From contig MHJU01000014.1 in NCBI GenBank assembly GCA_001818155.1, positions 1 to 37,777 on the forward strand: a DNA stretch of 37,777 nt, written 5' to 3'. The DNA is from Candidatus Jacksonbacteria bacterium RIFCSPLOWO2_02_FULL_44_20. Its GTDB lineage: Bacteria > Patescibacteriota > Patescibacteriia > UBA9629. How positions within the stretch are numbered: the stretch's first letter is position 1; the number at the start of each line of letters is the position of its first letter. This document shows positions 1 to 37,777 of the stretch, in pieces. A program made the position numbers and the translations under genes. The notes beneath the pieces are model-generated. The model searched no databases. It was not told the DNA's origin and saw only the letters and a program-made list of their open reading frames with translations.

Positions 1-51
1 CGTTGGAATCTCATTGAATAATTGCGATTGCTGTTGTTTTACGCTTCTCAT
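1..51 (-). CDS. N-terminal fragment of the gene after the EcoRV-like nuclease; possible modification methylase
   Basis: An ATG at 49-51 opens a frame that runs off the window; the 17 visible codons read MRSVKQQQSQLFNEIPT. It begins two bases after the TAG stop of the EcoRV-family endonuclease, so the two genes are probably co-transcribed and translationally coupled. Restriction endonuclease genes of this class normally sit beside their DNA methyltransferase, so a D12-class adenine methylase is the natural guess. Nothing in the visible residues shows a methylase motif, so this rests on context only. Confidence 0.4.
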   Translation of the reverse strand, partial: MRSVKQQQSQLFNEIPT

Positions 52-53
52 AG

Positions 54-869
54 CTAAAGATTTTTTATGTTGCGATATTTCAAATAATCTTTGATGTTCG
101 AGTAAGGCGGCCGTTTCAGTTTCGCGCTCCGCGCCATTTCTAGTGTCATATAATTTATCCAGTAGTCGTCAAACACCTTAACTCCCAGTGTAGAAAACGG
201 GCCTGTTCCTTCCATCAATTCGCCCATCTTTACGCAGGAACCTATATTTTTTGTGTTTCCGCTTCCGGGCCGGTCTTTGGCAATTCTATATTTTTCTTGA
301 ACGATGAAATCAAAATCTTTTACCACCGATAAAATGTCTTCCAAATCATCAATGGTATATACCTTGTTCTCATCTATCAGTTCTTCCTGTTGAGTATAGA
401 TAATACCGAGAATGTAATGTTTGTCATATTCCTTGTATGGGAAGGTGATATTTTTCTTTGAATCCCTATAGCGAAAATATCCAGTAAATGCACCGAGCGT
501 AAAACCAGAAATTGCCTCGTGATTTTTTTGGTAAGTGCTTTTGAGATCGAGGGCAATTTTCTTTTTATCTTTTGTAACAAAAGTAATATCGGGATAATGG
601 TTCTGCTCCGCAGAAAAAATCATTTCATAGCCATTCTCTTTTGCAAATTTCTGAATGACCGGAAACATCATCAACTCGATTATTTTTGAGACAACTTTTG
701 TATCAACAGAAATGGTATAAATGTTTTTTGCTACATCAATAAACCCCTTCACCGACCAATCACCTGACGGAGTAGCAAGAACTTTTCTAAAGTCATTGGT
801 GTGTTGGAGTAAATCTTTTTGAAAATTGTCTTGTCCCATTTTCTGTAATTTTGTGAGATTCTTTTGCAT
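54..869 (-). CDS. EcoRV-family type II restriction endonuclease
   Basis: Predicted homodimeric type II endonuclease that would cut DNA at an EcoRV-like site in a Mg-dependent reaction. With the ATG at 869 it has 271 residues (EcoRV has about 245). From memory of EcoRV, several blocks match in order: SVDTKVVSKIIEL near 54-66, QNHYPDITF near 89-97, KKKIALDLKSTY near 102-113, FTLGAFTGYFR, then GSGNTKNIGS and DYWINY near the C-terminus. The PD-(D/E)xK triad is Asp94, Asp108 and Lys110, equivalent to EcoRV D74, D90 and K92. The frame stays open upstream through the tRNA-Leu gene to 950, but that part encodes tRNA. Starts at 869 or 839 are both possible; neither has a Shine-Dalgarno site. The gene follows tRNA-Leu by two bases, a common place for acquired DNA. 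Confidence 0.9.
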   Translation of the reverse strand: MQKNLTKLQKMGQDNFQKDLLQHTNDFRKVLATPSGDWSVKGFIDVAKNIYTISVDTKVVSKIIELMMFPVIQKFAKENGYEMIFSAEQNHYPDITFVTKDKKKIALDLKSTYQKNHEAISGFTLGAFTGYFRYRDSKKNITFPYKEYDKHYILGIIYTQQEELIDENKVYTIDDLEDILSVVKDFDFIVQEKYRIAKDRPGSGNTKNIGSCVKMGELMEGTGPFSTLGVKVFDDYWINYMTLEMARSAKLKRPPYSNIKDYLKYRNIKNL

Positions 870-871
870 AG

Positions 872-956
872 TGGTGCCAGAGGCGGGAATTGAACCCGCA
901 AGCCGTAAGGCACACGATTTTGAGTCGTGCGTGTTTGCCGATTTCACCACTCTGGC
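872..956 (-). tRNA. tRNA-Leu (CAA)
   Basis: An 85-base class II tRNA read on the minus strand. The acceptor arms GCCAGAG and CTCTGGC pair fully, the discriminator is A and CCA is encoded at 872-874. The anticodon stem CACGA/TCGTG encloses the loop CTCAAAA, giving anticodon CAA (UUG codons). A long variable arm and the T arm GCGGG-TTCAATT-CCCGC are present. It is followed after two bases by the ATG of the restriction endonuclease. Confidence 0.97.
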
Positions 957-967
957 CCGGGAATATT

Positions 968-1044
968 TGGTAGCAGGGGCGGGGATCGAACCCGCGACCT
1001 AGGGGTTATGATTCCCTCGCTCTAACCAACTGAGCTACCCTGCC
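968..1044 (-). tRNA. tRNA with CAU anticodon, elongator Met or Ile2
   Basis: A 77-base class I tRNA. Acceptor GGCAGGG pairs with CCCTGCT (a G-U at 1-72), the discriminator is A and CCA is encoded at 968-970. The D stem is GCTC/GAGC and the T arm is GCGGG-TTCGATC-CCCGC. The loop ATCATAA gives anticodon CAU. Pair 31-39 is an A/C mismatch. The C11-G24 pair and paired 1-72 argue against initiator tRNA. If C34 is a lysidine substrate this is tRNA-Ile2; sequence alone does not settle Met versus Ile. It lies 11 bases upstream of tRNA-Leu in the same orientation. Confidence 0.93.
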
Positions 1045-1096
1045 ATAACACCAAAACTCTATCATTGAACACATCTTTTGACAAGAAATACTACTA

Positions 1097-1132
1097 CAGA
1101 TTGCTTCGTCGCTTCGCTCCTCGCAATGACAG
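1097..1132 (-). repeat. Widespread REP-like element (GAGGAGCGAAGCGACGAAGC core)
   Basis: The short gap between the tRNA pair and the ABC exporter gene holds, on the minus strand, the sequence CATTGCGAGGAGCGAAGC followed by GACGAAGCAATC. Its ends GATTGC and GCAATG are near-inverted. I recognise this as a short element that recurs between genes in many unrelated bacteria. No second copy is visible in this window. Confidence 0.7.
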
Positions 1133-1148
1133 TGGCTTAAAACGTAGT

Positions 1149-2915
1149 TTATCGTATAAACCCGCTTGCCTGCAGTTCCCAAAGCCGCCGATACAAACTC
1201 CCATTTTTCTGCAAGAGCTCGCCGTGAGTTCCTTCTTCATCAATGCGCCCTTGGTTCAAGACAATAATCCTGTCCATCTGCATTATGGTTGAAAGCCGAT
1301 GCGCGATGACGATCACAGTTTTGCCTTTCATCAAAACCGCGAGGGCGTCCTGAATCATCCGTTCGGATTCAGAGTCCAGACTGCTTGTTGCTTCGTCCAA
1401 CACTAAAATTTTCGCGTTTTTCAAAATTGCCCGCGCAATCGCGACGCGCTGGCGCTCTCCGCCTGACAGTTTCACGCCACGCTCGCCGACAAGCGTGTTA
1501 TATTTATCCGGAAATCTCACTATAAACTCGTCCGCATGGGCAAGACGAGACGCGATAATCACATCTTTATCGTCTGCGTCCGATCTCCCATATCTGATAT
1601 TATCCATAAGCGATCTGTGAAAAAGCACGGGATCTTGCGGGACAAGAGCGATTCCAGCGCGCAAACTTTCCTGACTGGTCTTTTTAATGTCCTGCCTGTC
1701 AATCAAAATCACGCCATTTTTTGTATCAAAAAATCGAAATAGCAATTTTACAAATGTTGATTTTCCGCCGCCGGAAGGCCCGATGAGCGCCACTTTCTCC
1801 TGCGGCTTTATGTTTAACTTTACAGGCCCAAAAACCTGCACGCCTTTGTGATATTCAAAATACACGTCGCGAAATATGATTTCGCCGCGCGTAATCAAAA
1901 GCGGCTTTGCCCCGCGCGCGTCTTTTATTTCGTGCGGAGTTAAAAAAACTTCGGTCATTTCCGCCGCGTCCGCAAACAATTCATACACTCTCCGAATGAT
2001 CCGCCCGAGATCCCACAATTTTCGCGTCAGCCGCATAACATACACCTGCAGAACGGCAAAATCCCCGATCGTAAACTCCCCTCTATTCCAAAAATACAAC
2101 GCGGCGAAAAACATCGCAAACTCCAGAACAATTATCAGAAACGCGGAAATCGCCTCCATGACAGACCCGAGCCGCCATGTGTGTTTAGTGAGGCGAAACT
2201 GCTCTTCTGTAAGATGTTTGAATGCGCCAAATTCGCGCGCAAGCCCGGAAAAAAGTTTGATAGTAACGCTGTTTGTGATAGTGTCCGCAAGGTGAGCTGT
2301 AACGCGCGTATCTTGAGAGGTAGCTTTGAGATCATATTGCAGTTTATATAATGAAAAAATATAACTGAAAACGATAAAAATCACGGTCCAGATGAGGAGA
2401 ATCAACGCAAGCACAGGGTTCCGTATTGTTAAAACAATGAGAACAACTCCGATCTCTACAATAAGGGGAATGATGTCAAAGATAACCTTGTCGCTCAAGT
2501 CCTCAAACGCGCGCGTATAACGATTCACTTTTTTCACAAGCGACCCCACAAACGTGTTGCTGAAAAAACGGTACGAATGCTGGTGAATGTACTCAAAACA
2601 GGTGTTTGCAAGATCAGCCATGACACGCGGCTGAAGGTGGTTGATGCTAAAGTGAACAGTGCGCCAACATATCCAAGAAACTAAATTTAATGCGAGAACT
2701 ATAAAAAGAAGACGCGCCAGCGCGGAGGTTTTTGAAACAGACGCCAGAAATTCTGTTTGAGTCAAAACATCAAAAAATTTGCCGTAGACAAGCGGGGTCA
2801 CAACTCCGACCGCAACGCCGACAATGACGCTTATGAAAATCAGGAAGAATCGCCACCTATATAAACGCGCGTGATTGAAAAAAATACGGATAGTGTCCGT
2901 TGTAGTTGACCTCAT
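1149..2915 (-). CDS. ABC exporter half-transporter, fused permease and ATPase
   Basis: A 588-residue homodimeric ABC exporter of the MsbA/type I exporter class, expected in the inner or only membrane. Residues 1-320 form a six-helix transmembrane domain. The ATPase domain has Walker A GPSGGGKS near 379-386, Q-loop VPQDP near 425, signature LSGGERQR near 483, Walker B ILVLDEATSSLD near 503 and the switch histidine in IAHRLSTI near 539, so it looks catalytically intact. Its ATG overlaps the TGA of murJ by four bases (ATGA), implying co-translation. The pairing with a lipid II flippase suggests a lipid or glycolipid substrate, but substrate cannot be read from sequence. Confidence 0.9.
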   Translation of the reverse strand: MRSTTTDTIRIFFNHARLYRWRFFLIFISVIVGVAVGVVTPLVYGKFFDVLTQTEFLASVSKTSALARLLFIVLALNLVSWICWRTVHFSINHLQPRVMADLANTCFEYIHQHSYRFFSNTFVGSLVKKVNRYTRAFEDLSDKVIFDIIPLIVEIGVVLIVLTIRNPVLALILLIWTVIFIVFSYIFSLYKLQYDLKATSQDTRVTAHLADTITNSVTIKLFSGLAREFGAFKHLTEEQFRLTKHTWRLGSVMEAISAFLIIVLEFAMFFAALYFWNRGEFTIGDFAVLQVYVMRLTRKLWDLGRIIRRVYELFADAAEMTEVFLTPHEIKDARGAKPLLITRGEIIFRDVYFEYHKGVQVFGPVKLNIKPQEKVALIGPSGGGKSTFVKLLFRFFDTKNGVILIDRQDIKKTSQESLRAGIALVPQDPVLFHRSLMDNIRYGRSDADDKDVIIASRLAHADEFIVRFPDKYNTLVGERGVKLSGGERQRVAIARAILKNAKILVLDEATSSLDSESERMIQDALAVLMKGKTVIVIAHRLSTIMQMDRIIVLNQGRIDEEGTHGELLQKNGSLYRRLWELQASGFIR

Positions 2916-4633
2916 AAACCGAGCCGTTTTTTAATAATAGTATTTACAACGCGATCGCCAAAAATCCACAGCAGTAAAACATACGATCCCGAGCCGATGC
3001 TAAAAGCGATGAGCGTCTGGAGAGAGAGCGACCACACATGGCTAGTTCCGATTAATGCGGCGGCTATATGTAAAGCGGTATACAGCATTATTCCGGAGAA
3101 GATCGCCGCAATGGAAAATCGCAAAACAGAAATCAAAAATTCGCGGCAAAAAAGCGAGCCATGAATCTCGCGTTCAGCGAGAACCGCGAGAATGAACGCG
3201 TGAAGAAACGAACTCGCGGAAAAAGCTAGAGCGAGCCCTGCAAGTCCGTAAAATGGCGTCAATAAAAATGCCGAGGCTATGTTTGTTCCGATCGCAATTA
3301 AGCTTGTTATAACCGGCGCCGCCGTTTTCTCGCGGGCGTACAATGCGCGCGCGAAAAGCGGAATAACGCTTTGCGGAATGAGCGAGGAGGAAAGTATCGC
3401 AAAAATTTGAAGTGTGCGCACGGTGTCAGCCCAGTTATACAACCCATACCCCAATGTAAGCCGAACCGCCTGCGCGCGAAGAAGAATGAGAAAAATCATA
3501 AGCGGCACCATGATGCGCAGGATATGCTCAAGCGAACTTCTGAAAACGCGGCGGAAATCATCGTATTTTTTCTGCGCGAATAATCCGCCCAAAACCGGAA
3601 ACGACGCAACAGCCAAAGAAACCGCGATAAAAGAAACCGGAAGCGTTTCTAAATCATACGCGTTATAAAATACGACAACGCTCCCGGCAGGAAGCGCGGA
3701 TGCTAAAAAAGTATTTGTAAGTTGATTTACCTGTTGAGCAGAAAGAGCAAGCGCGCGCGGGATCATGGCTTTAAGCACGCGATGAACCCCTGCCCTGCGC
3801 GAGCCGAATGTAAAACGAAAACGGAATCCTGTTTCAGCAAAAGGCGGAAGCTGCACGAGTAGATGCAGGAACGATCCGAACACAACTCCCCATGCAAGCC
3901 CGATCGGACCTAGTAATGGATATAGTACAAGGATTCCGAAAATAATGCCGAGATTATAGCAAACCGGCGCGAGCGCGAAAAAAGTGAACCTCTGAAACGC
4001 CTGCAGGACAGAGCCGATGATGTTGCTCACGCAAAAAATAATCGGGGACAACAGCATCACGCGCGTCATGGAAATTGTGAGTGCCACGCTCTCTGAAGAA
4101 AACCCGGGCACAAGACGCGGAACAATAGAAGACGCAAATATCCAGGCAATTACCGCGACTGTTGAAACAGCAAGCGAGAGAATCGTCAACATGGCGTTTA
4201 TCAATTCAAAATGAAGTTCAAAAAAACTCTCTTTTGTAATTGAACGTTTCTTAAACGCCTTAAAAGGAATGCTGAATAATGAGGCGATCTGGGCTTGAAA
4301 ATCAACATTGACTGACCCGATACCCTCTTCCGTCGGTTCAACTGAAAGATCTCGCGGCTGATCCTCTCTCTTTTTTCCTTTTTCATAAAGGTCAAGGAAA
4401 ACCGGAATGAACGCAACAGAAAGAGCGCCAAACACGACCGCGTTGTAAATGAAATCAGGAATCCGAAACGCGGCCATATAACTGTCTGCAACAACACCTG
4501 TACCAAACCGAGACGCGATGAGCGAATAGCGAAAAAGCCCAAGTAATTTGCTCAAAATAGAAAAAACACCGATAACGATAGCGCCGGTTTTGAGCGAATG
4601 AGATTTTGAGAAAAGAGTAAAAATTCCTGGCAT
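2912..4633 (-). CDS. murJ: MurJ/MviN-type lipid II flippase
   Basis: A 573-residue polytopic protein of the MOP superfamily, expected to flip lipid II across the cytoplasmic membrane for peptidoglycan synthesis. The N-terminus has the family hallmarks: ILSKLLGLFRYSLIASRFG, then GVVADSYMAAFRIPDFIYN near 44-62 and GALSVAFIPVFL near 69. About fourteen hydrophobic segments follow. A charged insertion of some 50 residues near 85-140 (KGKKREDQPRDLSVEPTEE) lengthens an early loop compared with textbook MurJ. The start ATG directly follows the TAA of the DUF4012 gene, and the stop overlaps the ABC exporter start by four bases. Confidence 0.92.
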   Translation of the reverse strand: MPGIFTLFSKSHSLKTGAIVIGVFSILSKLLGLFRYSLIASRFGTGVVADSYMAAFRIPDFIYNAVVFGALSVAFIPVFLDLYEKGKKREDQPRDLSVEPTEEGIGSVNVDFQAQIASLFSIPFKAFKKRSITKESFFELHFELINAMLTILSLAVSTVAVIAWIFASSIVPRLVPGFSSESVALTISMTRVMLLSPIIFCVSNIIGSVLQAFQRFTFFALAPVCYNLGIIFGILVLYPLLGPIGLAWGVVFGSFLHLLVQLPPFAETGFRFRFTFGSRRAGVHRVLKAMIPRALALSAQQVNQLTNTFLASALPAGSVVVFYNAYDLETLPVSFIAVSLAVASFPVLGGLFAQKKYDDFRRVFRSSLEHILRIMVPLMIFLILLRAQAVRLTLGYGLYNWADTVRTLQIFAILSSSLIPQSVIPLFARALYAREKTAAPVITSLIAIGTNIASAFLLTPFYGLAGLALAFSASSFLHAFILAVLAEREIHGSLFCREFLISVLRFSIAAIFSGIMLYTALHIAAALIGTSHVWSLSLQTLIAFSIGSGSYVLLLWIFGDRVVNTIIKKRLGL

Positions 4634-6523
4634 TTATTTAATCACCATATCCTCCTCCAACTCTCCGTCATAGAGCGTCTTTCCTTCCAAATTTACAACG
4701 AGCCGGCTTACGATTCCGCCCTGTTTTTGAACAAAAAGCGTATAGCCGCGCTCTTCAATATCCTTTTTTGTAAACGGAAGTTTATAGATAAATCGCACAG
4801 TTTTTTTCTCGCCAGGAGCAATTTTCATATAATTGCCAAAGGCTGTTTTTCCAAACTCGTTTGTGATGCGGGTTTTCGTTTTCTCATCAATAAGCGGCGC
4901 GCCCTCAATCTTGGCTAGAATCGAGTCGTCATTCAAATCATCTTGTTTTTGGAAAAGCGCGGTCGGATCAAATACATCTCCTTCAATTCCGGCAAAGACC
5001 GAGCCAAAAGGCGCGTAAACACGAATATATGCGAGGTTGTCGCGATTAACAAGCGCGTCAAAATCAGGATATTCCGACGCACTGCCCATATGCTCGCGAG
5101 TAACGGAAACTGATGCCATATTCGCGCCCAAGGCGTCTTCCAAAACTTCGTAGCGCGCCTCTTGCCGCACAGCGAATTCAGATTTCCCGCCATTAATAAG
5201 AGCTGTGTTTACATGCAGATAGTCAAGCGCGTATTTCACGCCACTCGCGCCGCTCCAGTTCTCTTTATTCAGCCATTTCTGTAATCCCTCATCTTCCATA
5301 AAAAGCAGGAGATTTTTACGATTCAAGGCGTCTGTAAGCGCAAGGGCGAGCGAAAATCTTTTAGCGTGATCTGAAAGAGCGTTTGTAATCCGATCAATGA
5401 TTAAAGGAAATAAGTCAGCGATAATTTTTTTAGGCGCCCCGCTCGCGCGCGCTTCCTCGCTTTCAACAAGCGTTTGCGTGAAAGGAACAAAATTTTCAGC
5501 TGTAATAACGGTTTCGTACTCTAGGATTGGAATAGGCCCGATGATTGAAAGAAGATCAGTTACTACTGTATCTGTTATGGCAATCACGCCGTCAAACGAG
5601 GAACCGATACTGCCTTCAGCAAACCATGCGCACTTTTGCGCAGAAGTTGGAAAATCCGGAAACCAATTGCAATCCTGTATCTGCCACTCCGGATTTAAGA
5701 TAGAAAACGGCCTGGGAGAACGAAGATGTTCCGTAAGTCCATAGCGAAAATCATAGGTTCCGCCTGATGGAACAAAAAATTTGTTCAACTTTCCGTCCTT
5801 TATGTCCGCAATAGCAAGAGATCCGATGAATCCTCCGGTCGGGCGAATTTCGCCGCTATTTTCAAACAAAATAAGGTAACGTCTAGTACCGTGCTCGCCC
5901 AAAATCGTTCGTAAAGCAGATATTGTATTCAGGAGCGGATCAAGTTCAGAGAAAAGAAAAGATAACCCTTCCTGAAGCGCTTTAATACGCGCTTGTTTGG
6001 AATCGGTGAAATATGAAAGATCAATCTTTCGGCTTTCTTTATACGCGCGCTCTATCGGTTCACGCGCCTCCTCAAGATCTGCCTGCAAACGAGCAAGATA
6101 CTGGATCAGCGCATAGGGATCTCCTCTGCTAAACGATTCACCAAGAATCTTCGCGGCTTTAGTGCTGTGCAAACCGGCTTTTGCAAGATGATAATAACTT
6201 TTAGCTTTTTTATTAAAAATCAGCGCCGAGCGCAAAAACGGTCCGTACCGCTCTGTCGCCTCTTCAATCGCCGCAAAATGTTCGTGCGCCTTCTCCACTT
6301 TATCAAGCGCTGTTTCTATATCCCATTCTCCTAAAGCCGAAGAGGCCGCGGTGAGTTCGTCATACGCGCTCACACTCTCTCCAAGAACAAACCCGCGAGT
6401 TTGCAAAGCAGTGTTATATGCGAGAGAAGCGAAAAATGAGAGCGCAATGAGAATCGTAATAACAAAAGACGTTGTAATAATAACTGCATAACGTTTTTTC
6501 TTTATAGAGGCGGCGAGATTCAT
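4634..6523 (-). CDS. DUF4012 domain membrane-anchored protein
   Basis: A 629-residue protein with an N-terminal transmembrane anchor near residues 13-36 and a large outer part. A helical region, about 55-200, is followed by a DUF4012-type core with the block RRYLILFENSGEIRPTGGFI near 215 and FPDFPTSAQ near 295. Proteins of this family are common in CPR, Chloroflexi and Actinobacteria and lie near envelope genes; their biochemical role is unknown to me. Here it sits between the cell-wall cluster and murJ, so a role in surface glycan or wall assembly is a guess from context. A promoter of its own lies just upstream (6541-6570). Confidence 0.85.
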   Translation of the reverse strand: MNLAASIKKKRYAVIITTSFVITILIALSFFASLAYNTALQTRGFVLGESVSAYDELTAASSALGEWDIETALDKVEKAHEHFAAIEEATERYGPFLRSALIFNKKAKSYYHLAKAGLHSTKAAKILGESFSRGDPYALIQYLARLQADLEEAREPIERAYKESRKIDLSYFTDSKQARIKALQEGLSFLFSELDPLLNTISALRTILGEHGTRRYLILFENSGEIRPTGGFIGSLAIADIKDGKLNKFFVPSGGTYDFRYGLTEHLRSPRPFSILNPEWQIQDCNWFPDFPTSAQKCAWFAEGSIGSSFDGVIAITDTVVTDLLSIIGPIPILEYETVITAENFVPFTQTLVESEEARASGAPKKIIADLFPLIIDRITNALSDHAKRFSLALALTDALNRKNLLLFMEDEGLQKWLNKENWSGASGVKYALDYLHVNTALINGGKSEFAVRQEARYEVLEDALGANMASVSVTREHMGSASEYPDFDALVNRDNLAYIRVYAPFGSVFAGIEGDVFDPTALFQKQDDLNDDSILAKIEGAPLIDEKTKTRITNEFGKTAFGNYMKIAPGEKKTVRFIYKLPFTKKDIEERGYTLFVQKQGGIVSRLVVNLEGKTLYDGELEEDMVIK

Positions 6524-6540
6524 ATTTCTTAAACTATCAC

Positions 6541-6570
6541 ATTATACCAAAACTTCATCATTTCACGCAA
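6541..6570 (-). promoter_or_regulatory. Sigma70-type promoter with extended -10 for the DUF4012-murJ-ABC genes
   Basis: On the minus strand TTGCGT (6565-6570) and TATAAT (6541-6546) are separated by 18 bases, and TGG precedes the -10, forming the extended TGnTATAAT motif. Transcription would start near 6534, giving a leader of only about ten bases before the ATG at 6523. The promoter overlaps the last codons of the upstream MurF-like gene. Confidence 0.65.
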
Positions 6571-7255
6571 AACAACTTCCGAACTCTTCTAACCCGCGGG
6601 CAATCTCAAGCGGAGTGAGTGAAAAAACGATACCGAGAGCGGCCCCGGCAAGAGCGATCTTGGCATGATTCATAGAACAGTTGGGAATAAAAAGCGGCGT
6701 CGCTGTTCCTTCGCATAATAACTTCATATATAATCCGGAGACCCCGTCTTTGTGGAACATTCGCGGCTCTTCGCCTTTCACGCGCACGCTCTTCTTTGTT
6801 ATGCCGTAGGATATAACGTGAACCTTGTTTCGTAAACTGTAGTCGTCTTTGTAACCCGTATCGTCTCCGTTCACGATAGAGAATGCGGTTCCAAAAACTC
6901 GTTCTGCGCGTTTATTAAACCCGCGAACAGTAACGCACGCATAAACATTCTCGCTTCGGAACGGCATCTCGCGTTCATCAGATACTCCGTCAATAATCAT
7001 AATTTCTGGATAATCGCGATATGAAAAAAGCAGTAACCGGACGCCATCAAATAATGCGCGAGCGCGATCGCTAAAAGAACGCGGCTCTTCATTCAGCAGA
7101 AATGCGCATTCAATCGCGCTATGAACTAAACGAACTCTGAACTTCTGTTTAAGAACAAAAAAACACGAGCGCGCAAGATCACTCCCTCCTTCTTGAACGA
7201 GAATAATTCTCGGCCGATATTTTTTGAAAATGAGTTTTGCAAAATATGCGATCAT
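6563..7255 (-). CDS. Degenerate, truncated MurF-like Mur ligase relative
   Basis: A 230-residue protein whose layout follows the N-terminal two thirds of MurF-type ligases. KKYRPRIILVQEGGSDLARS near 11-30 aligns with the usual ATP-loop region (KPRIIAITGSxGKTST), but Gly-Lys-Thr is gone. YPEIMIIDGVSDEREM near 97 matches the YPEILVLExGxDxPGE stretch; VNGDD near 149 matches the NxDD motif; HAKIALAGAALGIVFSLTPL near 198 matches the end of the central domain. The Mur ligase C-terminal domain is absent (typical length is 430 or more). The start overlaps the ftsI stop by four bases. It is a continuous frame, so it may be a repurposed non-catalytic protein, not a dead gene. Homology is inferred by eye. 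Confidence 0.6.
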   Translation of the reverse strand: MIAYFAKLIFKKYRPRIILVQEGGSDLARSCFFVLKQKFRVRLVHSAIECAFLLNEEPRSFSDRARALFDGVRLLLFSYRDYPEIMIIDGVSDEREMPFRSENVYACVTVRGFNKRAERVFGTAFSIVNGDDTGYKDDYSLRNKVHVISYGITKKSVRVKGEEPRMFHKDGVSGLYMKLLCEGTATPLFIPNCSMNHAKIALAGAALGIVFSLTPLEIARGLEEFGSCFA

Positions 7256-9030
7256 AAAACTGACCGTATGTTTAAATAATGTAAAATAAATTCTGCGATG
7301 TCGTGGAAAAGAGGCGCCGCGGTGCTGTCGGCAAATTGAAGTCCGCGCGGTTTGTCCAATTTTACAAGCATAGCAAAAGCCGGCACGCGCCCGGTCTCAA
7401 CCGGACCAAACCCTACAAACGAATGAATCGTCTCTTGCGCGTATCCATGCCCGTCATTTTTTGGAATTTGCGCAGTGCCGGTTTTTCCGGCGATTGCGTA
7501 TCCTGAAACCCCGGCATGTTTCGCATATCCATTTTTCACAGCAGAAACAAGCATCAAAGAAACTGACTCCGCCGTTTCTTTTGAAATCACGCGATCGCCT
7601 TCTGTAACTGGTGAAATGCGCTCATTTTCTCCGTCAATCACTCTATCAACAAGCCTTGGTTTAACAAGCACTCCGCCCCGCGCAATCGCCGCATAAGCGC
7701 TAACAAGCTGAATCGGCGTTACAGTGATACCTTGTCCAAAAGAGGCTGTTGCCGCATATATTTCTTCGCCGCCAGCAAGTGGAGAAACATCGCCGTTAAC
7801 CTCGCCAGCAAGTTCAATTCCTGTCAATTTCCCGAATCCGAACGCTTCCACATATTTTCTGAATTTATCCGGTCCGATTGATCGCATCGCAAAAATCGCG
7901 CCGGTATTGATTGACTTATCAAGCACTTGTACCATGGAGTTCAGCCCATACACGCGCTCTGCGGCGTTCCTGATTTTGTAGCGGTCAATGATAACAAATC
8001 CCGCATCAATGAAAGTCGTAAACGGTGTAATTCCGCCATCCTCAAGAGCCGCGGCCATTGTGATCGGCTTAAAAATTGAGCCTGGCTCGTATTCGGCGCT
8101 CGTAACAGGATTCACGAATAATGACACAGGATACTCGCCATAACGGTTCGGATTAAAACGCGGCTCTCCGCACAGGGCGTATATATTTCCTGTTTGCGGC
8201 TCCATTATAACAACCGCACCGCCTGCGGCTTCATATTTTTTCACATATTCGGCAAGAAGCGCGCACGCTTTGTATTGGATATTTTTCTCTAAAGTAAGAA
8301 CGACGTCTTTGCCGTTTACCGGAAGAACAATCGTGCGGTTCCCAACTGGTATGAAACGCCCTAACACATCCGTATCGGATATGGTACTGCCTGAAATTCC
8401 TGTTAAATCAGCGTCAAAATACTCTTCCAAACCATACTGTCCTCGGCGTTCCACGCCATCTTCTCCAAAACCGAAAAAACCTGTAACGTGCGAGGCGAGT
8501 TCATCGTCTATATACGAACGGCGAAAGGATTCTGAAAAACTATAAGCGTCTTTGGAAATATTTGCGTCTGATAAAAATTCAGCGATTTTCAATTTTTCTT
8601 TTTCAGAAATATCAGACTGGATGAGTTCATATGGATCTTCAAGGTCTGTTAATTTTGAGGAAATATTCTCTTTTGGAGCGCCAAGCGCGGAGCTTACCTC
8701 TTGCGCAAAAAATTTAACGTCACTGACGCGCTTCGGAACAATAGAAAAATTATAAATTGGTTCGTTCACAACAAGCGGCGCAATCCCGCCTTCAGAAATA
8801 TCGCGCCAAAAAATCTCGCCACGCGACGGCATAACTTTCTGCGACACTAAATACTGATCTTCTCCTTCTTTACTGTAAACGCGATTACGCAATATCTGAA
8901 TGCGAAAAAGCTGTGCGATGAGCATTATTCCTAAAAATAAAAAAAATACGACAAGCGATATAATGCGCCTGTCGCTTGTTTTCCTGTATTTGGGCTTCAT
9001 TACATGAACGAGGATGAAGGAGCGCGGCAA
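7252..9030 (-). CDS. ftsI: FtsI/PBP2-like peptidoglycan D,D-transpeptidase
   Basis: A 592-residue class B penicillin-binding protein that cross-links septal peptidoglycan. One transmembrane helix lies near 22-42, then the dimerisation region (PSRGEIFWRD near 68-77) and the transpeptidase domain. The active motifs are SIFK (Ser318, Lys321), SIN at 373-375 and KTG at 516-518, so the enzyme looks active. The start is uncertain. The TTG at 9030 has GAGGAGG upstream at a spacing of about 12 bases; the ATG at 9000 (MKPKYRK) has no Shine-Dalgarno site but looks more like a normal N-terminus. It follows ftsL and overlaps the MurF-like gene by four bases. Confidence 0.93.
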   Translation of the reverse strand: MPRSFILVHVMKPKYRKTSDRRIISLVVFFLFLGIMLIAQLFRIQILRNRVYSKEGEDQYLVSQKVMPSRGEIFWRDISEGGIAPLVVNEPIYNFSIVPKRVSDVKFFAQEVSSALGAPKENISSKLTDLEDPYELIQSDISEKEKLKIAEFLSDANISKDAYSFSESFRRSYIDDELASHVTGFFGFGEDGVERRGQYGLEEYFDADLTGISGSTISDTDVLGRFIPVGNRTIVLPVNGKDVVLTLEKNIQYKACALLAEYVKKYEAAGGAVVIMEPQTGNIYALCGEPRFNPNRYGEYPVSLFVNPVTSAEYEPGSIFKPITMAAALEDGGITPFTTFIDAGFVIIDRYKIRNAAERVYGLNSMVQVLDKSINTGAIFAMRSIGPDKFRKYVEAFGFGKLTGIELAGEVNGDVSPLAGGEEIYAATASFGQGITVTPIQLVSAYAAIARGGVLVKPRLVDRVIDGENERISPVTEGDRVISKETAESVSLMLVSAVKNGYAKHAGVSGYAIAGKTGTAQIPKNDGHGYAQETIHSFVGFGPVETGRVPAFAMLVKLDKPRGLQFADSTAAPLFHDIAEFILHYLNIRSVL

Positions 9031-9051
9031 AAATATGACGCGCCCTCCTCA

Positions 9052-9342
9052 TTACCGCTTAGACACCGCTAAAGAAGATGGGGATATTGGAAGGTAAACA
9101 ATTTCTTTGCCGAGCGCAAGCCCTTGATTACCGGCTTCTTTCTCAATGTACTGCAAGTTCTTGCGACTCCCGAGACGCGTTGCTATCGCGCGATTGTCTT
9201 TTTTCAGTTCAGCGACCTCTCTCTTTAATACTGTAAGTTCCTCTCCATTTTTTGTAAGAGTTGTCGTGGTGGTGAAATAATTTATGGAGAGAACTGCGAG
9301 AATTATAAAGAGTGATAAACGCACAAGTATTTTCATATTCAT
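9052..9342 (-). CDS. ftsL: FtsL-like division protein
   Basis: A 96-residue bitopic protein: short cytoplasmic start, one transmembrane helix near residues 5-24, then a heptad-rich coiled coil near 33-62 (ELTVLKREVAELKKDN) and a short tail. Size, topology and position between rsmH and ftsI fit FtsL, which with FtsB and FtsQ regulates the FtsWI synthase. FtsL and FtsB families are hard to tell apart by sequence, so the name rests on position. Five bases separate it from rsmH. Confidence 0.75.
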   Translation of the reverse strand: MNMKILVRLSLFIILAVLSINYFTTTTTLTKNGEELTVLKREVAELKKDNRAIATRLGSRKNLQYIEKEAGNQGLALGKEIVYLPISPSSLAVSKR

Positions 9343-9347
9343 AGATA

Positions 9348-10322
9348 TTAGATTCGTTCAGCAACCCGCAATTTTGCGCTTCTAGCCCGCGGATTTCGGG
9401 CGATTTCATCCTCTAGTGCGGTTATCGCGCGTTTAGTTATGATTGCAAGTTCGGGAGTATGATCGCACCTGCAGACCGGAAACCCTTTCGGGCAGATGCA
9501 GTCGCGGGCGGATTCTTTGAAATATTGTTTCACTATTCTGTCCTCAAGCGAATGGTACGAAAGTATTGCGACGCGCCCTCCTTTTGCAAGCGCCCGAGCG
9601 ATGCGCGGAAGCGTTTCAGAAAGAGCCGAGAGCTCGTCGTTTACCTCTATGCGAATTGCCTGAAAAACTTTTGAAAGAAGTTTAATCGCTTTTGGCGGCA
9701 ATCCGCGCTGGTCCCGCGTTCGTTTTGTCGCGGGGCCGATAATCGCGGAGACGAGCTCGTGCGTTGTTTTGATGGAGCGCTCATTTCGCGCCCGGACGAT
9801 TCTTTGGGCAATAACACCCGGGGAATGAACCTCCCCGTACATTTTAAAAATTTCCGCTAATTTTTGTTTTGAATACTCATTAACGATTGTGAAGGCGGTT
9901 TTGATCCCGATATGCGTCGGGACCCCTCCTTTATTGAAACTCATATTAAGCGGACTATCGCGCTGAAAACTAAATCCTCTGTCGCTTTCATCTAATTGAT
10001 GCGATGACATGCCAAGATCAAGAACAACCCCATGAACCGGCAAAAAATCATACTTTTCAACAATTTCGCTGATGTTTCTAAAATTATCGTTTACTAAAAT
10101 TACTCTGTCTCGCAGTTTGTAATTCGCAATTCGTGATGCGGCTCTTTCTATCGCTTCTGCATCTGCATCAATCCCTAACACCTTTCCATGCGGCGCTGTG
10201 TGTTTTAAAAGTTCAATCGCATGACCTCCGTCTCCGAGCGTACAATCAAGGACATTATAGTTAGATTGAAGTTGCAATAATGTAATAACTTCATTTGCTA
10301 ATACTGGAAGATGAAAGTACAT
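9348..10322 (-). CDS. rsmH: 16S rRNA (cytosine1402-N4)-methyltransferase RsmH
   Basis: A 324-residue SAM-dependent methylase that modifies C1402 in the 30S decoding centre. The N-terminal HLPVLANEVITLL and the SAM loop LDCTLGDGGHA near 26-36 are classical. VHGVVLDLGMSSHQLDES near 100-117 and GFSFQRDSPLNM follow, and the C-terminal RVAILSYHSLEDRIVKQYF near 250-268 is diagnostic. A two-cysteine pattern CICPKGFPVCRC lies near 276-287. Residues about 62-71 (SRIANYKLRD) are encoded by a heptamer repeat. The gene starts nine bases after mraZ and is in the same operon. Confidence 0.97.
   Translation of the reverse strand: MYFHLPVLANEVITLLQLQSNYNVLDCTLGDGGHAIELLKHTAPHGKVLGIDADAEAIERAASRIANYKLRDRVILVNDNFRNISEIVEKYDFLPVHGVVLDLGMSSHQLDESDRGFSFQRDSPLNMSFNKGGVPTHIGIKTAFTIVNEYSKQKLAEIFKMYGEVHSPGVIAQRIVRARNERSIKTTHELVSAIIGPATKRTRDQRGLPPKAIKLLSKVFQAIRIEVNDELSALSETLPRIARALAKGGRVAILSYHSLEDRIVKQYFKESARDCICPKGFPVCRCDHTPELAIITKRAITALEDEIARNPRARSAKLRVAERI
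10112..10138 (-). repeat. GAATTAC-type heptamer repeat inside rsmH
   Basis: On the coding strand about three 7-base units occur (CATCAC, GAATTGC, GAATTAC, AAACTGC), encoding RIANYKLR. It lies in a length-variable loop between the SAM-binding elements, where RsmH proteins tolerate small insertions. Confidence 0.6.
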
Positions 10323-10331
10323 TTTTTCGTA

Positions 10332-10754
10332 TTATATCTCCAAACTCTCCGCTATCTCTTGACTCTCCGATTCTGCTTTGTCCCTATACTGACCCCATAA
10401 CGCCTCATCCCAAATTTCAATGCGATTATATAATCCAGCGACAACTGCCTTTTGTTTTATCTTCGCATACGAGCGCAGGTGGTCGGGAATGTTAATGCGT
10501 CCTTGACTATCAATATCCGCTTCATGAGCGCCTGCCAACATAAGACGAGAAAACGCGCGCGATTTTGCTTGGCTAATCGGGAGCCCCACTAATTTATCCG
10601 CCAATTTTTGCCACTCCTCTTTTGGATACACAAACAAACAGTTGTCTAATCCCCTTGTTACGATTGCTCCCTTTTTAAGTTGAGTTCTAAATTTAGACGG
10701 TACTGCCATCCGCCCTTTTTTGTCTACAGTATGTTGATATTCACCTATAAACAT
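10332..10754 (-). CDS. mraZ: MraZ transcriptional regulator of the division cluster
   Basis: A 140-residue protein with two SpoVT/AbrB-like halves: FIGEYQHTVDKKGRMAVPSK at 2-21 and AHEADIDSQGRINIPDHLRS near 74-93. MraZ forms ring oligomers and binds short direct repeats upstream of its own operon. The ATG at 10754 was chosen because it starts the conserved MFIGEYQ and has GTGGTGAT just before it; the frame is open further up but covers the operator. First gene of the cluster mraZ-rsmH-ftsL-ftsI. Three matching boxes lie in its leader, so autoregulation is likely. Confidence 0.95.
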   Translation of the reverse strand: MFIGEYQHTVDKKGRMAVPSKFRTQLKKGAIVTRGLDNCLFVYPKEEWQKLADKLVGLPISQAKSRAFSRLMLAGAHEADIDSQGRINIPDHLRSYAKIKQKAVVAGLYNRIEIWDEALWGQYRDKAESESQEIAESLEI

Positions 10755-10756
10755 AT

Positions 10757-10821
10757 CACCACTTTTCCCCACTTTTATTTTCGTTGACCCCACTATATAC
10801 CAATAGAGTTACGCTCGTCAA
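10757..10821 (-). promoter_or_regulatory. mraZ promoter with three phased MraZ boxes
   Basis: On the minus strand TTGACG (10816-10821) and TATATA (10794-10799) are 16 bases apart. Downstream lie three direct repeats: AGTGGGG at 10788-10794, AGTGGGG at 10767-10773 and AGTGGTG at 10757-10763. Their starts are 21 and 10 bases apart, about two helical turns and one turn. In Escherichia coli MraZ binds TGGGN repeats with a 10-base period, so these are good candidate operators. The last box also overlaps the ribosome binding region of mraZ. Confidence 0.82.
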
Positions 10822-10852
10822 TATACTTGTTTGTGGAAAAAATGGGGATAAC

Positions 10853-10874
10853 AAAAAACCCGCCAAACGGCGGG
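10853..10874 (-). terminator. Intrinsic terminator after the tsaB-like gene
   Basis: Minus-strand hairpin CCCGCC-GTTT-GGCGGG (10859-10874) followed by six T. It separates the upstream argS-side genes from the mraZ promoter. Confidence 0.9.
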
Positions 10875-10899
10875 CATAAACTGCTCTAAATAACTTACC

Positions 10900-11283
10900 T
10901 TAAATAACATTTGGCTCTTTATCATAAACAGGAATGACTGGAGCCTCAAATCCTGCGCTTTCACTGATTGTATGGACAGCAGACTCAATTTCCTCGTTCT
11001 GTAAAATTCCAAAAACAGGAACATCCCACGCAAACCCAAGCGCGTTTGTTATGGTAACGCCTAGGCGAATTCTGCTGAAACGACCGGTTGCGCCTTTGAC
11101 AACAATGATTCCTTGCGGTTTTTGAAGCGTATTTTTTTTCAAAATATCATCAATAGTTTTAAGCAGAAGTTCTGATTCATTGCAAAAAAACGGAACAGAA
11201 ATCATATCACTCTGTTCTCTTCTGGAATCGTAAATTCTCACTTCTAACTTTTCTTTTTGAGTTGTATCAATGCAGAGTATCAT
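10900..11283 (-). CDS. tsaB: Short TsaB-like protein (tRNA t6A synthesis partner)
   Basis: A 127-residue protein resembling the N-terminal half of TsaB, the ASKHA-fold partner of TsaD in making threonylcarbamoyl-adenosine at position 37 of ANN-decoding tRNAs. MILCIDTTQKEKLEVRIYD is the first ASKHA strand pair. VVKGATGRFSRIRLGVTITN near 60-80 aligns with the family stretch GPGSFTGLRIGLxxAK, and DVPVFGI follows. The usual C-terminal half is missing (full-length TsaB is about 220-230 residues), and the GPGSFTG motif is altered to GATGRFS. Its start overlaps the end of the beta-helix gene by four bases; an intrinsic terminator follows. Confidence 0.72.
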   Translation of the reverse strand: MILCIDTTQKEKLEVRIYDSRREQSDMISVPFFCNESELLLKTIDDILKKNTLQKPQGIIVVKGATGRFSRIRLGVTITNALGFAWDVPVFGILQNEEIESAVHTISESAGFEAPVIPVYDKEPNVI

Positions 11284-12131
11284 ACACTTATAAAAGATCT
11301 CTCGTCTTTCGTCTCTTCAAACACACGCTTCAAAAATTCAATATCCTCCTCTTTCTGCTCTATCCCCCGCCTCTCGAAACTACGCTTTTGCGCGCGGATT
11401 GCCGATTCCAACTCAAACACTTTTTTCCCTTCGTGCGTATCCATTACAAACGATCCGATATTTTCCGTAACGCACCCGAACAATTGAGCATACACGCCAA
11501 TAATTTTTCCGGTGTAAATACTCGTGTTGATCGCGGTTTTTACATAGTCGCCAATGATGCACCCTAAAAACTGCATGCCGGTGTCTATCTTCTCACCACT
11601 ATATTCAATACGCACCGGACCGTATGTATTTTTAAGATTAGAAGTTGTGGTTCCGGCGCCTAAATTCACCCACGAACCAATATAAGAATCCCCCACAAAT
11701 CCGTGATGCGCTTTGTTTGTGTACGGCTGAAAAATTGAACCCGACACTTCTCCTCCGATTTTGCAATGATGTCCGATTGAAGTATTTTTTCGTATCTGTG
11801 AATGCGATTTAATTTCCGTATGCGCGCCGATGTAGCATGGACCTTCTATGTAGGAAAAAGGATAAACATGCGCGCAGTCGTCAATAATAATTACGCCTTG
11901 ATCTGTATTAAATATGACAAACTGATCTATCGCGACATTCTTGCCAACATATACATTCTTTTCCCGTAATTCGTAATCCGTAATTCGTAATTCTACAATT
12001 TTAAGCGCATTTTCGCGTTGCCATGCAATAATCTCCCATGGATACTCAAAATCAGGATGCTCTAAATCTTTAAGCCGCATCCCGCAGATTTCTATGTCGT
12101 CTAATTGTTTGGTTAGGGTGATAGGGTACAT
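11280..12131 (-). CDS. GlmU-like left-handed beta-helix protein
   Basis: A 283-residue protein dominated by hexapeptide repeats from about 55 to 235 (for example VYVGKNVAIDQFV, CYIGAHTEIKSHSQI, SIGHHCKIGGEVSG, VGDSYIGSWVNLGAGTTTSN). The stretch KAHHGFVGDSYIGSWVNLGA followed by GTTTSNLKNTYG resembles the acetyltransferase half of the GlmU-like family TIGR03991, which makes or modifies sugar nucleotides. The nucleotidyltransferase half is absent, so an acyltransferase or a sugar-binding role is inferred. A charged helical tail ends the protein. Residues about 46-55 (ELRITDYELR) come from a heptamer repeat. It overlaps tsaB by four bases. Confidence 0.7.
   Translation of the reverse strand: MYPITLTKQLDDIEICGMRLKDLEHPDFEYPWEIIAWQRENALKIVELRITDYELREKNVYVGKNVAIDQFVIFNTDQGVIIIDDCAHVYPFSYIEGPCYIGAHTEIKSHSQIRKNTSIGHHCKIGGEVSGSIFQPYTNKAHHGFVGDSYIGSWVNLGAGTTTSNLKNTYGPVRIEYSGEKIDTGMQFLGCIIGDYVKTAINTSIYTGKIIGVYAQLFGCVTENIGSFVMDTHEGKKVFELESAIRAQKRSFERRGIEQKEEDIEFLKRVFEETKDERSFISV
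11963..11996 (-). repeat. GAATTAC heptamer repeat inside the beta-helix gene
   Basis: The coding strand reads four consecutive heptamers, GAATTAC, GAATTAC, GGATTAC, GAATTAC, encoding ELRITDYELR between the short N-terminal segment and the first beta-helix coil. It is the cleanest copy in the window. Confidence 0.85.
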
Positions 12132-12360
12132 AATGAGTACACTGATGTTTGGATCAATTCTTTATTTCTCCGCTCGCCGCGCGCCTCATTCACAATATAG
12201 CGAAACATATTAGTAAACTTGCTGACTTTGTAGGAAAAATATCGCGCCTCCTCGCACGCGGTCACTTCTTCAAATGTAGTGCTTCCGTCAGACAGCACGG
12301 CAACGCGCGTACTGCCCGGAATGTCCCACTTCCCTGTTTGATCTTTGATCTCAACTATTT
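12113..12360 (-). pseudogene. Relic of an SRPBCC-family (START/polyketide cyclase-like) gene
   Basis: Directly after the argS stop one frame stays open to a TAA at 12113 but has no convincing start: the first codons are AAA ATA GTT GAG, and the first GTG is at 12298 without a Shine-Dalgarno site. It encodes VEIKDQTGKWDIPGSTRVAV, then TTFEEVTACEEARYFSYKVS and RYIVNEARGERR. This order resembles the middle of SRPBCC proteins (GSxRxVxxxDG, EVTxxExxRxFxYRV, LRxxVxxAxGxW). The first 40 or so residues and the last strand and helix are missing, and the frame ends inside the next gene. It is best read as a decayed gene. A weak GATCAAA heptamer pair lies near its start. Confidence 0.55.
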
Positions 12361-14195
12361 TACATCCTCTCCACCGCCTCTATACCTAAAAGCGATAACC
12401 CTTTTTTAAGGACAACGGCACAGACGTCTAAAAGCGCGAGGCGTTTTTCGCGATCTCCTTCTTCCGCCTTCAGAACCTGATGTTTATGATAAAACGAATT
12501 GATGCTTTCGGCAAGTTCAAAAAGATAGTGCGCAAGATGCGCCGGGCTGTACTCTCGTGCAGATTTTTCTATAATTGATTGAAATTGCGCGAGTTTGTTG
12601 ATAATAACGCGCTCCTCTTGATTGAGCACAATTTCAAATTCTTGCGCCCTTGCGGCATTCTCAATTCTTGATTCTTGATTCTTGATTCTTATACTCCGCA
12701 TTCTCGCGTACGTATACTGTATATACGGCCCCGTTGCTCCCTCAAACCGCACCGCTTGTTCTGCATCAAAAATAATATCCTTGCTGGGATCAACACTTAA
12801 AAGATAGTATTTTAAAGCGGCGAGACCAATCGCGAAAACTTGTTCCTGTCTTTGATTTTTTAGATCATCTATGATCTCCTCTTCTGTTCTTTTTGTTGAC
12901 TCTCTTGTATGTCTGTTTGCCTCAAGACGGGACATGTCACTCCTCTGTGCGCGAAAATCAAGTTTATATCGTTTTATGTACTCGTTACCAGCCAAGTTAT
13001 ACACCTCTTCAATCAACTCATCAGCGTGCACAACGGTGCCTTTTCGCGACGACATCTTGCCTTCTTTTAAGCGCATCAGCCCATAACTCAAATGGTAATA
13101 CGTTTTATTCAGCCCGAGCTTTTTCAATAAAATAAACAAAGCCTTAAAATGATATTCCTGATCTTTGCCAACGACATAGATACACGTGCTCGCTTTTGGA
13201 TATTCTTCTGCGCGCAACTCTGCCAAATATAAATCCTGCGTGATGTAAATGCTCGTGCCGTCCGACCGCAAAAGCACTTTTTTATCCAAGCCCTCGGCAG
13301 TTAAATCTATCTCAACGGCGCCGTCATCGCGTTTGTAAAAAATGCCCTGTCTTAAACCTTTTTCCACCACCTCTTTGCCCTTTTCGTAAATCTCGCTTTC
13401 GTAGTATAAACGATCTTTCTCGCTTTCAACGCCCAAATTGGCAATAGTCTCTTTCCATCCTTCATAAACCCAGTCGTTTAATTTCTGCCACAATTCGCGT
13501 GTTTGCTTATCCCCGCTCTCCCACTTGCGCAACATCTCCTGCGCTTCTTCTTGCAACTCTGGATGTTCTGCGGCTTCGCGCTCAAACATCTCATAAAATT
13601 TGCCCACAAAATGGTCTGGCTTTACACCATCTTGTTGCGGCGTTTTTCCTTCTCCATACTTTTGATACATCAGCATTGATTTGCAAATATGCGCGCCGCG
13701 ATCGTTGATGATTTGCACGCGTTCAACTTTCCACCCTTGGCTTTCTAAAATTCGCGCCATTGCATCTCCCAAACAGGCGTTTCGTATGTGTCCGATGTGG
13801 AGCGGTTTATTGGTGTTTGGAGAGAGATATTCCAAGACGATTATCTCGCCCCTGCCGATATCGCTCTTCCCGACTTGTTCTACATCCTCGCGCGCGCGTA
13901 GAACGATGCTCTCAAACAGCGCCTCGTCTCTGATAAAAAAATTCACATACGGACCAACCGCCCGCGCCTCTTTTATAATCTCGTTTGGCGGGATCGCTTC
14001 TGCAAGCTCGCACGCGACTTCAGCCGGATTTTTTTTAATTGCCTTTGCAACCTCAAAACACGCAAAACTGATGTCGCCCATGTCGGGAGAGGGGGGTTCT
14101 GTAAAACGTATCTCCGGCAATTCTGCTACACCAAGTTTCCTCACAGCTTCTGTGATGACAGATTGAATAGATTGTTGAACGGTTTGATACGTCAT
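12360..14195 (-). CDS. argS: Arginyl-tRNA synthetase
   Basis: A 611-residue class I synthetase that charges tRNA-Arg. The N-terminal Add1 domain (about 1-110) is followed by LSPNTNKPLHIGHIRNACLG near 124-143, holding the HIGH motif. KMSSRKGTV near 380 is the KMSKS loop. The C-terminal DALR anticodon-binding domain ends in the typical LLGIEAVERM. The start MTYQTVQQSIQSVI is ten bases after the HTH-repeat gene. A heptamer repeat inserts RIKNQESRIENAARAQ near residue 505, before the DALR domain. It is last in a same-strand run that begins with an arginine T-box leader, so it may share that control. Confidence 0.97.
   Translation of the reverse strand: MTYQTVQQSIQSVITEAVRKLGVAELPEIRFTEPPSPDMGDISFACFEVAKAIKKNPAEVACELAEAIPPNEIIKEARAVGPYVNFFIRDEALFESIVLRAREDVEQVGKSDIGRGEIIVLEYLSPNTNKPLHIGHIRNACLGDAMARILESQGWKVERVQIINDRGAHICKSMLMYQKYGEGKTPQQDGVKPDHFVGKFYEMFEREAAEHPELQEEAQEMLRKWESGDKQTRELWQKLNDWVYEGWKETIANLGVESEKDRLYYESEIYEKGKEVVEKGLRQGIFYKRDDGAVEIDLTAEGLDKKVLLRSDGTSIYITQDLYLAELRAEEYPKASTCIYVVGKDQEYHFKALFILLKKLGLNKTYYHLSYGLMRLKEGKMSSRKGTVVHADELIEEVYNLAGNEYIKRYKLDFRAQRSDMSRLEANRHTRESTKRTEEEIIDDLKNQRQEQVFAIGLAALKYYLLSVDPSKDIIFDAEQAVRFEGATGPYIQYTYARMRSIRIKNQESRIENAARAQEFEIVLNQEERVIINKLAQFQSIIEKSAREYSPAHLAHYLFELAESINSFYHKHQVLKAEEGDREKRLALLDVCAVVLKKGLSLLGIEAVERM
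12661..12692 (-). repeat. GAATCAA heptamer repeat inside argS
   Basis: The coding strand holds AAGAATC three times in a row plus a degenerate copy, encoding RIKNQESRIEN. It falls at the junction between the catalytic core and the C-terminal helical domain of ArgS, a place that tolerates insertions. Confidence 0.8.
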
Positions 14196-14204
14196 GCTGA
14201 TAAA

Positions 14205-15908
14205 CTAAAAATCATTTTGATTTTCCTGCACCGAAGCAAGCGCCGCAACCTCCTCAAGACAGTATACTTTTGAAATAAATTTACCACCTTCATCTCGTAA
14301 CATGTCGATCCCGATAAATAACCCGAGTTCGCGCTTAATGATTTTTGTAAGCGTCCGGCGGCTAATGCCTAATTTCTCCGCAATCCTATTGAGTGAACCA
14401 AAATGTCTGCCGTCCTCAGGATCTTTCCAAAAACCTGCAATGTCTTGAGTTGCCGGATTATCTTTTCGCGCCACAGATGGCTTTGATCTCCTCTCCTGCG
14501 CGCGGTTTATGAGTTTCTGCACAACAGGATGCTCGCGAAGCTCCTCAAGACAGTAAGCGTTTGAAATTGCATGACCTGCTGAACTGCGCAATTTCTTCTT
14601 TTTAAGAATATGCGATTCGTCGATTTCATTAATAGCGCGATTCAATGCTTGAGGATGGATGCCTAATTTATTAGCAATTCTCTTTACACTACCTAAATGG
14701 TTGCCATCTGGATCTCTCCCAAAACCTGCAATGTCTTGAGTTGCCGGATTATCTTTTCGCACCGCGATTTGCTTTTCTCTCATCTCCTGCGTATGTTGCA
14801 TAAGCTCTCGGACAACTAGCAACGCCGCAACCTCCTCAAGACAGTACGCCTTTGAAATGACATTACCAACTGCATCACTCAATCGGTTTTCCATAGGCAA
14901 GATCGCGATTCCGCGAATAGCTCTTTCAAGCGCGCGGCGATCAATAACCAACTTATCCGCAATCGCATTTAACGATCCCCAATGTTTGCCGAATTTTTCG
15001 TCTGTCCAAAAATTGCGATATTGGTCGTTTTCTCCTCTGGCAACGGACGACAATGATTCAATATCCGCCTCCTTAAAAGGTATTTTTTGGTCATCGCTCG
15101 CCTTTTGCTCAACCAATAATGGTTCTCCTTCTTCCGAAAGATATACTGCAACATGATCACGCCAATGCTGTCCTTCAACAAATGATATGCCGCTACCGGG
15201 ATTTTGCCGCAACCATGCTCGTTTCTCATGCTTTTTCATCGCGCGCAAACTATCTGCGGTTTCACTAAATTCAAAAACTTTCTTCCGATTATAAACAAAC
15301 GTCCGATTACCGACTTCATCGCATACTTCAAGTATCCGGTTAAGTTCTGGAACATCAACCGTAATATAACTCTCCTTTCGCCTCATCTCCGGGGTATTAA
15401 CCCCAGAAGTTAATATGGCTTCTGCCAAATCTAACTTAAAATCGTGAATCAAAATATAAAGCACGAGCTTAAGACGATCACAGTCCTCACGCGGTTTCAT
15501 CTCCCCATCGCCTTCACTTTCAGGATCTTCCCGCAAATCTGGCGGAGTATGCACTGTAGGAACCTTGATAAGCGAACTTGCAATATGCTTATTAACTATG
15601 TCAAGCGTCTTTCGTTTCTCCTCAATAGTATCAAGCAACTCCGGAATCGCATTCAACTGAAAAAACTTAAACGCCTCGTCTTCAATGGCTGTCTGGTTTT
15701 CTCCTGGAACTATTTTTACGGAAGCGTAGTCATGACTTGCCTCGTCTGCAAGACTAGAAAGATCGGAGAGCGATTTTCCTAAAAAAGTGCCGATGTTTCC
15801 TGGAGTAAGCTCAACATTAATGATTTTCTTTAATTGAGCTTGATACTTTGCTTTCTTCTCCGCAAGGAAAGCTTCTGCAAATTGTTCTTGATTATCTTCT
15901 ATGCCCAT
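14205..15908 (-). CDS. Unrecognised protein with three winged-HTH-like repeats
   Basis: A 567-residue soluble protein I cannot name. Residues 1-115 are charged and helical; 118-142 is an acidic, proline-rich linker; 143-215 is a compact region ending VCDEVGNRTFVYNRKKVFEF; 225-290 is a further region with WLRQNPGSGISFVEGQHWRD. Three repeats follow, at about 297-375, 389-470 and 485-560. Each has F..D..G.H.GS...IA.KL.I....L.R.I, then a loop and G..ISKAYCLEEV. The helix-turn-helix plus G-Y-E end is like MerR/excisionase winged HTHs, so DNA or RNA binding is likely. Repeats 2 and 3 share RKDNPATQDIAGF, identical at DNA level. It lies between the B3/4 gene and argS, nine bases from argS. It could be a regulator of the arginine block, but that is a guess. 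Confidence 0.75.
   Translation of the reverse strand: MGIEDNQEQFAEAFLAEKKAKYQAQLKKIINVELTPGNIGTFLGKSLSDLSSLADEASHDYASVKIVPGENQTAIEDEAFKFFQLNAIPELLDTIEEKRKTLDIVNKHIASSLIKVPTVHTPPDLREDPESEGDGEMKPREDCDRLKLVLYILIHDFKLDLAEAILTSGVNTPEMRRKESYITVDVPELNRILEVCDEVGNRTFVYNRKKVFEFSETADSLRAMKKHEKRAWLRQNPGSGISFVEGQHWRDHVAVYLSEEGEPLLVEQKASDDQKIPFKEADIESLSSVARGENDQYRNFWTDEKFGKHWGSLNAIADKLVIDRRALERAIRGIAILPMENRLSDAVGNVISKAYCLEEVAALLVVRELMQHTQEMREKQIAVRKDNPATQDIAGFGRDPDGNHLGSVKRIANKLGIHPQALNRAINEIDESHILKKKKLRSSAGHAISNAYCLEELREHPVVQKLINRAQERRSKPSVARKDNPATQDIAGFWKDPEDGRHFGSLNRIAEKLGISRRTLTKIIKRELGLFIGIDMLRDEGGKFISKVYCLEEVAALASVQENQNDF
14430..14760 (-). repeat. 40-base identical direct repeat from internal duplication of HTH modules
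   Basis: The 40 bases at 14430-14469 are identical to 14721-14760 and encode the same peptide RKDNPATQDIAGF at the start of repeats 3 and 2. A shorter shared segment, CCTCCTCAAGACAGTA on the plus strand, recurs near 14250, 14540 (partly) and 14830, marking the conserved YCLEEV ends. Confidence 0.9.
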
Positions 15909-15938
15909 AAATTTTAGAAATAAGAATAAAAGATGAGT

Positions 15939-16634
15939 TTAGTCCGCAAATTCTGTAACCGTCTCCGACAACACAGCAACTCGCCCCTGTGCGTATAAAA
16001 ATTCTTGCGCGAATGAGAGCGCTTCTTTACACCCGTTCTCTGCTAGCTCATCACTCTCGGAAAACAAATCCTCGCACACTAAAATGGCGCGAGTGGTTGA
16101 TTTTTCTAACTTTGTCCGATCTGCCTCCCGCCAGTTCCAGCGGCGGCATAATACGCCCGCATCATCCTTATAGACAATCTCACCCTGCTTTGGCGGACGA
16201 TTTTCGGACTCCCCAATTAAAACGCACGGCTCGTCGCCGAGCGCATATCCTAAAACAATATCACCTTCCACGCGCGACAAATCCTCGCCGCCAAAAGGGA
16301 TAAAATATTTTAACGAAAGCGCGTTGTAAAGGTTTACAAGCGGGTTAATGTCCGGAAGCGCGTCGCCTTTTATGGCGCGGCGAAGTAACGCTTCAACAGA
16401 ACTGCGATAATCGTTCGCGCTAAAAGATTTATACGCGCGACGCCAGCAGACGATTTGCGGCATCTCTCCTAATGCGCTTGCGCCGTATTTTTCTCCCGCC
16501 TCGCGCTCGCATAAACGCAACAATTTCAAAATTTCAGCTCCCGCTCCCGCGTTATCCGCGCCTTCAACCACAACCACGCCAACGCGAAGCTCCGGGAATT
16601 GTTCAAAAAGTTTTGGATCAACAGTTAAACGCAT
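15939..16634 (-). CDS. B3/4 tRNA-binding/editing-domain protein (PheT-like B3/4 fold)
   Basis: A 231-residue protein of the family related to the B3/B4 editing module of phenylalanyl-tRNA synthetase beta chain. The C-terminal two thirds carry the hallmarks: DINPLVNLYNALSLKYFIPF followed by GGEDLSRVEGDI, then PPKQGEIVYKDDAGVLCRRW and NWREADRTKLEKSTTRAILV. Such free-standing proteins are thought to act on aminoacyl-tRNA or free amino acids, but the substrate is not established to my knowledge. The ATG at 16634 (MRLTVDP) is preferred over a GTG at 16691, which adds an unconserved extension. There is no Shine-Dalgarno site. Its position between argH and the HTH-repeat/argS pair suggests a link to Arg-tRNA. 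Confidence 0.78.
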   Translation of the reverse strand: MRLTVDPKLFEQFPELRVGVVVVEGADNAGAGAEILKLLRLCEREAGEKYGASALGEMPQIVCWRRAYKSFSANDYRSSVEALLRRAIKGDALPDINPLVNLYNALSLKYFIPFGGEDLSRVEGDIVLGYALGDEPCVLIGESENRPPKQGEIVYKDDAGVLCRRWNWREADRTKLEKSTTRAILVCEDLFSESDELAENGCKEALSFAQEFLYAQGRVAVLSETVTEFAD

Positions 16635-16710
16635 AACAATAAATACTATACTACAACTTTTGGCTTTTGGACAATGAATAACGGCGCTCACTTAAACTTG
16701 TTTACGGCCA

Positions 16711-17943
16711 TCATATCTTAAGTGCTTTCTCCACTCTTTGCTTTACCGCTCGAAGCGACTGCCCTGTTTGCTGGACTTCTTTTTCCATTGCGCATGTTAT
16801 GAGAATATCGTCTTCTTTACACGCCTTTACAAGAACGTGCTCGTTAATACTCAAAGCTCCGAACAGTTCTTTTAAAACTTTGATCCCGGGAAAACTCTCG
16901 TCTACCGCGTCCATCACAAGATATTTTGTCCACTGGGTATCGCGGTTATAGCCAATAAAATTACCGCTGTTTATGGCAAGCAAGCTCTGCAATGCGCCGT
17001 ATAGAATAGCGGCTTTTGCCTTGATCACCTCCAGCACATCGGGGTTTTTCTTGTGAGGCATAATTGAAGAGCCTGTGCAGAATCCATCAGGCAAACTAAT
17101 ATAGCCAAACTGCGGCATAGACCAAAGAATAAGGGTTTGCGCGATTTGAGAAAAATGTTTCATCATTAAGGCGCAGGTAAAAACAAACGCTGTTTCTGTC
17201 TCGCCGCGATTAGTGATAGGGTCAAGTATATTTGGCTCTGCCCCGCTAAAACCCAAGAGCTTTGCCGTATATTTGCGATCAATAGGGAAACTCGTTCCAT
17301 AGCCAGTTCCTGCTCCAAGCGGACTCTTGTTGTAGAGAGTAAGCCACTGCTTAAATCGCATTTTGTCCCGAACGACGCCCTCTTTCCACGCGCCAAATAC
17401 AACCCCTAAAGTAGTAACCATAGCCGGGCGATGGTGAGTAAATCCGGGTATTTTTACACACGCGTACTTCTTTTTAAGCTGCTGAAGTGCAAAAATCAGT
17501 TGCGTCAACTCAACTATAAAAACCTTTGTCTGATCTTTAAGGTACAACCGCATATCTGTTGCCACTTGATCGTTTCTGGAACGAGCTGTGTGGACTTTTC
17601 CGCCAACGGCAACTCCATACTTTTTAATAAGATATACCTCTATTGCGGTATGAACATCTTCAACACCTTCAGAAAGAGTAAACTTGCCTTGTTTGTATAA
17701 CGCTTTAATCTCTTCTAAACCTTTAAGCAACAACCGCGCATCTTGCGCCGATATAATCTGCTGTTTTGAAAGCATCTTTACATGGGCTTGGTTTACCGCA
17801 ATGTCGTAGGGGATCAATCGTTCGTCATAAGGTTTTTTGCCCTTTACGTCGGAGCCAGAAGCAAAATCAAGGATATGTTGCGGCGGCAGATGGGAAAAAT
17901 TTCCGCCCCAGAGCTTATGAATTTTTTGTTGTTTTTGGGGCAT
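16711..17943 (-). CDS. argH: Argininosuccinate lyase
   Basis: A 410-residue member of the fumarase/aspartase superfamily; splits argininosuccinate into arginine and fumarate, the last step of arginine synthesis. KLWGGNFSHLPP at the N-terminus, VHTARSRNDQVATDMRLYLK near 115-134, PGFTHHRPAMVTT near 163-175 and the superfamily signature GSSIMPHKKNPDVLEVIKAK near 295 are all present. Length is a little below the usual 450-460, with a shortened C-terminal part. It starts four bases after argG ends, so the two are co-transcribed and lie downstream of the T-box. Confidence 0.96.
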   Translation of the reverse strand: MPQKQQKIHKLWGGNFSHLPPQHILDFASGSDVKGKKPYDERLIPYDIAVNQAHVKMLSKQQIISAQDARLLLKGLEEIKALYKQGKFTLSEGVEDVHTAIEVYLIKKYGVAVGGKVHTARSRNDQVATDMRLYLKDQTKVFIVELTQLIFALQQLKKKYACVKIPGFTHHRPAMVTTLGVVFGAWKEGVVRDKMRFKQWLTLYNKSPLGAGTGYGTSFPIDRKYTAKLLGFSGAEPNILDPITNRGETETAFVFTCALMMKHFSQIAQTLILWSMPQFGYISLPDGFCTGSSIMPHKKNPDVLEVIKAKAAILYGALQSLLAINSGNFIGYNRDTQWTKYLVMDAVDESFPGIKVLKELFGALSINEHVLVKACKEDDILITCAMEKEVQQTGQSLRAVKQRVEKALKI

Positions 17944-17947
17944 AATG

Positions 17948-19201
17948 TCAAATTTTCTTCACCGCCCGCGCGATTTTTGCTGGAAGGTTATAAATCTCTA
18001 TAAACCCCGCGGAGGCGTTTTGATTAAAAGCGACAGACTTGTTAAACGTCGCTAAATCTGCGTCAAACAAGCTATTAGGTGATTCAACCGCAACCACCCA
18101 CATGTTACCTTTATACAACTGTATTGTTACGGCGCCGTTTACCTTCTCGTTCATCTTGTCAATAAAGGCATTGAGATTTTCCATGAGAGGTTCAAACCAT
18201 TTTGCCCCGTAGCACAAATACGCCCATTTCGTATCAACAAGCGCTTTAAATTCGTTTTCTTCCCGCGTTGAAACGAGCTTCTCCAAATTCTTGTGCGCTT
18301 CAATAATTATATGCGCCGCGGGCCCCCAATATACGCCCCGCACTTTCAAACCAACCAACCGATCTTCTATCAAGGTAACAATGCCAACGCCGTGCTCGCC
18401 TCCGATTTTGTTTAATGCCTGTATCAGCGCTGAAAGTTTTAACGCCTTACCGTTTAACGAAATTGGCAACCCGTTTTCAAAACAAATTTCAACAATTTCT
18501 GCCTTGTCCGGCGCGTGTTCCGGCAAATTCATCGCGTCAACAATTTTTTCATAAAGCGGTATTTTTTTAGGATCTTCTATTTCTCCTCCCTCGCCGGTTA
18601 CGCCCCACATATTATCGTCATACGAATACGGCGCGTCTACGGTCTGTTTTACCGGAATGCCGTTACGCGCCGCGTACGCTAACTCTTCATCACGTCCCAT
18701 TGCCCATTCTCGTACAGGCGCGATAATTTTTAACTGCGGTGCAAGCGTGATAATCGCTCCATCAAGCCGCACTTGATCATTTCCCTTGCCAGTGCAACCA
18801 TGAGCTATTGCCTCTGCGCCTTCCAGTAAAGCAATCTCTACTGCCTTCTTTGCCAAAAGAGGCCGCACGATTGGCGTTGATAAATGATACTCTCCCTGAT
18901 AACATGCATTTGCTTTAATCCCTTTTGCGATGTACTCGGTAGCGCACTCATCTTTTACGTCTATTACAATCGCTTTTACCGCGCCAAGCTTAATCGCTTT
19001 TTGCTTGATTTCTTCTAAATTATCGGCTTGCTGTCCTACGTCCAGCGTAAGAGCGATGACCTCGCACTCATACGCATCTTGAATCCACTTTAACATACAG
19101 GACGTATCCAAACCGCCAGAATATAACAATACACATTTTTTTACTTGACCTTTTTGAGCCTCGTAGGATGAGACTTTTTGATAAGATGTTTTTGTGTTCA
19201 T
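17948..19201 (-). CDS. argG: Argininosuccinate synthase
   Basis: A 417-residue N-type ATP pyrophosphatase; joins citrulline and aspartate with ATP to give argininosuccinate. The PP-loop YSGGLDTSCMLKWI lies near 28-41; HGCTGKGNDQVRLD near 134-147 and PYSYDDNMWGVTGEGGEIED near 192-211 are family motifs. An N-terminal extension of about 20 residues precedes the usual start, and no Shine-Dalgarno site is visible. The gene lies 49 bases after the small T-box-proximal gene and directly before argH. Genes that make citrulline (argF) are not in the window. Confidence 0.97.
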   Translation of the reverse strand: MNTKTSYQKVSSYEAQKGQVKKCVLLYSGGLDTSCMLKWIQDAYECEVIALTLDVGQQADNLEEIKQKAIKLGAVKAIVIDVKDECATEYIAKGIKANACYQGEYHLSTPIVRPLLAKKAVEIALLEGAEAIAHGCTGKGNDQVRLDGAIITLAPQLKIIAPVREWAMGRDEELAYAARNGIPVKQTVDAPYSYDDNMWGVTGEGGEIEDPKKIPLYEKIVDAMNLPEHAPDKAEIVEICFENGLPISLNGKALKLSALIQALNKIGGEHGVGIVTLIEDRLVGLKVRGVYWGPAAHIIIEAHKNLEKLVSTREENEFKALVDTKWAYLCYGAKWFEPLMENLNAFIDKMNEKVNGAVTIQLYKGNMWVVAVESPNSLFDADLATFNKSVAFNQNASAGFIEIYNLPAKIARAVKKI

Positions 19202-19250
19202 GGTAGATGTTTATATGATGTTAGGTGCAAATTGCTAATAAAGAACAAAT

Positions 19251-19430
19251 TTATCCAACTGATTTTTCTTGTTCTGGATTAAACTTTCCATATTCTCGTA
19301 GGTACAAATCTTTGACTTCTTGATAAAGAGTTCTAATTTCACGTGCGCGTATTGTTAATCTTTTTGCTTCAAGTGCTAGCGCGAGCAATTCCTCTGTGCC
19401 TGTTGCTGTAGTAAGTTTGTCTAATGCCAT
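19251..19430 (-). CDS. 59-residue charged orphan between the T-box and argG
   Basis: Reading from the ATG at 19430 (MALDKLTTATGTEELL) gives a small soluble, mostly helical protein with no motif I recognise. It begins just after the T-box terminator and has the strongest ribosome binding site seen in the window, AAGGAGGTGA (19442-19451). An earlier ATG at 19436 is better spaced from that site but opens only a four-codon frame, MQWH, that overlaps this start. The frame is also open upstream to 19490, but that part is terminator RNA. It could be a translational lead-in for argG or a small regulator. Confidence 0.65.
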   Translation of the reverse strand: MALDKLTTATGTEELLALALEAKRLTIRAREIRTLYQEVKDLYLREYGKFNPEQEKSVG

Positions 19431-19462
19431 TGCATATTTTTTCACCTCCTTTCTGCGTAAAC

Positions 19463-19516
19463 AAAAAAACTCCCATCCGCTCAACATCAAAAAATCTGAT
19501 GTTGAAAGGACGAGAG
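19463..19516 (-). terminator. Regulated intrinsic terminator of the T-box
   Basis: Two stacked helices, CTCTCGTCC with GGATGGGAG and CAACATCA with TGATGTTG, are separated by small internal loops and followed by seven T. The 5' arm overlaps the 3' half of the antiterminator (CCTTTC), so the two folds exclude each other. Confidence 0.93.
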
Positions 19517-19740
19517 TTCTCGTGGTACCACCTTTCTTCGCGTGCGCATTTCCTCACACACGCCTTATGAGCGCTTTATCAAAAATAGACAACACGCTCT
19601 GCCGCTTGATTACGGACGGCTCTCCGATCCGCGATTTTCCCGCGGACATCTCCTCGAAGGCGCGTTCGGTTACATTTTAGCGCCGCGCTTCCACCGCCCG
19701 CGGCTCTCTTAAAGCTAAAATCCATAACCTACTTCTCCTT
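19463..19740 (-). promoter_or_regulatory. T-box leader, predicted tRNA-Arg sensor with CGC specifier
   Basis: A full transcription-attenuating T-box. Stem I: CGAAGG pairs with CCTTCG, enclosing an internal loop with AGTA (19730-19733) opposite GAA-CGC-G; then GGTTA/TAACC, TTTTAGC/GCTAAAA and a distal GCCGCG/CGCGGC arm with AGAGAGC and GGTGGAAG. By the usual rule (GAA, then codon, then purine) the specifier is CGC at 19662-19664, an Arg codon. The T-box sequence GGTGGTACCACG is at 19521-19532; its UGGU bulge would pair with an ACCA tRNA end. The antiterminator GAAAGG/CCTTTC competes with a terminator at 19463-19516 (CTCTCGTCC/GGATGGGAG and CAACATCA/TGATGTTG, then seven T). Downstream argG and argH agree with arginine sensing. 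Confidence 0.95.
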
Positions 19741-19785
19741 CGGGTATAAACGATTTTATAGTTTTCAAAACTTAACTTTGAAAAA

Positions 19786-19814
19786 ACGATAACTTTTTTT
19801 ATATTTTTTGTCAA
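19786..19814 (-). promoter_or_regulatory. Sigma70-type promoter of the T-box/argGH transcript
   Basis: A consensus TTGACA (19809-19814) and a TATCGT -10 (19786-19791) are exactly 17 bases apart on the minus strand, in very A/T-rich DNA. The start would be near 19779, about 40 bases before Stem I of the T-box. Confidence 0.8.
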
Positions 19815-19829
19815 GTTAGGCGAATTCTC

Positions 19830-20798
19830 TTACAATTGACTCTTATCCTCTTTCTTTTCAAAATCCGCGCGGCGCTTCATCAATTGATCGTTCACTAATT
19901 GACTTCCGATAAGATACACCCACAGGTCGCGGCCTGAAACGCGAGCGTAATACGAAGATCCATCTGATGTTTTTCCGCCTATAGCGAGAATTTCCTCTTT
20001 TCCGTCAATAGTGGCGCGAACCGTGAGCGCGGGTTTTACGAATCCGTATTCTGCAGAGGCGTCATACTTTTTAATATCATCAGCCTGAAACGATGCAAGA
20101 AAACTCAAGAATGTTTTCACCGCATCTTGATTAACCAAAACTCCGGAGTCGTTTTCAAAAATCCATTCTTCCGCGTCTTTATCCAGATTTTTCTTCAGCA
20201 GAGTCATTGAAACTGCCGCGTCCGGATATTCCCACGCAACTTTTGACACAAGCGCGGCGTCTGAAATTTCAACAAGGCCCAAATTTTTGAAACTGCCGCG
20301 GGCAAAGTATGAACGGATTGGCTCTCTTGTTAAATAAACAGACTCTGCCTCGCCAATTCGCGCATAATCGCCTCCGCGAGCGTAATCTTGGCCGCCAATA
20401 TACATCTTGCCTCTCTCTTCATCATTTTTCAGCCACGAAATGATAAGAGCTGATGAGTCTCCAATCTCAAAATCCTCGTACCGATCTTTATTTTTTGAAA
20501 CAATATCTTGCAGTTCAAGTTTTGAAAGCGTTCCAAGAACGCTGTCAACTGCGGTTGTATCTGCGGGAAATACACTATCGCCTTCTTTTGCTTCCCACTT
20601 CTCTCCTTGTTTCACAAGCGTCGTTGTTTTTCCTCCAAACGCGATTTCAATCCGATTAACTGACTTGTCAAATGAAAGCTTCGGCAATATCGCTTGATCT
20701 TCAATTGACGAGGAACGAATCAAACCCCATGCAATTAGCGCGAGCGCAACAATAATAAATACAAGAACTATTTTTTGAAAAGCGCGTTTGGTCATCAT
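19830..20798 (-). CDS. DUF4340 membrane-anchored protein
   Basis: About 322 residues: one N-terminal transmembrane helix (FQKIVLVFIIVALALIAWGL) then two similar beta-rich DUF4340-type segments, the first with VNRIEIAFGGKTTTLVKQGE and the second with KPALTVRATIDGKEEILAIG. YIGGQDYARGGDYARIGEAE and ILAIGGKTSDGSSYYAR are family-like turns. DUF4340 proteins accompany GldFG-type ABC transporters and probably form part of the extracytoplasmic complex; their exact job is unknown. The start at 20798 gives an ATGA overlap with the GldG-like gene; an in-frame ATG at 20822 would add eight residues. Confidence 0.85.
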   Translation of the reverse strand: MMTKRAFQKIVLVFIIVALALIAWGLIRSSSIEDQAILPKLSFDKSVNRIEIAFGGKTTTLVKQGEKWEAKEGDSVFPADTTAVDSVLGTLSKLELQDIVSKNKDRYEDFEIGDSSALIISWLKNDEERGKMYIGGQDYARGGDYARIGEAESVYLTREPIRSYFARGSFKNLGLVEISDAALVSKVAWEYPDAAVSMTLLKKNLDKDAEEWIFENDSGVLVNQDAVKTFLSFLASFQADDIKKYDASAEYGFVKPALTVRATIDGKEEILAIGGKTSDGSSYYARVSGRDLWVYLIGSQLVNDQLMKRRADFEKKEDKSQL

Positions 20799-22372
20799 AT
20801 CTGCTGTATTTTTCTCCTCCATGCAAATCTCGCAATCGCAAAAAGGACGACAACAAGGGGCGCGCCGATGATATTGCCGTACTTCAGAAGCGCGCGCGCC
20901 GTGTCGTCTAATGGCCGAATCGGCCGTTCGGTAACTGATTTTGAACGAATTGTCGCAAGCGTTGCGTCAAGCGTCAAACCATCAGCGAGATTCTGTATGA
21001 AAAGAACATCGCTTCCGAACTGATTCATAAATGCGTCAGTGATCATGTCCCCATCCGACACAACCATCATGCGCGCGCGATCGGTTTTCTTTATAAACTC
21101 TGGCTCGTTGCCGCCTGCGGATTTCTCATCGCGCGGTACTGGCGCATTGAAATAACTTGAAAGTTGGGTATTCAATGAAACCGCAACCGGATACCCACCA
21201 TTGCCTGAAACTACCGGCTCGGACTGCGGAGAAAGATCGCTTGGATCCGAAACAATTTTGGATTTGTCCGATGTTTTAATTAGAGTTTCAACTCCTTTTT
21301 CTTCTTTAAGAGATATGCTGGAAACCCATGGAAACATCACTGACTCCAATTTATTAACAAGCGGATTGTCTTTATTCAAAGATGTTGGCGGAACATTAAC
21401 CCAAAACCCATAAGGCGTTACGAATGAAAAAAATTCTTGCCCGGAGCTAAACGACGCCCGCGCCTGATAAACGGAATCATAAATGAAATCCTTGTTAATT
21501 GTAACGCCATAAGACTTCAGAAGATCAAGGACATTCGTTGTATTTGGCGTTCCACGCAAGGAGTTATCAACACTAATGCCGTCAACGAGAAATAGAACGC
21601 CACGGCCGCTCATCACAAACTGATCCAAAATATACAACTGCCGCTTGCTCCAACTCCCTCGCGCGCCGGGAACTATAAGCGTTGTTATTTGCTCCGGAAT
21701 CAAATCTCCTTTTGATATATCAATAAACTCAACAGCATACTGCTGTCCTAACACCTCTTTGAGTATGCGAAGTTCGCCTTGCTCTGATGCGTGATCAGGA
21801 AATTCCGCGATGCCGACTGTAAGCGCTTTGCCGGAGATCACTTTTTTTATTGCGGCTGTAAGATCAAACTCAAGCGTTGCAATGTCTTTCACAACCGGAA
21901 CCACTTCTCTTTTTGCACCATATAACAGCGCAACGCCCATATACCCCTCGCCAACCTCAAGCTTATCTTTTTTGATCACATTAAACTGAAGCGGCGGAAT
22001 TCCAAGCATCTGCGCCTCCTGCGCTTTTTCCGGACTTTCATTTGGATTTATAAATGAGATTCTGATATTTCCTCCACCGTACGCGCGATATTCTTTGAGC
22101 ATATCCTGCACCTGATCGCGCACTGTTACAAGATACCCGGGAACATCTTTCGTAAAATACCCTTTTATTGTAACGACATCGTTTAGTTGTTTAAGCGTAT
22201 CGCGCGTTACCGGCGACAAGCTGTATACGCGAGCTTCGGAGACGTCCAAACGCAATGGCAAAAGAGTGAAAATAAATTCCACAAGAATTACAACCGCGAG
22301 CATAAGCGCGATTTGGGAGTAAAAATCAGCTGATGATTTGAGTTTGGAAGTAAAAAATTTCATAAGTTTCAA
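20795..22372 (-). CDS. GldG-like ABC transporter auxiliary protein
   Basis: A 525-residue protein with an N-terminal transmembrane helix (about 20-40), a large extracytoplasmic ABC-type auxiliary domain and a C-terminal helix (GAPLVVVLFAIARFAWRR). Typical motifs are LDVSEARVYSLSPVTRDTLK near 45-64, VTIKGYFTKDVPGY near 69-82, IRISFINPNESPE near 102-114 and LIVPGARGSWSKRQLYILDQ near 237. Such proteins partner an ABC-2 permease; in Bacteroidetes GldG is needed for gliding, but in CPR the role is unknown. It abuts the permease gene with no gap and overlaps the DUF4340 gene by four bases. Confidence 0.85.
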   Translation of the reverse strand: MKLMKFFTSKLKSSADFYSQIALMLAVVILVEFIFTLLPLRLDVSEARVYSLSPVTRDTLKQLNDVVTIKGYFTKDVPGYLVTVRDQVQDMLKEYRAYGGGNIRISFINPNESPEKAQEAQMLGIPPLQFNVIKKDKLEVGEGYMGVALLYGAKREVVPVVKDIATLEFDLTAAIKKVISGKALTVGIAEFPDHASEQGELRILKEVLGQQYAVEFIDISKGDLIPEQITTLIVPGARGSWSKRQLYILDQFVMSGRGVLFLVDGISVDNSLRGTPNTTNVLDLLKSYGVTINKDFIYDSVYQARASFSSGQEFFSFVTPYGFWVNVPPTSLNKDNPLVNKLESVMFPWVSSISLKEEKGVETLIKTSDKSKIVSDPSDLSPQSEPVVSGNGGYPVAVSLNTQLSSYFNAPVPRDEKSAGGNEPEFIKKTDRARMMVVSDGDMITDAFMNQFGSDVLFIQNLADGLTLDATLATIRSKSVTERPIRPLDDTARALLKYGNIIGAPLVVVLFAIARFAWRRKIQQI

Positions 22373-23092
22373 CTATCCCCTATACTGCCGCGACTCCAAA
22401 ACTTTGGTATTCAAAAATAAAAAGAAAAAAATCATTCCTATAAAATACACAACATCTCCGCCACTGATAAGCCCGCCCGAAAGAGTTTGATAATGCGGCA
22501 AAAAACTTACAAAATTCAAAATACTCGCGATTAATCCTGAAAACGGCGCCAACGTGTAATCCTGACCGATTATAAGAAAAATAAATGAAAGCGCAACAGA
22601 TAAAAGAAATGCGACAATCTGATTTTTTGTGATTGACGACATAAACGCGCCAAGCGCGATGATTGAGCATCCAAGAAGATATGCTCCAATATATCCCCCA
22701 ATAATCTCGCCGCCGTCAATGTTTCCAAGAAAGACGACGGTAAGCGCAGTTGGAGCTGTTAAAAAGAGCGTGATGCACAGAATGGCGCACGCGGCTTTGA
22801 ATTTTCCAAACACAGCCTCGGAGTCGCGAATCGGAAGAGTAAGTAAAAGTTCCATGCCTCCGCCTTTTTTCTCATCAGACCATAGCCTCATTGTGAGAGC
22901 TGGCAGAATAATTAAAAAAATCCATGGGATAAGGCTAAAAAATGGACGAAGAGTTACCTGTCCGTTCAGAAAAAACGACCCGAAAAACAGCCAGTTTGCG
23001 ATAACAAGAAATACAACAAGAAAAATATAAGCGATAGGACTGTTAAAATATGAGCGGAGTTCTTTTTTGAAAATGGCGATGATATTGTGCAT
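22373..23092 (-). CDS. ABC-2 type permease (GldF-like)
   Basis: A 239-residue integral membrane protein with six predicted helices. It begins with the ABC-2 permease hallmark IIAIFKKELRSYFNSPIAYI, and MRLWSDEKKGGGMELLLTLP near 68-87 is the coupling segment common to GldF/NosY-type permeases. It would form the membrane pore with the ATPase at 23913-24863 and the GldG-like protein. Two small genes separate it from the ATPase gene, which is unusual for this operon type. Confidence 0.88.
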   Translation of the reverse strand: MHNIIAIFKKELRSYFNSPIAYIFLVVFLVIANWLFFGSFFLNGQVTLRPFFSLIPWIFLIILPALTMRLWSDEKKGGGMELLLTLPIRDSEAVFGKFKAACAILCITLFLTAPTALTVVFLGNIDGGEIIGGYIGAYLLGCSIIALGAFMSSITKNQIVAFLLSVALSFIFLIIGQDYTLAPFSGLIASILNFVSFLPHYQTLSGGLISGGDVVYFIGMIFFFLFLNTKVLESRQYRG

Positions 23093-23102
23093 GTAGTATT
23101 TA

Positions 23103-23342
23103 TCAAGCGGCCTTTTGCAATTGTACAGCTTTATTGATTTGCATTGTAATGTCGTCTCTTCTATTGTCCCACGAATTCAATTTGGACAGTACAAGCTCCA
23201 AAAATCCAACCATCTCTCTCCATTCTTTTTTATCTTGAGCTTGCTCCGCTCTATTCAAAAGATCTCTGATTTCTCGTTCACGAAATTTCCCTAATTTTTC
23301 AATCATTGTCTCTGTATTTTCAGGTCGTGGTGTATCTGCCAT
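23103..23342 (-). CDS. Small charged helical orphan inside the ABC operon
   Basis: A 79-residue soluble protein with no motif I recognise. It is highly charged and helical, with a core REREIRDLLNRAEQAQDKKE near 23-42 and a C-terminal helix NRRDDITMQINKAVQLQKAA; a helical hairpin is plausible. There is no signal peptide or membrane segment. It lies 10 bases before the permease gene and 19 bases after the other orphan, so all are probably in one transcript. The start is an ATG without a Shine-Dalgarno site. Confidence 0.65.
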   Translation of the reverse strand: MADTPRPENTETMIEKLGKFREREIRDLLNRAEQAQDKKEWREMVGFLELVLSKLNSWDNRRDDITMQINKAVQLQKAA

Positions 23343-23361
23343 ATTATTTTATGTATTAGAA

Positions 23362-23835
23362 TTACACCTTCCTTTTCATCCCTCTTTTTTCTGCCTCTTG
23401 GCAAAGGGGTTCTGCCTCTTCTTTAGTGAAACCGGTTTGGGAAATAACATCTTTTACAATCTGTTTTAGTTCAACCCCTGATAGAAATCTACTCTCCGAC
23501 AACCAATCTAACTTAAGCACTTTATCCCCGAAAAGTTCTTCCATGAGAAGTCTGGCACTATTAATTTCTGCTGTATGATTCCGCAACTGTTGTATCAACT
23601 CTAAAACACGTTCTGGATAAATCTTCCTTTGCTCTACTGCGCCCTCTTGCTCCCATTCTTTTTTCACTTGTTTCTCTTCAGCACTCCTAACTCTCTCAAT
23701 AGCATCGCGTTTCTCTTTGTCAATCAAGGCACCACTTTTCTGTAATCTCTCAGCGTATTGTTGTCTTTTTACATCAGAATCTTGATTACTCGCTTTATCT
23801 ACTGCGGATTGATCGGATTGAATTTTTTCCCCCAT
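23362..23835 (-). CDS. Charged helical orphan inside the ABC operon
   Basis: A 157-residue cytoplasmic protein that I do not recognise. Residues 1-75 are rich in Lys, Glu, Gln and Arg and likely form a long helix or coiled coil (RVRSAEEKQVKKEWEQEGAV). Residues 76-157 look more globular (RLLMEELFGDKVLKLDWLSE) and end in a very basic tail GMKRKV. No membrane segment. It follows the ABC ATPase gene by 77 bases and precedes the 79-residue orphan. The shared location suggests the two work together, perhaps with the transporter; no function can be assigned. Confidence 0.68.
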   Translation of the reverse strand: MGEKIQSDQSAVDKASNQDSDVKRQQYAERLQKSGALIDKEKRDAIERVRSAEEKQVKKEWEQEGAVEQRKIYPERVLELIQQLRNHTAEINSARLLMEELFGDKVLKLDWLSESRFLSGVELKQIVKDVISQTGFTKEEAEPLCQEAEKRGMKRKV

Positions 23836-23912
23836 AAAATTTTTTTAAGCCTTGGTTCAGTAAAGACATAAAATTTTGCATCTCTACAAACAAAGACTGT
23901 TTTAATAAATTT

Positions 23913-24863
23913 CTATTTCGTCAACTGTCTAAACACTTCTTCCAAACTGACTCGCTCAACGCGCATTTCCAAAATCGGCGTATCAAGAGAAACCGCGCGG
24001 CGGAAAATGCGCTCGCGAATATCTAAAGAGCCAGTCGCCGTCACTTCAAAACCGAAAATATCAGCTGATTCAGTATCGCGATGCCGAACTTCATGGATGT
24101 CCGGAAGATCAAGGAGCAGTTGATGGATTTTCTCTTTCAGCCCGCGCATCTTAACATACACTGACTGCGCGCTCTCTGATTGGCGTTCCAGTTCGGCTGT
24201 TGTCCCATGAGCGACGATGCGACCTTCGTTTATGATTATCACTCTGTCGCACACCGCCTGCACCTCCTGCAAAATATGAGTGCTTATCATCACGGTTTTT
24301 TCACGTCCAATTTCCCGAATCACGTCCCGCACTTCAGAAATTTGGTTTGGATCAAGCCCGGAGGTTGGTTCGTCTAAAATAAGAATGTCTGGATTATGAA
24401 TAATAGCTTGCGCAAGGCATGTTCTCTGGCGGTAGCCTTTGGAAAGCTCGCCAATCGGGCGACGGACGACGTTCGCGAGCCCGCAAAGTTTCACGACGCG
24501 CGCAAGCGATTCAGCAAGCGGCAGTGATCCGCTATTAAAAGCACTCCTAGCCTTTATCCTGATCGAGCCTATAAACTGAAGATACTCCAAAACTGTCATA
24601 TCATCATAAAGCGGCACTGATTCAGGAAGATACCCGATCTGCCGTTTCACTTCAAGCGGGTGCTCCCAAACCTCAAGCCCGTTTACTTTCACGCTCCCCT
24701 CTGTGGGCGCGGTATAGCCGGTGATAATTTTCATCGTCGTTGATTTCCCGGCGCCGTTTGGTCCCAAAAATCCTAGCACTTCCCCGTCTTGCACGCTGAA
24801 TGAAACATCTTTCAGCGCTTGCAGTAAGCCGTATTTTTTGGAGAGGTGTTCAATGGAGATCAT
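23913..24863 (-). CDS. ABC transporter ATPase (GldA-like)
   Basis: A 316-residue nucleotide-binding subunit that would power the GldF/GldG-like export complex. Numbered from the ATG at 24863 it starts MISIEHLSKKYGLLQALKDV; Walker A is GPNGAGKST near 38-46, the Q-loop is GYLPES near 82, the signature is ELSKGYRQR near 138, Walker B is ILILDEPTSGLD near 158 and the H-loop is ISTHI near 193. The C-terminal 90 residues are the regulatory extension usual in this class. The frame is open upstream to 24968, but that part overlaps the next gene, covers a promoter and is not conserved, so 24863 is chosen. The leader would be about 13 bases without a Shine-Dalgarno site. Confidence 0.9.
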   Translation of the reverse strand: MISIEHLSKKYGLLQALKDVSFSVQDGEVLGFLGPNGAGKSTTMKIITGYTAPTEGSVKVNGLEVWEHPLEVKRQIGYLPESVPLYDDMTVLEYLQFIGSIRIKARSAFNSGSLPLAESLARVVKLCGLANVVRRPIGELSKGYRQRTCLAQAIIHNPDILILDEPTSGLDPNQISEVRDVIREIGREKTVMISTHILQEVQAVCDRVIIINEGRIVAHGTTAELERQSESAQSVYVKMRGLKEKIHQLLLDLPDIHEVRHRDTESADIFGFEVTATGSLDIRERIFRRAVSLDTPILEMRVERVSLEEVFRQLTK

Positions 24864-24880
24864 AAGATTATAATTTGATG

Positions 24881-24910
24881 ATTCTAAAGTAAGATAAGGT
24901 ATTTTGTCAA
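24881..24910 (-). promoter_or_regulatory. Promoter for the GldA-like ATPase operon
   Basis: Minus-strand TTGACA (24905-24910) and TAGAAT (24881-24886) are separated by 18 bases. Transcription would start near 24875, leaving a very short leader before the ATG at 24863. A second TATAAT (24868-24873) lies four bases before the ATG but has no matching -35. Confidence 0.65.
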
Positions 24911-24915
24911 CCTCA

Positions 24916-27483
24916 CTACAAACTGGCTTCAATTGCGCCGAAATCCGCGCGTTTTGATGACGCGCCAAGTTGCGTGCGCTCTAAAATTTCTGCCTCTACT
25001 TCACCGCGAGCTCTGCTATATTTCAAACGCGACAGTTCTTTAATCGCGCGCGCAAGTTCAGGATTTCCGGGGCGAGGAGGAAGTGTAGCCATGTCAAAAG
25101 CGTGCGCCGCTGTGTTGTCTATCAATAATTTCACATACGCGCGATATTTATCAATGTTCACAACATCGTACTCGTTAAACACCGGCGAAAATTCTTTTGC
25201 GAAAATTTCCGCGTCCTCAACGCCGACGCGAAACGCGATGAGCGTGCCGACGTTTCCCAAAACAGCATCCAAAACTTTTTGCTGGCCTTTCTCATCTTTT
25301 AACTGACCAAGATATTGATGCGCGAGAATTAAATCCAGCCTATACTTGCGCGCCTCGGAGAGAATGATTGAAATGGAATCCGTAATGAAATTTTGAAACT
25401 CGTCAATGTAAAGATAAAAATCGTGGCGCTCGGACTCCGGAAGTTCAGCGCGAGAAAGCGCCGCCATCTGTAATTTTGCAACGATAATCAAACCCAAAAG
25501 CGAGCTGTTTACCTCTCCTGTTCTTCCTTTTGACAAATTAATAAGCAAAATTTTCTTCTCGTCCATCACTTTTCTGAAATCAAATCCGCTCTTTTGCTGT
25601 CCGATTATGTTTCGCATCATTTCGTTTTCCACAAACCTGCCTACTTTGGAAATAAGATAGCCCAACATTTCGGACTTATGAAAATCCGTTGTCTGCGCCA
25701 TCTCCTTTTCCCAAAACGACTTCACAACCGGATCTTTTAATTTCGCGACCTTATACTTTTGAAATTCCTTGTCTGTAAACATCCGTGGAATGTCGGCAAT
25801 CGTTCCCGGATGTTCCTCGTCTGCCATTAAAGTGAGCATGACATTTCTCATATTATGCTCAAACATCGGGCCTATCATCTCCGGCGGGAACAGTTTGTAA
25901 AAAATCGCGATCATCTCCTGCACCGCAAAATCTTTCTGATCATCTGTGCGAAACTCCAGCATATTCAAACCCATGGGCCGCTCCATGTCTGACGGATCAA
26001 AATAAATGACGTCGTCAACACGATTTTTGGGAATACATTCCAAAATAGACTCAACCGTCTCGCCATGCGGATCAAGAACGCATATTCCATCGCCGTTTGT
26101 AATATCCTGAATCGCCAAATTTCCTATTACAACAGACTTTCCGCTACCTGAACGCCCGATGATGTACATATGCCGCCTGCGATCCTCGCGTTTGATGCGC
26201 ACTATTCGTTCAATACCACGATAACCGGTTTTGCCGATTATAACTCCGTCTTCTGGCAAATTTGATGGCGGAGACGCGCGTTTTGCGGTTAGCCACACGA
26301 TGTTTGGCGTGTCTGTCCCAGGAAGCGGCATGTGCCAGAGGCTCGCCAGTTCTTCAGCGGAGAGCACGAAAGCCAGTTTCCCGCGCGTAAAGGATCGGAA
26401 AATAAACCGGGAGATCAACGCGCCGGCTCCACGTCGTATCTTGAAACCGTTTCCCTTCTGTCCCCCGTCAAACTGGGCAAACGCGTTTGCTATATTATGA
26501 AGAATTATCTCCCCGTTTCCTGGAATCTCCGAAGATACGACGATCCGAATGTGGGTTGTGTAGCAAAACTGCGACGCTTTATTTTCAATGAGCTTAACTG
26601 TCTCTTCTTCAAGCGGCGAGAGACGATAGTCCTTTTTTTTATCCCATTCTCTGCCTTTTCCAAGATCTTTATCTTTTTTTGAACTTGACGTGAGAGCATA
26701 TTCTGGAATAGAAAGTAACCCGTAAAGCCCTTTTTGAACCAGAGAAAGCGGATTTAACCCTGAAGACATCGCTTGCGACAAATTTTTACCCTGTTGCATG
26801 GCGGACCCGGTGCGCATTCCTTTGCGGCTCCATACGCGCTCTTTAGGACGCGCGAGAATTTGAATCGCGGCTCCGTCCCGTAGGTCAAGTTTGCTCAAAC
26901 TATTTGTAATAGCATTTAACGGATCCGCTTCCAGTTCTCGGTATGTTTTAACAGGAAGAATATCTGGACGGCGAAAATATAGCGCGCAAGCGGAAACCTC
27001 TCCGCGCTCTGTGAAAATATTATAATCGGTTTCAATGCTCACTTCAGCGTCAGGAAATTGGGCGTGGATTTGCTGTTCAACAAATCCGGCAATTTTTCTT
27101 GGGGCGACGATGTAAAAATAAATGAGCCTGTTTTTCACAACGATCTCCAAAGAAAGATAGTGTTCCGGTCCATATAAAAATCGCCGCCACGAATTAGATC
27201 TTTCTACGCCGTAAAGATTTACAAAAAGAGCTTGAGTGAGAGCAATTTTTTGGCGCAGAATTTCAACAGCGCTTCCAGATCCACCTTTTTCTTTCTCTTC
27301 CTTAACTTTTGCCGATTCTTTCGGCATACGGATAAGAAAAATTGTGTCTTTATACTGGGGATCTTCGCGAAGTTTTTGCCTGATACGCGAGCGAATAAAA
27401 AAAAGCGGCGCGATAAACAAAATTGCAATCGCAACCGCTCCAAAAATTATGCTTAATGCAAATGTTAATATAGTCGGGTGCAT
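24916..27483 (-). CDS. TraG/HerA-like membrane ATPase (conjugative-transfer family)
   Basis: An 855-residue P-loop ATPase with one N-terminal transmembrane helix (TFALSIIFGAVAIAILFIAP). Counting from the upstream TTG at 27516, Walker A is GRSGSGKS at 454-461 and CVLDPHGETV follows. The Walker B-like DFYLYIDEFQNF lies near 690 and AHQYLGQLKDEKGQQ near 725. These are features of the HerA/VirD4/TraG superfamily that pumps DNA or protein. CPR genomes often carry such a gene alone; no other type IV secretion genes are visible here. The ATG at 27483 is preferred to a TTG at 27516, because an extended -10 lies in between. Substrate and partners are unknown. Confidence 0.85.
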   Translation of the reverse strand: MHPTILTFALSIIFGAVAIAILFIAPLFFIRSRIRQKLREDPQYKDTIFLIRMPKESAKVKEEKEKGGSGSAVEILRQKIALTQALFVNLYGVERSNSWRRFLYGPEHYLSLEIVVKNRLIYFYIVAPRKIAGFVEQQIHAQFPDAEVSIETDYNIFTERGEVSACALYFRRPDILPVKTYRELEADPLNAITNSLSKLDLRDGAAIQILARPKERVWSRKGMRTGSAMQQGKNLSQAMSSGLNPLSLVQKGLYGLLSIPEYALTSSSKKDKDLGKGREWDKKKDYRLSPLEEETVKLIENKASQFCYTTHIRIVVSSEIPGNGEIILHNIANAFAQFDGGQKGNGFKIRRGAGALISRFIFRSFTRGKLAFVLSAEELASLWHMPLPGTDTPNIVWLTAKRASPPSNLPEDGVIIGKTGYRGIERIVRIKREDRRRHMYIIGRSGSGKSVVIGNLAIQDITNGDGICVLDPHGETVESILECIPKNRVDDVIYFDPSDMERPMGLNMLEFRTDDQKDFAVQEMIAIFYKLFPPEMIGPMFEHNMRNVMLTLMADEEHPGTIADIPRMFTDKEFQKYKVAKLKDPVVKSFWEKEMAQTTDFHKSEMLGYLISKVGRFVENEMMRNIIGQQKSGFDFRKVMDEKKILLINLSKGRTGEVNSSLLGLIIVAKLQMAALSRAELPESERHDFYLYIDEFQNFITDSISIILSEARKYRLDLILAHQYLGQLKDEKGQQKVLDAVLGNVGTLIAFRVGVEDAEIFAKEFSPVFNEYDVVNIDKYRAYVKLLIDNTAAHAFDMATLPPRPGNPELARAIKELSRLKYSRARGEVEAEILERTQLGASSKRADFGAIEASL

Positions 27484-27493
27484 AGGTGAGTTT

Positions 27494-27502
27494 ATTATAT
27501 CA
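27494..27502 (-). promoter_or_regulatory. Extended -10 promoter element for the TraG-like gene
   Basis: TGATATAAT on the minus strand is a perfect TGnTATAAT extended -10; no good -35 is seen. It lies 11 bases before the ATG at 27483, so the mRNA would be nearly leaderless. It overlaps the last codon of rfbD. Confidence 0.5.
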
Positions 27503-28420
27503 CCTTTTAATATCAAGAAAAATGCCGGTCAAATAATCTCGCAACGCGCCTTTCCACTCCCGCATAGGCGATAATTTTGTATTGCGAATAACGCTATATT
27601 GCGGGCGCTTTGCCGGACGCTGGAATTCAAAGGTCGCGCATGGAACGACCAAAGGAGCTTTTTTAATAATACCAAGCTCGTGGGCTTGTTTAAAAATCTC
27701 GCGCGCAAAATCATACCACGAAATTCCCGCAACTGAATGAGTAATTGAGTTTATCTCATTCGCACAATGATAAATCCCGCTCTTTAACTCTCCTCTCCGC
27801 TCAATCAACCATAAAACTTGTTCTGCCAAATCGCCAGTGTATGTGGGTTTCCCGAACTGATCATTAACCACCTTAAATTCCATCTGTCCATCACGAGCCC
27901 GAGTGAGCAGTGTATCTACAAAATTTTTCCCGCCCGCGCCGTAAAGCCACGAAGTCCTTATTATAAAATAATTCAATTCCTTATTCTCAATTCGTAATTC
28001 GCCTGCGCGTTTTGAATCTCCATACACATTCAGAGGATTTATATGCGCCGTATCATCTTCTCTATATCCTTCCGGTTCTTTGCCGTCAAAAATGTAATCC
28101 GTTGAAAAATGGAAAAGAGTTGCCTTTACTTGAGCGCATATTTCTGCAACGTACCAAACTCCTTCTGCGTTCACCGCAAACGCCTTCTCCCGCTCCGTCT
28201 CCGCGCCGTCAACATTAGTATAGCCGGTGGCGTTGATCACAACTTCGGGCTTTAACTTTTGTATTTTCTCATGAACACTTTTTTTGTTCGTAATATCCAA
28301 CTCCCCTCGCCCATATGCGATGATATGAAAAGAAGTCCCTTCCGAGTCATTTTTGTTAAATGCCTTCAAAATCGCCTGTCCAAGCATTCCGTTTTTGCCT
28401 AAGATGAGGATTTTTTGCAC
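27500..28420 (-). CDS. rfbD: dTDP-4-dehydrorhamnose reductase
   Basis: A 306-residue short-chain dehydrogenase; makes dTDP-L-rhamnose, the last step of the pathway, with NAD(P)H. ILGKNGMLGQAI near 6-17 is the nucleotide-binding loop; VVINATGYTNVDGAE near 61-75 and FHFSTDYIFDGKE near 99-111 are diagnostic, and the catalytic Tyr-Lys lies in NVYGDSKRAGE near 131-141. The start is GTG at 28420. It is separated from rfbB and rfbC by an aminotransferase gene, hicBA and a 361-base gap. A heptamer repeat encodes ELRIENKELNYF next to the catalytic motif. Confidence 0.95.
   Translation of the reverse strand: MQKILILGKNGMLGQAILKAFNKNDSEGTSFHIIAYGRGELDITNKKSVHEKIQKLKPEVVINATGYTNVDGAETEREKAFAVNAEGVWYVAEICAQVKATLFHFSTDYIFDGKEPEGYREDDTAHINPLNVYGDSKRAGELRIENKELNYFIIRTSWLYGAGGKNFVDTLLTRARDGQMEFKVVNDQFGKPTYTGDLAEQVLWLIERRGELKSGIYHCANEINSITHSVAGISWYDFAREIFKQAHELGIIKKAPLVVPCATFEFQRPAKRPQYSVIRNTKLSPMREWKGALRDYLTGIFLDIKR
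27971..28003 (-). repeat. GAATTAC-type heptamer repeat inside rfbD
   Basis: The coding strand shows GAATTAC, GAATTGA, GAATAAG, GAATTGA in 7-base steps, encoding ELRIENKELNY. It sits directly after the YxxxK motif, in a loop that varies in length among RfbD proteins. Confidence 0.75.
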
Positions 28421-28488
28421 TGTTCATACGCTTCTATAACTTCTTCCTTGACAAGAAGAAGAAGAAGTAGAAGTGCTAAAATTTGCCT

Positions 28489-28735
28489 ACATTTTCTCAT
28501 TTTTAATTGAAGTTATGGAAAGATGTAGCATAAAAGCCACACCTCACTACGCTCTAACATTTCTAACAGGCAGTAGAGGATTTGTCTGTACGGAATTATG
28601 GTTCATTTCTAACCGAAAGGAGGCAAAATTTCACCGCCTCTGTCAAGAGGCTGGGTTACAAACTTTCTTGAATTAGGATTGAACCCCCCCCAAGCGTTCG
28701 CCTTCAATTGCTGAATACTTGGGGGTTCTTTTTTT
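28489..28735 (+). ncRNA. Candidate small RNA ending at a strong terminator
   Basis: A possible transcript of about 250 bases from the extended -10 at 28474-28482 to the terminator at 28681-28735. The segment CTACATTTTC pairs with GAAAGATGTAG, and GCCTC/GAGGC forms another hairpin. No known RNA family is recognised. Expression is inferred only from the terminator, since all genes nearby run the other way. Confidence 0.3.
28681..28735 (+). terminator. Plus-strand intrinsic terminator
   Basis: GAACCCCC...AAG (28681-28694, with three extra C) pairs with CTTGGGGGTTC (28718-28728) around a 23-base loop and is followed by seven T. The T run is on the plus strand only, opposite to every gene in the window. 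Confidence 0.8.
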
Positions 28736-28759
28736 ACCGCGCAACTTTTTTTCAATCAC

Positions 28760-28783
28760 AAAATCCGCAATTGTGCGGATTTT
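28760..28783. terminator. Bidirectional terminator after hicA
   Basis: AAAATCCGCA-ATTG-TGCGGATTTT is a perfect 10-base-pair hairpin with T runs at both ends. It overlaps the hicA stop codon and could end transcripts from either side. Confidence 0.75.
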
Positions 28784-29000
28784 ATAATTTCATAAACTCA
28801 TCCCGAGAAATTCCTAATTGTTCAATAATCGCCTTAACAAGTGGTACGCCAATGTCTTTTCCATGAGGATTTGGAATAAAAATTTTTTCACTGTCTCTTT
28901 GCATATATTCATGTCTTGTCGCTTGAAAAGGTCCTCTGAAACCAAAATTTCTTAATTTTTGTATTAAGTGTCTTCTTGCAATAGGTGCTAATTTAGGCAT
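28782..29000 (-). CDS. hicA: HicA-like toxin (predicted mRNA interferase)
   Basis: A 72-residue protein of the HicA/YcfA double-stranded RNA-binding-like fold, which cleaves mRNA when free of HicB. It has the family order: LAPIARRHLIQKLRNFGF, then the active-site histidine in ATRHEYM, FIPNPHGKDIGVPLVKAI and the ending LGISRDEFMKL. The ATG at 29000 is chosen because it overlaps the hicB stop by eight bases and is preceded by GAGAG; the frame continues upstream to 29039 inside hicB. Confidence 0.85.
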   Translation of the reverse strand: MPKLAPIARRHLIQKLRNFGFRGPFQATRHEYMQRDSEKIFIPNPHGKDIGVPLVKAIIEQLGISRDEFMKL

Positions 29001-29253
29001 ACTCTCTTTTATGGTCTGTAGTAATGAACGATTTCCCAAATTGAGGTAGGGCGTCTCCTTTTTGCAAACTAATCAAAATGTAATCTTCTATAACTTCAGT
29101 GAGTTTTTCTCGCGCCTCCTCAACAGAATCCGATTGCGCATACGCGCCTGGAAGGTCATGGACATAAGCGCACCAACTACTCGTAGCGGGGTCATATTCA
29201 TATTGCGCCTTTTTTAATAAATTTTCTATGTATTCAAGAATAAAAAGTTTCAT
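28993..29253 (-). CDS. hicB: HicB-like antitoxin
   Basis: An 86-residue partner of HicA with the degraded RNase H-like HicB fold: YEYDPATSSWCAYVHDLPGA near 18-37, then QSDSVEEAREKLTEVIEDYI near 40-59. It binds and masks the toxin. A C-terminal DNA-binding domain found in many HicB proteins is missing. The antitoxin comes first, the less common order for hicAB loci. A perfect palindrome lies 31 bases upstream of its start. Confidence 0.85.
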   Translation of the reverse strand: MKLFILEYIENLLKKAQYEYDPATSSWCAYVHDLPGAYAQSDSVEEAREKLTEVIEDYILISLQKGDALPQFGKSFITTDHKREYA

Positions 29254-29283
29254 ATTACTTGTGTGTTATCTATACTCAATCAA

Positions 29284-29295
29284 AAGTATATACTT
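29284..29295. promoter_or_regulatory. Palindrome upstream of hicBA, candidate operator
   Basis: AAGTATATACTT is a perfect 12-base palindrome, 31-42 bases before the hicB ATG. A -10-like TATAGA (29269-29274) lies between it and the gene, so a protein bound there would block a -35 region. Since this HicB lacks an obvious DNA-binding domain, the binder is unclear. Confidence 0.4.
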
Positions 29296-29310
29296 CGGTT
29301 ACGATACCTG

Positions 29311-30180
29311 TCAATACTGCGCCACATACTCCTCAAACGCCTTCATTAGCGAACGTGTCATAGCGCCGGGAGCGCCTTTCCCGATCACAATATCGTCAAC
29401 GCGAATAACTGGAATGATATTTCGACCCACAGAGGTAATAAATGCCTCGTCTGCGGAGCGAAGCGCCTCATACGGCAGGCGTTCTCTTTTCACAAGAATA
29501 TTCTTTTCTCGCGCGAGTTTAAGCGTAATATCAAGCGTAATTCCGTGAAGTACAGCGCCGTCAAATGGATGCGTGTAGAGAACGCCATCGGAAACAAGAG
29601 AAAAATTAAACGTCGTTCCTTCTAAAATATAATGCGGGGGAGAAACGCTCACAAACAGGGCATCTTGGGCATTATGTTGTTTTACAACAGTTTGATTAGC
29701 GATAACTCCGCCAACGTAATTTAAAAGTTTAACCGATGGAAACTGCCGTTCATACTGATAAGCCGCAAGCGAAATACCGTCTCGATAGAAACTCTCGGGA
29801 CGCGGTTTCAACGGAAATACGATAATGTATAGATGCGCCGGTCCTATAGGAAGAACTCCGATCGCGTCCGCAGGCCCACCGCTAAATAAAATTTCCACAA
29901 AGAGATCGCCGCTTGTCTCTCTATTGTTCTTTGCAACAGTCTCTTCCACAACACGTTTCAACTCTTCTTTGGTATGCGGCATCTCCATATAAATCTCTGC
30001 CGCAGAATCAAAAAGACGATTCACATGATCGTCTAAATGAAATACCTTCCCGCGCACTGTTCGCGCCGCGGTAAAAATGCGATACCCGCGCAAGGTGCCG
30101 AGTATATCGTCCATAAACGGCAATGCTAATTGTTCTGTCTGGACATAGCTCCCGCGAGCGTAAGAAAAAAACGTATCCAT
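29311..30180 (-). CDS. Class IV (branched-chain type) PLP aminotransferase
   Basis: A 289-residue fold-type IV PLP enzyme related to branched-chain aminotransferase (IlvE), D-amino-acid aminotransferase and aminodeoxychorismate lyase. FHLDDHVNRLFDSAAEIYME near 47-66 is the substrate-side segment; the PLP lysine is in VKLLNYVGG near 150; LEGTTFNFSLV near 189 carries the PLP-binding Glu and Asn; HGITLDITLKLA near 214 binds the phosphate. The exact substrate cannot be told from sequence. It starts four bases after rfbB, so it is in the rhamnose operon, where it could make an amino donor or amino sugar precursor, though that is speculative. Confidence 0.85.
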   Translation of the reverse strand: MDTFFSYARGSYVQTEQLALPFMDDILGTLRGYRIFTAARTVRGKVFHLDDHVNRLFDSAAEIYMEMPHTKEELKRVVEETVAKNNRETSGDLFVEILFSGGPADAIGVLPIGPAHLYIIVFPLKPRPESFYRDGISLAAYQYERQFPSVKLLNYVGGVIANQTVVKQHNAQDALFVSVSPPHYILEGTTFNFSLVSDGVLYTHPFDGAVLHGITLDITLKLAREKNILVKRERLPYEALRSADEAFITSVGRNIIPVIRVDDIVIGKGAPGAMTRSLMKAFEEYVAQY

Positions 30181-30184
30181 GAAA

Positions 30185-31213
30185 CTACTGCACAGTTAAA
30201 TATTTATGCTCGTAATATTCTTGAAATTCAGGCATTTCTGTAATTCTCTTCCACCATGTTTGGTTATTGCGATACCATTCAATAGTGTGAGCGAGTCCAT
30301 CGCAAAATTTATGAATCGGCTCCCAGCCAAGATTGCGCATTTTTTTCCAATCAAGAGCGTATCGACGATCATTTCCAGGCCGATCATGAGTAAACTTTAT
30401 CTCGCTTGAATCGCGCTCCATGCATAAACAGATGTCGTTTGCAATTTCAAACACGCTTCTGCTTTCACCGGATGAGATATTATAGATTGCTCCGATTTCG
30501 CCTTTATGAAGAACCGCGTCCACAGCACGGCAATGATCGTCGGTAAAAATCCATTCGCGGGTTTGGCCGCCGTCACCATGGATAAAGATTTTTTTACCTT
30601 CCAGTAAGTTGGTGATAAAAATCGGAATCACTTTTTCAGGATACTGATTTGGTCCGTAAAAATTGCACGAACGGGTGATGACAGCTGGAACATTGTAAGT
30701 ATTGATATACGACGTTACTAAATGATCAGCTCCTGCTTTGGTTGCCGCATAAGGATTTCTCGGGCGGCACACCGATTCCTCTGTGGCGCTTCCTAGAAGA
30801 ATCTCGCCATACACCTCGTCGGTTGAAATTTGAACAAATTTTTTGATATGATCAAACTCTCTAACAGCTTCAAGCAAATTATGCGTGCCGATTATGTTTG
30901 ATTCCACGAAAATTTTAGGGCCGGCAATAGATCGGTCAACAAGCGTTTCCGCCGCATAATTTACTACAAAATCCGGCTTCTCCATCTTAAATATATTGCG
31001 AACGATAACCTCATCCGCAATGTTTCCTAAAATAAAATGATGCCTGCTTTCTTCCTTGATTCCTATAAGATTATCAAGGTTTCCGGCATAGGATAGCTTG
31101 TCTACGTTTACAATGCGGTAATGCGGATAATGTTCCAAAAGATACCGGACAAAATGGCTCCCCATAAACCCCGCGCCGCCGGTTACAAGAACAGTTTTTG
31201 AGGTAAGATTCAT
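30185..31213 (-). CDS. rfbB: dTDP-glucose 4,6-dehydratase
   Basis: A 342-residue extended short-chain dehydrogenase with bound NAD; converts dTDP-glucose to dTDP-4-keto-6-deoxyglucose. From the ATG at 31213: VLVTGGAGFMGSHFVRYLLE is the NAD loop, VNYAAETLVDRSI near 80-92 and VQISTDEVYGEI near 121-132 are diagnostic, and the catalytic pair is in NPYAATKAGADHL near 149-161. ITRSCNFYGPNQYPEKVIP follows. An upstream in-frame start at 31249 would overlap rfbC and is not conserved. It lies 14 bases after rfbC. Confidence 0.97.
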   Translation of the reverse strand: MNLTSKTVLVTGGAGFMGSHFVRYLLEHYPHYRIVNVDKLSYAGNLDNLIGIKEESRHHFILGNIADEVIVRNIFKMEKPDFVVNYAAETLVDRSIAGPKIFVESNIIGTHNLLEAVREFDHIKKFVQISTDEVYGEILLGSATEESVCRPRNPYAATKAGADHLVTSYINTYNVPAVITRSCNFYGPNQYPEKVIPIFITNLLEGKKIFIHGDGGQTREWIFTDDHCRAVDAVLHKGEIGAIYNISSGESRSVFEIANDICLCMERDSSEIKFTHDRPGNDRRYALDWKKMRNLGWEPIHKFCDGLAHTIEWYRNNQTWWKRITEMPEFQEYYEHKYLTVQ

Positions 31214-31227
31214 ACGGTGTAAATATT

Positions 31228-31767
31228 TTATCCTTTTACCATCTCCCAAAATCCTTCCCCGAACTCGCTGTAGTCAATGCGAAATTCATCGCTTTTTTCC
31301 GGGTCGTCGGTCCAGTTTTGATTGACAAGATAAATGAGAGTCATGGGTTTTGTGTAAGGATTCGCACATCCATGAACAACTCCTCTCGGTATATACAACA
31401 ATCTCGCGCGCCCGGCTCCAAGCACAAAACGCATTTTCGCGCCAAGAGTTGGCGACCCTGTCCGCACATCCATAAGCCCGACAAGCACCCTGTCCGTTGG
31501 AGGCACAAACCAGATATCTTCCTGATTTTTATGCAAATGCCCTGCTTTTATAAGCCCTGGCTCAATTTGCGACCAATTGATCTGCTTGAGTTTAAATTCC
31601 GCAAAATGATCGCGAACGCCCGCGTCATCCAAAATTCGCGCAATCTCGCAAAACGCGCCGCCGTCGTCTGTAAAGTATGAAATATCAATAATTTTTACCC
31701 CTTCAATAAGGGCTTTTTTTGTGTAATCCTGTTTAGAAATTTTATCAGCAAAGGTTTGAGAAATCAT
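31228..31767 (-). CDS. rfbC: dTDP-4-dehydrorhamnose 3,5-epimerase-like protein
   Basis: A 179-residue cupin of the RmlC type, expected to epimerise dTDP-4-keto-6-deoxyglucose at C3 and C5. FKLKQINWSQIEPGLIKAGH near 58-77 holds the family's substrate and histidine region; DVRTGSPTLG near 101-110, LLYIPRGVVHGCANPYTKPM near 123-142 and IYLVNQNWT follow. It departs somewhat from classical RmlC (GLHxQ replaced by AGHLHKNQ), so a related sugar epimerase is possible. It overlaps the membrane-protein gene by four bases and precedes rfbB. Confidence 0.85.
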   Translation of the reverse strand: MISQTFADKISKQDYTKKALIEGVKIIDISYFTDDGGAFCEIARILDDAGVRDHFAEFKLKQINWSQIEPGLIKAGHLHKNQEDIWFVPPTDRVLVGLMDVRTGSPTLGAKMRFVLGAGRARLLYIPRGVVHGCANPYTKPMTLIYLVNQNWTDDPEKSDEFRIDYSEFGEGFWEMVKG

Positions 31768-33968
31768 AAAGTAGAAATATCATACCGCCAAATATGCACA
31801 TCGTCAACTTCAATTACCTCGCGTCCTAATAGCCAGCGAATCTGCGTTTTATTCCAGTCAACAAGAAATCGCTGATCAAGCACGAAATAACAGCCGCGGG
31901 TTTTACTTTTTTGCGCGGCCTCTTTCATCCATAAAATATCAGGGCGCGAAAACATCTTTATAAAAATCTTGCCGCCTTCTTCCAGATAGCCGTATTTAAT
32001 CGGGAAATTACCGTTTTTAACTCGCCCGCGCGATGAGGACTCAAGAGCCGCAAGCGGAAAATGTTCGGAAAGCACGCAATAATCAGTTCTCCCTGTTTTG
32101 AGCATATCAACGTAAAGCGCCTGCATTGCGTTGTAATGGCTCATCGTAACTCGTCCGTGAATCGGGCCTGAAGAGTATGTTGAACCGACCATAACGGCAA
32201 GTATCACAATGCTCGTCCATAAAAAAATGGGCTGTCTTCCATATCTGTCGCGAACGGCAATAAACCCGCCTATAAGAAAAAAAATAAACGCTGTGTCAAT
32301 AATCAAGTCTAACCGTTCAGTTAAAAGATGAATGCCGCCAAGATACGAGCGATCAAGAAAAATGCTCATAAGCCCTATAAATAATATATACAGAAAAAGC
32401 GCGGAAACCGGATTATTATTGATCGCGCGTCTGCGGCACATCCAAAATATGCTCGCGCTTATCGCCGCGACAAAACAGAAAAAAAGAAGCGTATCAAGAT
32501 AATTCCATGAAAATAACGGCAAATCTGTCAGACGATCGCGCATACTGTGCCAGAGTAGATTTCCTGTGTGAAGATAGTACCCGTCCATCCCCTTCAGCCC
32601 GAAAAGATATAAAAGTGTATGTTTCCAAAAATCCAGTATATGACTAGCGCCGGTTGTGAGAATATCAAGGCGCGCATTTGGGCTCACAAATAAACTGATA
32701 ATCGGCACAAGCGCGCTACTTACAATAAGATAGGCAATCCTTAGAACGCGCGATGTTCTCTTTTGAACAATCAAAAATCCTAAAATCAGAGCTCCAAAAA
32801 GCACATATACAACATACTGTATTGCAAGTAAAATCAATACTATACAAAGAGCTATAAAATATTTTTTTTCGCGTTTTTTAAGCCAAAAAACTGTCGCGAG
32901 CAAAAATATCATAAACACAAGAAAACCAAATCCAACAGGAAGCGATACTGCTCCATAAGCCTGCATTGGGAAAAACAAGGAAGGTAAAAACGCTCCTAAA
33001 AGAGACACCGAACGATTTTTATCACAAATGCAGTCAAAAAGTAAAAAGAACAAAATCGGCAATGCAAGAGAAAAAATAAGATATTGCCACCAAACCATTA
33101 TTGAGATCAAGCCCACATTCAGCGCACGGTTCAAAAAAATTCCACCTGCCCAAAACGATGCATATGAAGACGTTGTAAATACGGAGGAAGGCATTATAAA
33201 CGAACCAATCTTCAAAGTATCGTATGATGACGAGGATAAAAAGCCATTATCTTCTATCTCCATCATAGAGGCAGTATGCCGCCAAGTATCCCCGCCATAA
33301 GGCAGACGATATACTGCCGGGATATACAAATGTTGCAAAAGCGAAAAAAGGATTATCGGAACGAGAAGAAAAAACGCAGGTTTTGTAAAAATTTTGTATA
33401 AGAGCCATAAAGAGAGAAGCGCGATGACTAAAACAAACTGATCTGGTATAACATCCCACGGCGTTTTTATGTATATTTCCGCATAAGATAGTGAAAAAAG
33501 AGTATAAAAACCGAGCCCAAAAAGAAGTATGATCGCGATAAGAATAAGCGTTCGCACCGATGGAATAGGCGCATTTACCAATTCTCTCGCGATCGCGCGA
33601 AAACTCCGCAGAACATTAAAAATGATTTCTCTCATCATACTTACAGAAAACAAACCTTTGTTATGTTCAGAAATCTCCATGGCGATTAATGAAACAAGAA
33701 GGGTAACACCGGAAAGAATAAAATCGTTAAATCTGAAAAAAGTGATAAAAATGCCGCCAAAAGAGGCCACAGCGAGAAATACAATCAATGCGCCAAATAG
33801 AAGACGAATCATTGATTCTTGAATAAAAAACAATTTCCCTGTAACTTTTCCGACAAAATAGCCGTTTACTATGAGATATAAAACTAAAAATAACGCGCCA
33901 AACAGAGAGGAATGCAGAAAATGGATATTGATAATAACTAAAGTGTTAATAAGAAAAATAAAAATCAT
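31764..33968 (-). CDS. Polytopic membrane protein of the polysaccharide operon, possible GT-C enzyme
   Basis: A 734-residue protein with about 14 hydrophobic helices over residues 1-600 and a soluble C-terminal part (about 610-734) containing YCVLSEHFPLAALESSSRGR. Long re-entrant or extracytoplasmic stretches lie near 215-265 (VYRLPYGGDTWRHTASMMEI) and 440-480. This architecture fits GT-C glycosyltransferases or O-antigen-polymerase-like proteins, but I recognise no diagnostic motif. Overlaps of four bases with the glycosyltransferase gene on one side and rfbC on the other tie it to surface glycan synthesis. Confidence 0.75.
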   Translation of the reverse strand: MIFIFLINTLVIINIHFLHSSLFGALFLVLYLIVNGYFVGKVTGKLFFIQESMIRLLFGALIVFLAVASFGGIFITFFRFNDFILSGVTLLVSLIAMEISEHNKGLFSVSMMREIIFNVLRSFRAIARELVNAPIPSVRTLILIAIILLFGLGFYTLFSLSYAEIYIKTPWDVIPDQFVLVIALLSLWLLYKIFTKPAFFLLVPIILFSLLQHLYIPAVYRLPYGGDTWRHTASMMEIEDNGFLSSSSYDTLKIGSFIMPSSVFTTSSYASFWAGGIFLNRALNVGLISIMVWWQYLIFSLALPILFFLLFDCICDKNRSVSLLGAFLPSLFFPMQAYGAVSLPVGFGFLVFMIFLLATVFWLKKREKKYFIALCIVLILLAIQYVVYVLFGALILGFLIVQKRTSRVLRIAYLIVSSALVPIISLFVSPNARLDILTTGASHILDFWKHTLLYLFGLKGMDGYYLHTGNLLWHSMRDRLTDLPLFSWNYLDTLLFFCFVAAISASIFWMCRRRAINNNPVSALFLYILFIGLMSIFLDRSYLGGIHLLTERLDLIIDTAFIFFLIGGFIAVRDRYGRQPIFLWTSIVILAVMVGSTYSSGPIHGRVTMSHYNAMQALYVDMLKTGRTDYCVLSEHFPLAALESSSRGRVKNGNFPIKYGYLEEGGKIFIKMFSRPDILWMKEAAQKSKTRGCYFVLDQRFLVDWNKTQIRWLLGREVIEVDDVHIWRYDISTL

Positions 33969-35047
33969 AATGATTTTGGCGCAAGATGCTTAACGATCTT
34001 AAAATAAGCCTCTAATAAAAATCCAGCTCCTTGAATGAGCGGATTTTGGATTTCTCCGAAATTAAAACGACCTGCCATAGAGGAAAGAATCGCGCGGTCA
34101 GAAACTCGCCTGATGGATTTAATTTCTTTGCGTTTTCGCCGTATCCATGAAACTGAAGTGAGAACTTCTAAATACGATTGTAATTTTTGAATAAACCAGC
34201 CGGCGGCTAAACTATACAAAAGAATACCAAGTTCTGTTGCAATAAATACTGGCATGAACACAAAAATTGTTCGAAGGCGATACATTGTAAAAAAGGTCAG
34301 CAACCGATTTCTTTCAACCCAAAGCCATTTCTTTTGATTTCTTGAAAACTGGTATTTGTGATATACGATTGATTTTTGGGAACAAACAACGCGATAACCG
34401 GCAAGCCGCAGACGCCAACTCAACTCCAAGTCCTCATGATACATAAAAAATCGCTCTTCCAAAAATCCCACTTTCTGCAACGCGCTTAATCTGTACAAAA
34501 CCGCGGCGCCGGATGCGTATCCGATATCACGAATTTGTGATTTGTAGTTGACGGTTGGCAATTTTTTGCAGTACTCTCCGCTCCAACCAAAGCCGAGATA
34601 GTGCAGAATATTGCCCGAAGTATTTATAAGATCAGGCTTATTGTGAAAAAGAATCATTGACTGCGCTACTCCGATTGAACTATCGCCGTTTGCTAATTCC
34701 ACAAGCTCTTTTAGCCACAAAGGATCAACTATTGTGTCAACATTCAAAAGAGCAACGTAATCATATTTGTAAGTTTTAAGGGCTTTTTCTATACCGCGAT
34801 TATTACCTCCGGCAAAGCCTTGATTTGACGAGTTCTCAATAATTGAGAGCGGAAACGGAAAAGAACACCCGCGTTTTTTCACACACTCAACCGATCCGTC
34901 CGAAGATGCGTTATCTACAAAAAAAATATCGCACGAATCGCGCGGAAAGTCCACCTTCTCCAAAGAGTCAAATAAATCTTCTAAATACAGTCCGCTGTTA
35001 TAGTTGACTAGAATTAGAGCAACGCGCGGATGTTGTAAACTGGGCAT
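33965..35047 (-). CDS. Family 2 glycosyltransferase, probable rhamnosyltransferase
   Basis: A 360-residue GT-A fold enzyme with a C-terminal hydrophobic segment (FMPVFIATELGILLYSLAAG near 256). VALILVNYNSGLYLEDLFDS is the nucleotide-binding start; FFVDNASSDGS, NQGFAGGNNRG near 73-83 and VALLNVDTIV with the DxD-like NVD near 98-100 follow. FLEERFFMYHEDLELSWRLR near 195 holds the usual catalytic ED region. The rhamnosyl guess rests on the adjacent rfbC/rfbB genes. A heptamer repeat encodes VNYKSQIRD near residue 165. Confidence 0.9.
   Translation of the reverse strand: MPSLQHPRVALILVNYNSGLYLEDLFDSLEKVDFPRDSCDIFFVDNASSDGSVECVKKRGCSFPFPLSIIENSSNQGFAGGNNRGIEKALKTYKYDYVALLNVDTIVDPLWLKELVELANGDSSIGVAQSMILFHNKPDLINTSGNILHYLGFGWSGEYCKKLPTVNYKSQIRDIGYASGAAVLYRLSALQKVGFLEERFFMYHEDLELSWRLRLAGYRVVCSQKSIVYHKYQFSRNQKKWLWVERNRLLTFFTMYRLRTIFVFMPVFIATELGILLYSLAAGWFIQKLQSYLEVLTSVSWIRRKRKEIKSIRRVSDRAILSSMAGRFNFGEIQNPLIQGAGFLLEAYFKIVKHLAPKSL
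34531..34554 (-). repeat. Degenerate heptamer repeat inside the glycosyltransferase
   Basis: The coding strand reads CAACTAC, AAATCAC, AAATTCG in 7-base steps, encoding NYKSQIRD. It is the weakest of the five copies, but it is in the same translated phase. Confidence 0.5.
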
Positions 35048-35140
35048 AGTGAGTAAATTTGCCGCTTAAAAATTATTGCGCGTAAACATTTACTGTTGCG
35101 TCCACATAGTTGTCGTAGATTGCTTGGATTTATTTTTGGG

Positions 35141-37777
35141 TTATTTTAATTTTGAATACACCTCTTCAAAAATTTTTTCTTTGATGAACTGGCCGAATTC
35201 GGCGTTTTCTACAATCTTCTTATAGATGTCGAAATTAGATTCAACCATCGTGTGCAGTTGATCTTCAAAGATATGCGCGAAAACCAGCTTCAGGGCTTCT
35301 TTAGTGTTTGTTTTCGCGCTTTCACTCAAGGTCTCGTTACCGGCGAGACGCGTCTCCAATTCCGCAAAAAATACTTTGTCACCCTCGGTGAAATCAGTGC
35401 CAAACCGCTCGTTAACCTCCTCGATAATCCGTGACAAAAATTCTTTTTCTTCTCCCGCGCGCTTACCGGTCCCAAGTCCTTCAGCCGGTTTAAGCTCGCC
35501 GGTCGTCTTTTCAAGCTCAATGCTCCCGCTTGAAATTTGCTGAACACGATAAGTATCCATATTTACATTGTCGGTGATTTCAACAGGAAGGCGCTCTTTA
35601 TCTGCCGGTAACTTTCTGCCGAGCATCCGCAAAAACGCATAGAGTTTTTCCAAGCCCACATCCTTAAACGAGACGATCTGCGACAAAAATGCATAGAGGC
35701 GGATATAGTTTTTGAGCTGGTCGCGGAAATTTGTCTTTTCTTTTTTCTCCAGTTTCAGATATTCTTCAACGATCGGGTCTAACAAAGGATGTAACTTCTC
35801 CTGCGTAGCCCCGCGCTTGAAGAAAACCTTAGCAAACTTCTCGACATCAGATTTTACAAAAATATTGAACTCATATAACTTACGCTCCAGATCGTAGAGC
35901 TTATTCGGGTCGGTCGCTTTGGTCAGTATTGCTTTGTCGTAGTACGGCTGAAATGCCTTCTGGATTTCTTCTTCATGATTGGCAAAATCAAGAATCATTG
36001 TGTCATCCTTTCCTTTGTGCGTGCGATTAAGACGGCTTAAGGTTTGCACAGCCATCACGCCGCCGAGCTTCTTATCAACATACATGGTATGCAAAAACGG
36101 CTGGTCAAAACCGGTCTGGAATTTGTTAGCAACGATCAAAATCTTGTATTCCGGCAATTTGAATGTCTCCACGGTAAGCTTTTCACTTCGCAAATTATTC
36201 ATACCCGGTTCGGTATATTCTTTCCCGCCGTCGTTAACGGTCCCGGAAAATGCCACAAGAGTTTTAATCGGGTGTTTATGCTCTTTTATATACTGGTCAA
36301 ACGCAAGTTTGTAGCGCACCGCGTGCAAACGGGAACGCGTCACCACCATCACTTTTGCGTAGCCGTCTATTTTACGCGCGACATGGCTCAAAAAATGTTC
36401 AATAATTAATTCCGTCTTTTTGCCGATAGCATGGTCGTGCAGTTCCACATACGATTTTAGAAGGGCAATCCCTTTTTTCTTTTCGTACTGCGGATCATCC
36501 TCAATTTTCTTAATCAGATTGAAATAGGTTTGAAAAGTTGTATAGTTTTTCAATACATCCAGGATAAATCCCTCATCAATTGCTTGACGCATGGAATAAA
36601 GGTGAAACGGAGAGAATGTCCCGTCGGCGTTTTTCGTGCCGAAAAGTTCCATCGTTTTCCCCTTTGGCGTGGCGGTAAAAGCAAAAAAGCTGATATTTTT
36701 TTGCCGGCCGCGGCCCGAAAGCTTTCGCAAAATTTCATCTTCGGCGGTCAGTTCTTCTTCTGCGGTATTTTCTTTTTCCGCCTCTTCCAACGACCCTAAA
36801 ACCTTTTTTAAGCTCTTCGTGCTTTCGCCGCTTTGCGATGAATGCGCCTCGTCAACGATCACGGCAAATTTCTTGTCGGTTTGTTTGCTGATTTCATCCA
36901 CAATATGAGGAAACTTCTGGAGGGTGGTAACGATGATTTTCTTGCTGGTATCCAGCGCATCTCTCAACTGCGATGAATGTTTTTCAACCGCTTGCACCAC
37001 TCCTTCAACTTGCTGGAATTGCAATACCTCGTCGCGAAGCTGTTTATCAATAACCCGTCTGTCCGAAACCACGATAACGGAATTGAATATTTTTACATTA
37101 TAAGATGATTGTAAGCTTGCGAGTTTATGAGCGAGCCAGGAAATCGTCTTGGTCTTGCCGGACCCGGCGCTGTGCCAAATAAGATAATTTTTCCCCGCGT
37201 CGTGTTCTCGCGCGTGAGCAACCATTTTTCTCACCGCATCCAACTGGTGGTAGCGCGGGAAGATAAGCATTTCTTTTTCTTTCTGCTCGCCCTCTTCATA
37301 TGTCGTTACCTCAATAGAAACGAGCATAAACTCGGCGATAATCTGCAATAAACTGTCCTTCTGCAACACTTCTTCCCAAAGATACGCGCTCTTAAATCCG
37401 CTCGGGTTAACCGGGTTGCCGGCTCCGTTCTCAAACCCCTTATTAAACGGCAAAAAATAGGTGGATTTTCCGGCAAGTCGGGTGGTCATATATACGAGAT
37501 CGTTATCCACCGCAAAATGCACCAGGCATCGCTTGAACATAAACAGGGGCTCTCGCCAATCGCGAGTATAGCGATATTGCTTAATCGCATGTTGAACATT
37601 CTGTCTGGTAAGATAATTTTTGAGCTCCAGTGTTGAGATCGGCAGGCCATTGATAAAAATAACGGTATCAAGCGATTTTTCGTCTTTAGTGCTGAATTTC
37701 ACCTGTCGGATAAGCGAGAAAATATTATTTTTATAAAGTTGCGCGTGCTCGGGGTTAAGCGAGCTTTCTGGAGTAAA
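35141..37777 (-). CDS. hsdR: Type I restriction enzyme R subunit, N-terminus beyond the window
   Basis: The visible 878 residues are the motor and nuclease subunit of a type I restriction-modification complex. The frame is open to the window end; the first complete stretch is PESSLNPEHAQLYKNNIFSL. The nuclease motif is DTVIFINGLPISTLELK (Asp...Glu-x-Lys). The translocase has IWHSAGSGKTKTISW (Walker A), VIVDEAHSSQSG (DEAH box), FFAFTATPKGK (motif III), KFQTGFDQP and QTLSRLNRTHKGKDD (motif VI). The C-terminal helical region is complete and ends IFEEVYSKLK. hsdM and hsdS are not seen. It ends 93 bases before the glycosyltransferase gene. Confidence 0.95.
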   Translation of the reverse strand, partial: FTPESSLNPEHAQLYKNNIFSLIRQVKFSTKDEKSLDTVIFINGLPISTLELKNYLTRQNVQHAIKQYRYTRDWREPLFMFKRCLVHFAVDNDLVYMTTRLAGKSTYFLPFNKGFENGAGNPVNPSGFKSAYLWEEVLQKDSLLQIIAEFMLVSIEVTTYEEGEQKEKEMLIFPRYHQLDAVRKMVAHAREHDAGKNYLIWHSAGSGKTKTISWLAHKLASLQSSYNVKIFNSVIVVSDRRVIDKQLRDEVLQFQQVEGVVQAVEKHSSQLRDALDTSKKIIVTTLQKFPHIVDEISKQTDKKFAVIVDEAHSSQSGESTKSLKKVLGSLEEAEKENTAEEELTAEDEILRKLSGRGRQKNISFFAFTATPKGKTMELFGTKNADGTFSPFHLYSMRQAIDEGFILDVLKNYTTFQTYFNLIKKIEDDPQYEKKKGIALLKSYVELHDHAIGKKTELIIEHFLSHVARKIDGYAKVMVVTRSRLHAVRYKLAFDQYIKEHKHPIKTLVAFSGTVNDGGKEYTEPGMNNLRSEKLTVETFKLPEYKILIVANKFQTGFDQPFLHTMYVDKKLGGVMAVQTLSRLNRTHKGKDDTMILDFANHEEEIQKAFQPYYDKAILTKATDPNKLYDLERKLYEFNIFVKSDVEKFAKVFFKRGATQEKLHPLLDPIVEEYLKLEKKEKTNFRDQLKNYIRLYAFLSQIVSFKDVGLEKLYAFLRMLGRKLPADKERLPVEITDNVNMDTYRVQQISSGSIELEKTTGELKPAEGLGTGKRAGEEKEFLSRIIEEVNERFGTDFTEGDKVFFAELETRLAGNETLSESAKTNTKEALKLVFAHIFEDQLHTMVESNFDIYKKIVENAEFGQFIKEKIFEEVYSKLK

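Follow-up and report, generated by a model that had tools for sequence, protein, structure and literature searches.

A predicted tRNA-Arg-sensing T-box leader upstream of argG and argH in a Jacksonbacteria genome

The leader and the gene run behind it

The window analysed here, the whole stretch of 37,777 nucleotides from Candidatus Jacksonbacteria bacterium RIFCSPLOWO2_02_FULL_44_20, carries on its minus strand a T-box leader followed by a run of arginine genes. The search with cmscan against Rfam 15 matched the leader (19749-19503) to RF00230 over the complete model (1-219) with 97.8 bits, the gathering cut-off of the family being 93 bits, and the covariance-model search found it to be the single T-box of the 1.07 Mb assembly. 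A promoter-like sequence, TTGACA-17-TATCGT, with 10/12 matches in the consensus scan, lies at 19814-19786. Stem I (19742-19655) was assigned from the Rfam alignment, the fold and compensatory changes relative to the leader of a related genome, and it contains an AGUA/GAA specifier loop and an AGAGA/GGUG T-loop pair. In the specifier loop, AGTA (19733-19730) stands opposite GAA (19667-19665), both being enclosed by a CGAAGG/CCTTCG helix; AGAGA (19709-19705) and GGTG (19695-19692) are aligned by Rfam as the interdigitated T-loops of the elbow-binding motif. The specifier loop is one base short of the Rfam consensus, and an equal 4-base spacing was found in other CPR T-boxes. Stem II (19648-19627), whose pairs are present in the fold, and Stem III (19563-19540) were both placed by the Rfam alignment and the fold, and the alignment also gave the antiterminator (19535-19505) with a UGGU bulge at 19530-19527. 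The T-box core sequence of the leader is AAAGGTGGTACCACG.

Because the consensus scan for terminators misses the leader's own terminator, probably owing to an interior loop, fold energies were chosen for this element and gave an intrinsic terminator at 19518-19463 that ends in seven T. The strand CTCTCGTCC is common to the terminator and to the forced antiterminator, with energies of -37.1 and -20.7 kcal/mol, respectively, and the two structures are predicted to be mutually exclusive. The leader folded better than 100/100 shuffled sequences (z = -6.3). The complete T-box announced in a preliminary description of this DNA, with its promoter, AGTA/GAA Stem I, CGC triplet, T-box core and mutually exclusive terminator, was recovered in all its parts, and 19749-19503 is confirmed, as judged from the sequence, as a complete transcriptional T-box leader.

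The genes behind the leader are all on the minus strand. A small ORF of 59 codons (59 aa; 19430-19251), without any Pfam or NCBIfam match, lies between the leader and argG; AGGAGG, a good ribosome-binding site, stands 5' of it, and of its tandem ATGs the first encodes only MQWH before a stop. It is followed by argG, coding for argininosuccinate synthase (19201-17948; NCBIfam NF001770, 513.6 bits), and argH, coding for argininosuccinate lyase (17943-16711; TIGR00838, 308.5 bits). The next gene (16634-15939) codes for a CtdA-like standalone B3/4 editing protein (PF03483, 80.8 bits; PDB 9f7e, E = 1.6e-26), and its start is most likely the ATG at 16634 rather than the GTG at 16691. A gene for an HTH-repeat protein (15908-14205; several Pfam HTH models) sits between the B3/4 gene and argS, which codes for arginyl-tRNA synthetase (14195-12360; TIGR00456, 463.7 bits).

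Specifier triplet and conservation of the leader

According to TBDB, the specifier is the second to fourth base 5' of the bulge end (PMC7778990), and this rule, applied to the bulge end of the leader, gave the Arg codon CGC (19664-19662), in the standard frame. The base right after it is a purine, G, with the CGAAGG/CCTTCG helix next. A total of 49 tRNA genes were detected in the assembly. One of them, tRNA-Arg(GCG), complements this triplet exactly, and its discriminator A73 pairs with the U of UGGU. In ten other CPR arginine-gene T-boxes the triplet in this frame is likewise an Arg codon: CGC before argG (L004, L012), argS (L163) and argF (L148), CGA before argG (L197) and AGA before argG (L166), argH (L221) and argS (L177, L178, L184), the specifiers of short or weak leaders, such as L012 and L197, being taken from the Rfam alignments. 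The bulge sequence of L178 and L184 is UGGC, in keeping with G73 of their tRNA-Arg. Every CPR arginine-gene T-box with a legible specifier, other lineages included, showed an Arg codon.

The closest argG (80%) was found in Candidatus Jacksonbacteria RIFOXYB2_FULL_44_15, which is of the same family as the window genome. The locus of this relative reads T-box (105.7 bits)-argG-argH-argS-glmU-like-tsaB-mraZ-mraW, with a promoter TTGACA-17-TATATT (11/12) immediately 5' of the T-box; the small ORF, the B3/4 gene and the HTH gene are all absent from it. Its leader has the same specifier, CGC. The two leaders are 67% identical and, among the predicted pairs, 10 were changed on both sides, 11 on one side, 16 were broken and 9 gapped. 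The two-sided changes indicate selection on pairing. The sensing of tRNA-Arg proposed in the preliminary description is thus borne out, in so far as sequence can tell, by the CGC specifier, the tRNA-Arg(GCG) with its fitting discriminator and the conservation in the relative, and the published frame gives the same codon.

T-boxes in other CPR genomes

Earlier descriptions have T-boxes abounding in Firmicutes alone (PMC2494555), with low numbers in some other phyla. The search of the open-access literature gave no published account of CPR T-boxes. Counted at E <= 0.001 per genome, T-boxes were present in 127/380 sampled genomes of the phylum, about one third, and in 35/95 relatives; 5 of 14 control genomes were positive (Bacillus subtilis, Lactococcus, Corynebacterium, Thermus and Deinobacterium). 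The premise of the preliminary description that T-boxes are rare in CPR was dropped on this count. In one genome from the same order as the window's, a trp gene run and proB are preceded by T-boxes, the gene names being given by eye from translations. The presence of T-boxes in about one third of the sampled CPR genomes alters their known distribution and may bear on the age of the switch.

The short CPR T-boxes (L009-L227) seem to have a mini Stem I whose apical loop displays the specifier, with the apical codons Ile AUC, Asp GAC, Thr ACC, Val GUC, Trp UGG and Arg CGC. Of 34 short T-boxes whose synthetase or amino-acid target is known, 19 carried the cognate codon within the loop of their best early hairpin, compared to 8.9 expected from permuted labels, of which 0/10,000 reached as high. 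Terminator-like hairpins followed 44/46 short and 68/70 long T-boxes and 133/351 control positions; since the test is lenient and 38% of control positions pass it, these numbers mean enrichment only. Known apical-loop T-boxes are described as mostly translational (PMC7583486).

We found also a tRNA-Tyr(GUA) gene directly behind the T-box in L179 (+47), L224 (+42) and L136 (+62). The specifier of L179 is the Tyr codon TAC. In L179 and L224 the tRNA-Tyr follows the T run of the terminator by only a few bases, so that transcription continuing past the T-box should yield the tRNA itself; these two T-boxes may regulate the very tRNA gene whose product they sense. The mini Stem I class and these tRNA-Tyr loci are put forward as leads beside the main reading. 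In L177, L178 and L184 a T-box (AGA) is followed by tRNA-Arg(UCU), (GCG) and (UCG) and then by ArgRS. A conserved TATAAT stands before this array; because it permits an own promoter, we dropped the view that these tRNA-Arg arrays are necessarily T-box-controlled and advance only the two Tyr cases, L179 and L224. Many T-boxes with the Tyr codon TAC were also seen before non-synthetase genes, including AstE/AspA-like ones and members of uncharacterized families (L132, L134, L162, L164, L167, L182), and T-boxes before nucleoside-phosphorylase-like genes (L006, L007). CPR bacteria are thought to retain little regulation. We regard as evenly balanced the proposal that they own a broad T-box regulon, with a mini-hairpin terminating class, own-tRNA-gene targets and one tRNA-Arg-sensing leader for argGH, B3/4 and argS.

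In the argG tree, the window sequence and that of the Jacksonbacteria relative are sisters (support 100) and six T-box-linked argGs fall within one 14-row clade (support 99), but those of L166 and L197 are divergent and lie outside it. The T-box label needed 4 changes on the tree compared to 5.8 for shuffled labels, 5/500 shuffles being as low. Such a grouping is consistent with a T-box-arg cassette that was inherited or transferred within CPR; as the T-box-linked arg loci differ in order, with the T-box before argF, argH or argG, repeated recruitment of the T-box to arg genes is also possible. The earlier suggestion that the leader was gained with the arginine genes agrees with the shared clade, but less well with the phylum-wide T-boxes and the different gene orders.

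Alternative readings, proposed mechanism and known systems

The genome also encodes a tRNA-Ala(CGC) with discriminator A, and the tRNA set alone would allow the leader to sense tRNA-Ala through the shifted (+1) triplet GCG. This is very improbable, since it would take a non-standard frame, the genes that follow the leader are arginine genes throughout, and the AGA and CGA triplets of other CPR arginine T-boxes, when shifted, give no Ala triplet. The alanine specifier was dropped in view of the arginine genes downstream and of the in-frame CGC, CGA and AGA of the other CPR leaders. Just as remote is a decayed leader that has lost its switching: nothing direct speaks for it, the one point in its favour being the single T-box of the genome; against it, the recognition elements are all intact and the compensatory changes point to selection on pairing.

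The leader being read as an arginine T-box, argG and argH are supported as its targets, and argS is likely to be under the same leader. In the intergenic gaps of the run up to argS the consensus scan detected no terminator; the gaps are of 4 nt between argG and argH, 76 nt between argH and the B3/4 gene (ATG 16634), then 30 and 9 nt. The gene order is conserved across genera, with T-box-argH-argG-argS in another CPR lineage (L063) and argH-argG-argS also in a WWE3 genome (L038), where a T-box was not found. The T-box might instead govern only the small ORF, argG and argH, with the B3/4 gene, the HTH gene and argS transcribed from their own promoter: a promoter-like TTGTCC-18-TATAGT (9/12) lies at 16674-16645 in the 76-nt gap, 5' of the likely B3/4 start, and the relative has another 11/12 promoter-like site, within argH and upstream of argS. 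Such sites are no commoner than in shuffled sequence (20 in the region versus 15.1 in shuffles, sd 4.1), and together with the terminator-free gaps and the conserved order this makes the separate promoter doubtful. The coupling of argS to the leader in the preliminary description thus keeps its gene order and its terminator-free gaps, but has a weak promoter-like site set against it; of the strong promoter and the terminator whose presence between argG and argS would, according to that description, speak against the coupling, only this weak site was found. As to origin, a recent acquisition of the T-box together with argGH from Firmicutes would agree with the 99%-supported clade of 14 that holds the T-box-linked argGs, bar L166 and L197. 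We consider it improbable, as the clade consists of CPR lineages, T-boxes are found throughout the phylum and at other genes in the same order, and there is no Firmicutes argG among the 61 loci, in a scan that finds close relatives only.

Our main reading, to which we give a probability of roughly 0.87, is that the leader is a class I transcription-attenuating T-box riboswitch that would switch on argG-argH, and probably also the CtdA-like gene, the HTH gene and argS, upon arginine shortage. Transcription by RNA polymerase would begin near 19780, and tRNA-Arg(GCG) would be captured by Stem I through CGC:GCG pairing and stacking on its elbow. With uncharged tRNA, the ACCA end would pair with UGGU, the antiterminator would be held and transcription would continue; with arginine-charged tRNA, the terminator 19518-19463 would form. 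Because uncharged tRNA would hold the antiterminator and charged tRNA would permit the terminator, arginine shortage should turn on argG-argH and with them the path from citrulline to arginine. The CtdA-like editor, the HTH protein and argS are probably on the same message, with the transcript extent deduced from the gene arrangement. The assembly has an aspartate carbamoyltransferase; ornithine carbamoyltransferase and arginine deiminase, two citrulline sources, were sought in the assembly and not found, and citrulline is therefore probably imported from outside. CPR cells have genomes of about 1 Mb and obtain many metabolites from others; a read-out of charging would match arginine synthesis and ArgRS supply to uptake without a protein regulator. 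These bacteria are hardly cultivable, and the leader offers a testable entry to their gene regulation.

The window B3/4 protein matches CtdA (PDB 9f7e) over residues 6-191. CtdA is a canavanyl-tRNA-Arg deacylase (PMC10018355). Other CPR genomes encode ArgRS proteins with an N-terminal B3/4 fusion, or have a B3/4 gene that overlaps argS, and the B3/4-ArgRS fusions of L178 and L184 lie behind Arg T-boxes. The linkage to argS and these fusions support a CtdA homologue with a putative Arg role. Because of the CtdA match and of the fusions and overlaps, two of them behind Arg T-boxes, the window gene run is best read as a putative set for synthesis, proofreading and charging of Arg-tRNA; CPR arginine loci would thereby link a CtdA-type proofreading domain to ArgRS via operon and gene fusion. 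Among L240-L262, from different CPR genomes, a B3/4 domain was seen fused to ArgRS, TyrRS, class II LysRS and class I LysRS.

The two proteins are alike in being standalone B3/4 proteins of about 230 aa, but the window gene lies by argS in a T-box-led run, whereas known CtdA genes are under guanidine riboswitches or beside canavanine catabolism (PMC10018355). The leader itself shares with the Firmicutes class I T-boxes (RF00230) the AGUA/GAA Stem I, the elbow T-loops, Stem III, the UGGN bulge and the choice between terminator and antiterminator; it differs from them in its CPR host, in a specifier loop one base shorter and in the possible small ORF before argG. TBDB includes arginine specifiers (PMC7778990), and a T-box-regulated argS is known from Bacillus cereus (PMC2494555). 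With such arginine T-boxes the window has in common an Arg specifier and amino-acid and synthetase targets, but it unites synthesis genes, a CtdA-like editor and argS in one run. The ultrashort Stem I T-boxes of Actinobacteria (PMC7583486) have an apical-loop specifier like the short CPR T-boxes, but they act mostly at translation and have ileS as their best-known target, whereas the short CPR ones precede terminators and concern many amino acids; the window T-box is of the long type, unlike either. It belongs to a known RNA family, and it is its phylum context that is new with respect to the open-access literature.
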